Origin: Paramylibacter ulvae | GTDB taxonomy: Bacteria; Pseudomonadota; Alphaproteobacteria; Rhodobacterales; Rhodobacteraceae | DNA: 64,000 nt | NCBI RefSeq assembly: GCF_014652655.1 | Contig: NZ_BMZF01000003.1 | Coordinates: forward strand, 124,001 to 188,000 | Reading direction: 5' to 3' | Shown here: positions 1-64,000 of the stretch, piece by piece | Position numbering within the stretch: position 1 is the first letter of the stretch | Layout: every line of letters starts with the position of its first letter | Program-made: the position numbers and the translations under genes | The notes under the pieces: generated by a model | What the model was told of the DNA's origin: nothing | What the model saw: the letters and a program-made list of their open reading frames with translations, nothing else | Databases searched by the model: none

Positions 1-578
1 TCGTATACGGTAGCCATGATGCGGACAAGGTTCCAGATGATGTTATGCCTTTGCTGATCGAGGCCGCGATGGCGTTTGGCACGGGGCATCACGGCACAAC
101 ACAGGGCTGTCTAACGGCGCTTGATACGCTTGCAGTTGGCGGGTTTCACGCAAAAAACGCGGTGGACATTGGGTGTGGTACCGCCGTCTTGGCGATGGGT
201 GCCGCCTGTTTGTGGCCAGAAAATGTTATGGCCAGCGACATTGACGAGGTTGCGACCGAAACGGCACTCGCGAATGTGAAATCTAACGGGTTAGAAGGGC
301 GCATTGATGTGGTGACATGCGCGGGATTTGATCACCCTGATTTACGCGCCAAAGCACCATATGATTTGATCCTAGCTAATATTCTTAAGGGGCCATTGGT
401 TGCATTAGCACCTGATATGAATACCCATTGTGCACCAAATGGTTACGTTATCCTGTCTGGTTTATTGAATGAACAGGCGGATGATGTGAAATCGGCATAT
501 ATTGAAAATGGCTTCGCTTTGGTTGATCATTTGCAAATTGGTGAATGGTCAACATTGACCTTGCAGCGAAACACTTAA
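1..578 (+). CDS. prmA: Ribosomal protein L11 methyltransferase PrmA (5' partial)
   Basis: C-terminal part of the cytoplasmic SAM-dependent enzyme that methylates ribosomal protein L11. The frame is already open at base 3, so the start lies upstream of the window; about 191 residues are visible. Seen directly: the PrmA signature AFGTGHHGTT (bases 72-101), the SAM-binding glycine loop VDIGCGTAVLAMGA, an acidic SDIDE after the second strand, and LILANILKGPL, which corresponds to the N-I/P-P-type substrate loop of this family. The C-terminus ends with a normal family-like strand (EWSTLTL). A 53-base gap separates it from the next gene on the same strand, so co-transcription is possible. The assignment rests on these family motifs; only the missing N-terminal L11-binding domain cannot be checked. 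Confidence 0.93.
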   Translation, partial: VYGSHDADKVPDDVMPLLIEAAMAFGTGHHGTTQGCLTALDTLAVGGFHAKNAVDIGCGTAVLAMGAACLWPENVMASDIDEVATETALANVKSNGLEGRIDVVTCAGFDHPDLRAKAPYDLILANILKGPLVALAPDMNTHCAPNGYVILSGLLNEQADDVKSAYIENGFALVDHLQIGEWSTLTLQRNT

Positions 579-631
579 CATTTCATTTTTTTGAGTTATG
601 GTACAGCATAAGGCTAAAACTAGGTGATGCC

Positions 632-1129
632 ATGGATAACAACGTAAAAGATTTCGAAAAACGCTTAAAAAAGATTGAAAAGGGTTATAAAAAAACTGGT
701 CGCCACAAGGTGGGTAGTAACCCAAAAGCGAAAGCATACGCAGGGCGTACCACATATGGATCGCCAGATACGGGTATGAATTATTATCGCAAACGCGAAG
801 GGTTTAAATTTTGGACATTCATGCGCCGCGCGATGTTTTTTGGTATTTTGGCGTTTTTCTGCGCACTTGGTTTGCGTGTGTTTATGTCAATTCAGATGGG
901 TGCAGATGCGTATGACGCACGCGTGGGGGAACTGCGCGAAGGCACACAGGGTGAACAATACGCGGCCATGGGAATGCAACGTGGCCCGTTGATGTTAACG
1001 GTTGAAAATTTCGTACGCGAAGTGATGAACAAACCCGATGAAAGCGCACCCGAAACAGCATTGCCAAATGGTACCGCCGAACCTGGCGATGTACAAACCC
1101 CAAATGCAGAACAAGCGCCAAGCAATTAA
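632..1129 (+). CDS. Hypothetical single-pass membrane protein
   Basis: Protein of 165 residues that I do not recognise. I chose the ATG at 632 rather than the upstream in-frame start at 545, because 545 would overlap the end of prmA and adds an unlikely hydrophobic leader. Residues 1-50 are very basic (many Lys, Arg) and start with a short coiled-coil-like stretch (FEKRLKKIEKGYKK). One strongly hydrophobic segment at about residues 66-88 (FWTFMRRAMFFGILAFFCAL and on) is a probable transmembrane helix, with the basic N-terminus likely cytoplasmic. The C-terminal 70 residues are hydrophilic and Pro/Glu/Ala-rich, probably disordered and periplasmic. A perfect 12-bp inverted repeat spans the stop codon. 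A membrane-anchored accessory protein is all that can be inferred. Confidence 0.7.
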   Translation: MDNNVKDFEKRLKKIEKGYKKTGRHKVGSNPKAKAYAGRTTYGSPDTGMNYYRKREGFKFWTFMRRAMFFGILAFFCALGLRVFMSIQMGADAYDARVGELREGTQGEQYAAMGMQRGPLMLTVENFVREVMNKPDESAPETALPNGTAEPGDVQTPNAEQAPSN

Positions 1130-1144
1130 GCATTGGCGCTTGTT
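1110..1144. terminator. Inverted repeat at end of hypothetical gene, terminator-like
   Basis: A perfect 12-bp inverted repeat (AACAAGCGCCAA at 1110-1121 and its complement at 1133-1144) with an 11-base loop covers the stop codon of the upstream gene and precedes the convergent DUF1127 gene. It could end transcription from both sides, but neither side has a clear run of T, so it may instead stabilise the mRNA end. Confidence 0.5.
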
Positions 1145-1170
1145 AAGCGTATCAAAATGTTGGGGAGAGA

Positions 1171-1386
1171 TTACATTTTGATTTTTTGGCAAACTGTTGA
1201 AATATCGCCATAGCAAAGACCGATGTCTGTCAATTCGCGATCAGACAAACGTGACAATTCTTTTGCTGTCAAACGACGTGCATTCCATGTTGAAAATGCT
1301 GAACGTGCGTTGTCCAAAACATTGATTGCGCGGAATACGGAGATTGCACCAAATGGCGCTGTTTTAACTGGTGATTGAATAGCCAT
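1171..1386 (-). CDS. DUF1127 (YjiS-like) small protein
   Basis: A 71-residue protein with the DUF1127 hallmark RLSDRELTDIGL at about residues 46-57. Members of this family are small, basic, Arg-rich proteins, abundant in alphaproteobacteria; some act in phosphate and carbon metabolism or RNA maturation (established for a few members only). The N-terminal 40 residues (AIFRAIN, NARSAFSTWNARR) are a variable amphipathic region. The gene is on the minus strand, convergent with the hypothetical membrane gene and divergent from ruvC, with 187 bases between the two start codons. It is a monocistronic unit as far as can be seen. Family assignment is firm; its role here is unknown. Confidence 0.85.
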   Translation of the reverse strand: MAIQSPVKTAPFGAISVFRAINVLDNARSAFSTWNARRLTAKELSRLSDRELTDIGLCYGDISTVCQKIKM

Positions 1387-1573
1387 TGGAACATCCTCTT
1401 GTTGGCATTGATTTCTTATTCCGCATGTAGGGGGGCGTTAAGCGATTCACAAATGCCCAATTGGCATACCCGTGATGCAATCACTGCATATATTTTACGC
1501 AATGATTGCTTGGCTCTTGGCAGATGTTCTTGTTTCGTGCTATCCCTTGCAAAACAAAAACAAGAGGCAGGGC

Positions 1574-2086
1574 ATGCGCGTTATTGGAATTGATCCCGGA
1601 TTGCGAAATATGGGCTGGGGAATCGTGGATGTGTTTGGTTCCAAAACCAGACATATCGCAAATGGAACTTGTCATAGTTCGAACAAAGAAACCCTTGCTA
1701 TGCGTTTGATGTCATTGCATCGCCAATTGTCGGATGTTTTGGCCATTCACCAACCTGATACATCGGCGGTGGAACATACATTTGTGAACAAGGATGGCGC
1801 GGGGTCGTTAAAATTGGGGCAAGCGCGCGCGATTTGTTTGCTAGCACCTGCGCAATATGGTTTGGACGTTGCCGAATACGCCCCCAATCAGGTGAAAAAG
1901 GTTGTCGTTGGAGTGGGGCACGCAGAAAAACAACAGGTCGATCATATGGTACGGATGCAGCTGGGCGCGGTTGAAATTCATAGTGCTGATGCCGCCGACG
2001 CTTTGGCGATTGCGCTATGCCATGCGCATCATGCACAATTCGCAGGGCGTCTCGATGCGGCCATCGCAAAGGCAGGTGCCGCATGA
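1574..2086 (+). CDS. ruvC: Holliday junction resolvase RuvC
   Basis: 170-residue endonuclease that cuts Holliday junctions at the end of homologous recombination, working on RuvAB-bound junctions. The start ATG at 1574 gives the family N-terminus [19 protein letters not shown]; the upstream in-frame ATG at 1472 would add 34 unrelated residues. The four acidic catalytic positions are present: Asp7 in GIDPG, Glu in [11 protein letters not shown] (about residue 67), and two Asp in [18 protein letters not shown] (about residues 138 and 141). The ATGA at 2083-2086 joins its stop to the start of ruvA, so the two are translationally coupled. Length is normal for the family (about 170). Confidence 0.97.
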
Positions 2087-2757
2087 TTGGGAAAATCACA
2101 GGGCGCGTTGATTATCGCACAACCGATTACGTCTTGGTTGATGTGCAGGGTGTTGGATACGTCGTTTATTGTTCTGATCGCACCTTGGCGATGTTGCCGG
2201 GCAAGGGTGAGGTTGCGGCGCTATATACGGATTTGTTGGTGCGCGAGGATAACCTTCAACTGTTTGGTTTTCTGACATTGGCGGAAAAGGAATGGCATAA
2301 ATTGCTGACCACGGTTCAGGGCGTGGGCGCAAAGGCCGCGCTTTCAATTGCTGGAACCTTGGGGGTTGATGGTATTTCACGTGCAATCGCGCTTGGCGAT
2401 ATTGCTGCGGTAAAATCCGCACAAGGTATCGGGCCAAAAATCGCACAGCGGATCGTGACCGAATTGAAAGATAAAGCACCAAGTATTATGGCACTTGGCA
2501 CTGCGGGTAACGCCACCGTCGAGGCCGACACCGATATGGTTATCGAAACGCCAAGCCCAAGTACCCGTGCAGCGTCATCACCGCCGCCAGCGCAAAGTGC
2601 GGGTGCGCAGGCCGATGCATTATCCGCGCTGGTAAACCTTGGATACGGCCAAGGCGAGGCGGCGAGCGCCATTGCAATGGTTTTGGGGGATCAGCCCGAT
2701 TTGGATTCGGGTGGATTGATCAAGGCCGCGTTGAAACGCTTGGCTCCGACAAGTTGA
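2083..2757 (+). CDS. ruvA: Holliday junction branch migration protein RuvA
   Basis: 224-residue DNA-binding subunit of the RuvAB branch migration motor; tetramers hold the four-way junction while RuvB pumps DNA. Begins with the conserved [11 protein letters not shown] barrel domain, followed by paired helix-hairpin-helix elements ([16 protein letters not shown] and [19 protein letters not shown] at about residues 70-140), a flexible Ala/Pro/Ser-rich linker (about 150-180) and the C-terminal RuvB-contact domain ([19 protein letters not shown]). The start overlaps the ruvC stop by four bases (ATGA). ruvB follows after 17 bases. Everything is typical for the family. Confidence 0.97.
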
Positions 2758-2774
2758 TCGGTTAGGGCTGTAAC

Positions 2775-3809
2775 ATGAATGAACCAGACCCAACATTGCG
2801 CCCTGACGAATTGCCCGAAGACATTGATCGTGCAATGCGCCCAAGTGCGCTGGACGATTTTATTGGTCAGGCAGGCGCGCGTGCAAACCTAAAGGTATTC
2901 ATTGAAAGCGCGAAAAAACGCGGGCAAGCGATGGATCACACGTTGTTTTATGGCCCCCCTGGTTTGGGAAAAACGACGTTGGCGCAAATCATGTCCAAAG
3001 AATTGGGTGTGAATTTTCGCATGACTTCCGGCCCCGTGTTGGCCAAAGCGGGTGATCTCGCGGCGATTTTAACGAATTTAGAAGAACGCGATGTTCTGTT
3101 CATTGATGAAATTCACCGCCTGAACCCTGTGGTGGAAGAGGTGTTATACCCTGCGCTCGAAGATTTCGAATTGGATTTGGTGATCGGCGAAGGCCCCGCC
3201 GCACGTACCGTGCGCATTGATTTACAACCTTTCACACTTGTTGGAGCAACAACTCGGCTTGGGCTGTTAACAACGCCGTTGCGTGATCGGTTTGGTATTC
3301 CAACACGGTTGGAATTTTATTCGGTTGATGAACTGTGCCAAATCGTGGAGCGCGGCGCGGGTTTGATGGGGATTCCGACTTCCCCCGATGGGGCACGTGA
3401 AATTGCCCGCCGTGCGCGTGGCACACCGCGTATCGCGGGGCGATTACTGCGCCGCGTTGTCGATTTCGCTGTGGTCGAGGGCGATGGCACCATTGATAAA
3501 AAAATGGCGGATGGTGCGTTAACACGTTTGAACGTGGATGATCTGGGGCTTGATAGTGCGGATCGGCGTTACCTGCGCCTGTTGGCGGAAAATTATGGTG
3601 GCGGGCCTGTTGGTGTTGAAACGATTGCTGCCGCATTGTCAGAATCGCGCGATGCGATTGAAGAGGTGATCGAGCCATATTTGTTGCAACAAGGCTTGAT
3701 ACAACGCACTCCGCGCGGGCGGATGTTGGCGGCAAAAGCATGGGTGCATTTGGGGTTGGCGGCACCAAAGCCCACGCCGCAAACTGATTTATTTGGAACA
3801 GGAAAGTAA
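2775..3809 (+). CDS. ruvB: Holliday junction DNA helicase RuvB
   Basis: 344-residue AAA+ motor that drives branch migration together with RuvA. Visible are Walker A GPPGLGKT at residues 60-67, Walker [10 protein letters not shown] at about 107-115, sensor I GATTR, the arginine-finger region DRFGI, and the C-terminal winged helix that contacts DNA ([19 protein letters not shown] and [13 protein letters not shown]). Third gene of ruvCAB. Its TAA stop overlaps the ATG of the next gene (TAATG at 3807-3811), so the following hypothetical protein is part of the same operon. Confidence 0.97.
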
Positions 3810-4462
3810 TGTCAAAAACTACATCCCCCGAGGCCATCGAAACGCTGTTCGATCATAACGGAACCTATCGTTTTGCACGATGGGGGCGCCCGATTGCGCC
3901 TGTCGTGTTTGGTGTTGATGACGACACGTTGACGGCAATGAAATCGGCGATGGCAACCACCGTGGGGGTTGCAGGGCAAACACTTGTGGAAACAGATCCC
4001 GAGCTTGGGTCAAATTTCATGTGGTTCTTTTGCCAAGAATGGAACGAAATTTTATCGGTTCCCGATTTGGATAAACTGGTTCCAAATCTAGATCAAACGA
4101 TTGCACAACTGGAACAACGCGATTTAAATTCGCACCGTGTGTTTGCGTTTGATAATGATGGCGCGATCAAGCTGTGCGTGATGTTTGTGCGCATCAAAGG
4201 TGAAATGGCCGACGTGCCGGTGCATGTTTTGACCACGGGCGAAACTTTTCAGGCCATGGCGCTATGGTCGCCTAATGCGTTTCAAGACGAAAGCCCAATT
4301 GCGATTATTCAGGAAAACAACCTGTGTTTGGTCAAACCAGAATACGCCGCGATTTTGCGCGCAAGTTATGATGCAACCATGCCTGCAGTTGCGGATGATG
4401 CATCCCATGCGTTGCGCGTGTCTGCGCGTGCGCTAAAGCTGTGGCAGGATATGCAACAATGA
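3809..4462 (+). CDS. Conserved hypothetical protein between ruvB and ybgC
   Basis: 217-residue soluble protein without signal peptide or membrane segment; I cannot name a domain. It is translationally coupled on both sides: its ATG overlaps the ruvB stop (TAATG) and its TGA overlaps the ybgC start (ATGA at 4459-4462). The sequence is acidic and globular-looking (NFMWFFCQEWNEILSVPDL, RVFAFDNDGAIKLCVMFVRI). The place between ruvB and the ybgC-tol cluster is, from memory, typical for Rhodobacterales, so it is probably conserved rather than acquired. No catalytic motif is evident; function unknown. Confidence 0.75.
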   Translation: MSKTTSPEAIETLFDHNGTYRFARWGRPIAPVVFGVDDDTLTAMKSAMATTVGVAGQTLVETDPELGSNFMWFFCQEWNEILSVPDLDKLVPNLDQTIAQLEQRDLNSHRVFAFDNDGAIKLCVMFVRIKGEMADVPVHVLTTGETFQAMALWSPNAFQDESPIAIIQENNLCLVKPEYAAILRASYDATMPAVADDASHALRVSARALKLWQDMQQ

Positions 4463-4860
4463 TCCCACATGAATTTAAACTGAATGTGTTTTACGAAGAC
4501 ACGGATATGGCAGGTATCGTTTATTACGCCAATTATTTGAAATTTATCGAACGTGGGCGTTCCACATTAACGCGTGAAATTGGGATTGATCAGTTGGAAA
4601 TGCAACGCAAGGGCGTTGTTTTTGCAGTGCGAAAGATAGAGGCAGAATACCTTGGCGCGGCGAAATTAGATGACGAATTGGTGATTGCTACAGTTTTGCA
4701 ACAAGTTACGGGTGCAAAAATCCTGTTTCAACAGGAAGTGTTGCGTGGTGATGATGTGTTGTTTTCTGCTTTGATAACAGTGGTTTGCATTGGTGAAAAT
4801 GGACGCGCAACGCGCATTCCCAAGGAAGCGTTGCAAAAATTCCAGAAATTTTCCGCTTAA
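4459..4860 (+). CDS. ybgC: Acyl-CoA thioesterase YbgC (tol-pal associated)
   Basis: 133-residue hotdog-fold thioesterase of the 4-hydroxybenzoyl-CoA thioesterase family; YbgC hydrolyses acyl-CoA and is regularly encoded with tol-pal, possibly linked to phospholipid metabolism. The signature VFYEDTDMAGIVYYANYLKF at residues 10-29 carries the catalytic Asp (D in DTDMAGIVYYANY). The start ATG at 4459 overlaps the previous stop; an in-frame GTG at 4441 lies inside the upstream gene and is less likely. Length matches the family (about 130-135). A gap of 110 bases follows before tolQ and could hold a promoter, though I see no convincing one. Confidence 0.93.
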   Translation: MIPHEFKLNVFYEDTDMAGIVYYANYLKFIERGRSTLTREIGIDQLEMQRKGVVFAVRKIEAEYLGAAKLDDELVIATVLQQVTGAKILFQQEVLRGDDVLFSALITVVCIGENGRATRIPKEALQKFQKFSA

Positions 4861-4970
4861 TGCGTCAAATACCCCCAAAATTCTAGTTTTTCCCAAAAAA
4901 ACCAGCTAAACTGACCCGATAATAATAATCGCCACGTAAAAATACGGGCATAGGCAGAACGAGCGGTAAC

Positions 4971-5666
4971 ATGGAAGCAGAAGCACTTGGTGCGGCAGCA
5001 GAAATTGATTTTTCTATGCTGACTTTATTTTTAAGAGCAACTCTCACTGTAAAAATTGTGATGTTAATATTGATTTTCGCGTCCGTGTGGTCGTGGAGCA
5101 TTATCATCCAAAAATTTATCAACTACAAAAAAGCCAAAGAAGAAACCGCGATGTTTGATCGTGCGTTCTGGTCTGGTGAGCCGTTGGATAAATTATACGA
5201 GCGCACGGGTTCCGAGCCCAAGGGTGGCTCTGAAAGGATATTTGCATCTGCCATGGGCGAATGGCATCGATCATATCGCCAAGACGGTGAATTGATCGCA
5301 GGTGTTCAACAACGTATCGATCGATCAATGGATGTGGCCATTGCACGCGAAAGCGAAAAACTGAACAACGGTTTGACGTTTTTGGCAACCGTGGGTTCCA
5401 TCGCGCCGTTCGTTGGATTGTTTGGCACGGTCTGGGGCATCAAAAACGCGTTTGAAGAAATCGCCATTCAGCAAAATACCAACCTTGCCGTTGTGGCACC
5501 TGGTATTGCAGAGGCGTTGGTTGCGACCGCGCTTGGCCTGTTGGCCGCGATCCCTGCCGTGATTTTCTATAATAAACTGTCAGCGGACGCCGATAAATTG
5601 ATCGGTGATTACGATAGTTTCGCCGACGAATTTGCAACAATTCTGTCACGTCAACTCGATAGCTAG
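4971..5666 (+). CDS. tolQ: Tol-Pal system inner membrane protein TolQ
   Basis: 231-residue MotA/TolQ/ExbB family protein; with TolR it forms the proton-driven motor in the inner membrane that energises TolA for outer membrane constriction at division. Three transmembrane helices are visible: about residues 20-45 (LTVKIVMLILIFASVWSWSI), about 135-160 (GLTFLATVGSIAPFVGLFGT) and about 170-195 (APGIAEALVATALGLLAAIP). The conserved polar Thr/Ser residues of the last two helices are present. Its TAG stop overlaps the strong AGGAGG ribosome binding site of tolR, which starts nine bases later. Confidence 0.96.
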   Translation: MEAEALGAAAEIDFSMLTLFLRATLTVKIVMLILIFASVWSWSIIIQKFINYKKAKEETAMFDRAFWSGEPLDKLYERTGSEPKGGSERIFASAMGEWHRSYRQDGELIAGVQQRIDRSMDVAIARESEKLNNGLTFLATVGSIAPFVGLFGTVWGIKNAFEEIAIQQNTNLAVVAPGIAEALVATALGLLAAIPAVIFYNKLSADADKLIGDYDSFADEFATILSRQLDS

Positions 5667-5675
5667 GAGGCCATC

Positions 5676-6149
5676 ATGGGTGCAGGTGTAGTGCAACGTG
5701 GTGGCGGCGGTGGCGGTAAGCGCCGAAGCCACGCAAAACGCAGGCCAATGTCAGAAATCAACGTAACCCCGTTTGTGGATGTCATGTTGGTTCTGTTGAT
5801 CATCTTTATGGTGGCCGCGCCGCTGTTAACTGTGGGTGTGGAAATTGATTTGCCTGATACCAGTGCCGAGGCATTGCCAACAGAGCAAGAAGAACCACTG
5901 ACAATCACAATTAGTGCCGATGGTGAAATTCAAATTCAAAACGAAGGTTTGGATGGCACACCATTGGTTGCAAAGCTAAAGGCAATCGCCGCTGAACGAG
6001 AAGGCGACAAAGTATTTTTGCGCGCCGATGGTGGCGTAAGTTACAGCGTCGTCGCCGAAGTGATGGGCGCATTGAACAGTGGTGGGTTTAAAAACATCGG
6101 CCTTGTCACCGACGCAGGTGGCCCAGCACTTGATGGGACTGACCAGTAA
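5676..6149 (+). CDS. tolR: Tol-Pal system protein TolR (ExbD family)
   Basis: 157-residue partner of TolQ. The single transmembrane helix MSEINVTPFVDVMLVLLIIF (about residues 25-44) contains the essential proton-carrying Asp in FVDVMLVLL. A Gly/Arg-rich cytoplasmic N-terminus (RGGGGGGKRRSHAKRRP) precedes it, and a periplasmic ExbD domain follows (DKVFLRADGGVSYSVVAEVM). AGGAGG at 5665-5670 gives a strong ribosome binding site for the ATG at 5676. The next gene begins four bases after the stop. Confidence 0.96.
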   Translation: MGAGVVQRGGGGGGKRRSHAKRRPMSEINVTPFVDVMLVLLIIFMVAAPLLTVGVEIDLPDTSAEALPTEQEEPLTITISADGEIQIQNEGLDGTPLVAKLKAIAAEREGDKVFLRADGGVSYSVVAEVMGALNSGGFKNIGLVTDAGGPALDGTDQ

Positions 6150-6153
6150 CCAA

Positions 6154-7299
6154 ATGGATACCGGGATTAAAATATCAGCATCGGCGCATGTGGCATTAAT
6201 TGCCGCCGCGATTTTTTCAGGTCAGTTGTTTAGCGCTGCGCCTGACGAAGCGGTGTCGGTTGCGCAAGTGTCATTGATTTCGGGCGATGAATTGGACGCG
6301 ATGACAATCCAATCTGTGGATGAAACAAATGTCGACGAACCCGCGCCAAACGTAGCCGAACCCGTCGTCGTCGAGCCAGAAGTTCAAGAACCCGATGTGG
6401 CAGAGCCGGAACCAACATCACCAGAAGTGACGGAACCTGAACCCGTTGGCGAAGTTGAAACAGCAGATGTCGGAACAGAAGCAATCGTTGAACAAGCCGG
6501 CGAAGTTAAGGACGAAGAATTTGCAATGGCGGCGCCCAAACAGGCCGACATTGTTGCAGATCAAGTCACAGAAAAACCCGAAGATATCGCGCAACCCGTA
6601 GAAGAGACTGTGCCGTCAGTAACACCAAAAGAAAAGCCCAAGGATTTGGTTGAACCGGTAGAGCCCAAAGAAGAGGCAACACCAAAAGAGACAACAACCA
6701 AAGTTGTGACAGAGGCGGACGAGCCAGATCAAAATGATCCTATGAAAACGGTGCGTCCAAAGGGACGCCCACAGCAATTGGCGAAACTGGAAGAACCGGC
6801 AGAGGAAAAGCCAGAACCCAAACCCGCCCCAGAGCCAGAACCCAAACCCGATCCAGAATCCGCGGTTGATCCGTTGGAACAAGCGATTCTGGATGATCTG
6901 AAAGCAGAAGAAGCAAAGCGTACAGCAGCCGAAACAGGTGTTGCAAACGCATCGGCGGGCGAATCCAACGCGCGCAAGGGTTCACCGTTGTCGCAATCCG
7001 AAAAGGATGGTTTGATTTTCGCAATCAAGGAATGCTGGAATGTTCCATTTGGTATTGAAAACGCCGATGAACTTGCAGTGACAGTTGGATTTGAGCTGCA
7101 TCCAGATGGACGCCTTAAGGGACAGATCAATTTTCTATCCGAAGGAGATGAAAATTCCGGTTTGACGGCGGTTGCATACCGCGCGGCGCGCTCTGCGATT
7201 GTACGCTGCCTTCCCTATGACAAACTGCCCCAAGACAAATACGATTCTTGGAAAAAGGTTGAGGTCACATTTGACCCCAAAAAAATGGTGCTGCGATGA
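6154..7299 (+). CDS. tolA: TolA-like energy transducer (first copy)
   Basis: 381-residue protein that should link the TolQR motor to TolB and Pal across the periplasm. I chose the ATG at 6154 (MDTGIKISASAHVALI), because Rhodobacterales TolA proteins begin in this way; ATG 6133 is also possible but lies inside tolR. One N-terminal membrane helix (about residues 6-24), a long Pro/Glu/Val/Lys-rich extended region (about 55-290), and a compact C-terminal domain (about 295-381) with two Cys, IKECWNV and AIVRCLPYDKLP, ending in WKKVEVTFDPKKM. The linker is Pro/Glu-rich instead of the Ala/Lys helix of E. coli TolA. Its stop overlaps the next gene (ATGA), which encodes a second TolA-like protein. Confidence 0.85.
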   Translation: MDTGIKISASAHVALIAAAIFSGQLFSAAPDEAVSVAQVSLISGDELDAMTIQSVDETNVDEPAPNVAEPVVVEPEVQEPDVAEPEPTSPEVTEPEPVGEVETADVGTEAIVEQAGEVKDEEFAMAAPKQADIVADQVTEKPEDIAQPVEETVPSVTPKEKPKDLVEPVEPKEEATPKETTTKVVTEADEPDQNDPMKTVRPKGRPQQLAKLEEPAEEKPEPKPAPEPEPKPDPESAVDPLEQAILDDLKAEEAKRTAAETGVANASAGESNARKGSPLSQSEKDGLIFAIKECWNVPFGIENADELAVTVGFELHPDGRLKGQINFLSEGDENSGLTAVAYRAARSAIVRCLPYDKLPQDKYDSWKKVEVTFDPKKMVLR

Positions 7300-8726
7300 G
7301 CTTTGATCGTGAAAAATGGACAATCATTGGCGGTATTTGCGCGATGGTGTTATCGGGGGGACTGGTTGCCGCAACATGGATTGGCGGCCCTGCTGATGTC
7401 GTGGCCACTGACGATCAAATCCCCGAAAGAACGCTAAATGCGCAAAAGGAAATTGAGGCCGTTATTGCCGCCGAAAAGGCAGCAATAGCTAAGGACACCG
7501 CAGATCAAGAAAAACGTGATCGTATTGCCGAAGACGAAAATAACAAAGCGGTCGCTGACCAAATAGAACGTGAGCGCTTGGTAAAACAAGCTGCTGAAGA
7601 ACACGAACAAGAAGTTGCAGCGCAATTCATCACCAGTAAAGTGAGCATTGCAGAAGCCGAAAAACAAAAAAACGAAGTTTCACAAGCAGAGCAACCATTG
7701 GAACAGGAAGAAATGGCGACAGAGGTTGCCAAAGAAACGGTTGTAGATATTGATAAAGAACCAAGCGCTATCAAAAAACTGGAAACCCAAGCAGAGCTGT
7801 TGAAACAAAATAAGTTGGCCGCGCAGAGGGAAGCCGAACTTGCCGCGCAAAAAGCACAACAAGAGTTGAATGCGCGAAAAAAAGTAGAAGAAGTGAAGCG
7901 AGCGGAATTGGCAGCGCTGCAAGAGCGTGCGCGTAAGTTAGCAGAACAACAAAAAGTTGAGGCACAAAAACGCGAGCAAGAATTATTAGCCGCGCAACAA
8001 CGTTTGCAAGAGTTTCAAGAAACACAAACATCCAAAGTTGTTAGTCCCGATGAGAGCGAAAAATCGGTTGGTGAGCAGGCGGAAACACAAGCAAAACCAG
8101 CACAAGAAAACGTGGTGAAAAGCGTGAAAACGATTACGGAAAAAGTTGAAACCGTTGTTGTCGCTCCCAAAACACAGGAATCGCCAATCGCGGTTACTAC
8201 ACCAACAATTACACCGCTCGATTCAGACGCAGATCAGACGACAGCGGCGTTCGACACTGCCACGATTGTTGAAATTGCGAAAGAGAAAGACGTTGCGCGG
8301 GCAAAATGGGATGCCAAAAAATCTGATAACGTTTTGTCCGCTGCGCCAAAGCAGGTGATTAAACAAGTGAAGCCACAAGCTAAAAAGAAGCAAGCGAATA
8401 CAACAAACAATGCAAACCTATTGCCGCGTGTTGCCAAAAATTCAATTGCTGCACAAATCGCTGGGTGTTGGAAATCGCCCCAATTATTCGCCGAGAACAA
8501 CGATAATCGCATCACGCTCCGTGTGGCGCTTAACAAGCAAGGGTTTTTATTAAGCAGCCCGAAAATGACAAACTGGACCGCAGATAATTTTGCCAGATCG
8601 GACGGTTTCAACATAGCGCGCCGTGCATTGACGCGCTGCCAACCATATCAACTGCCTGTTCAAAGTTACGCATCTTGGCGTAATCTTTCGATTGTGTTCG
8701 GGCCTCAATCAGTGAGTGTGAAATGA
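7296..8726 (+). CDS. Second TolA-like protein, tandem paralogue
   Basis: 476-residue protein with the TolA plan: one N-terminal membrane helix ([20 protein letters not shown], about residues 8-27), a very long Glu/Lys/Ala/Gln helical region (about 45-250) that looks like the E. coli TolA rod, a less regular segment, and a C-terminal domain (about 385-476). That domain parallels the one of the upstream gene: IAGCWKSP against [22 protein letters not shown] against [28 protein letters not shown] against YDSWKKVEVTFDP. Both Cys are kept. The start overlaps the stop of the first copy (ATGA at 7296-7299) and its stop overlaps tolB (ATGA at 8723-8726). It is intact and coupled, so likely functional. 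Whether it works beside or instead of the first copy is unknown. Confidence 0.82.
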
Positions 8727-10045
8727 AAAATTTCTTAAAATCATTTGCAATCGCGAGTGTGATTGCCGCCCAACCAATCAGCGTGTTCGCCCAAGACGAG
8801 GGTACGCTACGCATTACCATTGACGAGGGTATCATCGAACCAATGCCCATCGCCCTGCCAACATTTGTGGCGGGAAGCGGCGCAAATGAATATGTGCAAA
8901 AAGTGACCGACGTCATCATTCAAGATTTGGTTGGCACGGGATTGTTTCGCGCAATTCCCAAAGATGCGCATATTTCCACAATCACGGATTTCGCAGCACC
9001 TGTTGAATATGCGAATTGGAAAGCGATCAACGCTGATGCGCTTGTAACGGGGAATGCCACCAACGCAGGTGGCAAGCTAACGCTGCAATTTCGCCTCCAT
9101 GATGTGACGGGCCAGCGTAACATTGGCGAAGGTATGCAATTTGTTGCTGGTTCAGACAGTTGGCGGCGCATGGCGCACAAGGTTGCCGATGTTATATATG
9201 CCCGCCTCACTGGTGAAGAAGGTTATTTCGACAGCCGTGTTGTGTATATCGCCGAGGAAGGCCCAAAGAATGACCGTAAAAAACGCCTTGCCGTGATGGA
9301 TTATGATGGCGCGAACATTCGGTATTTGACCGATAGCAATTCCATCGTTTTGGCACCGCGGTTTTCACCAAATGCGCGTGAAATTGTTTACACCAGTTAT
9401 GAAACTGGGCAACCCACTGTGTTTACGATGAATGTGGACACGCTTGCGCGCCGCGCTCTTGATCAAACACCAGGAATGACGTTCGCGCCCAGATTTTCAC
9501 CCGATGGCACCAAGGTTGTGATGTCGCTTGCAGATCGCGGAAATACCGACATTTATATGATGGATATTCAGTCGGCGCAAAAAACACGTTTGACGGATTC
9601 CGCCGCGATTGAAACCGCGCCAAGCTTTTCCCCCGATGGTTCGCAAATCGTATTTGAATCGGATCGCGGTGGCGGGCAGCAAATTTATATAATGGATGCC
9701 AACGGCGGCGGCGTGCGTAAGGTTAGCAACGGGAATGGTAACTATGGCACGCCCGTGTGGTCGCCGCGCGGTGATATGATTGCGTTTACAAAAATGGTTA
9801 ACGGGCGATTTCATATCGGCGTAATGCGTACCGATGGCAGCAATGAAAAATTGTTGACGGCATCCTTTCTGGATGAGGGGCCGACATGGTCACCCAACGG
9901 GCGTGTTGTTATGTTTTTCCGTGAAACACCAGGCGAAAGTGGCGCACCATCGTTACATTCGGTTGATATTACGGGGCGAAATTTGAAAAAAATTCCAACC
10001 CCAACTTTTGGATCTGATCCTGCGTGGTCAAATCTGTTAGACTAA
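8723..10045 (+). CDS. tolB: Tol-Pal system beta-propeller protein TolB
   Basis: 440-residue periplasmic protein that binds Pal and TolA. A signal peptide of about 24 residues ends at VFAQDEG. An N-terminal alpha/beta domain (about 25-160) is followed by a six-bladed propeller seen as repeated [63 protein letters not shown] and [12 protein letters not shown] units. Translation is coupled to the upstream TolA-like gene by ATGA. pal follows after 63 bases. Length and architecture are normal. Confidence 0.97.
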
Positions 10046-10108
10046 GGCAAGAGGGCGGTGCCCGAACAACGATAACAGCGGAAAATCCGCGATAAAAAGG
10101 TAGAGCAA

Positions 10109-10639
10109 ATGCAAATTACAAAACTAGCGATTGCCGCGATTGCGGTGTTAAGTGTTGCAGCATGTGACAAAAACAACGGTCTGGATGACGGACCAATGGA
10201 TGGCGTAAACGGCGCCAACGCTGGCATGACGGGGAATTCAGACAATATTTCTGCGTCAAACTTGGACCCATCATCAATTGCGTATTTCAAAGAAACGATC
10301 GGTGATCGCGTTCTGTTTGCGGTTGATCAGGTACAATTGGCACCAGAAGGTGCCGCAACATTGGATAAACAAGCGGGTTGGTTGATTGCAAATCCCAACG
10401 TAAGCATTTTGATTGAAGGCCACGCGGATGAACAAGGTACGCGTGAATACAACCTTGCGCTTGGCGCGCGACGTGCAAGTTCGGTATCGAACTATTTGGC
10501 GAGCAAAGGAGTGCCCGATTCACGTCTGAAAACCATCACCTATGGCAAAGAGCGGCCATTGGAAGTATGTTCAACCGAAGTTTGTTATTCTAAAAACCGC
10601 CGCGCAGTAACCGTGGTTGCTGGTGGTTTGGGAAGCTAG
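10109..10639 (+). CDS. pal: Peptidoglycan-associated lipoprotein Pal
   Basis: 176-residue outer membrane lipoprotein. The signal peptide ends with the lipobox LSVAAC, with Cys at residue 20 to be acylated. The C-terminal OmpA domain (about residues 65-176) holds the peptidoglycan-binding motif IEGHADEQGTREYNLALGAR, with the Asp and Arg that bind diaminopimelate, and a terminal SKNRRAVTVV. The Pal-TolB-TolA chain anchors the outer membrane to the cell wall during division. Two Cys near the C-terminus (EVCSTEVCYSKNRR) may form a disulfide, common in this family. Confidence 0.97.
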   Translation: MQITKLAIAAIAVLSVAACDKNNGLDDGPMDGVNGANAGMTGNSDNISASNLDPSSIAYFKETIGDRVLFAVDQVQLAPEGAATLDKQAGWLIANPNVSILIEGHADEQGTREYNLALGARRASSVSNYLASKGVPDSRLKTITYGKERPLEVCSTEVCYSKNRRAVTVVAGGLGS

Positions 10640-10649
10640 GTAAAACGTG

Positions 10650-11468
10650 ATGAAATTGGCGAAATCATTTATTCTGACCGCATCGATCGCAATGTTTGCG
10701 TTCGGCGCATCCGCACAAGATAACAGTCAAACCTTGGCAGATATCCGTTCCGAAATGACATTTTTATACGCAGAAATTCAAAATCTTCGTAATGAATTGT
10801 CAACGACGGGCAATGCAACAGCACCCGCAAATTCCGGTCCTGCATTGTTGCGTGTGGATCAGGTGGAAAATGATTTGCGCCGCATCACGGGCCAAATTGA
10901 ACAACTGGAATTGCGGATTAACCAGATCGTGAAAGACGGGACAAACCGTATTGGCGATTTGGAATTCCGTTTGGTTGAACTGGAAGGCGGCGATATCACC
11001 GCGCTTGGCAAAACACCAACATTGGGTGGTGATGTTGCGGCGGCACCGTCGCCCACGAATACAACAGAAACGGGCATGGAATTGGCCGTGGCAGAAAAAT
11101 CAGATTACGAAATGGCTGTTGCCGCGTTTCAATCGGGTGATGCAACTGGCGCGGAGACACAATTCGCGACGTTTTTGCAAAATTACCCTGGTTCACCGCT
11201 GACCGCGGCGGCGCAATATTGGCAAGGCGAAGCGCAAGCGAGCCTTGGCAATTGGAATGAAGCATCGCGTAATTTCTTGGCCAGCTTGAAACAAGATGGT
11301 GCCAGCGAACATGCGGGCAAGGCGATGTTGGGGCTTGGCATTGGTTTGGCACGTTTGGGCAAAACCGAACAAGCATGTCAGACGTTGACCAGCGTCGCCA
11401 CGCGTTACCCAAATGATACGGCTGTTGATCAAGCAAACGCCGAGGCAATCGAGCTTGGCTGTTCTTGA
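10650..11468 (+). CDS. cpoB: Cell division coordinator CpoB (YbgF)
   Basis: 272-residue periplasmic Tol-associated protein that in E. coli coordinates PBP1B activity with Tol energy state. The ATG at 10650 is preferred over the GTG just before it. Signal peptide of 23 residues (cleavage after FGASA), coiled-coil trimerisation region (about 30-110: LADIRSEMTFLYAEIQNL and LRRITGQIEQLELRINQI), a linker, then C-terminal TPR repeats (about 150-272, starting YEMAVAAFQSGDATGAETQF). The stop overlaps a TTG start of tilS (TTGA at 11465-11468). Confidence 0.93.
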   Translation: MKLAKSFILTASIAMFAFGASAQDNSQTLADIRSEMTFLYAEIQNLRNELSTTGNATAPANSGPALLRVDQVENDLRRITGQIEQLELRINQIVKDGTNRIGDLEFRLVELEGGDITALGKTPTLGGDVAAAPSPTNTTETGMELAVAEKSDYEMAVAAFQSGDATGAETQFATFLQNYPGSPLTAAAQYWQGEAQASLGNWNEASRNFLASLKQDGASEHAGKAMLGLGIGLARLGKTEQACQTLTSVATRYPNDTAVDQANAEAIELGCS

Positions 11469-12727
11469 CCGAGGAAAAATCAAAGTTTAATTTAACACAA
11501 TTTGAGCAACGCTTAACCTTGCTATCGGATGGGCCTGTTGGGGCTGCTGTTTCTGGGGGGAGTGATTCAATTGCAATGTTGTTGCTGCTTGCCAATTGGT
11601 GCGCGAAAAACGGGCGTGCGTTGCATGTTGCCACAGTCAATCACAATCTGCGCGCTGACGCGGCAATCGAAGCAAGATTTGTCGCAAATGTCTGTGCAAA
11701 ACTTGGCATTCCGCATGAAACGCTGGTGTGGCCTGGTTGGGATCAACGTGGAAATTTGCAGGAGGCGGCGCGAAATGCGCGCAAGACGTTGTTGTCTGAT
11801 TGGGCCAAGCAAAATGAGCTTGGATCCGTCGCGATAGGTCATACCAAGGATGATCAGGCGGAAACGATTTTGATGCGAATGTTGCGTGGTTCGGGTGTGG
11901 ATGGGATCAGCGGCATTTATCCAATTGAGAACGGTGATGGATTTGTTTGGCTGCGCCCATTGCTTGATTATGAACGACAAGAATTACGCGCCTATCTTAC
12001 ATCCAAGAACCAAGACTGGATCGACGACCCAAGCAACCAAGAAACGCGATTTGATCGGGTGAAACTGCGCCGCATTTTGCACGACATCACCGAGGCTGGA
12101 TTTTCCACGCATGGAATGATCACAACCGCTGAAAATATGAAACGCGCCCGTCATTTTTTGGAAAATGCACTGGCAAACCATGCCCAAGATATCTGCGAAG
12201 TCACGGACGCAGGATCAATTTTAATTCACAAAGAAAAACTTTGCGTTGCTGAACCTGAAATGCGGTTTCGCCTGATCGCGCATTGTTTGAAACGCATTTC
12301 AGGCAATATTTACCCACCGCGATTACATGCACTGGAACTGGTCGATGCGCAGGTATTGTTGGGAGAATCAACCGCATTGCATGGGTGTTTGATCCGTCAA
12401 GCGTCCGATGATAGAGTTGAAATATCGCGCGAACCCAATGCAATGCCATCGCAACATGGCATTAAAGAGCTGTTTGATAATGCGTGGGAAATTAACGCTG
12501 TGGATCAAATCGGCGACGTCGTAGTTGCCCCAGTTGGTGAAAATGGGATTTCACAAATTGCGGATTGGCGCGATCTTGGGTTATCTCGATACGCCTTGAT
12601 GGCCACCCCTGCCATTTGGCGAAAAGAGGAATTGATAGCGGCGCCAATTGCGGGTATGTGCAATGGCTACACCTGTCGTTTGACGTGGGGTTATCACGAG
12701 TTCTTGACGTCCATCCTGACGCATTGA
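11465..12727 (+). CDS. tilS: tRNA(Ile)-lysidine synthase TilS
   Basis: 420-residue enzyme that changes the wobble C of the minor tRNA-Ile CAU anticodon to lysidine with ATP and lysine, so that it reads AUA. The PP-loop signature AAVSGGSDS is at residues 28-36, followed by the usual IGHTKDDQAET (about 125-135) and the RxLL-type LRPLLDYERQELRAYL. The only good start is TTG at 11465, overlapping the cpoB stop; no ATG or GTG is found before the PP-loop in this frame. The C-terminal region is more divergent than the N-terminal domain, as usual. Coupled to cpoB and 79 bases ahead of ftsH, the usual alphaproteobacterial order. Confidence 0.93.
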   Translation: MTEEKSKFNLTQFEQRLTLLSDGPVGAAVSGGSDSIAMLLLLANWCAKNGRALHVATVNHNLRADAAIEARFVANVCAKLGIPHETLVWPGWDQRGNLQEAARNARKTLLSDWAKQNELGSVAIGHTKDDQAETILMRMLRGSGVDGISGIYPIENGDGFVWLRPLLDYERQELRAYLTSKNQDWIDDPSNQETRFDRVKLRRILHDITEAGFSTHGMITTAENMKRARHFLENALANHAQDICEVTDAGSILIHKEKLCVAEPEMRFRLIAHCLKRISGNIYPPRLHALELVDAQVLLGESTALHGCLIRQASDDRVEISREPNAMPSQHGIKELFDNAWEINAVDQIGDVVVAPVGENGISQIADWRDLGLSRYALMATPAIWRKEELIAAPIAGMCNGYTCRLTWGYHEFLTSILTH

Positions 12728-12806
12728 ATCTTTTGTAAATAACCTTAAGTTTAATAGGCAAAATAGAATCTGTCGTACCCCCGCGACAGGATTTAGGAGA
12801 ATTACC

Positions 12807-14723
12807 TTGGGCAACAGCAGAAACTTGATATTTTATATCGTTGGCTTTTTCCTTTTGATGGCGATGTTCAACATCTTTAACGGCGCTGCGAGCACGCCGT
12901 CTGATCGTTTGGTTTATTCGGAATTGATGGAAAAAGTCGAAGCAGGCGAAGTGAAAACCGCACAGCTAAACGGCGAAAATGTCGTGATCGAAGATTCAGC
13001 AGGCAAAAAATACCGTGCGGTTGTGCCATATGACGAAGGCGAGTTGATCAAAAATCTGCTTGATGCTGATGTCGAAGTAACCGCAGAACCGCAGGGCGAA
13101 ACAGCATTTGAATTCTTTGCCAAATATTTCTTGCCGATCTTGTTGTTAATCGGTGTGTGGATTTATTTCATGAACCGCATGCAAGGTGGCGGCAAAGGTG
13201 GCGCAATGAGCTTTGGTAAATCCAAGGCGAAAATGCTGAACCAAAACGAAGATCGCAAAACATTTGATGATGTTGCTGGGATCGACGAGGCCAAAGAAGA
13301 GCTAGAAGAAATCGTTGAATTTTTGCGTGATCCACAAAAATTCTCGCGCCTTGGTGGTCAAATCCCAAAAGGGGCATTGTTAATCGGCCCTCCTGGTACT
13401 GGTAAAACCTTGCTTGCACGCGCAATCGCGGGCGAGGCGGGTGTTCCGTTTTTCTCTATCTCTGGTTCTGACTTTGTTGAAATGTTCGTTGGCGTTGGCG
13501 CATCACGTGTACGCGACATGTTTGAGCAGGCCAAAAAGAATGCACCTTGTATCGTATTTATCGACGAAATCGACGCTGTTGGTCGCCATCGTGGCGCGGG
13601 TTACGGCGGTGGTAACGATGAGCGCGAGCAAACATTGAACCAATTGCTGGTTGAAATGGACGGGTTCGAGGCGAACGAAGGTGTGATCCTGTTGGCCGCA
13701 ACCAACCGCCCAGATGTTTTGGACCCTGCACTGAAACGCCCTGGTCGTTTTGATCGTCAAATTCAGGTGCCAAACCCAGACATCAAAGGCCGCGAAAAGA
13801 TTCTAGAAGTGCACGCACGCAAAACGCCACTTGGCCCGGATGTGGATTTGCGCATCATTGCCCGTGGTACACCTGGGTTTTCTGGTGCGGACCTTGCCAA
13901 CCTTGTGAACGAGGCCGCATTGACCGCTGCGCGCACTGGCAAACGGTTCGTCACGATGGAAGATTTCGAATTCGCCAAAGACAAGGTGATGATGGGATCA
14001 GAACGTCGTTCAATGGTTCTGACAGAAAAGCAAAAAGAAAAAACCGCTTACCACGAGGCAGGGCACGCATTGGTTGGCATGTCGCTGGACGAATGCGATC
14101 CTGTTTACAAGGCCACGATCATTCCGCGCGGCCAAGCGCTAGGCATGGTGATCTCGCTGCCAGAGATGGACAAACTTCAATACAGTCGTATTGGTTGCGA
14201 GCAGTATCTTGCGATGGTGATGGCGGGCAAAGCCGCCGAAATCATGAAATACGGCGAAGATCAGGTTACCAGTGGCCCCAGTGGCGATATCCAGCAAGCA
14301 TCCGCGATGGCGCGTTCCATGGTGATGCGTTGGGGTATGTCTGATAAGGTGGGTGATATCGATTACCAAGCAGCCCACGAAGGCTACACAGGTGGCAACG
14401 TTGGTGGTTTTTCAATCTCTGCCAAAACCAAAGAGTTGATCGAAGATGAGGTGAAACGCCTAATCGATGACGGTTATCAAACCGCGGCCAGCATTTTGAA
14501 AAAGAAAAGCAAAGAGTTTGAGCGTTTAGCACAAGGTTTGTTGGAATACGAAACATTGACTGGCGAAGAAATTCAAAAGGTCATTGATGGCAAGAAAATC
14601 GGCAAAGATGATGACGATGACAAACCATCCGGTGATGCAAAACCAAGCGTTGCCGCGATTCCAAAGACCAAGAAAAAACCGCGCAAGCCTGACGCGGGAT
14701 TGGAACCTGAACCAACCGCATAA
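12807..14723 (+). CDS. ftsH: ATP-dependent zinc metalloprotease FtsH
   Basis: 638-residue membrane-anchored AAA+ protease that degrades misfolded membrane proteins and regulators. The start is TTG at 12807, backed by AGGAGA at 12795-12800 with six bases of spacing; no better ATG exists upstream. Two transmembrane helices (about residues 5-24 and 105-125) flank a periplasmic domain. Walker A GPPGTGKT at 194-201, Walker [10 protein letters not shown], second region of homology [19 protein letters not shown], and zinc site HEAGH at 416-420. The C-terminal tail has an acidic run ([11 protein letters not shown]) then a basic Pro/Lys tail, probably disordered. A hairpin (CTGTCG at 12770, CGACAG at 12784) lies in the leader, and a clean terminator follows the gene. 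Confidence 0.97.
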
Positions 14724-14729
14724 AAAGAG

Positions 14730-14757
14730 GACCCGCCATTGGCGGGTCTTTTCTTTT
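14730..14757 (+). terminator. Rho-independent terminator after ftsH
   Basis: Perfect 8-bp stem GACCCGCC/GGCGGGTC (14730-14737 and 14741-14748) with a three-base loop, followed by TTTTCTTTT. It starts seven bases after the ftsH stop and ends the ruv-tol-tilS-ftsH block. Confidence 0.92.
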
Positions 14758-14895
14758 GGGGAACAAGATTTCTGATATGAAACGGAAAAACTACACAAAG
14801 CCGATTCAGATACGTTTTGTGTCGGTTTTTATCTGCGCCATGGGTTACAAATCGCGCCATAGATAGTTATCACATTTCTCTGGGAGAGCTTGAAT

Positions 14896-16572
14896 ATGGC
14901 CTATAAGACCGACATCGAAATCGCACGCGAGGCGAACAAGAAACCGATTCAAGAAATTGGCGCGAAACTGGGTATCCCCAGTGATGATCTTTTACCCTTT
15001 GGCCATGACAAAGCAAAGGTCAGCGCGGAATTTATCGCCGCGCAGCGTGACAAAGAAAACGGCAAACTGATTTTGGTCACTGCGATCAACCCAACACCCG
15101 CTGGTGAAGGTAAAACAACAACCACTGTGGGATTGGGTGATGGTCTGAACGCCATTGGTAAAAAGGCAGCGATTTGTATTCGCGAGGCATCCCTTGGTCC
15201 GTGTTTCGGAATGAAGGGTGGTGCCGCTGGTGGTGGCTATGCTCAAGTTGTGCCAATGGAGGAAATGAACCTTCATTTCACAGGCGATTTTCACGCGATT
15301 ACATCGGCGCATAACCTTTTGTCGGCGATGATCGACAATCACATTTATTGGGGTAATGAGCTGGAAATCGACCAACGCCGTGTGGTTTGGCGCCGCGTTT
15401 TGGATATGAACGATCGTGCATTGCGCGATGTTGTGACCAGCCTTGGTGGTGTATCAAACGGTTTCCCACGTCAAGCAGGTTTCGATATTACGGTGGCGTC
15501 CGAGGTCATGGCGATTTTGTGTTTGGCACTGGATATTGACGATCTGCAACAACGACTAGGCGATATTATTGTTGCCTATCGTCGTGATCGCACCCCTGTG
15601 TATTGCCGCGATATCAAGGCCGACGGCGCGATGACAGTATTGTTGCAACAAGCGATGCAGCCAAATATCGTGCAAACCTTGGAAAACAATCCTGCATTCG
15701 TGCATGGGGGTCCGTTTGCGAATATTGCGCATGGTTGTAACTCTGTTGTGGCGACAACGACTGCGCTGAAATTGGCGGATTACGTCGTAACGGAGGCTGG
15801 ATTTGGCGCCGATCTTGGCGCCGAGAAATTCATGAACATTAAATGTCGCAAGGCAGGCATCGCGCCAAGCGTGGTTGTTTTGGTTGCAACCGTGCGGGCG
15901 ATGAAAATGAACGGTGGCGTTGCCAAGGCGGATCTGGGCGATGAAAATGTTGATGCGGTGAAAAGTGGTTGCCCCAACCTTGGCCGCCATATTGAAAACC
16001 TGAAATCATTTGGCGTTCCTGTTGTTGTGGCAATCAATCATTTTGTCACGGATACGGATGCCGAGGTGCAAGCAGTGAAAGATTTCGTCGCAAGCCAAGG
16101 TTCCGAGGCGATTTTGTCTAAACATTGGGAATTTGGTTCGACTGGTTCTAAGGATTTGGCAACACGCGTGGCGGAAATCGCCGATGCGGATATGGCAAGC
16201 TTTGCGCCAATTTATCCTGATGATATGCCATTGTTTGAAAAAGTCGAAACGATTGCCAAACGTATTTATCGCGCGGACGAAGTTTTGGCCGATAAAAAAA
16301 TTCGCGATCAGCTAAAACAATGGGAAGATCAGGGTTATGGCAATTTGCCTGTTTGTATGGCGAAAACCCAATATAGTTTCAGCACAGATCCAAACCTGCG
16401 CGGTGCACCGGTGGGTCATTCTGTTCCTGTGCGCGAAGTGCGTCTGTCAGCGGGCGCTGGATTTATCGTTGTTATTTGCGGGGAAATCATGACCATGCCA
16501 GGGTTGCCAAGGGTTCCGTCAGCCGAAGCAATCTGTATCAATGATGACGGTGTGATTGACGGATTATTCTAA
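14896..16572 (+). CDS. fhs: Formate-tetrahydrofolate ligase
   Basis: 558-residue ATP-dependent enzyme that joins formate to tetrahydrofolate to give 10-formyl-THF, or works in reverse to release formate with ATP gain. The ATG at 14896 has GGGAGAG seven bases upstream; an in-frame TTG at 14890 lacks this spacing. Seen: nucleotide loop [19 protein letters not shown] (about residues 66-84), [30 protein letters not shown], and C-terminal [19 protein letters not shown] and [13 protein letters not shown]. Length matches the family (about 556). It forms a pair with folD downstream and is likely the one-carbon outlet for the sarcosine oxidase operon beyond. Confidence 0.97.
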
Positions 16573-16585
16573 ACAACAACGTTTG

Positions 16586-16620
16586 ACGACACCGCGTCCA
16601 AATGGGCGCGGGTCGTTTAT
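16586..16620 (+). terminator. Hairpin between fhs and folD (terminator or attenuator)
   Basis: Strong stem with arms 16586-16599 and 16604-16616 (ACGAC, a one-base bulge, CCGCG, then TCC pairing with GGG), four-base AAAT loop and the weak tail TTTATTG. The T run is interrupted, so it probably ends only part of the fhs transcripts and lets some continue into folD, which starts 15 bases later. Confidence 0.6.
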
Positions 16621-16634
16621 TGAAAGGTGTGCAC

Positions 16635-17534
16635 ATGACTGCGAAAATTATTGATGGTAAAGAATTTGCAGCGGGTGTGCGCACCAAAGTGGCAACGCAT
16701 GTAGCGCGCCTAAAAGAAGAAAACCATATCGTTCCAGGGCTAGCCGTGGTTTTGGTTGGCGAAGATCCCGCATCAGAGGTTTATGTACGCAACAAACATA
16801 AATCCACACTTGAGGTGGGTATGAATAGTTTTGAGCATAAACTCCCTGCGGACACATCCGAGTCAGATTTATTGGCGCTGATTGACCAGTTAAATAATGA
16901 TCCGTTGGTGCATGGTATCCTTTGCCAACTTCCACTGCCAAACCATTTGAACGAAGAGCTAGTGATCAATTCAATCATTCCATCAAAAGATGTGGACGGA
17001 TTTCATATATCCAATGTTGGTTTGTTGGGAACAGGGCAAAAATCAATGGTACCGTGTACACCGCTGGGATGTTTGATGATGCTGCGTGATCACCACGGGA
17101 GCCTGTCCGGGCTGAACGCTGTTGTTGTTGGGCGATCCAACATCGTGGGTAAACCGATGGCAAATTTGTTGTTGCGTGACAGTTGTACAGTCACCATTGC
17201 GCATAGCCGCACCAAAAATATAGAAACGCTTTGTGCCAGCGCGGATATTGTCATCGCGGCTGTTGGACGCCCCGAAATGATCACGGGTGATTGGATCGGA
17301 AAAAGCGCAACAGTTATTGACGTTGGTATTAATCGCATTGCGCATCCAACCGTCGAAGGAAAAACCAAGTTGGTAGGTGATGTGCATTTTGAATCTGCTA
17401 AGGAAAAAGCCGGTGCGATCACGCCAGTTCCCGGTGGCGTTGGACCAATGACGATTGCCTGCTTGTTGGCCAATACGCTAACTGCTTGTTGTCGTGCGAA
17501 TGGCTTGGAAGAGCCAGAGGGCCTAACGGCCTAG
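16635..17534 (+). CDS. folD: Methylene-THF dehydrogenase / methenyl-THF cyclohydrolase FolD
   Basis: 299-residue bifunctional enzyme: NADP-dependent oxidation of 5,10-methylene-THF and hydrolysis of methenyl-THF to 10-formyl-THF. ATG at 16635 with GAAAGG upstream; the earlier in-frame ATG at 16602 lies in the hairpin. Visible are [14 protein letters not shown] with the active-site Lys, the family signature [17 protein letters not shown] (about residues 95-111), the second signature [18 protein letters not shown] and the dinucleotide motif [17 protein letters not shown]. Ends 42 bases from the convergent soxG stop. With Fhs it interconverts methylene-THF and formate. Confidence 0.97.
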
Positions 17535-17575
17535 GTATATGCCTGCGGCGCGGATATTTGAAATATTTGGAGAGT

Positions 17576-18118
17576 CTAAGTTACGTTTTTGATCGATGTT
17601 TCGACCGCGTGTAGGAAGCTCTCTGCAGATGAGCTTGCGCTGAATAAGTGAAAGGTTTGAGTGTCTGTGCGTAAGATGATGCACCCCATATGTTCCATAG
17701 CAGTGCGCGCCGCATGACCAATTTGAAATTGATCGGGGTGCAGGTTGATCGGGCAGATACGTTCCAACGCTGAAATTGTGTTTTCGCCAGAGATTTCGAG
17801 AGTGACCCATCCGTCAGTTTGATCCGTTGTATAATCAAATTTCGTGCGGATACCATTAGCATCGCCGATGATGAACCATTGATCGCGTTGGGTTTGAATG
17901 ACACGGCAATCGTTCGTTTTAGACATTAGCGTATTTGGCGCGAGTGGCGCGTCGTTTCCAAACACCGCGGCGAATGTTTTCGTAAAATCATCGGTGTTAT
18001 GGGACGGTCTCGCAATTGATGTGATCGATATATCTGTGATTTCACGAAGCGAAATTCCATTTATTTCTGTCGCATATCTGGCGAGCCGAGATCGTGATTT
18101 TAGGGTTGGTTTAGCCAC
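17576..18118 (-). CDS. soxG: Sarcosine oxidase gamma subunit family protein SoxG
   Basis: Last gene of the minus-strand soxBDAG operon; small folate-associated gamma subunit of the heterotetrameric oxidase, also related to the T-protein fold. I chose GTG at 18118 (MAKPTLKSRSRL...), because AGAAGGA lies about ten bases upstream and the overlap with the soxA end is then only eight bases; an ATG at 18142 without any ribosome binding site would add eight residues and a 32-base overlap. With this start the protein has 180 residues. The family is divergent in sequence; the call rests mostly on position directly after soxA, on size and on the pattern WFIIGDANGI ... VTLEISGENTISALERICP ... HMGCIILR, which matches gamma subunits. 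Confidence 0.85.
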   Translation of the reverse strand: MAKPTLKSRSRLARYATEINGISLREITDISITSIARPSHNTDDFTKTFAAVFGNDAPLAPNTLMSKTNDCRVIQTQRDQWFIIGDANGIRTKFDYTTDQTDGWVTLEISGENTISALERICPINLHPDQFQIGHAARTAMEHMGCIILRTDTQTFHLFSASSSAESFLHAVETSIKNVT

Positions 18119-21056
18119 GTTGGATCGTTCCTTCTGGATCATACATATGGGGTGATACGATTTTCACTGGGATATCTTGGCTGCGAATGCCATCCCATGC
18201 GCGAATGGTTTCACCGTGACGCGCATCGCCATTTTTCACAAATCCCAACCCGATCGAATGGCCGAAGGTTGGCGAATAGGCAACAGATGTCATCCAACCC
18301 AGATCGTTTTGTGTGGACGGTTCCGCACCCATTTCGACGAAATGAGCACCTGCGTGAAGCGATTGAGATTTGTCCACGGGTTTCAATCCGACCAACCGCA
18401 CGATGTCCCCGCTGATCATTGCGTTGCGTTGGGATAGCGTTGCACCGATACTGTCTTTTTTCTGAGAAACCATGCCACCCATGCCAAGGTTCAATGCCGT
18501 TGTGGTTCCGTTGATTTCATTTCCAACGACATGGCCTTTTTCAATGCGCATAACGCTGAGTGCTTCGGTACCATATGGGGTGACATCGAATTCCTGCCCT
18601 GCGGTCATCAACGCGCGGATCAGTGCATCGCCGTATCGTGCGGGAACAGCCAATTCATACGCGAGTTCTCCCGAAAACGAGATGCGAAACAAGCGGGCAG
18701 GGGTGCCGCCACATATGGTTACATCGGCGCAAGCCATGAATGGGAATGCATCGTTTGATAGGTCTTGATCGTCGACTATTTTTGTGAGCAAGGCACGCGA
18801 ATTTGGGCCTGCGATGGCATATTGTGCCCATGCATCGGTTGTCGAAATCAAATGGACATCCATGTCAGGGCACAAGCATTGGCGGGCAAATTCCAATCGG
18901 CGATACACCAGAACTGCATTCGCGGTTGTTGTGGTCATCACGAAATGATTTTCGCCCAACCTTGCGGTGGTTCCATCGTCATAACAAATTCCGTCTTCGC
19001 GCAGCATGAGGCCATACCGCACCTTGCCAACGGGCACCTTGAGAAACGGATTGGCATAGACGAAGTTGAGGAATGCGGCGGCATCGATTCCTTGGATATC
19101 AATTTTTCCAAGCGTCGTGACATCGCAAATACCAACGGATTTACGTGTTGCCAAAACCTCGCGATCGACAGATTCGCGCCATGTGGTTTCGCCTTGTTTT
19201 GGATACCATTGCGCCCGCAGCCAGTTGCCTGTTTCAACAAATACAGCGTTTTGCTCGATTGCCCATTGATGGCTGGGTGTTTTGCGCGTTGGTGCATAGT
19301 TTTTGTCCCGTGCGCGCCCACCAAGTGCCCCCATGGCGACGGGGGAATATGGGGGACGAAATATGGTTGTGCCTGTTTCGAGGATTGATTTCCCCGTTGC
19401 TTCGGCCATCACGGCCAAGCCCAATACATTGGATGTTTTCCCTTGATCGGTGGCCATGCCAAGGGTGGTGTAGCGTTTTAGGTGTTCAACAGAACCAAAA
19501 CCTTCGGCTTGGGATTGTTTGATATCCTTGGTGGTGACATCGTTTTGCAAATCGACCCAAGCGCGGTGTTTTTCATGTGCGACATGCCAATATGGACTGA
19601 TTGCAAAGGGTTCGTCATCAGCATGTGGCGGCTGTTTGCGCGATGGTTTGTATCCAAGAGATTTCACAACAACATTTGCTGTTTGATGCGCAGATTTAAT
19701 TGCAGCGCCAAGTGTCAGATCACCATTCGCTGCCCCCACAACCGACATGCCAACAGGCAAGGGTTTGGATGGAACGAACGCCGCGATATCATCCCGCCAT
19801 TCGGGGCGTCCGCGTTGATGGCAGGTCAGGTGAACATTGGGCGACCAACCGCCAGACACGGCCAAGCAATCGGATTGAATGATTTGTCCGTTTGATAGGG
19901 TGATGGAACGCAATGCCCTGCGCCCAGTGGTGTTTACAACCTGCGTTCCCATTAGAATCGCGACGCCTGAAAATGTTGCGGGTGCGGGAATGTCGCGGGT
20001 ATCGACGATGGCCGCGACATTTGCACCTTGATCAACCAAATCTTGTACCACCTGCCAGCCAGAATGGTTGTTGGTGAAAATGGAGATCTGATTTCCCGCG
20101 GCAACGCCGTGCCGGTTGGCATAGCTGCGCACCGCACCTGCAAGCATTATGCCAGGGCGATCATTGTTGGGAAATGCGATTGACCGTTCGGTGGCGCCAC
20201 TTGCCAAAATTGCGCCTTTGGAATAGATACGCCATAGTACTTGGCGCGGTTTGCCATCGCTGTTTATCAGATGATCCGTTTTACGTTCCAATGCGCTGTA
20301 AATACCGTGATCGAATGCGCCCAGAACAGTGGTGCGCGACATCACACGCACATTGTCAAAACCACGCAACGCTGCAACCGTTTGGGATACCCATTGATCG
20401 GCGTGAACCCCGTCGATTTCGTGTTGTTCGCTGTTCAGGCGACCGCCCAATAAAAAATCTTCATCCGCGATAATGACTTGCGCACCCGCGCGAGCGGCGG
20501 TTAAGGCAGCGGTTAAACCAGAGGGGCCAGCGCCGATGACTAACAGATCACAATGCAAGAAACCCTTGTCATAAATATCGGGATCTTCGATGCCAGAGAG
20601 CTTGCCCAAACCAGCACTTGCGCGGATCACGGGTTCGTATAATTTTTCCCAAAATGTTCGTGGCCACATGAAGGTTTTATAATAAAATCCAGCGCCCAAA
20701 AATGGTGATAGCAGATCAGCCGTGGCCATGAGATCAAATTTCAATGAACCGCGGTGGTTCTGGCTGTTGGCGGATAGTCCGTTGTAAAGCTCGGCCATGG
20801 TGGCGCGAGTGTTTGGTTCATTCGCCGAACCTTGGCGCAGTTGCACCAGTGCATTTGGTTCCTCTGACCCTGCGGTAAATATCCCGCGTGGGCGATGGTA
20901 TTTGAAAGAACGTCCGACAAATTTGATACCGTTTGCCAGCAATGCGGATGCGAGTGTGTCGCCCTGATATCCGTGCAGTTTTTTACCATTGAACGTAAAG
21001 GAACACGAAACGCCGCGGTTTATTTTGCCACCTTTCAATCGGTTTACCTGTGTCAT
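18111..21056 (-). CDS. soxA: Sarcosine oxidase alpha subunit SoxA
   Basis: 981-residue subunit of heterotetrameric sarcosine oxidase, which oxidatively demethylates sarcosine to glycine, H2O2 and, with folate, methylene-THF. N-terminal 2Fe-2S-ferredoxin-like fold remnant (SFTFNGKKLHGYQGDTLASA, VGRSFKYHRPRGIF), then an FAD/NAD Rossmann module (LLVIGAGPSGLTAALTAARA at about residues 171-190), a second dinucleotide module (about 290-450), and a C-terminal aminomethyltransferase (GcvT)-like folate-binding half (about 600-981: SVGICDVTTLGKIDIQGIDA, RIEKGHVVGNEI). The ATG overlaps the soxD stop (ATGA at 21053-21056). Related alpha subunits serve N-methylglutamate dehydrogenase, so the substrate is not proven; no mgs genes are nearby. 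Confidence 0.94.
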   Translation of the reverse strand: MTQVNRLKGGKINRGVSCSFTFNGKKLHGYQGDTLASALLANGIKFVGRSFKYHRPRGIFTAGSEEPNALVQLRQGSANEPNTRATMAELYNGLSANSQNHRGSLKFDLMATADLLSPFLGAGFYYKTFMWPRTFWEKLYEPVIRASAGLGKLSGIEDPDIYDKGFLHCDLLVIGAGPSGLTAALTAARAGAQVIIADEDFLLGGRLNSEQHEIDGVHADQWVSQTVAALRGFDNVRVMSRTTVLGAFDHGIYSALERKTDHLINSDGKPRQVLWRIYSKGAILASGATERSIAFPNNDRPGIMLAGAVRSYANRHGVAAGNQISIFTNNHSGWQVVQDLVDQGANVAAIVDTRDIPAPATFSGVAILMGTQVVNTTGRRALRSITLSNGQIIQSDCLAVSGGWSPNVHLTCHQRGRPEWRDDIAAFVPSKPLPVGMSVVGAANGDLTLGAAIKSAHQTANVVVKSLGYKPSRKQPPHADDEPFAISPYWHVAHEKHRAWVDLQNDVTTKDIKQSQAEGFGSVEHLKRYTTLGMATDQGKTSNVLGLAVMAEATGKSILETGTTIFRPPYSPVAMGALGGRARDKNYAPTRKTPSHQWAIEQNAVFVETGNWLRAQWYPKQGETTWRESVDREVLATRKSVGICDVTTLGKIDIQGIDAAAFLNFVYANPFLKVPVGKVRYGLMLREDGICYDDGTTARLGENHFVMTTTTANAVLVYRRLEFARQCLCPDMDVHLISTTDAWAQYAIAGPNSRALLTKIVDDQDLSNDAFPFMACADVTICGGTPARLFRISFSGELAYELAVPARYGDALIRALMTAGQEFDVTPYGTEALSVMRIEKGHVVGNEINGTTTALNLGMGGMVSQKKDSIGATLSQRNAMISGDIVRLVGLKPVDKSQSLHAGAHFVEMGAEPSTQNDLGWMTSVAYSPTFGHSIGLGFVKNGDARHGETIRAWDGIRSQDIPVKIVSPHMYDPEGTIQRG

Positions 21057-21337
21057 GATAGTTGCTCCTGTCGGGCAACATCACGTGCCAATTCAACGGC
21101 GCTTATTTCATGTGTGATGGTGTTGCGGGTCACGATTAGCCAGCTGCGATCACCTTGTTCATGATACCAAAGCTCGCGATATTCTCCCGCAGGATTGTCG
21201 CGCTGATACAGATATTCGTGAAACTGTGCGATGGCATCGACCGCTTGCCAATCTGGGCGTGACAAAAGGGTGGCATCACCCAAATGCACAAATTCAGATG
21301 CATCGCGAGGGCCAAGGAGGGGGTGATTAATGATCAT
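21053..21337 (-). CDS. soxD: Sarcosine oxidase delta subunit SoxD, zinc cysteines missing
   Basis: 94-residue delta subunit located between soxB and soxA and coupled to soxA by ATGA. Characterised delta subunits bind zinc through Cys6, Cys9, His59 and Cys63 near a CPxCG start and an HxxxCR segment. Here the corresponding places read INHPLLGPRD (His5, Leu8) and YHEQGDRSW (His59, Asp63): only the His is kept. The rest is clearly delta-like (GDATLLSRPDW, NPAGEYRELWYHEQGDRSWL, TRNTITHEISAV). The zinc site is therefore probably absent or changed, which may mark a subfamily with different partner or substrate. Motif comparison is from memory of the family. Confidence 0.88.
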   Translation of the reverse strand: MIINHPLLGPRDASEFVHLGDATLLSRPDWQAVDAIAQFHEYLYQRDNPAGEYRELWYHEQGDRSWLIVTRNTITHEISAVELARDVARQEQLS

Positions 21338-21349
21338 ATCTCGTACCTG

Positions 21350-22600
21350 TTAATGCAAGTTTGGTTGCGAACCTGCGCCTTTTTCATCGATCATCGCACC
21401 TTGTGCGAAACGATCCAGCCGATATTGTGTTGCGGTTTCGTGCGGGCGATCAGTGGCCAGTAAATGTGCATAGGCATCACCCGATGCTGGCGTTGCTTTG
21501 AACCCGCCGTAACACCAACCGCCGTTAAAATAGAGCCCGTCGATTGGCGTTTTATCAATGATGGGTGACCCATCCATCGACATATCCATAACGCCGCCCC
21601 ACATACGCAACAATCGCGCACGCCCCAAGAATGGCATCAAGGCCATCATATCTTCGGCTACATGTTCGATAACGGGCATATTTCCACGCTGTGCGTAACT
21701 GTTGTATCCATCGATATCACCGCCAAACACCAAGCCGCCTTTGTCTGATTGGCTGATATACAGATGCCCCGCGCCAAACGTGACAACGCCGGGTATGGTT
21801 GGTTTTAACCCCTCGGTTACAAAGGCTTGCAACACATGGCTTTCGATCGGGAGGCGCATGCCAGCCCGTGCCATCACCACGCTGGATGATCCTGCAACGC
21901 AAACGGCAACCTTGTTTGCGCTGATGGTGCCACGGCTGGTTTCGACACCGCTACATTTACCATCCTTGATGGTAAAACCAGTCACTTCGCAATTTTGGAT
22001 GATGTCCACACCATGGCTATCTGCGCTGCGGGCATATCCCCATGCCACCGCATCGTGGCGCGCGGTTCCAGCGCGGCGTTGTAATAATCCGCCTTGGATG
22101 GGGAAACGTGCATTATCAAAGTTCAAAAATGGCACCATGTTGCGCACGGCGTCCGCATCAAGCAATTCTGCATCCGCACCCGACATCAACATCGCATTGC
22201 CACGGCGTGCAAATGCATCACGCTGCGCATCCGAATGCGCAAGGTTCAAAATACCTCGCTGTGACATCATCACGTTATAGTTCAGATCGGTTTCCAACCC
22301 TTCCCATAATTTCATCGAATGTTCGTAAAACGGCTGATTTCCATCCAGCAAATAATTGGATCGCACAATTGTTGTGTTACGCCCAATGTTGCCGGAACCA
22401 AGCCACCCTTTTTCCAACACGGCCACATTGGTAACACCATATTTTTTCGCCAAATAATGCGCTGTTGCCAAACCATGCCCACCGCCGCCAACAATGACTA
22501 TATCGTATTTTGGTTTTGGATCAGGTTCACGCCAAACAGGTTTCCAGCCCTTGTTGCCGGTTAAACCGTTTTTGATAATACTCAGCGCCGAATATCGCAT
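21350..22600 (-). CDS. soxB: Sarcosine oxidase beta subunit SoxB
   Basis: 416-residue catalytic flavoprotein subunit (FAD plus covalent FMN) of sarcosine oxidase, first gene of soxBDAG. Start ATG at 22600 (MRYSALSIIKNGLTG), because GGGAGG lies seven bases upstream; a second ATG two codons earlier is too close to it. DAO-type FAD fold: IVIVGGGGHGLATAHYLAKK at about residues 33-52, followed by GWLGSGNIGRNTTIVRSNYL, and C-terminal YFNGGWCYGGFKATPASG near the substrate site. 12 bases separate it from soxD. The 239-base region upstream must carry the operon promoter; I could not pick one out. Confidence 0.95.
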   Translation of the reverse strand: MRYSALSIIKNGLTGNKGWKPVWREPDPKPKYDIVIVGGGGHGLATAHYLAKKYGVTNVAVLEKGWLGSGNIGRNTTIVRSNYLLDGNQPFYEHSMKLWEGLETDLNYNVMMSQRGILNLAHSDAQRDAFARRGNAMLMSGADAELLDADAVRNMVPFLNFDNARFPIQGGLLQRRAGTARHDAVAWGYARSADSHGVDIIQNCEVTGFTIKDGKCSGVETSRGTISANKVAVCVAGSSSVVMARAGMRLPIESHVLQAFVTEGLKPTIPGVVTFGAGHLYISQSDKGGLVFGGDIDGYNSYAQRGNMPVIEHVAEDMMALMPFLGRARLLRMWGGVMDMSMDGSPIIDKTPIDGLYFNGGWCYGGFKATPASGDAYAHLLATDRPHETATQYRLDRFAQGAMIDEKGAGSQPNLH

Positions 22601-22839
22601 TGGCATGCCTCCCGCGGACAGATTGGCACGATCGCGATAATTCACAAGCCTAAATAAGACATTTGAAGCGACAGAATGGACAGAAAAATGTTTATGAAAA
22701 TGATGGGCTGGCGCCAGAATTACCACTTGAACTGATACTCATTAAACTACTCGCGACCAGCCCTAACGCAAGGTTCCACCCCCCGCGTTACCCAAGACAT
22801 AAGATTTTGTTACAAACTTACAAGGCGTCGGACGCCAGT

Positions 22840-23499
22840 TTATTTCATCAATACTGGTTTTATTTCGCGCCCTAACGTAATTGCGATAGCGTTGTCGCCC
22901 ATTAACATATCTAAGGTTGTGTTTTTGGTGCCGTCGCGTTCGTCACCCTGCGAAAACGCGGGTAAAATTATCCGGTTGTCATCAACTGCAAAACATCGAT
23001 GAATTGTTGAGATCCCATTTTCATTCAAAATTTTGGATGGATTGTGGTGCCCCGATATTTCACAAACGCCCGCATGTGTTGCTTGGTTGCGAAAAGATAG
23101 GTGTTTGTGGCGAAATTCATTGTGATGACTACCACCCAAATCCACAGGCCCTGCATTTGAATCGCCGTCTATCCAAACCCAACGCCGACCAGCGGTCAGC
23201 GCAGCCAAGCGTTTGTGATCAACACTGTGCAATGAATCGAGGGATTTTAATTCGTCAAAGCTATTTCCAAGGCAAATTACAATAACGGGGTTAATTTGTT
23301 TGATTTCGTCACCCAACCGAGCAAGGCTTTCTTGGGTATGAAAAGGGGGGAGCATGTTTTTATACGCTTTGTTCTGCGTATCGGATTTTGCCAAATGAAT
23401 GTTGGATACGCATAACAACTTCTCACTTGGCCACCACAACGAACCCGATTGGTTCGCGACCATTTGTTGTCCTGAAAAATTGAATTCATGCTGTTCCAT
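22840..23499 (-). CDS. Calcineurin-like phosphoesterase homologue lacking all metal ligands (probable pseudoenzyme)
   Basis: Intact 219-residue ORF, start ATG at 23499 with AGGGGA 12 bases upstream. It follows the fold of the DNA-ligase-associated metallophosphoesterase family: LWWPSEKLLCVSNIHLAKS, LPPFHTQESLARL, VIVICLGNSFDE, WVWIDGDSNAGP, ISGHHNPS, HRCFAVDDNRIILPAF. Compared with family motifs (D-L-H, G-D-S-F, G-N-H-D-P, F-R-H-E, G-H-L-H-P) the ligands are changed: Asn33 for Asp, Asn79 for Asp, Asp113-Ser114-Asn115 for Asn-His-Asp, Asn138 for His, and Asn153 for the second His of GHxH. Usual partners (ligase, Lhr-like helicase, exonuclease) are absent; instead it stands downstream of the tad-locus AAA+ ATPase, 68 bases away. 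Catalysis is very unlikely; a scaffold or binding role, or early decay, are the alternatives. Confidence 0.8.
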   Translation of the reverse strand: MEQHEFNFSGQQMVANQSGSLWWPSEKLLCVSNIHLAKSDTQNKAYKNMLPPFHTQESLARLGDEIKQINPVIVICLGNSFDELKSLDSLHSVDHKRLAALTAGRRWVWIDGDSNAGPVDLGGSHHNEFRHKHLSFRNQATHAGVCEISGHHNPSKILNENGISTIHRCFAVDDNRIILPAFSQGDERDGTKNTTLDMLMGDNAIAITLGREIKPVLMK

Positions 23500-23567
23500 A
23501 AATACAGAAAATCCCCTGCAACGTATTATTGCAAGGGATTTTAAAATTTTGGCAGTCATACAAAGTG

Positions 23568-24980
23568 TTATTTTTCGATAATCGAATCCGCCACAAACAA
23601 GTTTTCCCATGCGCGATCCAACAGTTCTGGTGTTAACTGTGGTTCGCGACCCTCATAGGCGCAAATGGTCAACATCTGTTCAATCAAGAACCCTGGCTGA
23701 TAGGCCGCGTATTTGTTATCCACTGATGGATATTTTTCAGTGAACAGATGAATGGCAACTTCTTCGGGCAATTTCACATTTTTGGCTTTGGCCACCAACA
23801 TCATGATTTGCAACAATTGTTCACGATTAGGCGCATCAATCAAAATTTTAGAATTAATCCGTCGCAACGCCGCACCGTCAAAGATTTCTTTGGGGTGAAA
23901 GTTGGTGGAAAAAATAACCAGCGTGTCAAACGGCACGAGGAATTTTTCACCAGAGTTAAGCGCCAAAATGTCTTCGCCTGCTTCCATTGGGGTAATCCAA
24001 CGGTTGATCATCGCCTGTGGTGGATCGACTTGTCGGCCAAGGTCATCCACGATGAACAGGCCACCTGTTGATTTCAACTGTAACGGCGCTTGGTACGTTT
24101 TGGAAATGGGGTTATAGATCAGATCCAGCATATCAAGGCGCAATTCACCACCTGTCAAAACCGCTGGGCGGCGGCACAATACATAACGTGCATCAAATCG
24201 ATCGGCGCGCACACGCAGCGCATGAACATCTTCGTGTTCTTCCACGGCCTGTTCATGCACGATCGGATCATAAAGAGAAATAACCTGTCCCTGATATTCC
24301 AATACGCGGGGAATATAGATTTTTTCACCAATCGCGTCACGAATACGCCCAGCGAGCGTTGATTTGCCGTTACCAGGAGGGCCGTAAAACAGCACGGATT
24401 TACCAGAATTCACCGCTGGTCCAATTTGATCCAACAATGATGCGCTAATCACAACGCCTTTGAACTTATCGACCAATCGTTCTTTTTCGATGGTCAGGTG
24501 TGAAACCGATTGGCGTTCAACCTGTTCGGCAAACATTGCCATGGGTACGGGCAGCGCGCCAAAATATTCGGATTGCATGAATGCTTCGATAGCACGTGAT
24601 TTACCGTTTTCCGTTAACTGATAGCGAAGTTCAGAGTTTTCCGTTTCACCAGTTTTACCCAAGGTTTCTATCAATTTCTGATCGCGACAAATGGTAATCA
24701 ACTCGTTCAAGACTGATGCGCCAACACAGAGTGCCTTGGACATTTGAGAAACGGTTTCCAAATTGGTCCGAAAAATCGTTTTGATCAAAAGGTCGCGCAT
24801 AAATACAGTGCCCAAACCCGTTTCGGCGATGCTACGCGGCGCTTTGGGCGGGATGATTTTGCGCGCATCTTGCGGCACAGCTTTTGGTTTGTCTCGCTTT
24901 GTCAGCGTTGAAACAATCGATTTTTCTGGGGCGGGTTCTTTTGTGCGACCTTTGCCAAACTGTGTACTACGAAAATCCAT
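23568..24980 (-). CDS. AAA+ ATPase with helical/winged N-terminal region, downstream of tad locus
   Basis: 470-residue cytoplasmic ATPase; start ATG at 24980 with AAGGG eight bases upstream. A disordered basic, Pro/Lys-rich N-terminus (1-50) is followed by a winged-helix-like region (about 60-135: FMRDLLIKTIF ... LNELITICRDQKLIETLG ... LRYQLTENGKSRAIE), then an AAA+ core: Walker A GPPGNGKST at 200-208, Walker B GGLFIVDDLGRQ (about 295-306), sensor I-like VIFSTNFHP and the arginine-rich FDGAALRRINSK. I cannot give it a name. It lies behind the prepilin peptidase gene on the same strand (129-base gap), so a role in pilus assembly or its regulation is plausible but inferred from position only. 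Confidence 0.8.
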   Translation of the reverse strand: MDFRSTQFGKGRTKEPAPEKSIVSTLTKRDKPKAVPQDARKIIPPKAPRSIAETGLGTVFMRDLLIKTIFRTNLETVSQMSKALCVGASVLNELITICRDQKLIETLGKTGETENSELRYQLTENGKSRAIEAFMQSEYFGALPVPMAMFAEQVERQSVSHLTIEKERLVDKFKGVVISASLLDQIGPAVNSGKSVLFYGPPGNGKSTLAGRIRDAIGEKIYIPRVLEYQGQVISLYDPIVHEQAVEEHEDVHALRVRADRFDARYVLCRRPAVLTGGELRLDMLDLIYNPISKTYQAPLQLKSTGGLFIVDDLGRQVDPPQAMINRWITPMEAGEDILALNSGEKFLVPFDTLVIFSTNFHPKEIFDGAALRRINSKILIDAPNREQLLQIMMLVAKAKNVKLPEEVAIHLFTEKYPSVDNKYAAYQPGFLIEQMLTICAYEGREPQLTPELLDRAWENLFVADSIIEK

Positions 24981-25109
24981 ATTTAATACCCTTGGGAAAA
25001 TTCGGTTATATATCCATGCATCGCGTGCATTGTCGGCCAAGAATGCGCGTTTTTTGAGGCAAAATCAAATTCTTATCAATCGGGGTGTCCAATTAGATGC
25101 CCACTGTGC

Positions 25110-25595
25110 CTATTGCATTGCGCTATAGATTAGATATGCGGACAACGATCCCGCTAGTGGTAATCCAAAGGGAAATTTTATTTTCTCCGACCATGATTTC
25201 CAATTGCTAAACACCGTGTTTTTCAATGTTGTTCTATCGATAACGCGGTGTAAAACGACTGCGCTAATTGATAAAAAAGACAATAAAAACAGATATATGG
25301 TGACATCGCGATAGGCGACATAAGGTGCGATTGCCGCAAATAATTTTGCATCACCCCCGCCAATCAATCCCATAGAGTTCAGCACAAAAAACAACACCAA
25401 AACACCGATTGCTTGTAAAATTCGGATGCCAAATTCGGGAAGTGGCATGAAAAATGCACCGAAAATTACGAATATCGCAAATAATACGATATTCGCTTTG
25501 TTCGGAATAATCATGTTTTTCAGATCACTCCACGCGCACCAAATCACGATTGGAAAGGTGGAGCACAGAAAAAACCAAAGCCCAACTTCGCTCAT
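25110..25595 (-). CDS. cpaA: Prepilin peptidase CpaA/TadV
   Basis: 161-residue aspartic membrane peptidase (family A24) that cleaves the leader of Flp pilins. The two catalytic Asp are visible in WSDLKNMIIPN (about residue 23) and GLIGGGDAKLFAA (about residue 79). Four to five hydrophobic helices span the protein (for example FAIFVIFGAFFMP, IGVLVLFFVLNSMGL, TIYLFLLSFLSISAVVL). It lacks the methyltransferase domain of type IV prepilin peptidases, as usual for TadV. The start overlaps the stop of the upstream TPR gene (ATGA at 25592-25595). Confidence 0.93.
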   Translation of the reverse strand: MSEVGLWFFLCSTFPIVIWCAWSDLKNMIIPNKANIVLFAIFVIFGAFFMPLPEFGIRILQAIGVLVLFFVLNSMGLIGGGDAKLFAAIAPYVAYRDVTIYLFLLSFLSISAVVLHRVIDRTTLKNTVFSNWKSWSEKIKFPFGLPLAGSLSAYLIYSAMQ

Positions 25596-26446
25596 CTTAC
25601 GACGTTCTTGTTCAATGCCTTAAGCGTATCAACCGCTGCTGTAAAATGGCGCGGATGAAGATCTATCGCCTCTTCTATCATGCCACGGCCAAGATCTGTT
25701 TTCCCTTGTTTTATTGCACTTAAACCAGCCGTGTAGGTTAATTCGGCGCGTTCAATCTCGGTCATCTGCACAATCGGCAGCGCAAATTCACCACGCTGTG
25801 CACGTGCCATAACAAGGTTATTTTTCGCGGTATATAGTTTTGGATTGTATGTGATCGCTTCGAGGTACAATTTTTCCGCGGCCTTATAATCACCGCGCAC
25901 AAATTTGGAATAACCCCAGTTATTTAAAATGCCCGACGGTTGCGTGGTTAAACCAGCTGCCGTTTCATAAAAACTGTCGGCCTTTTTCCATTTTTTCTGA
26001 GAATCGGCGATCATCGCCTCAAACCGGTAACGCTGGAACGTTTCAACAGTTGGCGGCACCAAATTAAGCTGTTCCGCTGCGCGGGTCCATTGATTACTAC
26101 TGATCAACGCCCCTGCAAAATCTATGCGATCTTGCGATACGGACTTATCTTCTTTGACCAATTTTTCGTAAATTAGCACCGCTTCTTCGTGGCGTTTTGC
26201 TCGTACCAAAGATTTTGCCAACCCGCGTTTCAGATCAATACGTTTTGGATCTTTAAGCGAGGCATCCAGAAAATATGCGGCTGCCTCGTTTGGATCAGCC
26301 ATCGTTAACATAATTTCGTTGAGGTTGGTTTCATCCACAACCCCGACCACAGTTTTTTCTTCTTTTGATTTACTATTCTTGTCACAAGCCACCAATAGCG
26401 TGCTCGACGCGATGATTGCGACAGTCGAAAATAGAAATTTCCGCAT
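25592..26446 (-). CDS. TPR lipoprotein of the tad locus (TadD-like)
   Basis: 284-residue lipoprotein: signal peptide with lipobox LLVAC (Cys at about residue 21), then TPR-like repeats from about residue 45 (EAAAYFLDASLKDPKRIDLK, HEEAVLIYEKLVKEDKSVSQ, YKAAEKLYLEAITYNPKLYT) to the end. The ATG at 26446 is backed by AGGGA seven bases upstream; an in-frame TTG at 26452 has no such support. TadD-type pilotins are outer-membrane-associated TPR proteins that help secretin assembly; the family is established, the precise job here is inferred. It is the second of two adjacent TPR lipoproteins and is coupled to cpaA. Confidence 0.85.
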   Translation of the reverse strand: MRKFLFSTVAIIASSTLLVACDKNSKSKEEKTVVGVVDETNLNEIMLTMADPNEAAAYFLDASLKDPKRIDLKRGLAKSLVRAKRHEEAVLIYEKLVKEDKSVSQDRIDFAGALISSNQWTRAAEQLNLVPPTVETFQRYRFEAMIADSQKKWKKADSFYETAAGLTTQPSGILNNWGYSKFVRGDYKAAEKLYLEAITYNPKLYTAKNNLVMARAQRGEFALPIVQMTEIERAELTYTAGLSAIKQGKTDLGRGMIEEAIDLHPRHFTAAVDTLKALNKNVVR

Positions 26447-26475
26447 GACCAATTCCCTGTAACTGCCCGTATGCG

Positions 26476-27084
26476 TTATGATTTTAACAGCAAGTATCGT
26501 CCGTTGCCGCGTCGAACCAACGCAAAGTTATTGTTATTATTAACGCTAGAATAACGACTTTCTTCGAGATTTGCGATAGCCTGTGTAAGATTTGCGCGAA
26601 TTTCGTCCGATTTGCCACTATCCAGTGCAAAGGCCAGCCTGAAAACACGCTCTGCTTCGCCATATTGCTGTTGATTTGACAAAACGACACCCAAATTATT
26701 CCACGCAGGAACAAATTCGGCGTCTTTCTTAACAGCAAGATCCAGAAATTGTTTGGCCTGTCCCAATCGGCCAAGCCGTAGGTTTGCAGAACCAAGTGCG
26801 CTGAGCACATCAACACTAAACCCTTGATCAACTGCGGCACGATTATATGCACGTAGCGCCAATTCATATTCACCGCCTGCCATCAATCGATGCCCCACGA
26901 TTAAACCATCAACCGCTTCTTCAACGCGTGAAAAACCGACGGGGGCATTCACGCCATCGTTGACAGATTTCAAAGGTTTATTTGCGGGATCGCATGCGAC
27001 TGCCAGGATCATAATACTAGCAAGACCTAGTGGTTTTACAATTTTATTGGCTTTGGCCCAAGACCAAGAAACGATAGATGTCAT
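26476..27084 (-). CDS. tadD: TPR lipoprotein of the tad locus (TadD)
   Basis: 202-residue lipoprotein with the lipobox ILAVAC (Cys at about 30) and two to three TPR units in the middle (GEYELALRAYNRAAVDQGFS, GRLGQAKQFLDLAVKKDAEF, YGEAERVFRLAFALDSGKSD). The start overlaps the tadC end by 41 bases; no other start would keep the signal peptide. The C-terminal part is Asn-rich (VNNNNNFALV) and probably unstructured. Probable pilotin for the CpaC secretin. The neighbouring gene has the same fold, so the locus has a duplicated or split TadD function. Confidence 0.85.
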   Translation of the reverse strand: MTSIVSWSWAKANKIVKPLGLASIMILAVACDPANKPLKSVNDGVNAPVGFSRVEEAVDGLIVGHRLMAGGEYELALRAYNRAAVDQGFSVDVLSALGSANLRLGRLGQAKQFLDLAVKKDAEFVPAWNNLGVVLSNQQQYGEAERVFRLAFALDSGKSDEIRANLTQAIANLEESRYSSVNNNNNFALVRRGNGRYLLLKS

Positions 27085-28033
27085 AAATAGATGGACCGAT
27101 CAAAATCGCCAGAAGCGGTGGCAAGATAAACAGCATTGTACACAGTGTCATTTTTGTAGGCAATGTGTTTGCTTTTTCTTCGGCGCGCATTACGCGTTTA
27201 TCACGCATTTCAGATGAAAATAGACGCAATGCTTCACCAATGGTGGTACCAAATGTTGCCGATTGAATCAGCACTGTCACAAATGCTTTGATATCGGCAA
27301 CGTCGCTACGGCTGGCAAAATCACGCAGCACGGTTGAACGATCTTTACCCGCGCGCATTTCGTTTGAAATGATTGTGAGTTCTTCGGCCAAAGTCGGGTA
27401 ACCGTCTTCGATTTCGCGTGAAACACGTAGAATAGTATGATCCAAGGTTTGACCAGATTCCACACAGATCAACATCAAATCCAACGCATCTGGAAACGCT
27501 TCTAACAATTCTGTCTGGCGGGTTTGACGGCGACGTTCGACCCAGTAATGCGGCAGATAATAGCCAGCCAACGCTGGCCCCAAAATCATTAGCGACATTT
27601 TTATGGGTGTGCTTCCTTCGGTAAACAGAAAAACATACAAAGAGGCAGCAACCAGTGAGCCAAGCGACAGAAGCAATTGCGCGGCATGAAACGTGCGTAC
27701 GGCGCTACTGGTGCGATAACCCGCTTGAATGAGCTTGAGGCGTCGCGCACTATACTGCTTTTGGTCTTGTGGTTCTAAGTATGCCGCAAAACGATCGAGA
27801 TTGGGCCCAGATTGTTTTTGACGCAAACTAGCTTTGTTTTTCGGATCATGTTTGTTGGTCGCGATAAATGCGGTGGACCCTTCTAGTTTGTCAAATGGAT
27901 CCACTTGGCGTTTCAGTGCCATAGGCAGGGCGATCATCACGAGGAATACGCCAAGCATACCGATTACGATTAGCGGCCCATTGGGCCCTAATGCGTCCAC
28001 AATAAATGCGAAAATTTCTTGAATAAGTTCCAA
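27044..28033 (-). CDS. tadC: Flp pilus assembly membrane protein TadC
   Basis: 329-residue inner membrane platform protein with a type II secretion F domain (about residues 165-290: LLEAFPDALDLMLICVESGQ, TLAEELTIISNEMRAGKDRS, AFVTVLIQSATFGTTIGEAL). Hydrophobic helices lie at about 18-38, 115-135, 138-158 and 290-315. With TadB it forms the platform that couples the TadA ATPase to pilin insertion. It follows tadB by 13 bases and overlaps the next TPR gene, all consistent with one operon. Confidence 0.93.
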   Translation of the reverse strand: MELIQEIFAFIVDALGPNGPLIVIGMLGVFLVMIALPMALKRQVDPFDKLEGSTAFIATNKHDPKNKASLRQKQSGPNLDRFAAYLEPQDQKQYSARRLKLIQAGYRTSSAVRTFHAAQLLLSLGSLVAASLYVFLFTEGSTPIKMSLMILGPALAGYYLPHYWVERRRQTRQTELLEAFPDALDLMLICVESGQTLDHTILRVSREIEDGYPTLAEELTIISNEMRAGKDRSTVLRDFASRSDVADIKAFVTVLIQSATFGTTIGEALRLFSSEMRDKRVMRAEEKANTLPTKMTLCTMLFILPPLLAILIGPSIYDIYRFLVLGQSQ

Positions 28034-28046
28034 ATCGCTACCCTGT

Positions 28047-29009
28047 CTATACTTTAATATTAACCATTGCGCGCATTACAAAAATATTGACCACCAGCAT
28101 GGCAATTACAAAAATTGCACCTGGCACGTAAATTACGCTTTCTTTAATTGCATCATAATAATTCGGGTTCATCAATTGGATCGCAACCAATGCGCCAAAT
28201 GGAAAGATGGACAAAAACCAACCTGACCATTTTGCTTCGGCGGTAATCGCACGCACACGGCGGAATAGTTTGAAACGTGCACGAATAATTTTCGACAACC
28301 CGTCTAAAATTTCCGCCAAATTACCACCAGAACGCGCCTGAATACCAACGGCGACGGCAAAAAATCGCACGTCTTGCAAATCAATGCGTTCCGCCATGTC
28401 GTTTAGCGCTTCTGTAATTTCCATGCCGTAAGTGGATTCATCTGCAATAATTCCAAACTCACTGCCAATGGGATCGGGCATTTCTGCGGCCACCACGTTA
28501 ATCGCGCTGGAAAACGGATGCCCAACCTTAAGGGATCGTACAACCAAATCTACCGCATCAGGAAGCTGTTCTTCAAAATCGGAAATACGCTTTTTCGCTT
28601 TGGAGTTTAACCAATAATACACCCCACCGACGCCCAAAATCACAGCAACAATACCACATGTTGTTGGGCTGGCGCTGGTGAAAAACGAAAGCATTATAAA
28701 GCTGAAAATAGCAACAAAAATCATGATGATGAATAGAGCGCGTGGCGAAAACTGAATATTCGCTTGGGCTGCTTTTTTGGTCAAGATAGACACAATCGGA
28801 AGTGAAAGTGAACGGCGATGTTGGTCACGTTCTTTGCGCAAAGTTTGCAAAACTTCTTCTTGGTCTTTGCCTTGTTCCAATAGCGCCAAACGGCGGTTCA
28901 GGGTTTTGGCGTTACTGATGCTTTTGCCAAACGCCATAAGGTACAGGCCTTCGACGATCAGAATAACGCCGATAAAAATCAATAAAAATATGATCGCCTG
29001 ATAACCCAT
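28047..29009 (-). CDS. tadB: Flp pilus assembly membrane protein TadB
   Basis: 320-residue inner membrane partner of TadC. N-terminal helix (AIIFLLIFIGVILIVEGLYL), basic coiled segment (NRRLALLEQGKDQEEVLQTL), two middle helices (about 85-130), the GspF-like domain (QLPDAVDLVVRSLKVGHPFS, EITEALNDMAERIDLQDVRF, ARSGGNLAEILDGLSKIIRA), and C-terminal helices. Sits nine bases after tadA on the same strand. Length and motif order match the TadB family. Confidence 0.93.
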   Translation of the reverse strand: MGYQAIIFLLIFIGVILIVEGLYLMAFGKSISNAKTLNRRLALLEQGKDQEEVLQTLRKERDQHRRSLSLPIVSILTKKAAQANIQFSPRALFIIMIFVAIFSFIMLSFFTSASPTTCGIVAVILGVGGVYYWLNSKAKKRISDFEEQLPDAVDLVVRSLKVGHPFSSAINVVAAEMPDPIGSEFGIIADESTYGMEITEALNDMAERIDLQDVRFFAVAVGIQARSGGNLAEILDGLSKIIRARFKLFRRVRAITAEAKWSGWFLSIFPFGALVAIQLMNPNYYDAIKESVIYVPGAIFVIAMLVVNIFVMRAMVNIKV

Positions 29010-29018
29010 AATATTCCC

Positions 29019-30428
29019 CTATTCTGCCGCTGTCTGCGTATAGATACTGGTCGGAAGACCATAGCCCCATTGTTCAAAGCGACCCGTAAATATCGAACGG
29101 ATACCTGTTGGCATAAAGCGGCCTTCGATCTTACCATCAGAGTTAGTGCGCAAGACGTCGTATTTAAAGATCTCTTGCATAGAAATAATGTCGCCTTCCA
29201 AACCCGTAAGCTCGGTAATTGATGTCATGCGGCGCGAACCGTCTTGTAGACGTTTTACCTGTACCACCACATTCACCGCTGATGCGATTTGTGAACGTGT
29301 TGCGCGCAACGGCATTTCAACGCCGGTCATCGCAATCATGTTTTCCATACGCGATGCCGCATCACGTGCAGAGTTGGCGTGGATTGTTGTCATCGAACCA
29401 TCGTGGCCCGTGTTCATCGCTTGCAACATATCGATAACCTCGTCGCCACGCGTTTCACCCACGATGATACGATCTGGTCGCATACGCAGGGCGTTTTTTA
29501 GCAAATCACGTTGTGATACTTCGCCTTTTCCCTCGACGTTTGCTGGGCGACTTTCCATGCGTGCGATATGTGTTTGTTGTAGCTGAAGTTCCGCTGTATC
29601 CTCGATCGTGGCAATACGTTCGTTATTGGCGATAAACCCTGACAAAGCGTTAAGCGTTGTGGTTTTACCTGAACCGGTACCACCCGATACGATGATGTTT
29701 AAGCGACATGAAACGGCGGCCTGCAAATACGCGGCCATTTCTTCGGAAAAAGCACCAAACGCGATCAACTTATCAATGCTTAGTTTTTCTTTTTTAAACT
29801 TACGAATGGAAACCAATGCGCCATCAACGGCGATTGGTGGAACCATCGCGTTGAAACGCGAACCATCGGTTAAGCGGGCGTCAACATATGGGTTGCTTTC
29901 GTCGATACGACGACCAACCGCAGATACAATTTTGTCAATCACACGGCGAAGATGGGCTTCGTCGCTGAACTGAACGCTCGTGAGGGACAGTTTGCCATCA
30001 ACCTCGATAAAAATCTGCTTACAGCCATTGATCAAGATGTCGTTGATTGATTCGTCTTTCAACAAAGGTTCAAGCGGACCCAGGCCAGTAACCTCGTCAA
30101 ACAATTCTTGGATCAGATTTTCGCGCTCGGTTTTGTTTAACACGGTGCCGGTTTCGGCCAAGCCATCCATGGTAATCGCAAGGATTTCACGCTTAAGATC
30201 GGCATCACTTGCCGTTTCAATCGCGGCCAAGTTTAAATTTTCCAAAAGCCTGCGGTGCATATCAAGACGCAGATCCATCAACATCCGACGGCGCTTGTCC
30301 TCTTTGGACATGGCCTGTTGCGCAGGCGCCGCCGCTTTTGCAGTAGGTTTTGCAACCGCAGCAGATGTTGAAACGGGTGCGAGTGTTGCGCCAGTCGGTG
30401 TTGCTGGCTTTTGGTACTTTTTAAACAT
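29019..30428 (-). CDS. tadA: Flp pilus assembly ATPase TadA/CpaF
   Basis: 469-residue secretion ATPase (GspE/VirB11 superfamily) that powers Flp pilus extension and retraction. A disordered Ala/Pro/Thr-rich N-terminus (1-45) is followed by an N-terminal domain (LFDEVTGLGPLEPLLKDESI) and the ATPase core: Walker A VSGGTGSGKTTTLNALSG at about residues 240-257, Asp box ATIEDTAELQL, Walker B RPDRIIVGETRGDE, and His box GHDGSMTTIHANSARDA. All catalytic motifs are intact. Follows cpaE by three bases. Confidence 0.97.
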   Translation of the reverse strand: MFKKYQKPATPTGATLAPVSTSAAVAKPTAKAAAPAQQAMSKEDKRRRMLMDLRLDMHRRLLENLNLAAIETASDADLKREILAITMDGLAETGTVLNKTERENLIQELFDEVTGLGPLEPLLKDESINDILINGCKQIFIEVDGKLSLTSVQFSDEAHLRRVIDKIVSAVGRRIDESNPYVDARLTDGSRFNAMVPPIAVDGALVSIRKFKKEKLSIDKLIAFGAFSEEMAAYLQAAVSCRLNIIVSGGTGSGKTTTLNALSGFIANNERIATIEDTAELQLQQTHIARMESRPANVEGKGEVSQRDLLKNALRMRPDRIIVGETRGDEVIDMLQAMNTGHDGSMTTIHANSARDAASRMENMIAMTGVEMPLRATRSQIASAVNVVVQVKRLQDGSRRMTSITELTGLEGDIISMQEIFKYDVLRTNSDGKIEGRFMPTGIRSIFTGRFEQWGYGLPTSIYTQTAAE

Positions 30429-30431
30429 ACG

Positions 30432-31964
30432 TTATGCCCTTGCTTTTACTTCCGCCGCGTCCTTGGAAACAGAAACCAAGTTTTCGGCAATTTTGCGTAT
30501 TTCTTTACGCAGCGGATTGCGGCCCGCCACTTCGGCCAAGGGTGTGCCTTGGTCACATGCATTTAATACTTGTTTGCCGCCATCTGGCAGCGCCCAGCGG
30601 AATTCCACGTTCAAACTATCTGACATGCGCTTCATGCGTGAACGCCCAGACAGATCGGTTTTCTTTGGTGCGCGGTTCATAATGAACTGCACCTTTTCAT
30701 ATGGGAGATCATCCGATTTCAACACGCGCAAGAAACGCAAGGCGTTTTGGGCGGTGCGCATTTCCACTTCGCCCACAGCGAGATAAAGTTTGGCACGTTG
30801 CAATACGGCTTCGCTCCAGCTGACCAAGGCTGTAGGCAGGTCAACGATGACATAGTCATACATTGACATCGTCAAATCCAATAGTTGTGCGATTTCTTCT
30901 GCATCCGCAACTTCGAGCGGTACTGCATCGATTGGTGCGGGCAAAATATCTAGTTTACCTTTGTATTTTGGTACGGCTTGACTGAACGCTTGACTGTCGA
31001 GGCCTACGCCAGATGACAGCAATTCCAAACCAATATCGGAACGGCCAACGTCAAGATATGTTGCGATTGATCCAAATTGGAAGCCGAAATCCAACAAACA
31101 AACTTTGGCGTCGTCTTTGGCAATAATATTCTGAATTTCCCATGCAAGATTGGCCGCAAGCGTCGATGCGCCAACACCACCAGCCAAACCATAAACTGGC
31201 AGCAAGATACCGTCTTTGCCTGTTGCCACTGGTGCTTGTTGTGGTGCTGGGGCTGGGGCCGCTATTGGCTGCACATTTGATGCGACTGGAGGTTCTGATT
31301 GTGGCGCTGCGGGTGCTTCTGGCGCGGATTGGGGGGCTGATGCGCCCATTTGTGGTTCAGGAGCAGGCTCAGGGATTGTTGGGTCTGGCTCGGGTGCTGC
31401 GTTAAATGTTGGCGCCTCTTGGGGTTCAATTTCGGCGGCGACTGGCGCTGGATTTTCATTTTCGGGCGCGTCTTGTGCAACAGGTGGTTCTTGTGGAATC
31501 GGTGTGGATGGCGCACCCGTATCTGTGAGATCAAAATTCATCATCGGTGCTGTGGGCGTGGCCACAACGGGTGTTTCATCCGCCTTGGCGAACGATGCTT
31601 TTAACGCGCCGTCGGGCAAAGGATAGGGCAGAAAATCATCCGCATCAGATCGCATAAGTTGTTGTAATGAAACGGCATCCAAATTCTTGGTAACCAAGGT
31701 CACAGACAGTTGGCGCGATTTTGCCGCGGCGACGATTTCGACGATGCCGTCAATATCCACGTCATCAGTTTCATCAATCGCAATCAGGACATGATCCATT
31801 TGTTCCGAATGGCGACTGTTAAGCACTGGGAGTGCATCCTCTAAATTCAGTCCGCCCCAATTTTCGCCAAATAGATCCTGCATTTGATCAATGATTTGAT
31901 CAAAGGCTTCAAGATTTGGTGCAATTGCGCATGCGATGATGCGGCCGCTATTGTCAGATGTCAT
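30432..31964 (-). CDS. cpaE: Pilus localisation protein CpaE/TadZ with long Pro-rich linker
   Basis: 510-residue protein: N-terminal receiver-like domain (about residues 8-125), a Pro/Ala/Glu/Gln-rich linker of roughly 110 residues (about 140-250), and a C-terminal ParA/MinD-type ATPase (about 255-500). The Walker A is the deviant form GLAGGVGASTLAANLAW, without the Lys usual in Walker A, as known for CpaE proteins; switch regions LLDFGFQFG and YVIVDLPTALVSWSEAVLQR are visible. CpaE/TadZ places the Tad apparatus at the cell pole. The very long linker is unusual in length. A terminator for the upstream OmpA-domain gene lies before it, so cpaE probably starts a new transcript. Confidence 0.9.
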   Translation of the reverse strand: MTSDNSGRIIACAIAPNLEAFDQIIDQMQDLFGENWGGLNLEDALPVLNSRHSEQMDHVLIAIDETDDVDIDGIVEIVAAAKSRQLSVTLVTKNLDAVSLQQLMRSDADDFLPYPLPDGALKASFAKADETPVVATPTAPMMNFDLTDTGAPSTPIPQEPPVAQDAPENENPAPVAAEIEPQEAPTFNAAPEPDPTIPEPAPEPQMGASAPQSAPEAPAAPQSEPPVASNVQPIAAPAPAPQQAPVATGKDGILLPVYGLAGGVGASTLAANLAWEIQNIIAKDDAKVCLLDFGFQFGSIATYLDVGRSDIGLELLSSGVGLDSQAFSQAVPKYKGKLDILPAPIDAVPLEVADAEEIAQLLDLTMSMYDYVIVDLPTALVSWSEAVLQRAKLYLAVGEVEMRTAQNALRFLRVLKSDDLPYEKVQFIMNRAPKKTDLSGRSRMKRMSDSLNVEFRWALPDGGKQVLNACDQGTPLAEVAGRNPLRKEIRKIAENLVSVSKDAAEVKARA

Positions 31965-32079
31965 GTCCCGTACTTCCCTCGTATTAGCGAATCGATAAAA
32001 TCTTATTCATAGGTGCTAACCATAAGCCAAGTATAGAAAGAATATGGCTTTTTTTGGGGCAGGGCTGGCCATTGCCCAT

Positions 32080-32116
32080 AAAAAAAGTGCAGCAAAGACA
32101 CGGTTCTGCTGCACTT
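32080..32116 (-). terminator. Rho-independent terminator after OmpA-domain gene
   Basis: On the minus strand the 10-bp arms AAGTGCAGCA and TGCTGCACTT (32116-32107 and 32094-32085) enclose a 12-base loop and are followed by a run of seven T. It separates the cpaB-cpaC-ompA transcript from cpaE and the rest of the tad genes. Confidence 0.88.
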
Positions 32117-32145
32117 CAAAGGTTAATTTTTCGTTAAGCCTCAAC

Positions 32146-32793
32146 CTATTGGTTCGAACTTACCTGCGTATTATCACCTTCGCCAACGTATCGACGATAG
32201 ATCCCGCGTGCATATTTACCGTCCAACAGCCCGTCGTTTGCAGGGTTATAGAACCCTTTGACTTCGGTCACTGTACGGCGATTTTCGCGGCTGCGGCCTT
32301 GGGTTAGAACCAATGGGCGTGTTTCGCCAAATGAAACCACAGCCTCCACTTTGCGACGATCAACACCTTGGGCGATCAAGTAATTAACGGCGGCTTGTGC
32401 GCGACGTTTACCCAGACGTTGGTTATATGCGTTACTACCAACCTTATCCGCATGTCCAAACACACGGAATGTGATGTCTGGGTGTGCCAGGATCCATTGT
32501 GCTTGTTGGCGCAACTGTGCCTGTGCGTTTGCATCAAGTTGTGATGAATTAAACGCAAAGTTGATGGTTGCTGGTGCTTCGGATGCGAACAAACGTGTCA
32601 GGCTTTTGATATATTCCAGACGTTCACTGATTGACATAACCTTGACGTTATTGGCTGTCGCGTATCCAAATCCTCCGTGCAACGCATCCGCGCCGGCGTC
32701 ACGCCCACCCAGAGTTGTGTAACGTGATTCAGGTGCGCAAGCGCCAAGAGCGGCCAAGAACGAAATGCTGATTGTAAGTTTTTTCAATGTCAT
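32146..32793 (-). CDS. OmpA-domain lipoprotein of the tad locus
   Basis: 215-residue probable lipoprotein: signal peptide with lipobox LAALGAC (Cys at about residue 18), a 55-residue linker, and an OmpA/peptidoglycan-binding domain (about residues 80-185: TINFAFNSSQLDANAQAQLR, FRVFGHADKVGSNAYNQRLG, RSRENRRTVTEV) with the Asp and Arg that bind diaminopimelate. I chose ATG at 32793, which gives a normal signal sequence; longer in-frame forms run into the cpaC gene. It stands where many tad loci have cpaD or rcpB, four bases after the secretin stop, so it probably ties the secretin to the cell wall. Confidence 0.87.
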   Translation of the reverse strand: MTLKKLTISISFLAALGACAPESRYTTLGGRDAGADALHGGFGYATANNVKVMSISERLEYIKSLTRLFASEAPATINFAFNSSQLDANAQAQLRQQAQWILAHPDITFRVFGHADKVGSNAYNQRLGKRRAQAAVNYLIAQGVDRRKVEAVVSFGETRPLVLTQGRSRENRRTVTEVKGFYNPANDGLLDGKYARGIYRRYVGEGDNTQVSSNQ

Positions 32794-32797
32794 TGTC

Positions 32798-34228
32798 TTA
32801 CTCCACCACATATCCATAGGAACCTTTGAAATCCTGTGAGGTAACAGAGCCCGCAGCGGTACCTTGGACCGTGCCACGTGAAAGTGGTGCTGCTGTTTTA
32901 CCATTTAGGAAAAGATCCGATTCAGTTGGCAATTTCACGCGATCCGTTGGCAAGACCAAGCTGTCGCCATTGACAGGTGTCACCAAATGCGGCGTCACGA
33001 TAATCACCAATTCACTTTGGCTGCGCGCGTAATCGGCACTGCGAAACAGTGAACCAAGGATTGGAACGTCGCCGATCCAAGGAACCTGAGACGCGACATC
33101 GTTAAAGTTGTCTTGCAACAGACCCGCAATTGCGATGCTTTGACCATCTTTCAATTCCACAACCGTTTCGGCGCGACGTGTGCTGAATGCTGGCACCGAA
33201 ATACCACCGGACGTTACTGAATTGGTTGAATCAACGGCACTTACTGATGTGTTGATGACCAAATTAATCAGTGAATCGCGCAATACCGTTGGTGTGAATT
33301 CCATTTCAACACCAAATGGGCGGTAATCAACAGAGTAGCCACCGTCGCCGTCACTTACGGGGATGGGGAATTCACCACCAGCAAGGAAATTTGCCTCTTT
33401 GCCAGAAATAGTGGTCAGGTTTGGTTCCGCCAATGTGCGAACCATGCCTTTGGTTTCAAGCGCTTCAAGCAAAAGCCCCATGGTTGCGCCACCGACACTG
33501 AAATCCAACCCAAGCATGCCCTGACGATTGTTGCTGGATGAAACTGCACCAATCCCGCCACCAGTGAAAGCGCTAAAGTTGCTGCCTTGTACGGCTTGAC
33601 CCGCACCAGCGGCAACATCGCCCGCACCGTTAATAAATCCAATGCTTGCGCTCAGCTCTTTTGATACTGAACGGCTCATTTCGGCAAAGCGTACTTTTAA
33701 CATCACCTGTTGTGCGCCGCCAACATTCATTAAGTTGGTGATTTTGTCAGGTGCGTAACGCCCAGCCAATTCCAATGCTTGGCTTAATGGTTGAATGCCG
33801 CTGACTGTACCGCTTAATACGATGCCTTCGCCCGCTGTGCGGACATCAATTTTTTCATCGGGCAGAATTTCGCGTAAACGCTCTTTGAATTCTGCAATAT
33901 CTGGGGCAACTTGAATTTCAACGTTTGTGATCAAGTTCCCTTCTGGTCCCAACAACGTTAGCGTTGTGCGCCCAGGGGTTTTACCAATGATATAAATGGT
34001 GCGATCGGTTAAAACCGCAACATCGGCCACGCCTGGGTTCGCAACGGATAATTCAGCAAACGGTTGGTCTGCTTCCATTACGACGGCGCGGTTAAGTGAT
34101 ATGCGGATATTACTAGACGTAGCTCCGCGCATAATTTTCAATGTTGATTGTGCTGCTGCGATATCAACAATTGCTGCACTGCTAGACAAGCCGATAAGGC
34201 TTGCCGCAAGTAAATTGCGTATTTTCAT
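32798..34228 (-). CDS. cpaC: Pilus secretin CpaC/RcpA
   Basis: 476-residue outer membrane secretin through which the Flp pilus passes. Start ATG at 34228 with AGGA five bases upstream; signal peptide of about 27 residues (cleavage near AAAQS). N-terminal pilus/BON-type domains (about 30-190: FAELSVANPGVADVAVLTDR, GRTTLTLLGPEGNLI, GIVLSGTVSGIQPLSQALEL), then the type II/III secretin domain (about 230-420: RTLAEPNLTTISGKEANFLA, GEFPIPV, VEMEFTPTVLRDSLINLVIN, LKDGQSIAIAGLLQDN, VPWIGDVPILGSLFRS). All secretin motifs are present. 166 bases without a gene lie between it and cpaB. Confidence 0.95.
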   Translation of the reverse strand: MKIRNLLAASLIGLSSSAAIVDIAAAQSTLKIMRGATSSNIRISLNRAVVMEADQPFAELSVANPGVADVAVLTDRTIYIIGKTPGRTTLTLLGPEGNLITNVEIQVAPDIAEFKERLREILPDEKIDVRTAGEGIVLSGTVSGIQPLSQALELAGRYAPDKITNLMNVGGAQQVMLKVRFAEMSRSVSKELSASIGFINGAGDVAAGAGQAVQGSNFSAFTGGGIGAVSSSNNRQGMLGLDFSVGGATMGLLLEALETKGMVRTLAEPNLTTISGKEANFLAGGEFPIPVSDGDGGYSVDYRPFGVEMEFTPTVLRDSLINLVINTSVSAVDSTNSVTSGGISVPAFSTRRAETVVELKDGQSIAIAGLLQDNFNDVASQVPWIGDVPILGSLFRSADYARSQSELVIIVTPHLVTPVNGDSLVLPTDRVKLPTESDLFLNGKTAAPLSRGTVQGTAAGSVTSQDFKGSYGYVVE

Positions 34229-34394
34229 TGTGATCCTGCCTCTCTGAACCACGGGTGTGTGACATATTTTTTTTGTCGTTATGGGGTAACTGTGGAACAA
34301 TTCGTGTTTTATTTCAAGAATCAATATCTTGGACACCACAAATTATGTGGACAACACGCAACAGTATTGGTTTTGACAGGTTGTTTAACGGGGC

Positions 34395-35240
34395 CTAATT
34401 ACAAGGAACTGGAATGCGTTTCACTTCGCCACCTTGGCGCGAAACAACTGTACAAACTTTGCGTTTTTCAACGGGTGCCTGTTTTTCGGGTTCTTTGATA
34501 TCAAGCAAAATGCGTTGGTTGATTTCGATTTCTTCGCCGCTTTTCTCGGTATCTTCGACACCGCGAAGTGACATTTGCAATTTGCCTGTCGCTTGCGCTT
34601 GGGCCAATGATGCCACCGTGCGTGGTGGAACAGCAACCGTAATGGTGCGCGCCACAACAGAACGGTTGATATCTTCGTCGGAAATTTGGTCAATTGCGAT
34701 CAATGTAATGCCATCAAGGATCAAACGCGAAATGGTTTCATTACCAACGCGACCCGTCCAATACACATCAATATTGTCACCAGGGCGCAAAAATCCAGAT
34801 ACGCCAGATGCAACATCAACACGTAATGCAAATGCGCGCAAACCTCTTTCCAATGTTGTGGACAGGCCGCCGCCTTGGCCGAAATCAGAAACCTTTTTCA
34901 CAGAAATGATTTCGCCCGCATCAATCGCGCGCAACACTGTACGTGGTTCGGTGTCCACGCCTTCTGCGCCAAAAAGTTTTTCTTTGTCATTGAATGCGGC
35001 CTTTGGCACGCCTTCGCTTGGCCAGTCGATGAATTTCACATCGCTGTCTTTTAAGCGCACGCCATAGCGTAAATCTTTCGTGGCGATGGCAACGGGAACG
35101 AATTTGATATTTTTGGCGACTTTGCCGCGCAATTGGTTCACCAATTGATCTTGTTCTGTCAGGCGCTGCATAACCATGTACGCAACCGTGCCAGCGATCC
35201 CTAAACCAAGCAAAAGAATTAAAATCGACAAAAGGCGCAT
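34395..35240 (-). CDS. cpaB: Flp pilus assembly protein CpaB/RcpC
   Basis: 281-residue periplasmic protein with an N-terminal membrane anchor (LLSILILLLGLGIAGTVAYM, residues 3-22), an SAF domain (about 48-115: VPVAIATKDLRYGVRLKDSD, AIDAGEIISVKKVSDFGQGG), and the RcpC domain (about 120-235: LRAFALRVDVASGVSGFLRP, GDNIDVYWTG). The C-terminus carries two Cys (RKVCTVVSRQ and VPVPCN) that may pair. CpaB is known to stabilise or interact with the CpaC secretin. A terminator lies between flp and this gene, so it is expressed at a lower level than the pilin. Confidence 0.93.
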   Translation of the reverse strand: MRLLSILILLLGLGIAGTVAYMVMQRLTEQDQLVNQLRGKVAKNIKFVPVAIATKDLRYGVRLKDSDVKFIDWPSEGVPKAAFNDKEKLFGAEGVDTEPRTVLRAIDAGEIISVKKVSDFGQGGGLSTTLERGLRAFALRVDVASGVSGFLRPGDNIDVYWTGRVGNETISRLILDGITLIAIDQISDEDINRSVVARTITVAVPPRTVASLAQAQATGKLQMSLRGVEDTEKSGEEIEINQRILLDIKEPEKQAPVEKRKVCTVVSRQGGEVKRIPVPCN

Positions 35241-35360
35241 ATAAAGGTTCCCAACATTTGGTCAGCGTCAAAGTGAAATTTGTTTCACAACAGCATTCAT
35301 CATAAGCATCATTAAATTACAAGCAAGACATGCGTGGATAAATAATCTGTGTGTTGGATG

Positions 35361-35387
35361 AAAAAAACAGCCCCGCAGGGCTGTTTT
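35361..35387 (-). terminator. Rho-independent terminator after flp
   Basis: On the minus strand ACAGCCC and GGGCTGT form a 7-bp stem with the loop TGCG, followed by seven T. Together with the position 56 bases beyond the flp stop it explains high pilin and low assembly-protein output. The A run on the other side makes it potentially bidirectional. Confidence 0.9.
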
Positions 35388-35442
35388 CGAATTCAAATTC
35401 TGTTTGGTGACAAAACGCTGTGTCTTGAAACCAAGTCAGCTA

Positions 35443-35652
35443 TTAAGAGCCAGTTGCATCAGCAGCAGCTTCTTCCATTGCTACGCCTGACGCAGTTACT
35501 TGAGCGCCGATTTTTCCAACTGTTTCTTCGATTGGGCCACGCAATACGTTGCCGATACCCAAAGCCAAGATAACCAAAGCAGCTGCAAGTACAACCCAGT
35601 CTACAGTAACCGCACCAGATTCGTCTTTTTTGAACATTGTGAATAGTTTCAT
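35443..35652 (-). CDS. flp: Flp family type IVb pilin
   Basis: 69-residue major pilin precursor. Basic leader MKLFTMFKKDESG, predicted cleavage by CpaA after Gly13, mature sequence starting AVTVDWVVLAAALVILALGI: a hydrophobic helix of about 22 residues. Position 5 of the mature protein is Asp instead of the usual Glu, as in other Rhodobacterales pilins I remember. The tail is Ala/Glu-rich (SGVAMEEAAADATGS). AAGGG seven bases before the ATG is a good ribosome binding site. First gene of the tad locus, divergent from the transglycosylase, with its own terminator. Confidence 0.93.
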   Translation of the reverse strand: MKLFTMFKKDESGAVTVDWVVLAAALVILALGIGNVLRGPIEETVGKIGAQVTASGVAMEEAAADATGS

Positions 35653-35982
35653 AATTTTACCCTTTTCAAGTTTTAAGTCGCCCCACCCTCATGAGGCATT
35701 TGTTTAGATAGTTGTGATCGTCTTAGCGTTGATCGACACTTCCCGTTCTCGGTGATACAAATAAAGCCACCAATTGCGGCAACAATTGGTTTTTAGGAAT
35801 GTTTTTCGAACAAATCTAAATATTTTTTGATTTACCCTTATAAAACAGCAGCTTATCGCTCATTTTTTTTTGCGTTGCGGTTCAAAAGACACATGTTTGC
35901 ACCGTTTTGCCCTTATTCCCGCCTGATTTTAGCACTGGTTTTTGGGTTTTTTACGTGTCTAATGGTCCAAAAGGGTGAATTC
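35653..35982. promoter_or_regulatory. Divergent intergenic region between flp and transglycosylase
   Basis: 330 bases between two divergent start codons. It must hold the flp promoter (leftward) and the promoter of the transglycosylase gene (rightward), but I could not identify clear -35/-10 boxes or a CtrA site. The middle contains a plus-strand terminator (listed separately). The right half is rich in T and A. An ORF-like extension of the transglycosylase frame runs back to 35827 but has no ribosome binding site and an implausible N-terminus. Confidence 0.6.
35769..35794 (+). terminator. Orphan plus-strand Rho-independent terminator
   Basis: ACCAATTG and CAATTGGT form an 8-bp stem with loop CGGCAA (35769-35790), followed by TTTTT on the plus strand only. 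No plus-strand gene lies upstream of it: flp is on the other strand. It either ends a short RNA starting inside 35653-35768 or antisense to flp, or works as a leader attenuator for the transglycosylase gene at 35983. Confidence 0.7.
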
Positions 35983-36783
35983 ATGTGGCTAAATTCGATC
36001 AGCAAAGGAATCGCGATTGCGTTGATTCCAGCATTTTTCACCTCTGTGCCTGTATTTTCGCAAACTGCGGACTTTACCTTTAAGCGGGTAAAGGTTGATC
36101 CAAACCGCAAAGGTCCGCGGATGAATATCCAAATTGAACCAAAGGCCGAGGAGCCGAAACCCGAGCCAGAGGTTATCGCCACCCCGGACGATGTCGATCT
36201 ACAAGATTGGTTCTGGTCTGATGTTTCGCCAGATTTGGCCAAAGCAGATATTAATCGGATGAATGTGGCGCTGGCCAAGTTGCAAGCAGAGAGCGAAAAA
36301 AATGCAGCGCTCAAGCCGCGACTTGATTCAATGCAAGGCATGGTCAACAAATTTGGCAAGGACATATTGGTTGCCTCTTTGGGCAAACAAGTGTCGCCTG
36401 CATTTTTGTTGGCGATCATTTCGGTGGAATCTGGCGGGCGTGTTGATGCCACCAGCAGCGCAGGTGCCCAAGGGTTGATGCAATTGATTCCCGCAACCGC
36501 CAAACGCTTTAATGTCGATGATCCAACCGATCCAGTGCAAAACATTACAGGTGGTGCTGCATATTTGGAGTGGTTATTGGCCGAATTTCGCCACGACCCA
36601 TTGTTGGCACTGGCTGCATATAACGCAGGCGAGAATGCGGTGAAACGACATGAGGGTGTTCCACCATACGCCGAAACCCGCGCCTATGTGCCCAAGGTTG
36701 TGGCGGCATGGCAGGTTGCGCGCATGTTATGCAAAACACCACCGATGGGGGTTTCGGACCCTTGCGTGTTTAACATCCAATGA
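35983..36783 (+). CDS. Lytic transglycosylase (SLT domain)
   Basis: 266-residue periplasmic murein lytic transglycosylase. Start ATG at 35983 (MWLNSISKG), with AGGG seven bases upstream; signal peptide of about 27 residues ending VPVFSQT. A Pro/Glu-rich stretch (EPKAEEPKPEPEV) and a helical segment precede the catalytic domain (about residues 135-245): LLAIISVESGGRVDATSSAG with the catalytic Glu, AQGLMQLIPATAKRF, NITGGAAYLEWLL, ALAAYNAGENAVKR and PPYAETRAYVPKV. It cleaves glycan strands to give 1,6-anhydromuropeptides. Divergent from the pilin gene, so it may open the wall for the pilus, but this is inference. Confidence 0.92.
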   Translation: MWLNSISKGIAIALIPAFFTSVPVFSQTADFTFKRVKVDPNRKGPRMNIQIEPKAEEPKPEPEVIATPDDVDLQDWFWSDVSPDLAKADINRMNVALAKLQAESEKNAALKPRLDSMQGMVNKFGKDILVASLGKQVSPAFLLAIISVESGGRVDATSSAGAQGLMQLIPATAKRFNVDDPTDPVQNITGGAAYLEWLLAEFRHDPLLALAAYNAGENAVKRHEGVPPYAETRAYVPKVVAAWQVARMLCKTPPMGVSDPCVFNIQ

Positions 36784-36874
36784 AAATAGCGAATATCTAA
36801 ACCCGCTTGCGGCTGTTTTGCTTGACCTGCGTTTCTATATTGCCCATCAATCCTGCAACAATCGGGAGAGAATT

Positions 36875-38824
36875 ATGACCAAGCAACTTTGGCAGCCATC
36901 GGATGCGCGTATCGCGGCAAGTTTAACACAGAAGTTTATCAATGGCCTGCCCGATGGTGCTGGGGATATTCCTGATTATGACGCGCTGTGGGAATGGTCG
37001 GTAAACGACATGGGCGCATTTTGGTCTGCGTTTTGGGACTTTGCGAATATCATCGGGGTTAAGGGTGATGTTGCGGTCGAAAATCAGAGCGATGTGAAGA
37101 ATGCAAAATTTTTCCCGAATGCAAAACTGAACTATGCCGAAAACCTGTTGCGCCATACGGGCGCAAACCCTGCCGTGGTGTTTCACGGCGAAAACGGTGA
37201 TCGGTTGGAATGGAGTTGGGATGAACTGCGCGCACAAACATCGCGTATTCAACAAGCACTCATAAAACAAGGTATTGGTCAGGGTGATCGCGTGGCGGCA
37301 TTCGTGCCAAACACACCTTATACATTGGCGGCAATGTTGGCGGTCACAAGCCTTGGCGCAGTTTGGTCATCCTGTTCGCCCGATTTTGGATATAACGGTG
37401 TGATGGATCGTTTTGGCCAGATTGAACCAAAACTGTTGTTTTGTGCTGATGGCTATTTTTACAATGGCAAAGAATTTTCAAGTGTTGAAACCGCGCAAAA
37501 ACTAGGGGCGGATATCCCCAGTGTGCAACAGGTGATTATCACTCCTTATATAGCGACTGATTTATCAGCCATTGATTTGGGCGATAAATGCACAAGCCTT
37601 GCGGATTTTACCGCATCATTTGAACCCAAGAAAATCGCATTCACACGCGTTGAATTTAACGCACCCTTGTTCATCCTGTTTTCATCGGGCACAACAGGTT
37701 TGCCAAAATGCATCATCCATTCCGTTGGCGGCACGTTGTTACAGCATGTCAAAGAGCACCAATTGCAGGGCGACATTCGCGATGGTGATCGGGTGATGTA
37801 TTTCACCACCTGTGGCTGGATGATGTGGAACTGGTTGGTCAGTGGACTGGCATCAGGTGCCACATTGATATTGTTCGACGGGTCACCGTTCTATCCAGAT
37901 GGTAATCGCTTGGCCGATATCGCACAGCGTGAAAAGGTCACGCATTTTGGCACATCTGCGAAATATATCGATGCATGTGCCAAGGGTGGGATTACCCCCG
38001 CAACCACACATGATCTATCCGATTTACGCACGATATTTTCCACAGGATCGCCGCTGGCTCCTGAAGGGTTTGAATATATCTATGACGCGTGGAAATCAGA
38101 TGTATGCCTTTCATCCATCGCGGGTGGTACAGACATCGCCGCGTGTTTCACAGGTGGCAGCCCGATCAGCCCTGTTTATTCTGGCCAATGCCAAAAACGC
38201 CAACTGGGTATGAATGTGCGTGTATTTGATGACGAGGGGCGCGAAACCAACGGCGAACCGGGCGAGTTGGTTTGTGTTGGCCCGCATCCATCGCAACCGA
38301 TTGGTTTTTTCAACGACCCAATGGGCGAAAAATACCACAATGCCTATTTCGCGAAATTCGACAATGTCTGGCATCACGGCGATTGGGTTGAAATCACACC
38401 AGAGGGTGGCGTTGTGTTTTTCGGGCGCTCTGATGCGGTGCTAAATCCAGGTGGTGTGCGTATCGGTACGGCGGAAATCTATCGCCAAGTGGAGCGGATC
38501 GACCAGGTGTTGGAAGGCTTGGTCATTGGCCAGCAATGGGACAATGATGTGCGGGTGGTATTGTTCGTGCGCCTGCGCGATGGTGTGACACTGGACGATG
38601 AACTGGCCGCACGGATCCGCAAGGAAATTCGCGCCAATGCAACCCCGCGCCATGTACCAGCAAAAATCATTGCGGTGGCAGATATTCCGCGAACCAAATC
38701 GGGAAAGATAACGGAACTTGCGGTGCGCGACGTTGTGCATGGACGCCCTGTGAAAAACACCGAAGCCTTGGCAAACGCAGAGGCGCTGGAGTTGTTTAAA
38801 AACCTGCCAGAGCTTCAGGATTAA
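36875..38824 (+). CDS. Acetoacetyl-CoA synthetase
   Basis: 649-residue acyl-CoA synthetase that activates acetoacetate with ATP and CoA, for reuse of ketone bodies or polyhydroxybutyrate products. ATG at 36875 with GGGAGAG upstream. Typical N-terminus ([28 protein letters not shown]), AMP-binding motif [19 protein letters not shown] (about residues 265-283), ICSGGTD-like [33 protein letters not shown], and the C-terminal catalytic Lys in [14 protein letters not shown]. Length fits acetoacetate-CoA ligase better than acetyl-CoA synthetase. Followed by dgkA after four bases. Confidence 0.93.
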
Positions 38825-38828
38825 GCGC

Positions 38829-39200
38829 ATGTTCAATTACGTCGCGCGCGAAAGCAAACGTTTCATCACCCGCTGTGTGAACACGTGGGAAGGGATTGCG
38901 ATCACGTGGAAAGACGAAGCGAGCTTTCCCCAATGGGTGGTGATCAACATTATTTCGATCACGCTGACATTCGTGTTTCCCATCAGCACAACGCAACAGG
39001 CATTGTTGATTGCGCTGGGTCTTTTGATCCTTGTGGTGGAGTTGCTCAACACCGCGATCGAGGCTTGCATTGATCGTATCTCAGACGACATTCATCCCTT
39101 GTCGAAAAAGGCCAAGGATGCAGGTTGCGCCGCTGTGGCGTTGACCGCGATCACGGGATTGATCGTTTGGATTATCGTGCTGTGCGGGCTTTATGCCTAG
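38829..39200 (+). CDS. dgkA: Diacylglycerol kinase DgkA
   Basis: 123-residue inner membrane enzyme phosphorylating diacylglycerol to phosphatidic acid during lipid recycling. Three hydrophobic helices (about 38-55, 60-78, 98-120) and the signature VVELLNTAIEACIDRIS with the catalytic Glu and the metal-binding Glu (EGIAITWKDE near residue 22-31). The stop TAG shares the palindrome CTAG with the stop of the convergent gene on the minus strand (39197-39200). Four bases after the acetoacetyl-CoA synthetase gene; co-transcribed. Confidence 0.94.
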   Translation: MFNYVARESKRFITRCVNTWEGIAITWKDEASFPQWVVINIISITLTFVFPISTTQQALLIALGLLILVVELLNTAIEACIDRISDDIHPLSKKAKDAGCAAVALTAITGLIVWIIVLCGLYA

Positions 39201-39436
39201 GGCGTTTTGCCTTCAAACATATAGCTGCCTTCGGGCAAATCCAGTGCCGCCTGTAAATCGCGAAGCTGTGCGTTTGACAGCGTTATACGCATCACCGTTT
39301 CGGTGCGCGGGTCAAGCTGTTCTATGGTGACTTGTGATGCGAATGCATTGATGGTGACATCCTCTTTCAACGGGATTTCTCCGTCATCAACAAGGGTCAC
39401 TACGGTGGCGTCAAATTCGTGTTCGATTGTAAACAT
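39197..39436 (-). CDS. Small conserved hypothetical protein
   Basis: 79-residue acidic soluble protein (MFTIEHEFDATVVTLVDDGE...). From memory, close relatives of this protein are frequent in Rhodobacterales, beginning MFTIEHEFDAT and ending ALDLPEGSY, but without known function. No signal peptide, membrane segment or motif. Predicted strands in the first half (TVVTLVDD, VTINAFASQVTIEQLD) and a helix near the end (NAQLRDLQAALDL). It is convergent with dgkA, overlapping it by four bases, and divergent from the IMPACT-family gene; the start is 54 bases from a GGACA repeat. Confidence 0.8.
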   Translation of the reverse strand: MFTIEHEFDATVVTLVDDGEIPLKEDVTINAFASQVTIEQLDPRTETVMRITLSNAQLRDLQAALDLPEGSYMFEGKTP

Positions 39437-39489
39437 AACGACAGCTTAGGCAGTGAGCCGTGGCGCGTAAAGACGTAAAAACACCCGTG

Positions 39490-39538
39490 GGACAAGTGTC
39501 GGACAACTGTCGGACATATGGCGGACAAGCGGGGGACA
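39490..39538. repeat. Phased 11-bp GGACA repeat, locus 1 (five units)
   Basis: The pentamer GGACA begins at 39490, 39501, 39512, 39523 and 39534, exactly 11 bases apart each time, with six-base spacers AGTGTC, ACTGTC, TATGGC, AGCGGG. It lies between two divergent genes and runs into the first codons of the right one. A second copy of the same pattern is at 50024-50072. The period is close to one helical turn, so all units face the same side of the DNA, as a cooperative protein binding array would. Confidence 0.85.
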
Positions 39539-39937
39539 GATCGCCAGCTTGTCAAACCACGCAAAAACCGCCAAACCATCCCCATGTTACAGATTGAAAA
39601 TGTGGTATCGGACAAGGGTTCGAAATACGCGGTCAGCGGTGGCGCGGTTGCCAGCCGTGACGACGCATTGGTATTTATCAAAACCCTTAAGCGCAAAAAG
39701 AAATATGCAAAGGCCACCCATAACACATGGGCGATGATTCAATCCGATGGCACCCAGATCAAAAACGACGATGGTGAATCGGGGGCGGGCGCAATTATTT
39801 TGCGCATGTTGGAACGCGACGGCGTGTTCGATCATATCATTGTGGTGACCCGATGGTATGGCGGCACGCATCTGGGCGGAGATCGTTTTCGCCATGTGCA
39901 AACCTGTGTGCGTGCCTGTCTTGATGCGCTAAAATAA
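39518..39937 (+). CDS. IMPACT/YigZ family protein
   Basis: 139-residue protein with the N-terminal UPF0029/IMPACT fold: FIKTLKRKKKYAKATHNTWA, DDGESGAGAIILRMLERDGV, IIVVTRWYGGTHLGGDRFRH (about residues 49-128). It lacks the C-terminal ferredoxin-like domain of YigZ, so it is a short form. IMPACT proteins are linked to translation control, the bacterial ones have no settled role. The ATG at 39518 lies inside the GGACA repeat and has no good ribosome binding site; the next in-frame ATG at 39584 would give 117 residues and still keep the whole domain, so the repeat might be upstream control DNA instead of coding. Confidence 0.83.
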   Translation: MADKRGTDRQLVKPRKNRQTIPMLQIENVVSDKGSKYAVSGGAVASRDDALVFIKTLKRKKKYAKATHNTWAMIQSDGTQIKNDDGESGAGAIILRMLERDGVFDHIIVVTRWYGGTHLGGDRFRHVQTCVRACLDALK

Positions 39938-40021
39938 TGCGCGCAAAAAAGAGACTCTAATTTTCACGCCATAAATGATAGTATCTTGCGATAATCTTCA
40001 ATTTTCGGAGGTCGTATCGTT

Positions 40022-40756
40022 ATGAATTTATTTACCAAGTTCTTTTTATTATTGTTTCTTATTGCCCCTACTGCCCATGCCCAAGACCCGCGTTTGGATT
40101 TGTTGCGCGAAATGATGGATGCGGTTTGTGGCGAATATCAATATTCGGGTGGACAACAGGGCGTTAAAATCAGCGGCGATGCCGAGGCCAAGATTGGTGG
40201 CATCATGAATAAACTTGTTGATGTCGGCGTGTCTGCCGCGGGCGAGTTTAACGAAAAGGAATATGTTGGCGTTCTGCGTGCCGAAGCAGGGGCGCAATTG
40301 ATGGATGTGCGCGCCTGTCGTAAAAAGGTTTTTGACGACATGAAGGTCATGGTTGTTTCCACCCCAGTGGAAAAGATCGAAGAATCCGAAACGCTTCCAA
40401 CCAAACCGCATTCGGCGCTGACCCCACAACCATTGTTGCAACCCGTAACCACGCAACCTGTGGCAACCGCACCTGTTGAAAATACATTTGCAAAAGAAAC
40501 GCCAAACCCCAGCTTTGATTGTAACAAGGCGGGAACGGCGACGGAATTTACATTGTGTGGTGATGCCTATCTCGCGTCATTGGATCGCCGCGCATCTGCT
40601 CTTTATTTTGCGCTTCGTGATCGGCTGGGTGGGCAAGCGCGCAAAAACCTGTTGGCATCACAGCGTGAATTTTTAAAGGTGCGTAATGATTGCGGGGCAA
40701 GTGTGCCATGTTTAACAGCCGTACAGGAACGCCGCATTGTGGAATTGGATGGCTAA
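40022..40756 (+). CDS. Secreted protein with C-terminal LprI-like (DUF1311) domain
   Basis: 244-residue periplasmic protein. Signal peptide of 20 residues (cleavage after AHA). A first domain of about 80 residues with two Cys (MMDAVCGEYQ, VRACRKKVFDD) that I do not recognise, a Pro/Thr/Gln linker (about 120-160), and a C-terminal domain with the pattern of lysozyme-inhibitor LprI/DUF1311: SFDCNKAGTATEFTLCGDAY, LDRRASALYFALRD, SQREFLKVRNDCGASVPCLT, four Cys likely making two disulfides. Envelope protection is possible but not shown. GGAGG is about ten bases before the ATG. The stop overlaps the stop of the convergent gene by four bases. Confidence 0.8.
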   Translation: MNLFTKFFLLLFLIAPTAHAQDPRLDLLREMMDAVCGEYQYSGGQQGVKISGDAEAKIGGIMNKLVDVGVSAAGEFNEKEYVGVLRAEAGAQLMDVRACRKKVFDDMKVMVVSTPVEKIEESETLPTKPHSALTPQPLLQPVTTQPVATAPVENTFAKETPNPSFDCNKAGTATEFTLCGDAYLASLDRRASALYFALRDRLGGQARKNLLASQREFLKVRNDCGASVPCLTAVQERRIVELDG

Positions 40757-41415
40757 ATCGCGCGTGCCAATTGGCCAAGGATAATCGCGCTAAATAAACA
40801 GGCGGATGCGGCCAGAACAAACCCGTGCCAGATCGCCACCGAATACCGCAAGCTATCCCAGCGGTAAAATACGACACCGGCTGTGTATGTTAACCCGCCC
40901 GCTGCGATCAATGCAGAGCTGGCAATTGGCATGGTTTGAATGATCGGCCAAGCGAGTGCCAAGCTTAACCAACCAAGGGCGAGATATAATAACGTGGATT
41001 TCCAATTCGGTGTTTGCCAAAAAAACACCTTCCATACCATTCCGCCCAGCGCAATCAGCCAAACGAGGCATAAAACAGAATAGCTAAACCCGCCCCCGAT
41101 TAACACCACCAATGGGGTGTATGTGCCCGCGATTTTTAAGAATATCGCGGCGTGGTCGAATTTGCGAAACGTCGGGCGCAGGCGTTCATTGGGTGTGAAA
41201 TGATAAAGCGCGGATGCGCTAAACGCGAAAACCATTGCGATGGCATAAACCGTAGCGGCGGCAATATCGCCCCGCTCGCCAATGCGCGTGACCAAGATCA
41301 ACAGCGCAACACCCCCAACCAAAGATCCGATGATCCCCAAGACATGCATCATCCCATCCGCCACCCGTTCGGGGCGGCTGTAAGGGGGATAATAATTTGG
41401 CTGTCTCTGTTCCAT
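40753..41415 (-). CDS. Hemolysin III (PAQR) family membrane protein
   Basis: 220-residue membrane protein of the hemolysin III/PAQR family, with seven hydrophobic helices. Start ATG at 41415 (MEQRQPNYYPPYSRPERVAD). Metal-binding family residues are visible: SASALYHFTPNERL (the S...H of helix 2), RKFDHAAIFLKIAGTYTPL (Asp/His), and C-terminal SVAIWHGFVLAASACLF with the conserved His. Bacterial members are of uncertain function; haemolysis was reported for one Bacillus protein. Convergent with the LprI-domain gene. Confidence 0.88.
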   Translation of the reverse strand: MEQRQPNYYPPYSRPERVADGMMHVLGIIGSLVGGVALLILVTRIGERGDIAAATVYAIAMVFAFSASALYHFTPNERLRPTFRKFDHAAIFLKIAGTYTPLVVLIGGGFSYSVLCLVWLIALGGMVWKVFFWQTPNWKSTLLYLALGWLSLALAWPIIQTMPIASSALIAAGGLTYTAGVVFYRWDSLRYSVAIWHGFVLAASACLFSAIILGQLARAI

Positions 41416-41514
41416 ATCTAGAAAATAGGAGGGAATTGCGGCAAAATAAGTGCCAAATTTTACCGATTTGGTGAAGTTGGGGGGGTAGACGTGGGGTTTG
41501 TGACTAAAAACAAA

Positions 41515-41604
41515 GGCGGCGACAGCCGCCCGCGCCCGTACCTCCCCCATGGGGAGGGCGCGAACGCCCACCCCGAGGTACGGGTGCTAGGGTTGTTATC
41601 AACC
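41515..41604. repeat. Structured palindromic repeat, copy 1
   Basis: Composite element: stem 1 GGCGGC/GCCGCC (41515-41530), then a perfect 10-bp inverted repeat CCCGTACCTC (41535-41544) and GAGGTACGGG (41575-41584) that encloses alternative hairpins CCTCCCC/GGGGAGG (41541-41557) and GGGCG/CGCCC (41556-41569), then GGTTGTTATCAACC. The same plan, with compensating base changes in both stems, is found at 42463-42540 on the other side of the DUF2971 gene. Confidence 0.8.
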
Positions 41605-41619
41605 GCTGTTAATCTTAAC

Positions 41620-41632
41620 GTTGTGACACAAC
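41620..41632. promoter_or_regulatory. Perfect 13-bp palindrome before DUF2971 gene
   Basis: GTTGTG-A-CACAAC, centred 31 bases before the start codon at 41657, a usual place for an operator. No regulator gene is adjacent. Confidence 0.35.
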
Positions 41633-41656
41633 CAATTTAAAGCCTGAGATTTCGAG

Positions 41657-42448
41657 ATGCGCATACCTGCCCCTGATACTCTTTATTACTATTGTAGCAA
41701 CGAGGTATTTATGTCGATTTGGACGGCGAATAAACTTCGTTTGTCTTCTATGTCTATGTCTAATGATAGCTTGGAAGGGCGATGGTTTTTTGAAAGATTT
41801 AGAGAGAAGCTAACATCAATTGAAAATGGGCTGCTATTGAAAGGCAAAACCGATGTATTTAGTCTTTTTGATAAAGTTTTTAGTAGGTCTGGACTTGATT
41901 TGCTTAGCATGTGTTTTTCAGAAGAAAGAGATTTACTAAGCCAGTGGCGAGGATACGCATCTGACGCCGAAGGGATTTGCATTGGGTTTTCTACCCAAAA
42001 ACTTTCTGAGTTGGAATATTGTGACAATGGAAGCCCAATCGCTTTGTCGAAAGTGATTTATGATAAAGACCAGCAAGACACGATAATTAGTGAGATGTTG
42101 GACGAACACCTAGATATCTCGAATGTCGACGATATTATTATGCACAGAGGGCTAGTGGAAAGAATAGTGACTAATACGTTTATGTATAAAAATCCTGCAT
42201 TTCACGAGGAGCGAGAATGGAGATTAAGCTCTGGAGCGACGAACGACGATTATGATCCGTCTAGTATGTTACTTCATGTAAAACACAATAAGTTCGTACC
42301 ATATCGTGAGGTTTCGCTTCCAAAGGATAGGTCAACTATATCTGAGGTTATTCTTGGGCCTAAAAACAAAACGCCTGAAAAAATCCTCGAACAATTTGTT
42401 AGAGGCCATGATATATTAGTTAGCCGTTCAAATGCATCTCTGCGATGA
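41657..42448 (+). CDS. DUF2971 domain protein, probably acquired
   Basis: 263-residue protein with the DUF2971 pattern: LYYYCSNEVFMSIWTANKLR at the start, SMSMSNDSLEG, LLSMCFSEERDLLSQWRGYA, GICIGFSTQKL, NPAFHEEREWRL, and the closing EVILGPKN. Function of the family is unknown. Codon use differs sharply from the neighbours: AGA for Arg, TTA and CTT for Leu, ATA for Ile, and the DNA looks clearly richer in A+T. The gene sits alone between two copies of a structured palindromic repeat, with a small palindrome before its start. This is the clearest sign of horizontal transfer in the window. No toxin or nuclease motif is evident. Confidence 0.82.
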   Translation: MRIPAPDTLYYYCSNEVFMSIWTANKLRLSSMSMSNDSLEGRWFFERFREKLTSIENGLLLKGKTDVFSLFDKVFSRSGLDLLSMCFSEERDLLSQWRGYASDAEGICIGFSTQKLSELEYCDNGSPIALSKVIYDKDQQDTIISEMLDEHLDISNVDDIIMHRGLVERIVTNTFMYKNPAFHEEREWRLSSGATNDDYDPSSMLLHVKHNKFVPYREVSLPKDRSTISEVILGPKNKTPEKILEQFVRGHDILVSRSNASLR

Positions 42449-42462
42449 GTGACCTTACCTAC

Positions 42463-42540
42463 CGGGCCATATGGCCCGCGCCTGACCTTCCCCCTGGGAA
42501 GGCGCTTCGCACCGTCCCAAGGTCAGGCTCTGCGTTGCTA
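42463..42540. repeat. Structured palindromic repeat, copy 2
   Basis: Starts 15 bases after the DUF2971 stop. Stem 1 is the perfect 16-bp palindrome CGGGCCATATGGCCCG (42463-42478); then GCCTGACCTT (42480-42489) and AAGGTCAGGC (42519-42528) form a perfect 10-bp stem enclosing CCTTCCC/GGGAAGG (42486-42502) and GGCGC-TTCG. It ends GCGTTGCTATTAA, comparable with GGGTTGTTATCAA of copy 1. Same orientation as copy 1. Confidence 0.8.
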
Positions 42541-42568
42541 TTAATGTCATTGGTTGGTCTTGGTGTTT

Positions 42569-43948
42569 CTAACCAAGGCGACCCCACAAATCATATTCAC
42601 TCGCTTCATCAACCTCGACGCTGACAATATCCCCAACGCTCAACGCATCCGTGCGCTCATCAATAAACAGGTTGCCGTCAATCTCTGGCGCGTCTGCTTT
42701 GGTGCGACAGGTGGCGATGCCGTCCTCGTCTATATCGTCGATAATCACATCCATGGTGGTGCCAACTTTGGCGGCTAATTTCGCCTCTGATATTGCTTGG
42801 GATTTTTCCATGAAACGATTCCAGCGGTCTTGTTTCACATCATCCGCCACATGATCGGGCAGCGCGTTTGAACGTGCGCCATCGACGTTTTCATATTGAA
42901 AACAGCCGACGCGATCCAATTGTGCCTCGTCCAGCCAATCCAACAGATGCTGAAACTCCGCCTCGGTTTCACCGGGGTAGCCGACGATAAATGTCGAACG
43001 CAGGGTGATATCTGGGCAAGTGTCGCGCCACGCGGCGATTTCGGCCAATGTGTTGGATGATTTCGCTGGGCGCGCCATGCGTTTCAACACATCTGGGTGG
43101 CTGTGTTGAAACGGAATATCCATATAGGGCAGCACGTTATTGGACGTATCCGCCATGATCGGGATCAGATCGCGCACATGGGGGTATGGGTAAACATAAT
43201 GGAGCCGCACCCAAGCACCAAGGGACCCCAGATCGCGGGTCAGATCGGTGATATGTGCGCGGTGATCGCGATCAACGGCATGTTTGATATCAACGCCGTA
43301 AGCGGATGTATCTTGGGAAATGACCAGCAATTCCTTAACCCCTGCATCCACCAGTTTTTCCGCCTCGCGTAGCACCGCATGCGCTGGGCGGGATTGCAGA
43401 CGCCCGCGCATATCAGGAATGATGCAGAATTTGCACTTGTGATTACAACCCTCAGAGATTTTGAGATAACTGTAATGGCGCGGGGTCAATGACACACCGC
43501 TTGCAGGCAACAGATCGATATAGGGATCGGGCGCGGGTGGCACGGCGGCGTGGACGGCATCCAGCACCTGTTCATATTGATGGGGGCCAGTAACGGCGAG
43601 CACGGATGGGTGCGTACCGCGAATGTAGTCTTCTTCTGCACCCAAACAGCCCGTGACGATCACCTTGCCATTTTCCGATAATGCCTCGCCAATGGCATCA
43701 AGGCTTTCGGCCTTGGCGCTATCAAGGAAACCACAGGTGTTGACGATCACGGCCTCGGCTCCTGTGTAATCGGGGCTGATGGCGTAGCCTTCGGCGCGCA
43801 GGCGTGTCAGGATGCGTTCGCTATCTACCAATGCCTTGGGACAGCCCAGCGATACCATGCCGATTTTCGGCTGGCCGTGGCGGGTTGGTTCCACAATACG
43901 TGCGCGGGGCGCCAGATCAGGGCGCAGATTTGGTGGGTTCTGTGACAT
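42569..43948 (-). CDS. rimO: Ribosomal protein S12 methylthiotransferase RimO
   Basis: 459-residue radical SAM enzyme that adds a methylthio group to Asp of ribosomal protein S12. ATG at 43948 ([12 protein letters not shown]); an in-frame ATG 12 codons earlier is less likely. N-terminal UPF0004 cluster Cys in [24 protein letters not shown] and VTGCLGAEE; radical SAM motif [20 protein letters not shown] (CxxxCxxC, about residues 146-165); C-terminal TRAM domain ([20 protein letters not shown]). LGC and DMRG signatures favour RimO over MiaB. Ends 28 bases from the palindromic repeat. Confidence 0.95.
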
Positions 43949-43990
43949 GGATGTTGCCTTAACGCGCACAATGGGCGCTGGCAAGTGGGC

Positions 43991-44782
43991 TTAGGTGAAC
44001 TTGGGCGGGCGTTTGGCCATTTGCGCGGCGACCTTTTCCATCTGGTTTTTGCCACCGATGATTTCGGCCTGAATGTGTGCTTCTGTATTCAGGGCGGATT
44101 TGGTGGTGCCCCATGTTTCATTGACCAGCCGTTTGGACGCGGCCAATGCATCGGGGGATTGTTGTTTCAACCCATCAATCATCCCCATGGCAACGGCCAA
44201 AGGATCGGCGGCAACATGGGTGATAAGCCCCAGTTTTTTCGCCTCTTTCATATCCAAAACGCGCCCTGTCATGATCAGATCAAGCGCTTGATCGGCGCGC
44301 ATCAAACGGGGCAGGGATTGGGAAATGCCCATATCGGGGATCAGACCCCATTTGGCCTCCATAATCGCGAATTTGGCATCCTCGGCGGCGATACGAAAAT
44401 CCGCGCCAAGTGCAAGCTGTGCGCCCGCGCCAAAACACACACCTTCGATTACCGCAATCACGGGAACGGGCACTTCGGCCCAGATTGCGGAGGGGGCTTG
44501 GAATTCATTTGGCGCACCTTCGGGGACTTCGACCATGCGTTTTTTCACGCCTTCCAAATCACCCGCAAGCGACATCAAACTAGCCAGATCAATGCCCGAA
44601 CAAAATGTGTTATCCGCACCTTGGATAATCACCGCACGCAATCCTGCGGTCTGCGCAAGCTCTGCACCCGTTGCGGCCAGTTCCTGCATCATTTCAAATG
44701 ACATCGCGTTTTTCTTGTCGGGGCGGTTTAACGTGACCAATGCGATATTGTCATCAATGTCGAGTGTCAGCGTATTGAGCAT
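43991..44782 (-). CDS. Enoyl-CoA hydratase/isomerase family protein
   Basis: 263-residue crotonase-fold protein. Visible are LVTLNRPDKKNAMSFEMMQE, oxyanion-hole motif TFCSGIDLASL (about residues 59-69), EGVCFGAGAQLALGADFRIA (about 112-131), and AIMEAKWGLIPDMG, where Glu and the following Asp correspond to catalytic positions. C-terminal AKKLGLITHVAADPLAVAM is typical. Substrate cannot be given; fatty acid or amino acid catabolism is likely. Located 42 bases upstream of rimO on the same strand, possibly in one transcript. Confidence 0.88.
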   Translation of the reverse strand: MLNTLTLDIDDNIALVTLNRPDKKNAMSFEMMQELAATGAELAQTAGLRAVIIQGADNTFCSGIDLASLMSLAGDLEGVKKRMVEVPEGAPNEFQAPSAIWAEVPVPVIAVIEGVCFGAGAQLALGADFRIAAEDAKFAIMEAKWGLIPDMGISQSLPRLMRADQALDLIMTGRVLDMKEAKKLGLITHVAADPLAVAMGMIDGLKQQSPDALAASKRLVNETWGTTKSALNTEAHIQAEIIGGKNQMEKVAAQMAKRPPKFT

Positions 44783-44853
44783 GGTTCTGTCCCTTGGGTT
44801 GTTTGGTGGCAGGTTAGCGTGTTGCCAAACAAAACGCCAAATGAAACGTGGCG

Positions 44854-46524
44854 TTATTTATCAGGGGTGAGCGTACCGCGATAGGCTGCGATTAAACCCA
44901 CGAATGGGGCGGCGATCCGCACGTTGAAATGAAATTTCCCATCAAGGGTGGATTCAAAACTGTCCCCACTTGGCAACAGGAATTTTGGCATGGGAATACC
45001 CAAGAAGGACCAGCGCCGTGGTTGCAAATATAAGCGATCATCGCGGATAACGAGCGCCATTGAAACGCGGATCACGCCAAAGCGTTCGGTTAACAAATGC
45101 GCATCGCGCCCCGTACCAATAGATTGGGTAGAGCAAAATTTTTGCCCATCGAAATCGCGTTCCCACAGCTCGCTGTTTTTTGATGGGGTAAAGGTGACGC
45201 TGACAGGAATTTCACCATCTGTTGTGGCAAATCCAAACATGCGCGCAATGATACGCGCCACGCGTGAATTTCCATGTTCGCCAGTAGCATTCCCCGACCA
45301 GCGACGCGGACGAGTAACATTGTGTAAATCCTGAACCTGTTTTGGCAGGGTATCAAACGCCGCGCCCAAAATTTGGCGATAAATCGGGGTATCACTGGTA
45401 ATGCTTTCACGCCAACCCGTGATAATTGTGCGATTGTTAAACGCCATATCATAATCTGCGAGTGACAATGCATTTGTAGCAGGACGCGCACCGTTTTCGG
45501 GGCGTTCCCCGCGCAAAAACTTGCGCAATATCACCTCGATCGCCATGGATGGGATGAAGGGGCCATCGTCGCCCTCTGCCAATAAATGCCACGACATTTC
45601 ATGGAGTTGGCCTTTGCGTGTTCCCTTGCCGTGGACAAACATTCCGCCACGATGTTCGCCAAACTTCATACGGTTCAAAACCCAATAAAATAGCGGCGAA
45701 AATCGTGTGAACGCTGGCAAGTTGAACTTTGCACGCGCCTTTGCCAACAGGTTCAAAATACGATGCAAGGACTCGGGCACGGGGCCTGCCCCCATCCAAA
45801 TGTCGGTGATGTCGGGATGGGCGCGTGGAATGACCTGTAGATCGGGAACATCAACCAGTGAAAAGCGCAAATTGCGCAACGGCAATTCACCAGGGGGTGC
45901 CACGGTGAAATATTTGCTTTCGCCAAGCCCGATTGCACGGGTGACAACACCACCGCGAGTGAGTTTCACATCACCACCTGCATAGCCAACAACGGCGCGC
46001 ATCACGTTTAACCCGATCCCCGCATAGGGCGATGGCGCAATGCCACCTGTAACCTGTTGCACCACCATCGTGTTTTCCATTTCGCGGATCACGGCGGCGG
46101 TTAATACAGGAAAGCTGCTCACGCCAGAGAGCATGAAAATATCAGCATCCTTGGCGGCGGCGTCAAATTGCGATGTGCCATAGACAAAGTCAGAGCCATC
46201 GGCAAAATCAAGATAGTTTACACCAGCGGCAATACATGCCGACAACACGTTATATGGATCATCGCCGTATTCTTGGAATGGGCCGGTGGCATCGATCAAT
46301 ACATCGGGGCGCAGATCAACTAAAATTGGTGCAATGGCATTACGATCAACGCCGATGGGTGTATATTGCGCCGTGCCAGATTGCGCCGCGCAAAATGTAC
46401 GCGCTTTGGCCAAATTACGCCCTGCGATGTAAATTTGAAATGGTGTATCCGACAATAATTCGGCCAAACGGCCACCAAACACGCCGTAACCACCAAGAAT
46501 CATGATTGTTTGGGCTTTTGACAT
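44854..46524 (-). CDS. Saccharopine dehydrogenase-like reductase fused to DUF4166
   Basis: 556-residue two-part protein. Residues 1-350: NAD(P)-binding saccharopine dehydrogenase-like domain with MILGGYGVFGGRLAELLSDT, IYIAGRNLAKAR, PDVLIDATGPFQEYGDDPYN, AGVNYLDFADGSDFVYG. Residues about 375-556: DUF4166-type domain (YRQILGAAFDTLPKQVQDLH, SGNATGEHGNSRVARIIARM, ELWERDFDGQKFCSTQS). Start ATG at 46524 (MSKAQTIMILGG). The fusion is probably an oxidoreductase acting on a lipid-like or polyketide-like compound; that is inference. Divergent from a TetR regulator with a 154-base shared control region, so likely regulated by it. Confidence 0.85.
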   Translation of the reverse strand: MSKAQTIMILGGYGVFGGRLAELLSDTPFQIYIAGRNLAKARTFCAAQSGTAQYTPIGVDRNAIAPILVDLRPDVLIDATGPFQEYGDDPYNVLSACIAAGVNYLDFADGSDFVYGTSQFDAAAKDADIFMLSGVSSFPVLTAAVIREMENTMVVQQVTGGIAPSPYAGIGLNVMRAVVGYAGGDVKLTRGGVVTRAIGLGESKYFTVAPPGELPLRNLRFSLVDVPDLQVIPRAHPDITDIWMGAGPVPESLHRILNLLAKARAKFNLPAFTRFSPLFYWVLNRMKFGEHRGGMFVHGKGTRKGQLHEMSWHLLAEGDDGPFIPSMAIEVILRKFLRGERPENGARPATNALSLADYDMAFNNRTIITGWRESITSDTPIYRQILGAAFDTLPKQVQDLHNVTRPRRWSGNATGEHGNSRVARIIARMFGFATTDGEIPVSVTFTPSKNSELWERDFDGQKFCSTQSIGTGRDAHLLTERFGVIRVSMALVIRDDRLYLQPRRWSFLGIPMPKFLLPSGDSFESTLDGKFHFNVRIAAPFVGLIAAYRGTLTPDK

Positions 46525-46623
46525 CTGCGTCCCCGAATTGGATATGTCGTGATCAAATACTGACACTGGCGTGGGCACAACTGCGCGAAATGGCGCAGGT
46601 TTGGGCGAAACCCATCGTTTCGC

Positions 46624-46645
46624 AACGTCCAAGTCAATTGACGTT
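46624..46645. promoter_or_regulatory. Candidate TetR operator in divergent control region
   Basis: Inverted arms AACGTC (46624-46629) and GACGTT (46640-46645) surround a palindromic core TCAATTGA (46634-46641). A TTGACA box begins at 46644, 35 bases before the start codon of the tetR-type gene, so a bound dimer would cover a promoter. Spacing to a -10 (GACAAT at 46665) is 15 bases, a bit short. Confidence 0.45.
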
Positions 46646-46678
46646 GACATACACAGTACATCGCGACAATGCTCTGAT

Positions 46679-47221
46679 ATGAGCAAATCAGATAAAACCA
46701 AATCCGCCATTTTGAATGTGGCACGCAAACAATTTTGGGCGCATGGCTATTCCAACGTGTCTTTGCGCGATATTACATCAGAGGTCGGTGTCGATGTCGC
46801 ACTTGTGTCGCGCTATTTTGGATCGAAACTCGGCCTGTTTAACGCCACTTTGGCCGATGTTTATGACTGGCCAGAATTGTTTGAAAGCCGCAATCCAGAC
46901 GTTGCAAAGGTGTTGATCGCTCGGCTTTGCGATGATGGCACTGGTCAAGCCGTGGTTCAGATGTTGATCGCAAATGTCACCGACCCAGAGGTTGGCGCGA
47001 TGGTACAAGAGGATTTCACAAAACGTGTGGTCGCACCACTGGAAACCATCGTTGGGAGCGCGTGGGCAAAGGAACGCGTAGCCATGTTCTTGGCTGCAAT
47101 GATTGGCATGTCGATGATGCGACAATCATTTGGTGTGGCAGGTGTCGCCGATGCCAGTAATGAAAATTACGCCAAACAGTTGCAACATCTGGCGCGAAAC
47201 GCGCTGCGCTATATTGCTTAA
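46679..47221 (+). CDS. TetR/AcrR family transcriptional regulator
   Basis: 180-residue regulator. N-terminal helix-turn-helix (about residues 8-55): KSAILNVARKQFWAHGYSNV, SLRDITSEVGVDVALVSRYF, GSKLGLFNATLADVYD, which fits the TetR domain precisely. The C-terminal ligand domain (about 60-180) is helical, with AMIGMSMMRQSFGVAGVADA. I chose ATG at 46679 since the domain begins right after it; an in-frame start at 46571 would lie in the control region. Divergent from the reductase-DUF4166 gene, the likely target, and 81 bases ahead of the hydantoinase-like gene on the same strand. Confidence 0.92.
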   Translation: MSKSDKTKSAILNVARKQFWAHGYSNVSLRDITSEVGVDVALVSRYFGSKLGLFNATLADVYDWPELFESRNPDVAKVLIARLCDDGTGQAVVQMLIANVTDPEVGAMVQEDFTKRVVAPLETIVGSAWAKERVAMFLAAMIGMSMMRQSFGVAGVADASNENYAKQLQHLARNALRYIA

Positions 47222-47302
47222 ACTGGTGTGAAAGCGTCTTTTTTCGACTGACATAAAAAATTCAACACGCTACATCTGGTGCAATCGAAAAGGATTGTGA
47301 AC

Positions 47303-49312
47303 ATGGCGTTGATGTTGGGTGTTGATACGGGTGGAACATATACCGATGCGGTGTTGATCCGCGACGAGGAAACGGTTGTCGCATCCGCGAAATCCCTAAC
47401 CACGCGTCAAGATTTATCCGTGGGCATTTCACGCGCAATTGCATCCGTTTTGGAACAATCTGGCGCGGATAAATCCCAGATTGCAATGGCGTCCATGTCC
47501 ACCACACTGGCCACAAACGCGCTGGTCGAGGGGCAGGGTGGGCGCGTTGGTTTGATCCTGATTGGGTTTTCGGAAAAGGACGTTGCGCGCCAAGGATTGG
47601 AAGCCGCGCTAAAGGGCGATCCGGTGGTTTTTGTTACGGGTGGTCACAACCATGCGGGTGGCGAAATTGCACCGTTGGATGTGGTGCATTTGCGCGCTGA
47701 GCTGGCGAAAATCGCGGGTGATTTATCGGGCATCGCAATCGCGAGCCAGTTTGCCACACGCAACCCCGTGCATGAAGTGGAAGCGCGTGAAATTGTGCGC
47801 GAAACCTGTGCGTTGCCCGTGTCTTGCTCGCACGATCTGAGCGCGAAATTGGGCGGACCGAAACGTGCGATGACAGCGGTGTTGAATGCGCGCCTGATTG
47901 GCATGATCGACCATCTGATCGCTGCGACCGAAGGGTTGTTGTGTGATCTGAATATCAACGCACCCTTGATGGTTGTGCGTGGTGATGGCGCATTGATCAG
48001 TGCGGATCAAGCCCGTGAAAAACCGATTGAAACCATCCTGTCTGGACCCGCCGCATCCATCGTGGGGGCGCGTTGGTTAACCGATGCAACCGATGCGTTG
48101 GTGTCTGATATTGGTGGCACGACCACGGATATCGCATTGCTGCGCGATGGGCGCCCGATGATTGATCCTGATGGTGCAAGTGTGGGTGGTTTGCGCACCA
48201 TGGTGGAGGCGGTTGCAATGCGCACGACGGGTCTGGGCGGGGATTCAGAGGTGCATATCGACAAGGATGGCTTGAGCGGTGGATTACAGCTTGGCCCGCG
48301 CCGTGTGTTGCCGATTTCGTTGCTGGCAAAGGATTGGCCGGAACTGGTTCACGCCACCTTAGATCGGCAAATAAATGATTGGCGCGTGGGTGAATTTACC
48401 GCGCGGTTTGTTGTGCCCGTGCAAGGTTTTGATCGGTCTCCCGCAGGTTTGGATGCACGTGATTTGCGGCTGTTAGAACGCATCGGCGATACACCAAAAC
48501 CGCTAGGTGATGTGTTGCAAACACGGGTGGAATTGGGGGCGCTTGATCGGTTGATTTCGCGCGGACTTGTGATCGTCAGTGCGATCACCGCATCGGATGC
48601 GAGCCATGTTTTGGGGCGGGTTGATATTTGGGATATTGGCGCGGCTGAAAAGGCACTGACGCTATTTGCGCGCCAACGCACGGGGGCGGGTGTTTGTGTG
48701 GCGCGTGATGCGCCTGAGTTAGCGCAAAAAATTGTTGATCAACTGACCCAACAAACCAGCGAGGCATTGTTAGAAGCCGCATTCGCAGAGGAACCAATTT
48801 TCGACGGTTCCCCGCGCGAATTGGCGCGCCATGCGTTAATGAAATCGGGGCTGAATAATCATCGTAATGTTGTTGCGATCAAGGCGGGTTTGAACCTGCC
48901 CGTCATCGGGCTGGGTGCATCAGCGCGGTCGTATTACGGCGCGGTTGGCGATCGGTTGAACACCACGACAATTTTACCCGAACACGGTGGTGTCGCCAAT
49001 GCAATTGGCGCGGTGGTGGGCCAGATAACCATGCGCGAAACGGGCGAAGTGAATAGTGCCGGCGAAGGGCGTTTTCAGACATTTCTTGATAACGGCCCTC
49101 AGATGTTTGATGATCAGACCCAAGCATTGGCAAAGCTGGAACAAGAATTGAAAAATCGCGCCCACGCGGCGGCCATTGCGGCGGGCGCACAGGATGTGCG
49201 TATTCAAGTGTCACAAGACATTCAAACTGCTGATGTAGAAAACCGGCAAGTGTTTGTTTCAGCACAAATAACCGTCACAGCAAGCGGGCGACCACGCATT
49301 GCAATTGAATAG
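47303..49312 (+). CDS. Hydantoinase/oxoprolinase family protein (HyuA-like)
   Basis: 669-residue ATP-dependent ring-opening amidohydrolase of the ASKHA fold. ATG at 47303 with AAGGA eight bases upstream. N-terminal phosphate loop MLGVDTGGTYTDAVLIRDEE (about residues 4-23), central DIGGTTTDIALLRDGRPMID (about 267-286) and C-terminal GLGASARSYYGAVGDRLNTT. Enzymes of this type open 5-membered cyclic amides such as N-methylhydantoin or oxoproline, or act as acetone/acetophenone carboxylase subunits. The usual HyuB partner is missing in the neighbourhood, so it may work alone. Followed nine bases later by a HAD hydrolase. Confidence 0.88.
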   Translation: MALMLGVDTGGTYTDAVLIRDEETVVASAKSLTTRQDLSVGISRAIASVLEQSGADKSQIAMASMSTTLATNALVEGQGGRVGLILIGFSEKDVARQGLEAALKGDPVVFVTGGHNHAGGEIAPLDVVHLRAELAKIAGDLSGIAIASQFATRNPVHEVEAREIVRETCALPVSCSHDLSAKLGGPKRAMTAVLNARLIGMIDHLIAATEGLLCDLNINAPLMVVRGDGALISADQAREKPIETILSGPAASIVGARWLTDATDALVSDIGGTTTDIALLRDGRPMIDPDGASVGGLRTMVEAVAMRTTGLGGDSEVHIDKDGLSGGLQLGPRRVLPISLLAKDWPELVHATLDRQINDWRVGEFTARFVVPVQGFDRSPAGLDARDLRLLERIGDTPKPLGDVLQTRVELGALDRLISRGLVIVSAITASDASHVLGRVDIWDIGAAEKALTLFARQRTGAGVCVARDAPELAQKIVDQLTQQTSEALLEAAFAEEPIFDGSPRELARHALMKSGLNNHRNVVAIKAGLNLPVIGLGASARSYYGAVGDRLNTTTILPEHGGVANAIGAVVGQITMRETGEVNSAGEGRFQTFLDNGPQMFDDQTQALAKLEQELKNRAHAAAIAAGAQDVRIQVSQDIQTADVENRQVFVSAQITVTASGRPRIAIE

Positions 49313-49321
49313 GAAAGACCA

Positions 49322-50026
49322 ATGATTACACATGTTTGTTTCGATGCGGATGACACGCTTTGGGAAGAGGGAAAATTTTTCATCGCGGCGGAATTTGTAT
49401 TGGCGGATGTGTTGGCAAAATATGCGCCAAACGAGGATATCGCCGATATTTTATTGGGGGTCGAACGCGCCAATGTTCCCACGCTTGGCTATGGTGTGAA
49501 AAGCTATACCTTGTCGTTGATCGAGGCGGCGTTAAAGATTTCAGATTACCAAATCAGCGCACGCGAAATCGGGCGGGTGATGGATGCGGGGCGCGCCATT
49601 TTGCGCCATCCGATGGAAATGCCAGAAGGGTTGGTTGATGTTTTAACCAGTTTGCGCAAATCCTATAAATTGGTGGTGATTACCAAGGGTGATTTGGTGG
49701 ATCAAAACCATAAATTAGATCGATCAAACCTGCGCGATTATTTTGATGAAATCCATGTGGTGATCGAAAAAGACGCGCCAAAATATACCGAGATTTTTGA
49801 TGGGTTTGATGTGGCGCCTGAACACTGTTTAATGATCGGGAATTCGATGAAATCCGATGTGGTTCCTGCGATTGATGCAGGGGGTTGGGGCGTGTATTTG
49901 CCCCATACGGTCACATGGCAATTAGAGAGCGCGGATGAACCCGTGGATGCACCAAAATACCGCCGCTTGAAACATATTTCAGAGCTGCCCGCATTGCTGG
50001 CCGAATTGAATAAAACGCCCGTGTGA
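49322..50026 (+). CDS. HAD family hydrolase
   Basis: 234-residue phosphatase-type protein. Motif I HVCFDADDTLWE (nucleophile Asp8 and Asp10), cap domain about 20-85, motif II LVVITKGDLVDQ (Thr), motif III Lys in VIEKDAPKYTEIF, motif IV CLMIGNSMKSDVVPAIDAGG. The four motifs are intact. Substrate unknown. Nine bases after the hydantoinase-like gene, so co-transcribed with it. The final codons (TPV and stop) run into the second GGACA repeat. Confidence 0.9.
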   Translation: MITHVCFDADDTLWEEGKFFIAAEFVLADVLAKYAPNEDIADILLGVERANVPTLGYGVKSYTLSLIEAALKISDYQISAREIGRVMDAGRAILRHPMEMPEGLVDVLTSLRKSYKLVVITKGDLVDQNHKLDRSNLRDYFDEIHVVIEKDAPKYTEIFDGFDVAPEHCLMIGNSMKSDVVPAIDAGGWGVYLPHTVTWQLESADEPVDAPKYRRLKHISELPALLAELNKTPV

Positions 50027-50072
50027 CAGACGTGGGACACATGGCGGACAAACGTGCGACATGTGGCGGGCG
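50024..50072. repeat. Phased 11-bp GGACA repeat, locus 2
   Basis: TGACA at 50024, GGACA at 50035, GGACA at 50046, CGACA at 50057 and the degenerate GGGCG at 50068: again exactly 11 bases apart, with spacers GACGTG, CATGGC, AACGTG, TGTGGC. It begins at the stop codon of the HAD gene and lies upstream of the BrnA-like gene. Same periodic pattern as at 39490-39538, more degenerate at the right end. Confidence 0.8.
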
Positions 50073-50144
50073 GGTTAAGGGCGGGTAAATGCGCCGCGCG
50101 AATGCTTGGCAAAATGTAAACACCCGTCTGGCAATCTGTTTGTC

Positions 50145-50546
50145 ATGACAACAAATGCACAAAAACAAAAACGCGCCCTGACGCAATTCATGGACAGCGC
50201 GCTGGATTTACAAAGCAATTTTTTAATCTGGAACATGCGCGGGGCATTGCCCCCTGAATGGGACGAGATTGACATCAACGCACCCGTTCCACCCAAAAAA
50301 GAAAAGATCAGCATCCGCATGGACGCCGATGTAATTAAATATTTCCGCGCGCTTGGCCCCCATTACACAACACAAATCAACGCTGTGTTACGCTGTTTCG
50401 TGATGGGACGGCTGGCCAATACATTACACATCCGCGAAGAAGGTTTGAGCATTGACGAATTGATGAACGGCTATCGCCAGAAAACAATCGCGGAGCTGGA
50501 AATGGAAGCGCGGATGAAAGCACGGCGGGAGGGTGGTGAGAATTAA
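50145..50546 (+). CDS. Orphan BrnA-like (DUF4415) antitoxin-type protein
   Basis: 133-residue protein. The C-terminal half has the BrnA/DUF4415 ribbon-helix-helix pattern ISIRMDADVIKYFRALGPHY then TTQINAVLRCFVMGRL (about residues 62-100). BrnA normally is the DNA-binding antitoxin of the BrnT RNase toxin. Here no brnT is adjacent; the gene upstream is a HAD hydrolase and the one downstream is convergent. The N-terminus (FMDSALDLQSNFLIWNMRGA) is longer than usual. ATG at 50145 chosen; an in-frame start at 50106 lacks support. It may be a solitary regulator. The stop overlaps the stop of the convergent gene (TTAA). Confidence 0.78.
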   Translation: MTTNAQKQKRALTQFMDSALDLQSNFLIWNMRGALPPEWDEIDINAPVPPKKEKISIRMDADVIKYFRALGPHYTTQINAVLRCFVMGRLANTLHIREEGLSIDELMNGYRQKTIAELEMEARMKARREGGEN

Positions 50547-50914
50547 TCGAAGTTGATTTTTGGTTTACCCAATGTCGGTTCTGACTTGGTATGCAACTTT
50601 GATTTATCAAAATTTGGCGAAGTCGAAGAGCGATTTAGTAATTCTCTGGTCGCTTCGGCAGTGTCGATATTTGCGCGGGTGTTTTGCGCTTGCATCACGG
50701 TGAAAATTCCAGCGATTGAAATGATTAGCGGTTCGAGCACAGAAAGAATATACAGTTGCTTTGCCAATTCGCTGCCAAAGATATGTGATTGTGGGCTTTG
50801 GGTTGCGAGAAGATAGCAAAATAAGATGATTCCAAATAACACAAGAAACCATCCGATGACTTCACAGATTGCGCTCACTGTTTTGTTGAGCTGATAGTTA
50901 TAGCCTTGTTGCAT
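50543..50914 (-). CDS. Hypothetical membrane protein
   Basis: 123-residue protein, not recognised. ATG at 50914 with AGAGG five bases upstream; the in-frame TTG at 50929 lies in the ettA terminator. Two hydrophobic helices: about residues 17-39 (AICEVIGWFLVLFGIILFCY) and about 58-80 (LYILSVLEPLIISIAGIFTV), then a polar tail of about 40 residues (TAEATRELLNRSSTSPNFDK). Likely a small inner membrane protein with both ends on the same side. It overlaps the BrnA-like gene by four bases at the stops. Confidence 0.68.
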   Translation of the reverse strand: MQQGYNYQLNKTVSAICEVIGWFLVLFGIILFCYLLATQSPQSHIFGSELAKQLYILSVLEPLIISIAGIFTVMQAQNTRANIDTAEATRELLNRSSTSPNFDKSKLHTKSEPTLGKPKINFD

Positions 50915-50924
50915 TGTAACCTCT

Positions 50925-50955
50925 GACAAAAGCCAAACGCAGTGTTGCGTCTGGC
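50925..50955 (-). terminator. Rho-independent terminator after ettA
   Basis: On the minus strand GCCAGACGCA and TGCGTTTGGC (one G-T pair) form a 10-bp stem with loop ACAC, followed by TTTTGTC. It lies 18 bases beyond the ettA stop and just ahead of the small membrane protein gene. Confidence 0.8.
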
Positions 50956-50972
50956 TATGAAATGCAAGTGTA

Positions 50973-52628
50973 TTACCGCGTAAACTTCTTATATTTCACA
51001 CGCTTTGGTTCCAGCGCATCGGGGCCTAGGCGGCGTTTTTTGTCTTCTTCGTAATCTTCAAAGTTGCCTTCGAACCATTCGACATGGCTGTCGCCCTCAA
51101 ACGCGAGCATGTGGGTACAGATCCGATCGAGGAAAAAGCGATCGTGGGAAATGACCACGGCGCAGCCTGCGAAATCTGTGAGCGCGTCTTCTAGTGCACG
51201 AAGTGTTTCGACATCCAGATCGTTTGTCGGTTCATCGAGCAGCAACACATTGCCGCCATCCTTGAGCAATTTTGCCATATGCACGCGGTTGCGTTCACCA
51301 CCTGACAACAGGCCAAGCGGTTTTTGTTGATCGCCGCCTTTGAAATTGAATGATGAACAATAAGCGCGAGAGTTTACCTCTGCGTCGCCCAGTTTGATGA
51401 TGTCGGAACCACCCGAAATTTCATCCCAGACGGTTTTCTTGTCATCCAGCGCATCGCGGGATTGATCGACATAGGATAATTTCACCGTGTCACCAAATTC
51501 CAATGTGCCACTGTCGGGCGTTTCTTGGCCTGTCAGCATCCGAAACAGCGTGGATTTACCCGCACCATTGGGGCCAATCACGCCAACGATCCCACCAGGG
51601 GGGAGCGAGAATGACAGATCATCAATCAACAGATTGTCGCCAAATGCCTTGGACAAGTTTTCAACCTCGATCACCTTGGAACCCAGACGTGGGCCGTTGG
51701 GGATAATGATTTGTGCACGCCCGACCTTGTCCCGTTCGGATTGTTCGGCCAGCTCGTTATAGGCGTTGATCCGTGCCTTTTGTTTGGCTTGGCGGGCTTT
51801 TTGACCCTGACGCATCCATTCCAATTCGCGTTCCAGCGTTTTTTGTTTGGATTTGTCTTCGCGTGCCTCTTGTGACATGCGCTTGGCCTTTTGTTCCAGC
51901 CATGCGGAATAGTTGCCCTCGTATGGGATGCCGCGCCCGCGATCCAATTCCAAAATCCACGATGTGATATCATCAAGGAAATAACGATCGTGGGTGACGA
52001 TCAAAATTGTGCCTTTGTAATCGATCAAATGGTTTTGCAGCCATGCGATAGTTTCCGCATCCAGATGGTTTGTCGGTTCGTCCAAGAGCAACATATCTGG
52101 TTTTTCCAAGAGCAATTTGCACAAGGCCACACGGCGTTTTTCACCACCAGAAAGTTTGGACACATCCGCATCATCAGCGGGGCAGCGCAATGCTTCCATC
52201 GCGATGTCGATGCTCGCATCAAGGTTCCACAGATCAGCCGCGTCGATTTCATCCTGAAGTTTCGCCATTTCATCGGCGGTTTCTTCGGAATAGTTCATCG
52301 CAAGTTCGTTGTATTTATCCAATACCGCCTTTTGATCGGCAACGGCGAGCATCACGTTTTCGCGCACATTCAGCGTTTCATCCAAATGGGGTTCTTGGGG
52401 TAGGTAGCCAACGCGCGCGCCCTCTGCCGCCCATGCTTCACCTGTGAAATCCTTATCAATCCCCGCCATGATGCGCATCAAAGTGGATTTACCCGTGCCG
52501 TTCACCCCAACCACGCCGATTTTTACACCGGGCAGGAATGACAGGCGCACATTTTCAAAGCATTTTTTGCCACCGGGATAGGTTTTGGACACGCCGTCCA
52601 TGTGATACACATATTGATAAGATGCCAT
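50973..52628 (-). CDS. ettA: Energy-dependent translational throttle protein EttA (ABC-F)
   Basis: 551-residue soluble ABC-F protein with two nucleotide-binding domains and no membrane part; EttA binds the ribosomal E site and gates the first elongation step according to ATP/ADP level. First domain: Walker A GVVGVNGTGKSTLMRIMAGI, signature KLSGGEKRRVALCKLLLEKP, Walker B DMLLLDEPTNHLDAE. A positively charged linker with arm follows (RELEWMRQGQKARQAKQKAR). Second domain: GVIGPNGAGKSTLFRMLTGQ, LLSGGERNRVHMAKLL, NVLLLDEPTNDLDVE. Start YQYVYHMDGVSKTYPGGKK and length fit EttA among ABC-F subfamilies. Confidence 0.95.
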   Translation of the reverse strand: MASYQYVYHMDGVSKTYPGGKKCFENVRLSFLPGVKIGVVGVNGTGKSTLMRIMAGIDKDFTGEAWAAEGARVGYLPQEPHLDETLNVRENVMLAVADQKAVLDKYNELAMNYSEETADEMAKLQDEIDAADLWNLDASIDIAMEALRCPADDADVSKLSGGEKRRVALCKLLLEKPDMLLLDEPTNHLDAETIAWLQNHLIDYKGTILIVTHDRYFLDDITSWILELDRGRGIPYEGNYSAWLEQKAKRMSQEAREDKSKQKTLERELEWMRQGQKARQAKQKARINAYNELAEQSERDKVGRAQIIIPNGPRLGSKVIEVENLSKAFGDNLLIDDLSFSLPPGGIVGVIGPNGAGKSTLFRMLTGQETPDSGTLEFGDTVKLSYVDQSRDALDDKKTVWDEISGGSDIIKLGDAEVNSRAYCSSFNFKGGDQQKPLGLLSGGERNRVHMAKLLKDGGNVLLLDEPTNDLDVETLRALEDALTDFAGCAVVISHDRFFLDRICTHMLAFEGDSHVEWFEGNFEDYEEDKKRRLGPDALEPKRVKYKKFTR

Positions 52629-52780
52629 GTTGGATGCTCCGAGATTAAAAGTTTCATTGCGGTTTAGCGGGTTGGCAGACCTGTTTCAATGGGACGTCGT
52701 GATTTTCACGCTTTGATCTGGACATTTATAACCAACTAAAATACTAGGAATTGAATTTTACGATAGAAAGTGCGCAAATC

Positions 52781-53569
52781 ATGATAAAACCCCAACGCCC
52801 AAGCCCGCGCGTGTTGACCGTAAAAACGGTACAACATCTGACCCCGAATATGATCCGTGTAACGTTTCAAGGGCCAGAGCTGGCGGGGATTACGCCAGAT
52901 TGTGCTGGTGCGAATTGCAAGATTTTCATGCCCGCCGCGGGGCAGAGCCGTGACGATTTCACACATGAATTGGAAAATGGTCGCCCGACCGTGCGCACAT
53001 ATACGGTGCGTGCCTATCGCGGTGAAGTTTTGGAAATGGATATTGATTTTGTCGATCACGGCGATGAAGGGCCTGCAAGCGCGTGGGCGTGCAATGCCAA
53101 GGCAGGGGATTTTCTGGGATTTCGCGGGCCAAGTGCGCTTAAACTTAATGAATTTTATGCAGATTGGTATTTGGTCGCGGCGGATATGTCGGCATTACCA
53201 GTGGCGGGGGCGGTTTTGGAAACCATGCCGCGCGATGCCAAAGGTGTGGCGATTTTTGAAATCACATCGCCCGAGGATAAACAGGATATTGATGCGCCAA
53301 AGGGAATTGATATTCATTGGCTGGTGCATGAAAACCCGCATCACGCATCCACCGCCCAAGAAGATTTCATTCGCGCGATGGATTGGCCAACGGGCACATG
53401 CCAAACCTGTATCGCTGGCGAAAGTGGCGTGATCAAATCGCTGCGCGGATTTTTGACAAACGAGGTCAATTTACCACGCGAAGATGTATACATCAGTGGA
53501 TATTGGAAAATCGGCCTGATCGAAGATGAGCATCAAAAAATGAAACGTGCAGAGGCCGCAGCGGCGTGA
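52781..53569 (+). CDS. Siderophore-interacting protein family flavoprotein
   Basis: 262-residue FAD-dependent ferric-siderophore reductase-type protein. FAD-binding barrel: LTPNMIRVTFQGPELAGITP, FMPAAGQSRDDF, then RTYTVRAYR, the RxYTxR FAD motif (about residues 76-84), MDIDFVDHGDEGPASAWACN, and the C-terminal NAD(P)-like part WYLVAADMSALPVAGAVLET and ISGYWKIGLIEDEHQK, where the G-Y-W closing motif is typical. ATG at 52781 chosen; a TTG at 52751 sits one base behind an AGGA and is unlikely. No siderophore genes are nearby, so the iron source is unknown. Confidence 0.88.
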   Translation: MIKPQRPSPRVLTVKTVQHLTPNMIRVTFQGPELAGITPDCAGANCKIFMPAAGQSRDDFTHELENGRPTVRTYTVRAYRGEVLEMDIDFVDHGDEGPASAWACNAKAGDFLGFRGPSALKLNEFYADWYLVAADMSALPVAGAVLETMPRDAKGVAIFEITSPEDKQDIDAPKGIDIHWLVHENPHHASTAQEDFIRAMDWPTGTCQTCIAGESGVIKSLRGFLTNEVNLPREDVYISGYWKIGLIEDEHQKMKRAEAAAA

Positions 53570-53616
53570 TCTGTAACGAAATTATTCGATAGTTTTATTA
53601 TAAAAAGTGACGCTCT

Positions 53617-53646
53617 GATTTGAAGTTTTTTAACACATTTCAAATC
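53617..53646. terminator. Inverted repeat between convergent genes
   Basis: GATTTGAA (53617-53624) and TTCAAATC (53639-53646) form an 8-bp stem with a T-rich 14-base loop, between the ends of the flavoprotein gene and the membrane protein gene. It may stop transcription from both sides, but T runs outside the stem are missing. Confidence 0.4.
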
Positions 53647-53668
53647 GGGGCGCGATGCGCTGCGCGGG

Positions 53669-54298
53669 TTAAGGCGCGGCGGTGTTGGCAATGTTTCGTG
53701 CATCGCGGGTCGCCAATTTGTAGGCAAGGATTGCCACACACTGTCCCGCGACGGTCAACAGGATGAACCAGCCAACGAACAAAGGAATTAACACGTCCCA
53801 AGGTGCGGTTTTTAACACGACGCTTGCGCCCAAAAATACCCCGGACGACCAGCAAAACATTGATAAAATCGCCGCCTGTGATGCCGCCACATAACGCATG
53901 AGCGGCAGATCAGACAGAGCACGATGTACATTGTTGCGCATCAAAGGCATGATAAACGCTGCGATGATTTTCGTGTTCAATGTCATCAATGTCATCAAGC
54001 CAAGTTTCAGCCACAGTTTGGGCGAAAACGCGGAAATCTGAAATCCGGTACGCACGTAAACCAACGCAATGCCCGTGATCCATAACCCCAAAAACGCGAC
54101 CGCGATCCAATTGTGAATATGTTCCAATTGTGCAATGTCTTCGGTTGTTGATGGGCGGCTGATCGCGCCCAGCGCGCGAAAATCGAAGTAAAGTGCGGTG
54201 CCCATACCCGCAGCAAAACAAAATAAATGCGCGATACGCAACAGATCAATTGCCGCTTGTGGAATATCCAAAATACTCGTCCTTACAATGCGCGCCAT
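53669..54298 (-). CDS. Hypothetical integral membrane protein
   Basis: 209-residue protein with about five hydrophobic helices: LLRIAHLFCFAAGMGTALYF, HIHNWIAVAFLGLWITGIAL, LWLKLGLMTLMTLNTKIIAA, AASQAAILSMFCWSSGVFLG, and LFVGWFILLTVAGQCVAILA. His residues in RIAHLF and LEHIHNW are positioned like haem or quinone-contact residues of other bacterial four-helix membrane proteins, but that is a guess. ATG at 54298 has no ribosome binding site; a TTG at 54271 (giving MDIPQAAIDLLRIAH) has AAGGA eight bases upstream and may be the real start. No family name given. Confidence 0.72.
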   Translation of the reverse strand: MARIVRTSILDIPQAAIDLLRIAHLFCFAAGMGTALYFDFRALGAISRPSTTEDIAQLEHIHNWIAVAFLGLWITGIALVYVRTGFQISAFSPKLWLKLGLMTLMTLNTKIIAAFIMPLMRNNVHRALSDLPLMRYVAASQAAILSMFCWSSGVFLGASVVLKTAPWDVLIPLFVGWFILLTVAGQCVAILAYKLATRDARNIANTAAP

Positions 54299-54483
54299 CG
54301 CTCTTGTCACGCTTTTGCTACGGAGTATTCTTCCGATAAAACCGATGCAATACTGGTAAGGATATTAACGCATAGGTGGTGTAAATTTTACACAGATTTT
54401 ATGCGTATTGGGTAGCATTTGTGCAGTATGTTAAGATCAATGATTACCAAGCAACACCAACACACGAAACGCGCAGATGTCGT

Positions 54484-56421
54484 TCACCCATTTCGGTTTT
54501 TTTGTTTTTTTGCATCCTTGGCCGCGGCTTTGCGTGCGCGGTTTTTCTTGCTTGATGGTTTACCTGCTGGGGGCTTGGGGCCGCTTGGGGCATCCTTATC
54601 TCGTGGGGTGCGTGAAGTTTTGCCACCGCCTTTGGGTTTTCTGACCTTTGGTTTTGGATCATCATTCCAATCAATTGGGCCACACGCGGTGTTCGCATTT
54701 CGTTTGTCTGACTTTGGCTTATCCGTCGGGGCGGCTTTGCGATCAACATGGCGATCATCACGACCACCTGTTTTACGGTCACGATTGTCATTGCCGCGTG
54801 GTTTACGATCGTTATGGCGCGGCTTGCCACGGCCACTTGATTTATCCAGTTTTGGCGCACTCGCCAATTGGGTTAACGGCGCGCCGTCCTCGAGCACCAT
54901 ATCTGGTCCAACAGCGGCCAAGAAACCAGCCACCGCGGATTTGCGGATTTCGATGAATGACATATCCGATTGCAAACGGATCGCACCGATATCGTCGCTT
55001 GAAATATTCCCCAGCTTGCACACCATTGGCAACAAGCGGCGCGGTTCTGCACCTGCGTTTCGCCCACCCGCCAATGAAAACCAAACGCTTGGGCCAAAGG
55101 CCTTGCGCGGTGTGTTTTTATCATCATTTGGGGTCGATAACTCTTCGGGTGCGGTGTGTTTTTCACGATAAAGGCGCAGATAGGCCGCCGCGATTTGCGT
55201 TGCGCTAAATTGTTCCGTGATTTTTTCAACCGTGCCCGCATCAGATGGGGCGATATCTGCCAACCAATCGGGGTTTTCCAACATGCGTTCTTCGTCCTTG
55301 GCGGACACCATTTTTGCGGTTGGTGCATCTGTCCAATTTGCGGTGAGCTTGGCCGAGCTTAACAATCGCTCGCACTTGCGCCGTGCAGATGGCGGGACGA
55401 TCATGACACTGACACCTTTGCGCCCCGCGCGGCCTGTACGGCCAGAACGATGGAGCAATGTTTCTTGGTTAATCGGAATTTCAGCGTGGACCACCAAATC
55501 AAGGTTTGGCAGGTCAATACCGCGTGCCGCCACATCGGTTGCAACACAAACCCGCGCACGCCCATCGCGCATTGCCTGAAGCGCATGTGTGCGTTCGGAT
55601 TGTGACAATTCACCCGACAAAGCAACCACAGAAAACCCACGGTTGGATAGGCGCGTGGTTAATCGATTAACCATGGCGCGGGTATTGCAAAACACCAATG
55701 CATTTGGTGCCTCGTAATAGCGCAGAACATTGATAATCGCATTTTCACCGTCGCGCGGGGCAACGCGACAAGCGTGGTAATCAATATCGGCATGTTGTGT
55801 TTCGCCACTGGTGGCGGCGATGCGCAACGCATCCTTTTGATAACTTTTGGCGAGCTTGGCGATGGCATTTGGCACGGTGGCCGAAAACAATAATGTTTGG
55901 CGATCGGCGGGTGCGTTTTCGAGGATGAATTCCAGATCTTCGCGAAAGCCAAGATCAAGCATTTCATCCGCTTCGTCCAAGACAACAGCGCGCAAGGAAC
56001 CTAGGTTAATCGAACCGCGCATAATGTGATCGCGCAAACGCCCAGGCGTGGCGACAACAATATGCGCACCACGCGCCAATGCACGACGTTCATCGCGCAT
56101 ATCCATACCACCAACAGTAGATCGAACAGTCGCGCCAGCCTTGGCAAATAACCAATCCAATTCGCGCTTCACTTGTAACGCCAATTCGCGTGTCGGTGCG
56201 ATGATCAACGCCAATGGTGATCCCGCTTGTTCAAACACATCAGCGTCGCCCAACAGCGTTGGCGCAATCGCCAGACCAAACCCCAGTGTTTTACCCGACC
56301 CAGTTTGAGCCGAGACCAACATATCGCGCCCCGATGTGTCTGGTTCGGTCACGGCTTGTTGCACGGCGGTCAGCGTTGTGTATCCGCGAGCATCCAGTGC
56401 CGCTGCGATTGTTTGTTTCAC
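54484..56421 (-). CDS. DEAD-box RNA helicase with DbpA domain and long basic tail
   Basis: 645-residue RNA helicase. Q motif region ALDARGYTTLTAVQQAV, motif I VSAQTGSGKTLGFGL (about residues 36-50), Ia PTRELALQV, II VLDEADEMLDLGF, III LFSATVP, V VATDVAARGIDLPNLDLVVH, VI HRSGRTGRAGRKG. After the helicase core a DbpA-like RNA-binding domain (about 455-530: PRRLLPMVCKLGNISSDDIG, IRLQSDMSFIEIRKSAVAGF) and a disordered tail of about 110 residues rich in Lys, Arg, Asp and Gly. Relatives act in 50S ribosome assembly or RNA decay. Single gene, long gap upstream. Confidence 0.93.
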   Translation of the reverse strand: MKQTIAAALDARGYTTLTAVQQAVTEPDTSGRDMLVSAQTGSGKTLGFGLAIAPTLLGDADVFEQAGSPLALIIAPTRELALQVKRELDWLFAKAGATVRSTVGGMDMRDERRALARGAHIVVATPGRLRDHIMRGSINLGSLRAVVLDEADEMLDLGFREDLEFILENAPADRQTLLFSATVPNAIAKLAKSYQKDALRIAATSGETQHADIDYHACRVAPRDGENAIINVLRYYEAPNALVFCNTRAMVNRLTTRLSNRGFSVVALSGELSQSERTHALQAMRDGRARVCVATDVAARGIDLPNLDLVVHAEIPINQETLLHRSGRTGRAGRKGVSVMIVPPSARRKCERLLSSAKLTANWTDAPTAKMVSAKDEERMLENPDWLADIAPSDAGTVEKITEQFSATQIAAAYLRLYREKHTAPEELSTPNDDKNTPRKAFGPSVWFSLAGGRNAGAEPRRLLPMVCKLGNISSDDIGAIRLQSDMSFIEIRKSAVAGFLAAVGPDMVLEDGAPLTQLASAPKLDKSSGRGKPRHNDRKPRGNDNRDRKTGGRDDRHVDRKAAPTDKPKSDKRNANTACGPIDWNDDPKPKVRKPKGGGKTSRTPRDKDAPSGPKPPAGKPSSKKNRARKAAAKDAKKQKNRNG

Positions 56422-56699
56422 TGTGTTTGATCCTAGGTTTGGGATTCTGGAAGGGAAAGAGAGCGTTTAGGGGGGCGATGCGGGAATGTACAGGTATTTA
56501 TCCAAAGCCGTTGGGGAAGGTGGCAAGGGCAGTTATCAAACGCCATCGCAACGAAAAGCGGTTTGATGGGGATAGGTTCTTGAATCTGTTAGGTTCGCGA
56601 TGTGAACATTGCAGACGTTGAACGTTTCTGACATCTTGTTCAAACCGCAGCAAGGAGTACCTCGTGAACGGAAAAAACCTCTCTGATACGATGCTATAA
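56422..56699. other. Gene-free stretch upstream of VOC pseudogene
   Basis: 278 bases between the helicase start and the remains of the VOC gene. It must carry the helicase promoter (leftward), which I cannot locate. ORFs on either strand here lack ribosome binding sites and recognisable domains. Together with the pseudogene this makes about 800 bases without an intact gene, the least compact part of the window. Confidence 0.5.
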
Positions 56700-57053
56700 C
56701 CGGTTACGCCCTGCTTTACAGTTCGAGGGGCCGATTGTTTGATGAAATTCTTGGTGCGCGCGTTCGAAGCAACGATCGTCAGGGACAACAGGTACGACGA
56801 TGGCAGCGTTCAGCATGCCCGCCTTTTGATCGGCAATTTTTTGATTATGCTGAATGAATGTACTGATGACCATGCTGCCAATATATCCCAGATGCATATC
56901 TACGTTGAAAATGCTGATAGAACTTACCAATCTGCACTTCGTCTGGGTGTGACATCATTGATGGAGCCAAATGATCGACCACATGGCGACCGAATGGCGG
57001 GAATATAAGACCCATGTGGCAATGTTTGGTGGCTGGCGTCCCATCAAGTTTAA
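56700..57053 (+). pseudogene. Decayed VOC (glyoxalase/PhnB-like) protein gene
   Basis: Reading from 56700 the frame gives PVTPCFTVRGADCLMKFLVR, FEATIVRDNRYDDGSVQHAR, LLIGNFLIMLNE, QMHIYVENADRTYQSALRLG and RPHGDRMAGI, all in the order of the PhnB-like vicinal oxygen chelate family. It then meets TAA at 57006-57008, after which the same frame continues DPCGNVWWLASHQV and a second stop at 57051-57053. That tail is the ending expected of the family (RMAGIxDPxGNVWW), so one codon has become a stop. In addition TAA at 56697-56699 directly precedes the first family residues and no ATG or GTG remains at the right place. Two lesions support a pseudogene; sequencing error could explain one but hardly both. 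Confidence 0.85.
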
Positions 57054-57226
57054 CGGATACGTTCGTCGGATTGCCCAATGATGCGTGGGCTTCAATCCCG
57101 ACGAAGTCAAATTAGTTACTTATTGAACCTAGGCGCGATGTGACCAACACGCCCCTCTTTTCGCCTTGGATGATCCCCAAAACTTCTTTACACCTGTTTT
57201 AAGTTTGAATTGCACAGGAAAAACAC

Positions 57227-57829
57227 ATGCGCGGGATGCCGATTGCCACTGCTGGTCTGCGTGTGGGATTGTTGGGTGGTTCGTTTGATCCACCCCATGC
57301 GGGGCATTTGCATATTTCCAAATGGGCGCTCAAGGAATTTGGGCTGGATCAGGTTTGGTGGCTGGTCAGCCCCGGCAATCCTTTAAAATCAGAGGGTCCG
57401 GCCGATATTGATCGCCGCGTTCTGGCCTGTGAACAGTTGGTGGATAACCATCCGCGTATTGTGATCACCGATTTAGAACGGCGATTTAACACGCGATACA
57501 CAGCACAGACTTTGCAAAAAATTCAGCAACGATATCTGGGGGTGCGGTTTGTGTGGTTGATGGGGGCGGATAATCTGGCGACGTTTCATCGCTGGGATCG
57601 TTGGGATGAAATCATGCATATGATGCCGATTGGCGTCTTGGCGCGCCCCGGTGATCAACTGGCGGCGGGATGTTCGCCAGCGGCACGCCGCTATCGTGAT
57701 TATCGCCTGAAAGCGCGGCGTTCAAATGCGCTGCCTTATCGCGCGGCCCCTTGTTGGACACTGCTCACAGGGCCAATGGTGAACATGTCCAGCACAGAAA
57801 TCCGCGCACGCGGAGAATGGCAACGATAA
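57227..57829 (+). CDS. nadD: Nicotinate-nucleotide adenylyltransferase NadD
   Basis: 200-residue enzyme forming nicotinate adenine dinucleotide from NaMN and ATP in NAD synthesis. ATG at 57227 with AGGA seven bases upstream. Nucleotidyltransferase motif LLGGSFDPPHAGHLHISKWA (about residues 15-34) with the HxGH-type PHAGH, VWWLVSPGNPLKSE, FVWLMGADNLATFHRWDRWD, and the C-terminal MSSTEIRAR (ISSTxxR motif). Usually next to rsfS and obgE, which are not here. Followed after 39 bases by the PBP4-type gene. Confidence 0.95.
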   Translation: MRGMPIATAGLRVGLLGGSFDPPHAGHLHISKWALKEFGLDQVWWLVSPGNPLKSEGPADIDRRVLACEQLVDNHPRIVITDLERRFNTRYTAQTLQKIQQRYLGVRFVWLMGADNLATFHRWDRWDEIMHMMPIGVLARPGDQLAAGCSPAARRYRDYRLKARRSNALPYRAAPCWTLLTGPMVNMSSTEIRARGEWQR

Positions 57830-57868
57830 GTGACTTGCCCTTAATTGATCTTGTTCTAAGATATACGC

Positions 57869-59359
57869 ATGCGTAGTGATTTGAACCATTCCCGTCTTTC
57901 TCGCCGGTTATTTTTAGCCAGCCTTGCTGCTTGTACTTCAAGCGTTGCGATTGCCCAAACACAGGTTGCACCAACAGGTGCGAAACGTGTTGTTGTGCCA
58001 ATTCCAAGCCTGTCACAGATCATGGCGAAATATGCGGTATCTGGCGATCAATCCATCGTCGTGATGGATGTGGCCACAGGGCGTGTGTTGGAACAAGTGA
58101 ACGCAGGCAAATCATTACCGCCCGCCAGTGTAACCAAGGTGGCGACCACATTATATGGTTTGCGCAATTTGGGCAGCGATTTTCATTATGTGACGCGCCT
58201 TGTTGGATCGGGCAAGGTGGCGAACGGTGTGCTGCAAGGTGATTTAACCCTGATGGGCGGTGGTGATCCATTGTTGGATACCGATGCGCTGGGCGCAATG
58301 GCACAGCGGCTTGCCACGAAGGGTATTCGCGGTGTTGCAGGCAAATTTCAGGTGCATTCCGATGCGCTCCCGTATCAACGTGTGATTGATAAGGAACAGT
58401 TGGATCACGTGGGATATAATGCGTCCGTGTCTGGGTTGAATTTGAATTTCAACCGTGTGTTTTTTGAATGGAAACGCAATGGTTCGGGGCATGAAATCAG
58501 CCTGACCGCAAAAGGGCGCAAATATGCGCCACGTGTGTCGGGCATAAAATTGAACACCGCGGCGCGTAAATTCCCTGTGTATGCATATCGTTCGGTGAAT
58601 GGTGCTGATCATTGGACGGTGGCGTCTGGTGCATTGGGCGGCGGCGGGAGCCGTTGGTTGCCCGTACGCGCACCCGCAAATTACGCGGCCGAAACATTTC
58701 GCGCAATTGCACAGGAACTGGGCGTGACATTGCCCAATCCCACAACCACACGCACCAATCCGCGTGGCGTAGTTTTGGCGCAATATAACAGTGATAGCTT
58801 GGCCGCGATCACCCGTGATATGCTGAAGTTTTCCAATAATCTCACGGCCGAGGTAGTTGGCCTGACAGCCAGCAAACGGCGCAAGGTTTCTGGTAAATCT
58901 TTGGCCGCGTCTGGCAAAGAGATGGGGAATTGGTTGGCAAAAACCTACAAGGTGAAGGGTGCGAAATTTGTCGATCATTCGGGGCTGGGCGATGGATCAC
59001 GGATCAGCGGGCGCGACATGGTATTGTTGCTGCGCCGCGATGGCTGGAACGGGCCGCTGCGCGGATTGCTTAAAGACATCGGGCTGCGCGATGCGAATTG
59101 GAAAGCAGCACCGATTGCGGGCGTATCCGTGGTGGCAAAAACGGGAACGTTGAATTTCACATCCGCATTGGCGGGATATGTGGAATGCCCCAACGGGCGC
59201 CAATTGGCATTCGCGATTTTCACCGCAGATCAACGTAAACGCGCCGCCATTGCCAAGGATCAAACCGATCGCGCACCGGGGGCAAAATCTTGGGCGCGGG
59301 GCAGCCGCATTTTACAACATCAACTGATCGCACGTTGGGCCAAGGTTTACGGGGCGTAA
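57869..59359 (+). CDS. dacB: D-alanyl-D-alanine carboxypeptidase/endopeptidase (PBP4, DacB)
   Basis: 496-residue class C penicillin-binding protein. Signal peptide with Arg pair (SRLSRRLFLASLAACTSSVA), cleavage near AIAQT; the RR-F pattern resembles a Tat signal. Catalytic motifs in order: SVTK in LPPASVTKVATTLYGL (Ser about residue 90), SNN in LKFSNNLTAEVVGL (about 316), and KTG in SVVAKTGTLNF (about 423). The insertion typical of PBP4 lies between the first two motifs. It trims or opens cross-links in periplasmic peptidoglycan. A small hairpin GGGGCG/CGCCCC overlaps the stop. Confidence 0.93.
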   Translation: MRSDLNHSRLSRRLFLASLAACTSSVAIAQTQVAPTGAKRVVVPIPSLSQIMAKYAVSGDQSIVVMDVATGRVLEQVNAGKSLPPASVTKVATTLYGLRNLGSDFHYVTRLVGSGKVANGVLQGDLTLMGGGDPLLDTDALGAMAQRLATKGIRGVAGKFQVHSDALPYQRVIDKEQLDHVGYNASVSGLNLNFNRVFFEWKRNGSGHEISLTAKGRKYAPRVSGIKLNTAARKFPVYAYRSVNGADHWTVASGALGGGGSRWLPVRAPANYAAETFRAIAQELGVTLPNPTTTRTNPRGVVLAQYNSDSLAAITRDMLKFSNNLTAEVVGLTASKRRKVSGKSLAASGKEMGNWLAKTYKVKGAKFVDHSGLGDGSRISGRDMVLLLRRDGWNGPLRGLLKDIGLRDANWKAAPIAGVSVVAKTGTLNFTSALAGYVECPNGRQLAFAIFTADQRKRAAIAKDQTDRAPGAKSWARGSRILQHQLIARWAKVYGA

Positions 59360-59371
59360 TCGCCCCGCGCG

Positions 59372-59797
59372 TTATAGGGTCATATGGCGTGCACGTGCAC
59401 CCCATTCAATCGCAGCGGTGCGCAGACGATCAATTTCCAGTTCGTAACGGGTTTCTTGTAAAAACCGTAACTCTTCTTCGCGCAAGCGCCCATCGGCGGC
59501 GGCCACATCACAGCATAGCGCATACGCAGTTTCATAAAGCTTTTCTGGCAAAGCGTCTTTGACCAAACCAAATAGCGCATCAAGCCCATCATCGATTTCC
59601 ATCAGATCGAAAACCGAATTGGATACGGATCGCAAATGATCGGTGTTGTAACCGGCAAACACTGGTAGGTGATTGACGATGCGTTCAATTGACAAAAGCT
59701 CGATCGTTTTGATCGCTTGGTCGGCAACGGATGCGGCAACCATCATCGCGACAAGCGCGTCTTGGGCGGACCAGGGTGTTGTATCTGAATCAGACAT
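59372..59797 (-). CDS. TerB-like family protein
   Basis: 141-residue helical acidic protein of the tellurite-resistance TerB-like fold: SAQDALVAMMVAASVADQAI, KTIELLSIERIVNHLPVFAG, YETAYALCCDVAAADGRLRE, EELRFLQETRYELEIDRLRT. The repeated D-G-x-L-x-x-E-E acidic loop (AAADGRLREEE) is the TerB metal-binding type. No other ter genes are near, so tellurite resistance should not be assumed; single TerB-like genes are common in Rhodobacterales. Convergent with the PBP4 gene, 12 bases apart, divergent from lysK. Confidence 0.85.
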   Translation of the reverse strand: MSDSDTTPWSAQDALVAMMVAASVADQAIKTIELLSIERIVNHLPVFAGYNTDHLRSVSNSVFDLMEIDDGLDALFGLVKDALPEKLYETAYALCCDVAAADGRLREEELRFLQETRYELEIDRLRTAAIEWGARARHMTL

Positions 59798-59892
59798 GAT
59801 ATTTCCTTTGTTTCGTAACGCAGATTATTGACCACAGGCGCGCGGGGCAATAGGAGAGGTGAACAAAACCAACCTCAATCTGGAATAAAACC

Positions 59893-61539
59893 ATGTCTGA
59901 TATGCGCAATGCGGGAATGAAAAGCAAAGCTTGGCCGTTCGAAGAGGCGCGCAAGCTGTTGAAACGTTTTCAAAAGGGCGCGCCTGAAAAGGGTTTCGTT
60001 TTGTTTGAAACGGGTTATGGCCCATCGGGTTTGCCCCATATCGGTACATTTGGCGAGGTTGCCCGCACAACCATGATCCGCAATGCGTTTGAGGTTATTT
60101 CAGACATTCCCACAAAATTGATCTGTTTTTCCGATGATCTGGATGGGATGCGCAAAGTTCCCGAAAATGTGCCGAACCCAGATAACCTGACGCCGCATTT
60201 GCAAAAACCGCTGTCCGATGTGCCGGACCCGTTTGAAAAATTCGACAGTTTCGGTGCGCATAACAATGCGATGTTGCTGCGGTTTTTGGACACGTTTGGT
60301 TTTGAATATGAATTTTACAGCGCTGCGGATTTTTACCGTTCAGGGCAGTTTGACAGAATCTTGCTGCGTGCAGTGGAAAAATACGACGAGATCATGAAGG
60401 TGATGCTCGCATCCCTGCGCGAAGAACGTCAAAAAACATATTCACCGTTTTTGCCAATAAGCCCGACATCTGGGCGCGTGTTATACGTGCCGATGAAGGC
60501 AGTGAATGCCAAGGATGGCACGATCACGTTTGATGATGAGGATGGCACAGAACACACCGTGAGTGTCACTGGTGGTCAGGTGAAATTACAATGGAAGCCA
60601 GACTTTGGTGCGCGATGGGCGGCACTGGAGGTGGATTTTGAAATGTATGGCAAGGATCACTCCACCAATACACCGATCTATGACAAAATCTGTCGTATCT
60701 TGGGCGTGCCAGCGCCTGAACATTATGTTTACGAGCTTTTCTTGGATGAAAACGGTGAAAAGATTTCAAAATCCAAGGGTAACGGGATTTCGATTGATGA
60801 ATGGCTGACCTATGCGAGTGCGGAAAGCCTGTCGTATTTCATGTATCAGAAACCACGCACAGCAAAACGGATGCATTTTGATGTGATCCCAAAGGCGGTT
60901 GATGAATATCATCAACAACTGCGTGCTTATGAGGACCAAGATATCACACAGCGTTTGAATAACCCTGTGTTTCATATTCACGGTGAAAATGTACCAAAAT
61001 CCGATATGGTTGTGCCATTCGCGATGTTGTTGAATTTGGCATCTGTTTCCAGTGCAGAAACCAAGGATGCGATGTGGGGCTTTATTAACAAATACGCGCC
61101 AGAGGCATCGCCAGAAACACACCCTGGGTTGGATGCAGCGGCTGGATTTGCCGTGCGTTATTATCATGACTTTGTAAAACCCAACAAAACATTCCGCGCA
61201 CCAAGCGATCAAGAACGTGCAGCGTTCGCCGATTTGGCCGCAGCGCTTGGCGATGCCGAAGTTGCAAAATCTATGATCGATAAGAAAAATAAAATTAAGG
61301 GGAACGGGCAAGCCCCCGTTGAAACACTTGATTTCACCAATGCAGATGATTTGCAATCCATCGTATTTGCGGTGGGGACAATCCACGGGTTTGAACCGCT
61401 GCGCAATTGGTTCACTGCGATTTACGAGGTATTGCTTGGCGCATCACAAGGGCCGCGTTTTGGCGGGTTTATCGCACTTTACGGTGTGGATGAAACCATC
61501 GCTTTGATCAAGGATGGTTTGGACGGGAAACTATCCTAA
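59893..61539 (+). CDS. lysK: Lysyl-tRNA synthetase, class I
   Basis: 548-residue class I LysRS, the archaeal-type enzyme found also in alphaproteobacteria and spirochaetes, charging tRNA-Lys. HIGH-like motif [20 protein letters not shown] (about residues 37-56), [17 protein letters not shown], the KMSKS equivalent [16 protein letters not shown] (about residues 293-308), and a C-terminal anticodon-binding helical region. No class II lysS is visible in the window. It overlaps the convergent chrA by nine bases at the stops. Confidence 0.96.
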
Positions 61540-62802
61540 GCCAACGGCGCTGGCGATCGCCGCCAGTGCACCGCTTAACCCCAATACAGTGACAACATTC
61601 CAGTGGCGTTTTAACAGCAATACGCCACAAAGAATTGCCAGTGACACAACCAGCCAATTGATGCTGGCAATGCTGGGGATCAGCAATGTGATGGGACCAA
61701 GGGTGTTGGTGTTTACAACATCGAAAAATACGTGCAGTGCAAACCAAATTGACAGGTTCAAGATCACGCCAACAACAGCGGCGGTGATGGCGGATAACGC
61801 GCCGTGCAAACGTGGCTGTGCACCAATCCAATCGATATAGGGGGCAACTGCGAAGATCCACAAAAAGCAGGGGGCGAACGTAACCCAGAGCGTTACAATC
61901 GCGGCCATGATTGCCATGCCAATACCGCCATCGCGAAAGCCGGCGATAAACCCGACAAATTCGGTGACCAATATGAGCGGCCCCGGTGTGGTTTCCGCCA
62001 AGCCCAACCCATCCATCATTTCACCAGTTTGTAACCAACCTTTTATCGCAACAACGTCTTGCGCCATATAGGCGAGCACCGCATAGGCGCCGCCAAACGT
62101 GACCACCGCCAGTTTGGAAAAGAAATAGGCGATTTCGGTGAGGATGGATTGTTCAGTCACCAGTTCAAGCGCCAAGACAGGCAGCCACCAAATTGCCAGC
62201 CATATCACCACCGTGCGCAACATTTTTGAAAGCGGTTGGCGGGGTTGAACAGGTTCAGAAATATCACTGTTTTTGAGGAATGCCCAACCTGTGAGTGCTG
62301 CGAGTAGGACGATCAACGGATAGGGGATTTGAAGGAAGAAAATGCCGATGAATGCCGCCAATGCAATCGCCCAATGGAGCGGTTGATGCAATGCCTTTTT
62401 GGCGACGCGCAACAAGGCCTCAATCACGATAATCACGACCGTTGCTTTGACCCCAAGGAAGAGGTCGCTGACCAAAGGAACGGAACCAAAATAGGCATAG
62501 ATCGTGGCAAGGATTGCGATCACAAATGCACCGGGAAGGACGAACATTAACCCTGCAATCAATCCACCAATTGTGCCGTGCAATCGCCACCCCGCATAGG
62601 TGGCCAATTGCATTGCCTCTGGCCCAGGTAACAACATGCTAAAATTCAACGCATTCAGGAATTGTCGCTCGGTTAGCCATTGATTTTGTTCGACAATTTC
62701 ACGGTGCATCAAGGCGATTTGTGCCGCTGGTCCACCGAATGACAACAGGCCGATTTTTGTCCAAACACGGCTGGCCGTGCGCAAGGTTGGGGTGGATGAC
62801 AT
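61531..62802 (-). CDS. chrA: Chromate efflux transporter ChrA
   Basis: 423-residue membrane transporter of the CHR family. Two homologous halves: N-terminal with [60 protein letters not shown], and C-terminal with [58 protein letters not shown]. About ten to twelve membrane helices in all. ATG at 62802 ([13 protein letters not shown]) chosen over TTG at 62835, which lies in chrB. Exports chromate, likely with protons. Follows chrB by five bases. Confidence 0.93.
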
Positions 62803-62807
62803 TTGAC

Positions 62808-63623
62808 TTAAACCTTGTTCTTTGCGTTTGGCCAATCATGCTTTTCACCCGTGGCATCACGCGCCCAGCGATAAAAGCTGTCGTATAATGTCATGCCCGC
62901 ATCAAGTTGTTGGTGATCGTTGGAATACATGCGCGACAATCCAAGGGATGCCGCAACAAGACCTGAACATTCAGGGGCAAGATCATGGCGATTTGTATCT
63001 GCGCCACGAATGATGGTGGCAAGGCGATTAAGGGCAGGGGAATGGAGGTTAAAGTCATCGCAAAACGCATCAAAGCTACACCGATCATCGCGATGGGAAA
63101 AGGGCACGTTTTCAATATCAAACGGGGTGGCGTTAAAACGTTCTGCGACGCCTGTAACTTCGGATGGGGACACGAATAAAAATTGCGCGTTTGGATCGAT
63201 GAAACGGCGGATCAACCACGGGCAAGCGATGCGATCAATCTTGGGGCGGTGGCGCGTGACCCAGATGCTATGCCCCTGTGGGCCGCGCGGGATTGCGGCA
63301 TTTTCGATCCGCAGCTCACCCGCATCACGCCATGCGTAATTCCCACCCTCAAGGTTTTCTGCCGCTATGCCATGTCCGCGCAATATTGCCGCCACGCCTT
63401 GGGACAATTTTTTGCCTTTTTGACAGATGACCACCGCGGTTTTACGATGTAGTGCGGGAACCAGCGCGGCGATGTCGTCAAATGGGTGACGGATTGCAGT
63501 GGGGATCAGATAGGGATCGGCGTTGAAATCTTCGTCGATGGAAACATCGATCAAGATCGGGCAATTGGGTGTGCCGATCAGTCGTGACAGTTTTGATATG
63601 CTAATTTCATTTGGCGATGGCAT
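62808..63623 (-). CDS. chrB: Chromate resistance protein ChrB with rhodanese domain
   Basis: 271-residue protein. ATG at 63623 with AAGGA seven bases upstream. N-terminal rhodanese-like domain (about residues 5-105): LIDVSIDEDF, AVVICQKGKKLSQGVAAILR with the active Cys, LEGGNYAWRDAG. C-terminal ChrB domain (about 125-271): SIWVTRHRPKIDRIACPWLI, RRFIDPNAQFLFV, NVPFSHRDDRCSFDAFCDDF, and TLYDSFYRWARD. In other bacteria ChrB is a chromate-sensing regulator of chrA. First gene of the chrBA operon. Confidence 0.92.
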   Translation of the reverse strand: MPSPNEISISKLSRLIGTPNCPILIDVSIDEDFNADPYLIPTAIRHPFDDIAALVPALHRKTAVVICQKGKKLSQGVAAILRGHGIAAENLEGGNYAWRDAGELRIENAAIPRGPQGHSIWVTRHRPKIDRIACPWLIRRFIDPNAQFLFVSPSEVTGVAERFNATPFDIENVPFSHRDDRCSFDAFCDDFNLHSPALNRLATIIRGADTNRHDLAPECSGLVAASLGLSRMYSNDHQQLDAGMTLYDSFYRWARDATGEKHDWPNAKNKV

Positions 63624-63802
63624 AGGCGCATCCTTCCTCTTGGATTGGTTGGACACGAAACTTGGGCCAAAGCCTCTTGGGGTGTTCGTAAACCCCATGG
63701 GGTAATTATGGCAAAGTAAAATGCACCACGTCAAGCAATGTTGAAACTATTTCGCACGCAATTGCGTGTCTTCGTCAGAAGACCAACAGAGAGGGAAGGA
63801 AA

Positions 63803-64000
63803 ATGAAAAATTTAATCATTAGCATTGTCATGATGTTTTGCGCCGCATTTCCATTGCACGCCCAAAACAAGGATATCGAAGGCGTGATCAGCAATCAGTT
63901 CAAAGCGTTTCAGATGGATGATTTTGAAGGCGCATATGAATTCGCATCGCCCAATATTCAACGCATGTATGGTGATGTGGAACGGTTCACACAGATGGTC
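63803..64000 (+). CDS. DUF4864 domain protein (3' partial)
   Basis: First 66 residues of a secreted protein; the gene continues beyond the window. Signal peptide MKNLIISIVMMFCAAFPLHA, then NKDIEGVISNQFKAFQMDDF, EGAYEFASPNIQRMYGDVER and FTQMV. The pattern Q-F-x-A-F-x-x-D-D and FASPxIxxxYG matches the DUF4864 (NTF2-like) family of small periplasmic proteins. GGAAGGA just before the ATG at 63803 is a strong ribosome binding site. Function unknown. Confidence 0.85.
   Translation, partial: MKNLIISIVMMFCAAFPLHAQNKDIEGVISNQFKAFQMDDFEGAYEFASPNIQRMYGDVERFTQMV

Follow-up and report, generated by a model that had tools for sequence, protein, structure and literature searches.

The window analysed here, a stretch of 64,000 nucleotides from Paramylibacter ulvae, carries on its minus strand an uninterrupted ORF of 219 residues, here termed pseudo-PdeM, which follows a putative AAA-ATPase gene at the end of a pilus locus (Table 1). 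Matches to prepilin peptidase and T2SSF mark the pilus neighbours, and the pilus is putatively of the Tad type; Pfam assigned no family to the ATPase gene product. The start codon of the ATPase gene probably lies further in than the start of the listed ORF, and the P. kogurei match contains one in-frame TAG while most relatives match from about residue 50-65. The start codon of pseudo-PdeM stands 8 bases past a terminator-like hairpin, and no Rfam family matched positions 22000-25200 at the gathering score. The 3' arm of the hairpin reads AGGGGA (AAGGGA in P. kogurei) 12 bases before the ATG, and the ribosome site of the gene may be sequestered in it.

Table 1. Features at the pseudo-PdeM locus of P. 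ulvae (positions in the window).
Feature	Position	Strand	Remarks
Pseudo-PdeM CDS	22840..23499	-	219 aa + stop; predicted MPE fold, most metal ligands replaced
Putative ATPase gene, end of putative Tad-type pilus locus	23568..25040	-	Lhr2 then PdeM follow in nine genus members
ATPase-to-pseudo-PdeM interval, 68 bp	23500..23567	-	Site of the Lhr2 helicase gene in nine relatives
15-bp hairpin, terminator-like	23508..23542	-	Separates ATPase gene from start codon of pseudo-PdeM; P. kogurei conserves the stem
Former D-x-H motif, now N33-I34-H35 (D33N; H35 kept)	23395..23403	-	Canonical alignment
Former GD-motif Asp, now N79	23263..23265	-	Canonical alignment
Former G-N-H-D motif, now D113-S114-N115, presumed catalytic His lost	23155..23163	-	Canonical alignment; block 106-120 identical to P. 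kogurei
Former FRH ligand His, now N138	23086..23088	-	Canonical alignment
Former G-H-x-H motif, with H151 retained (P. kogurei: Tyr) and H153 replaced by Asn	23041..23049	-	Canonical alignment
Former conserved GxYTGGL loop, now SQGDERD	22933..22953	-	Alignment; model confidence partly low

PdeM is a Mn-dependent nuclease whose gene usually stands next to that of the Lhr2 (Lhr-Core) helicase. The ORF is real: the product matched the NCBIfam model TIGR04123 (PdeM) with an E value of 1.4e-36 and a score of 125.9 bits, below the curated cut-off of 150 bits, and in Pfam nothing but a sub-threshold DUF4072 match was obtained. The protein search found the homologue as a single copy in its own genome (G000). 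In a family set of 394 genomes (393 genera), the closest relative, aligning over the full length with 79% identity, is that of a member of the same genus, P. kogurei (G120; Amylibacter kogurei 4G11, assembly NZ_MDGM01000012.1), and the rest of the matches listed in the family-wide search had 34-46% identity to the window protein, that of G420 having 46%. A scan of genome contigs recovered P. kogurei alone, and a scan of viral contigs no relative.

According to a study of PdeM (PMC4320098), MPEs hold their metals with two Asp residues, an Asn and four His. By the order of the motifs, we assigned the seven ligands to D33, H35, D79, N113, H138, H151 and H153. Together with D115 and with H114, which we take to be the catalytic His of the superfamily, these make nine motif residues, each of them found in 52 of 52 canonical homologues and also in 114 of 114 proteins of a larger canonical set (counts that leave aside the fragments L082-L088 and L040, the PdeM of G397). 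The window protein carries N, H, N, D, N, H and N at the seven ligand positions and S at 114, and the PdeM signature D-x-H, GD, GNHD, H, GHxH reads here NIH, GN, GDSN, N and GHHN. The residues given in the preliminary description (N33-I-H35, G-N79-S-F, G-D113-S114-N115, F-R-N138 and G-H151-H-N153-P) were correct, and its statement that every metal ligand is replaced holds for five of the seven ligands and the catalytic His, H35 and H151 being retained. The motif residues of P. kogurei are identical except for Y151, so that six of its seven ligands are replaced (H151Y), and all seven motif positions replaced in the window protein are identical in both species. We infer that the window protein is unable to hold a two-metal centre or to cut DNA; the two surviving His ligands may allow residual metal binding.

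It had also been claimed that the losses hit exactly the ligands while the framework residues stay. Of 36 columns conserved at 97% or more in 114 canonical sequences, 17 were changed in the window protein, comprising six of the eight ligand or catalytic columns and 11 of the 28 others (p = 0.11), and the corresponding figures for P. kogurei were seven of eight and 11 of 28 (p = 0.04). With the 52-sequence set, ligand selectivity over its 25 fully invariant columns gave p = 0.097; a value of p = 0.001 was obtained when the GxxTGG loop was counted into the site post hoc. A loss confined to the ligands was therefore rejected. The changed columns outside the ligands are R41, R44, T58, D83, D115, K155 and G183/T186/G187/G188/L189. 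Among all 36 columns, those that stay are H35, D82, R137 and H151 and, outside the GxYTGGL loop, the Gly, Pro and hydrophobic positions. The framework does stay in its Gly, Pro and hydrophobic positions but not in the GxYTGGL loop and in several polar residues, and what was lost is a functional surface, rather than the ligands alone, with the fold kept.

The AlphaFold (AF2) model of the window protein, built on 51 sequences, had a pLDDT of 85.7 and a pTM of 0.86, with segments below 50 at 42-52 and 189-191, one in the loop that follows D-x-H and the other in the loop that holds GxYTGGL, whereas the 205-residue matched part of the canonical G420 protein, modelled with the same 51 sequences, reached 91.6 and 0.90 with no segment below 50. 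The best Foldseek superpositions were with the P. putida MPE (6nvp, E 7.1e-12; 6nvo, 1.1e-11; target TM 0.80-0.81); the window protein is thus predicted to retain the fold of this nuclease. The third match was a complex of the human Pol delta regulatory subunit (E 5.4e-4) at the low TM of 0.36/0.22, and further ones were MPE-fold enzymes including LpxH and Mre11; these weak matches, the Pol delta subunits included, show a shared superfamily only. A sequence search of the PDB to E = 1 returned the two MPE entries alone.

The losses common to both Paramylibacter proteins (five of the seven ligands, the catalytic His, several polar residues and the GxYTGGL loop) most simply predate the split of the species, and we estimated selection since then with a branch codon model of the GY94 type (own code; eight genus sequences, 219 codons), in which dS was high or saturated on most branches. 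Omega was 0.094 on the two Paramylibacter tips, 0.079 in the canonical background and 0.246 on the stem; neither stem nor tips differed significantly from the background, the deep branches were saturated, and forcing omega = 1 on the tips was worse by 72.5 lnL units (2dlnL 145). Pairwise estimates over a longer ORF of 256 codons gave 0.098 (NG86) and 0.068 (YN00), values above those of many neighbouring genes. Over the 219 codons there were 81 synonymous and 46 nonsynonymous codon differences, the 79% identity being retained at dS > 1. Blocks 46-60, 76-90 and 106-120 are fully identical in the two species, block 106-120 being changed from the canonical sequence yet the same in both, and 44 of the 45 positions of residues 76-120, including the rebuilt GDSN loop, are identical. 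Net charge is near zero in both proteins (-3 in the window protein, +2 in P. kogurei). On the other hand, the amino-acid branch of the Paramylibacter stem measured 0.85 vs 0.22 for its sister G420, and in a tree of 119 proteins it was the second longest (1.11), so that much change preceded the present constraint. These results show that purifying selection since the split has been about as strong as in canonical PdeMs, on the evidence of one species pair, since only two genomes carry the variant. The protein is homologous to an active enzyme, lacks the conserved catalytic motifs and, by that same pair, is maintained by selection, which bears out the earlier proposal of a protein that is probably non-catalytic and is kept.

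The position of the gene at the end of the pilus locus was as first read. In nine members of the genus (G394, G396, G398, G405, G409, G411, G413, G420 and G421), the ATPase, Lhr2 and PdeM genes lie in this order on one strand, the ATPase gene directly adjoining Lhr2 in G409, G411 and G420 and standing roughly 0.9 kb from it in the other six. G420 has an ATPase with 87% identity across the portion present, carries Lhr2 and retains all nine residues in its PdeM. A functional tie to the pilus was rejected: the arrangement is inherited synteny, the pilus genes being neighbours of the helicase-nuclease pair. PdeM exceeds its cut-off in 11 of the 33 genomes of the genus, and Lhr2 does so in exactly these 11. 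The adjacent Lhr-Core helicase, usual for PdeM although not strictly defining, is missing in the window: neither P. ulvae nor P. kogurei has an Lhr2 over the cut-off or at E <= 1e-80, and no helicase remnant was found beside pseudo-PdeM in the 68-bp interval. The usual ligase and helicase partners are both absent, as noted before. However, none of the 33 genomes has a ligase over the cut-off (G397 alone gave strong split matches below it) and one, G397, has an exonuclease over it. The absence of ligase and exonuclease is therefore ordinary, and the missing ligase was rejected as a peculiarity; the missing helicase alone is informative. In G397, a single contig (C2) carries a helicase, an exonuclease, a ligase-like gene and a divergent PdeM (L040) that is 25% identical to the window protein, a cluster that may represent contamination or horizontal transfer.

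Across the family, the two genes nearly always occur together. PdeM was matched in 323 of the 394 genomes, 315 of them over the cut-off; Lhr2 was matched at E <= 1e-80 in 317, of which 304 exceeded the cut-off. Reading the two listings against each other gave 314 genomes with both, 68 with neither, three with Lhr2 only (G102, G264 and G359) and nine with PdeM only (G000, G120, G009, G100, G108, G147, G327, G329 and G354). One of the latter, G147, proved to carry part of an Lhr2 gene where a contig ends, its PdeM being intact, which means that the search at E <= 1e-80 can miss truncated copies; it was counted in neither of the groups compared below. Seven of the remaining eight are at least 91% complete. 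The nine motif residues were intact in all 112 Lhr2-bearing genomes checked, which were not a random draw but consisted of 10 of the 11 such genomes of the genus, together with 102 of the 314 that carry both genes in the family (28 plus 60 from the upper ranking of the protein search and 14 low-scoring). By contrast, at least one motif residue was lost in the PdeMs of all six genomes checked (G000, G120, G100, G354, G327 and G009) out of the seven near-complete ones lacking Lhr2, the seventh being G108 (91% complete, with no Lhr2 at E <= 1e-80). Apart from the two Paramylibacter species, the changes are H35L, N113V and H151C in G100 (L156/L161), where the protein is eroded but the frame open, D79V and H114N in G354 (L160), N113S in G327 (L159), and H35R and D79G plus a frameshift in G009 (L085/L162); no Lhr2 was found within 10-12 kb around PdeM in these four. 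The missing Lhr2 was the reason for examining G327 and G354, and G100 and G009 first drew attention by their low scores. The PdeM of G329 (76% complete) is intact, with no Lhr2 found, and that of G008 (L157) has an insertion with its motifs apparently intact when read by eye.

The association between the presence of Lhr2 and the integrity of PdeM gave a Fisher p of 3e-10 (112/112 vs 0/6, uncorrected for kinship) and of 7e-7 when kin were pooled into four lineages and G329 was taken as intact, neither being a phylogenetic test. In G327 and G354, whose PdeMs are the least altered of the group, three of the four changes in conserved columns fall on ligand or catalytic residues (one-sided p = 0.03), and these four changes are suggestive of disarming coming first. 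Branch omegas were 0.044 (G100), 0.074 (G327) and 0.119 (G354), on saturated branches that mix time before and after helicase loss, and in G327 omega = 1 costs 2.3 lnL units and is not firmly rejected; we do not count these values as proof. Loss of the helicase appears to release, or to select against, the nuclease. The Lhr2-lacking PdeMs with catalytic losses represent a natural genetic experiment, which suggests that the nuclease activity of PdeM depends on Lhr2.

The nearest known system is PdeM/MPE itself (TIGR04123; the P. putida MPE of PDB 6nvo/6nvp; the PdeM of PMC4320098), with which the window gene shares the fold, a similar length and the chromosomal neighbourhood seen in nine genus members, and from which it differs in lacking five of seven ligands, the catalytic His, the GxYTGGL loop and an Lhr2 neighbour, and in scoring below the cut-off. 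Lhr-Core and MPE genes are neighbours in many bacteria, MPE lying near blhr in 276 of 319 genomes (PMC8301817). According to another paper (PMC4996933), the MPE nuclease motifs of the B-subunits of eukaryotic DNA polymerases were inactivated and the domain converted to a scaffold; these too are inactive MPE folds, but they are ancient and have an OB domain, while the window protein is free-standing and bacterial, and Pol delta was matched only at low TM. Likewise, the PHP domain of E. coli Pol III alpha has lost its metal ligands and is kept for structure, the loss being linked to another protein (PMC3666897); there the family is a different one (PHP), and the loss goes with the presence of a separate exonuclease and not, as here, with the absence of a helicase. 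Among the matches listed for the open-access literature (titles and abstract openings, the main PpMPE papers lying outside), there was neither an inactivated PdeM nor a link between Lhr loss and the PdeM active site. Pseudoenzymes and inactive MPE folds are already known; what is new, as far as literature searches show, is a PdeM that is disarmed yet maintained, together with its association with the absence of Lhr2. We know of no established reason why the Lhr-Core and MPE genes need each other.

We believe that pseudo-PdeM is very probably a maintained, non-catalytic pseudoenzyme descended from PdeM, catalysis being judged from its residues only, and neither a decaying gene nor a sequencing error, because P. 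kogurei shares the replacements and because omega is 0.094. An error of sequencing or assembly has a negligible probability and was rejected, the separate P. kogurei assembly having the same residues. Simple decay, in which PdeM would be drifting towards a pseudogene after helicase loss with its frame open by luck, could draw on the long stem branch, the frameshifted homologue of G009, which is also without Lhr2, the hairpin that precedes the gene, and a pairwise omega exceeding that of many neighbours. A near relative with intact ligands, G420 (L039), does exist in the genus, but the earlier condition for decay also called for a neutral dN/dS, and neutrality since the split is rejected. Identity at this depth of synonymous divergence, with three blocks unchanged, leaves this explanation highly improbable; we rejected it on omega. 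The earlier argument that random decay would break the frame fits G009 and fails in G100, both without Lhr2.

Among readings in which the protein is kept, a rebuilt enzyme, whose pocket (N33, H35, N79, D113, S114, N115, N138, H151 and N153) would bind another metal or substrate for a different chemistry, is in our judgement just as improbable as decay. The replacements are polar and the seven positions identical in both species, and metal binding by H35 and D113 would still be possible. However, by our own arithmetic an overall identity of 79% would by itself leave all seven positions identical in about a fifth of cases, the fullest remaining site is not common to both species since P. kogurei has Tyr in place of H151, and the loops after D-x-H and around GxYTGGL lose predicted order in comparison with the G420 model. 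Somewhat less remote, although still unlikely, is the initial proposal that the protein only binds, with DNA or a nucleotide lying in the former cleft: the fold is that of a single-strand DNA nuclease and the cleft now has fewer acidic ligands, but the near-invariant R41 and K155 have been substituted, as has R44 (now Lys), and net charge is near zero. What stands of that proposal is a protein that is probably non-catalytic and kept. The changes in conserved basic residues and in the GxYTGGL loop, and the drop in predicted order of two loops, speak against DNA being bound in the former cleft.

For the origin of the pseudoenzyme, we tentatively propose that loss of the helicase made the nuclease dispensable or harmful and that the fold was kept as a scaffold or binding protein, a scenario to which we give somewhat less than an even chance. 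The Lhr2 gene would have been lost from between the ATPase and PdeM genes; without Lhr2, an unguided single-strand nuclease would no longer be needed or would be harmful; the metal centre and further conserved polar residues would then have been lost, and the remaining MPE fold kept for a scaffold or binding task, in which a protein partner would most likely dock on the block of about residues 76-120. The scaffold step is drawn from analogy with the polymerase B-subunits (PMC4996933) and the dead PHP domain (PMC3666897). More speculative still is a general rule under which a PdeM left without Lhr2 does harm and has its metal centre disarmed, with single changes at first (G327 and G354) and wider ones later (G100), and which in Paramylibacter would have ended with the protein taken over for a non-cutting task under renewed constraint. 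Paramylibacter itself offers a probable pseudonuclease at a stage after its conversion, with canonical sister proteins available in the same genus for comparison.

Two observations on divergence from P. kogurei concern other parts of the window. NG86 dS ranges from about 0.4 to 2.7 across positions 1-38824 and from about 0.05 to 0.8, mostly below 0.6, across 38829-59797, a drop to the right of 38.8 kb that could reflect recent recombination between the species or codon bias. In addition, the product of the gene at 7296-8726 (+) has 57% identity to its P. kogurei orthologue, the direct neighbours having 87% and 95%, and the gene is apparently fast-evolving.
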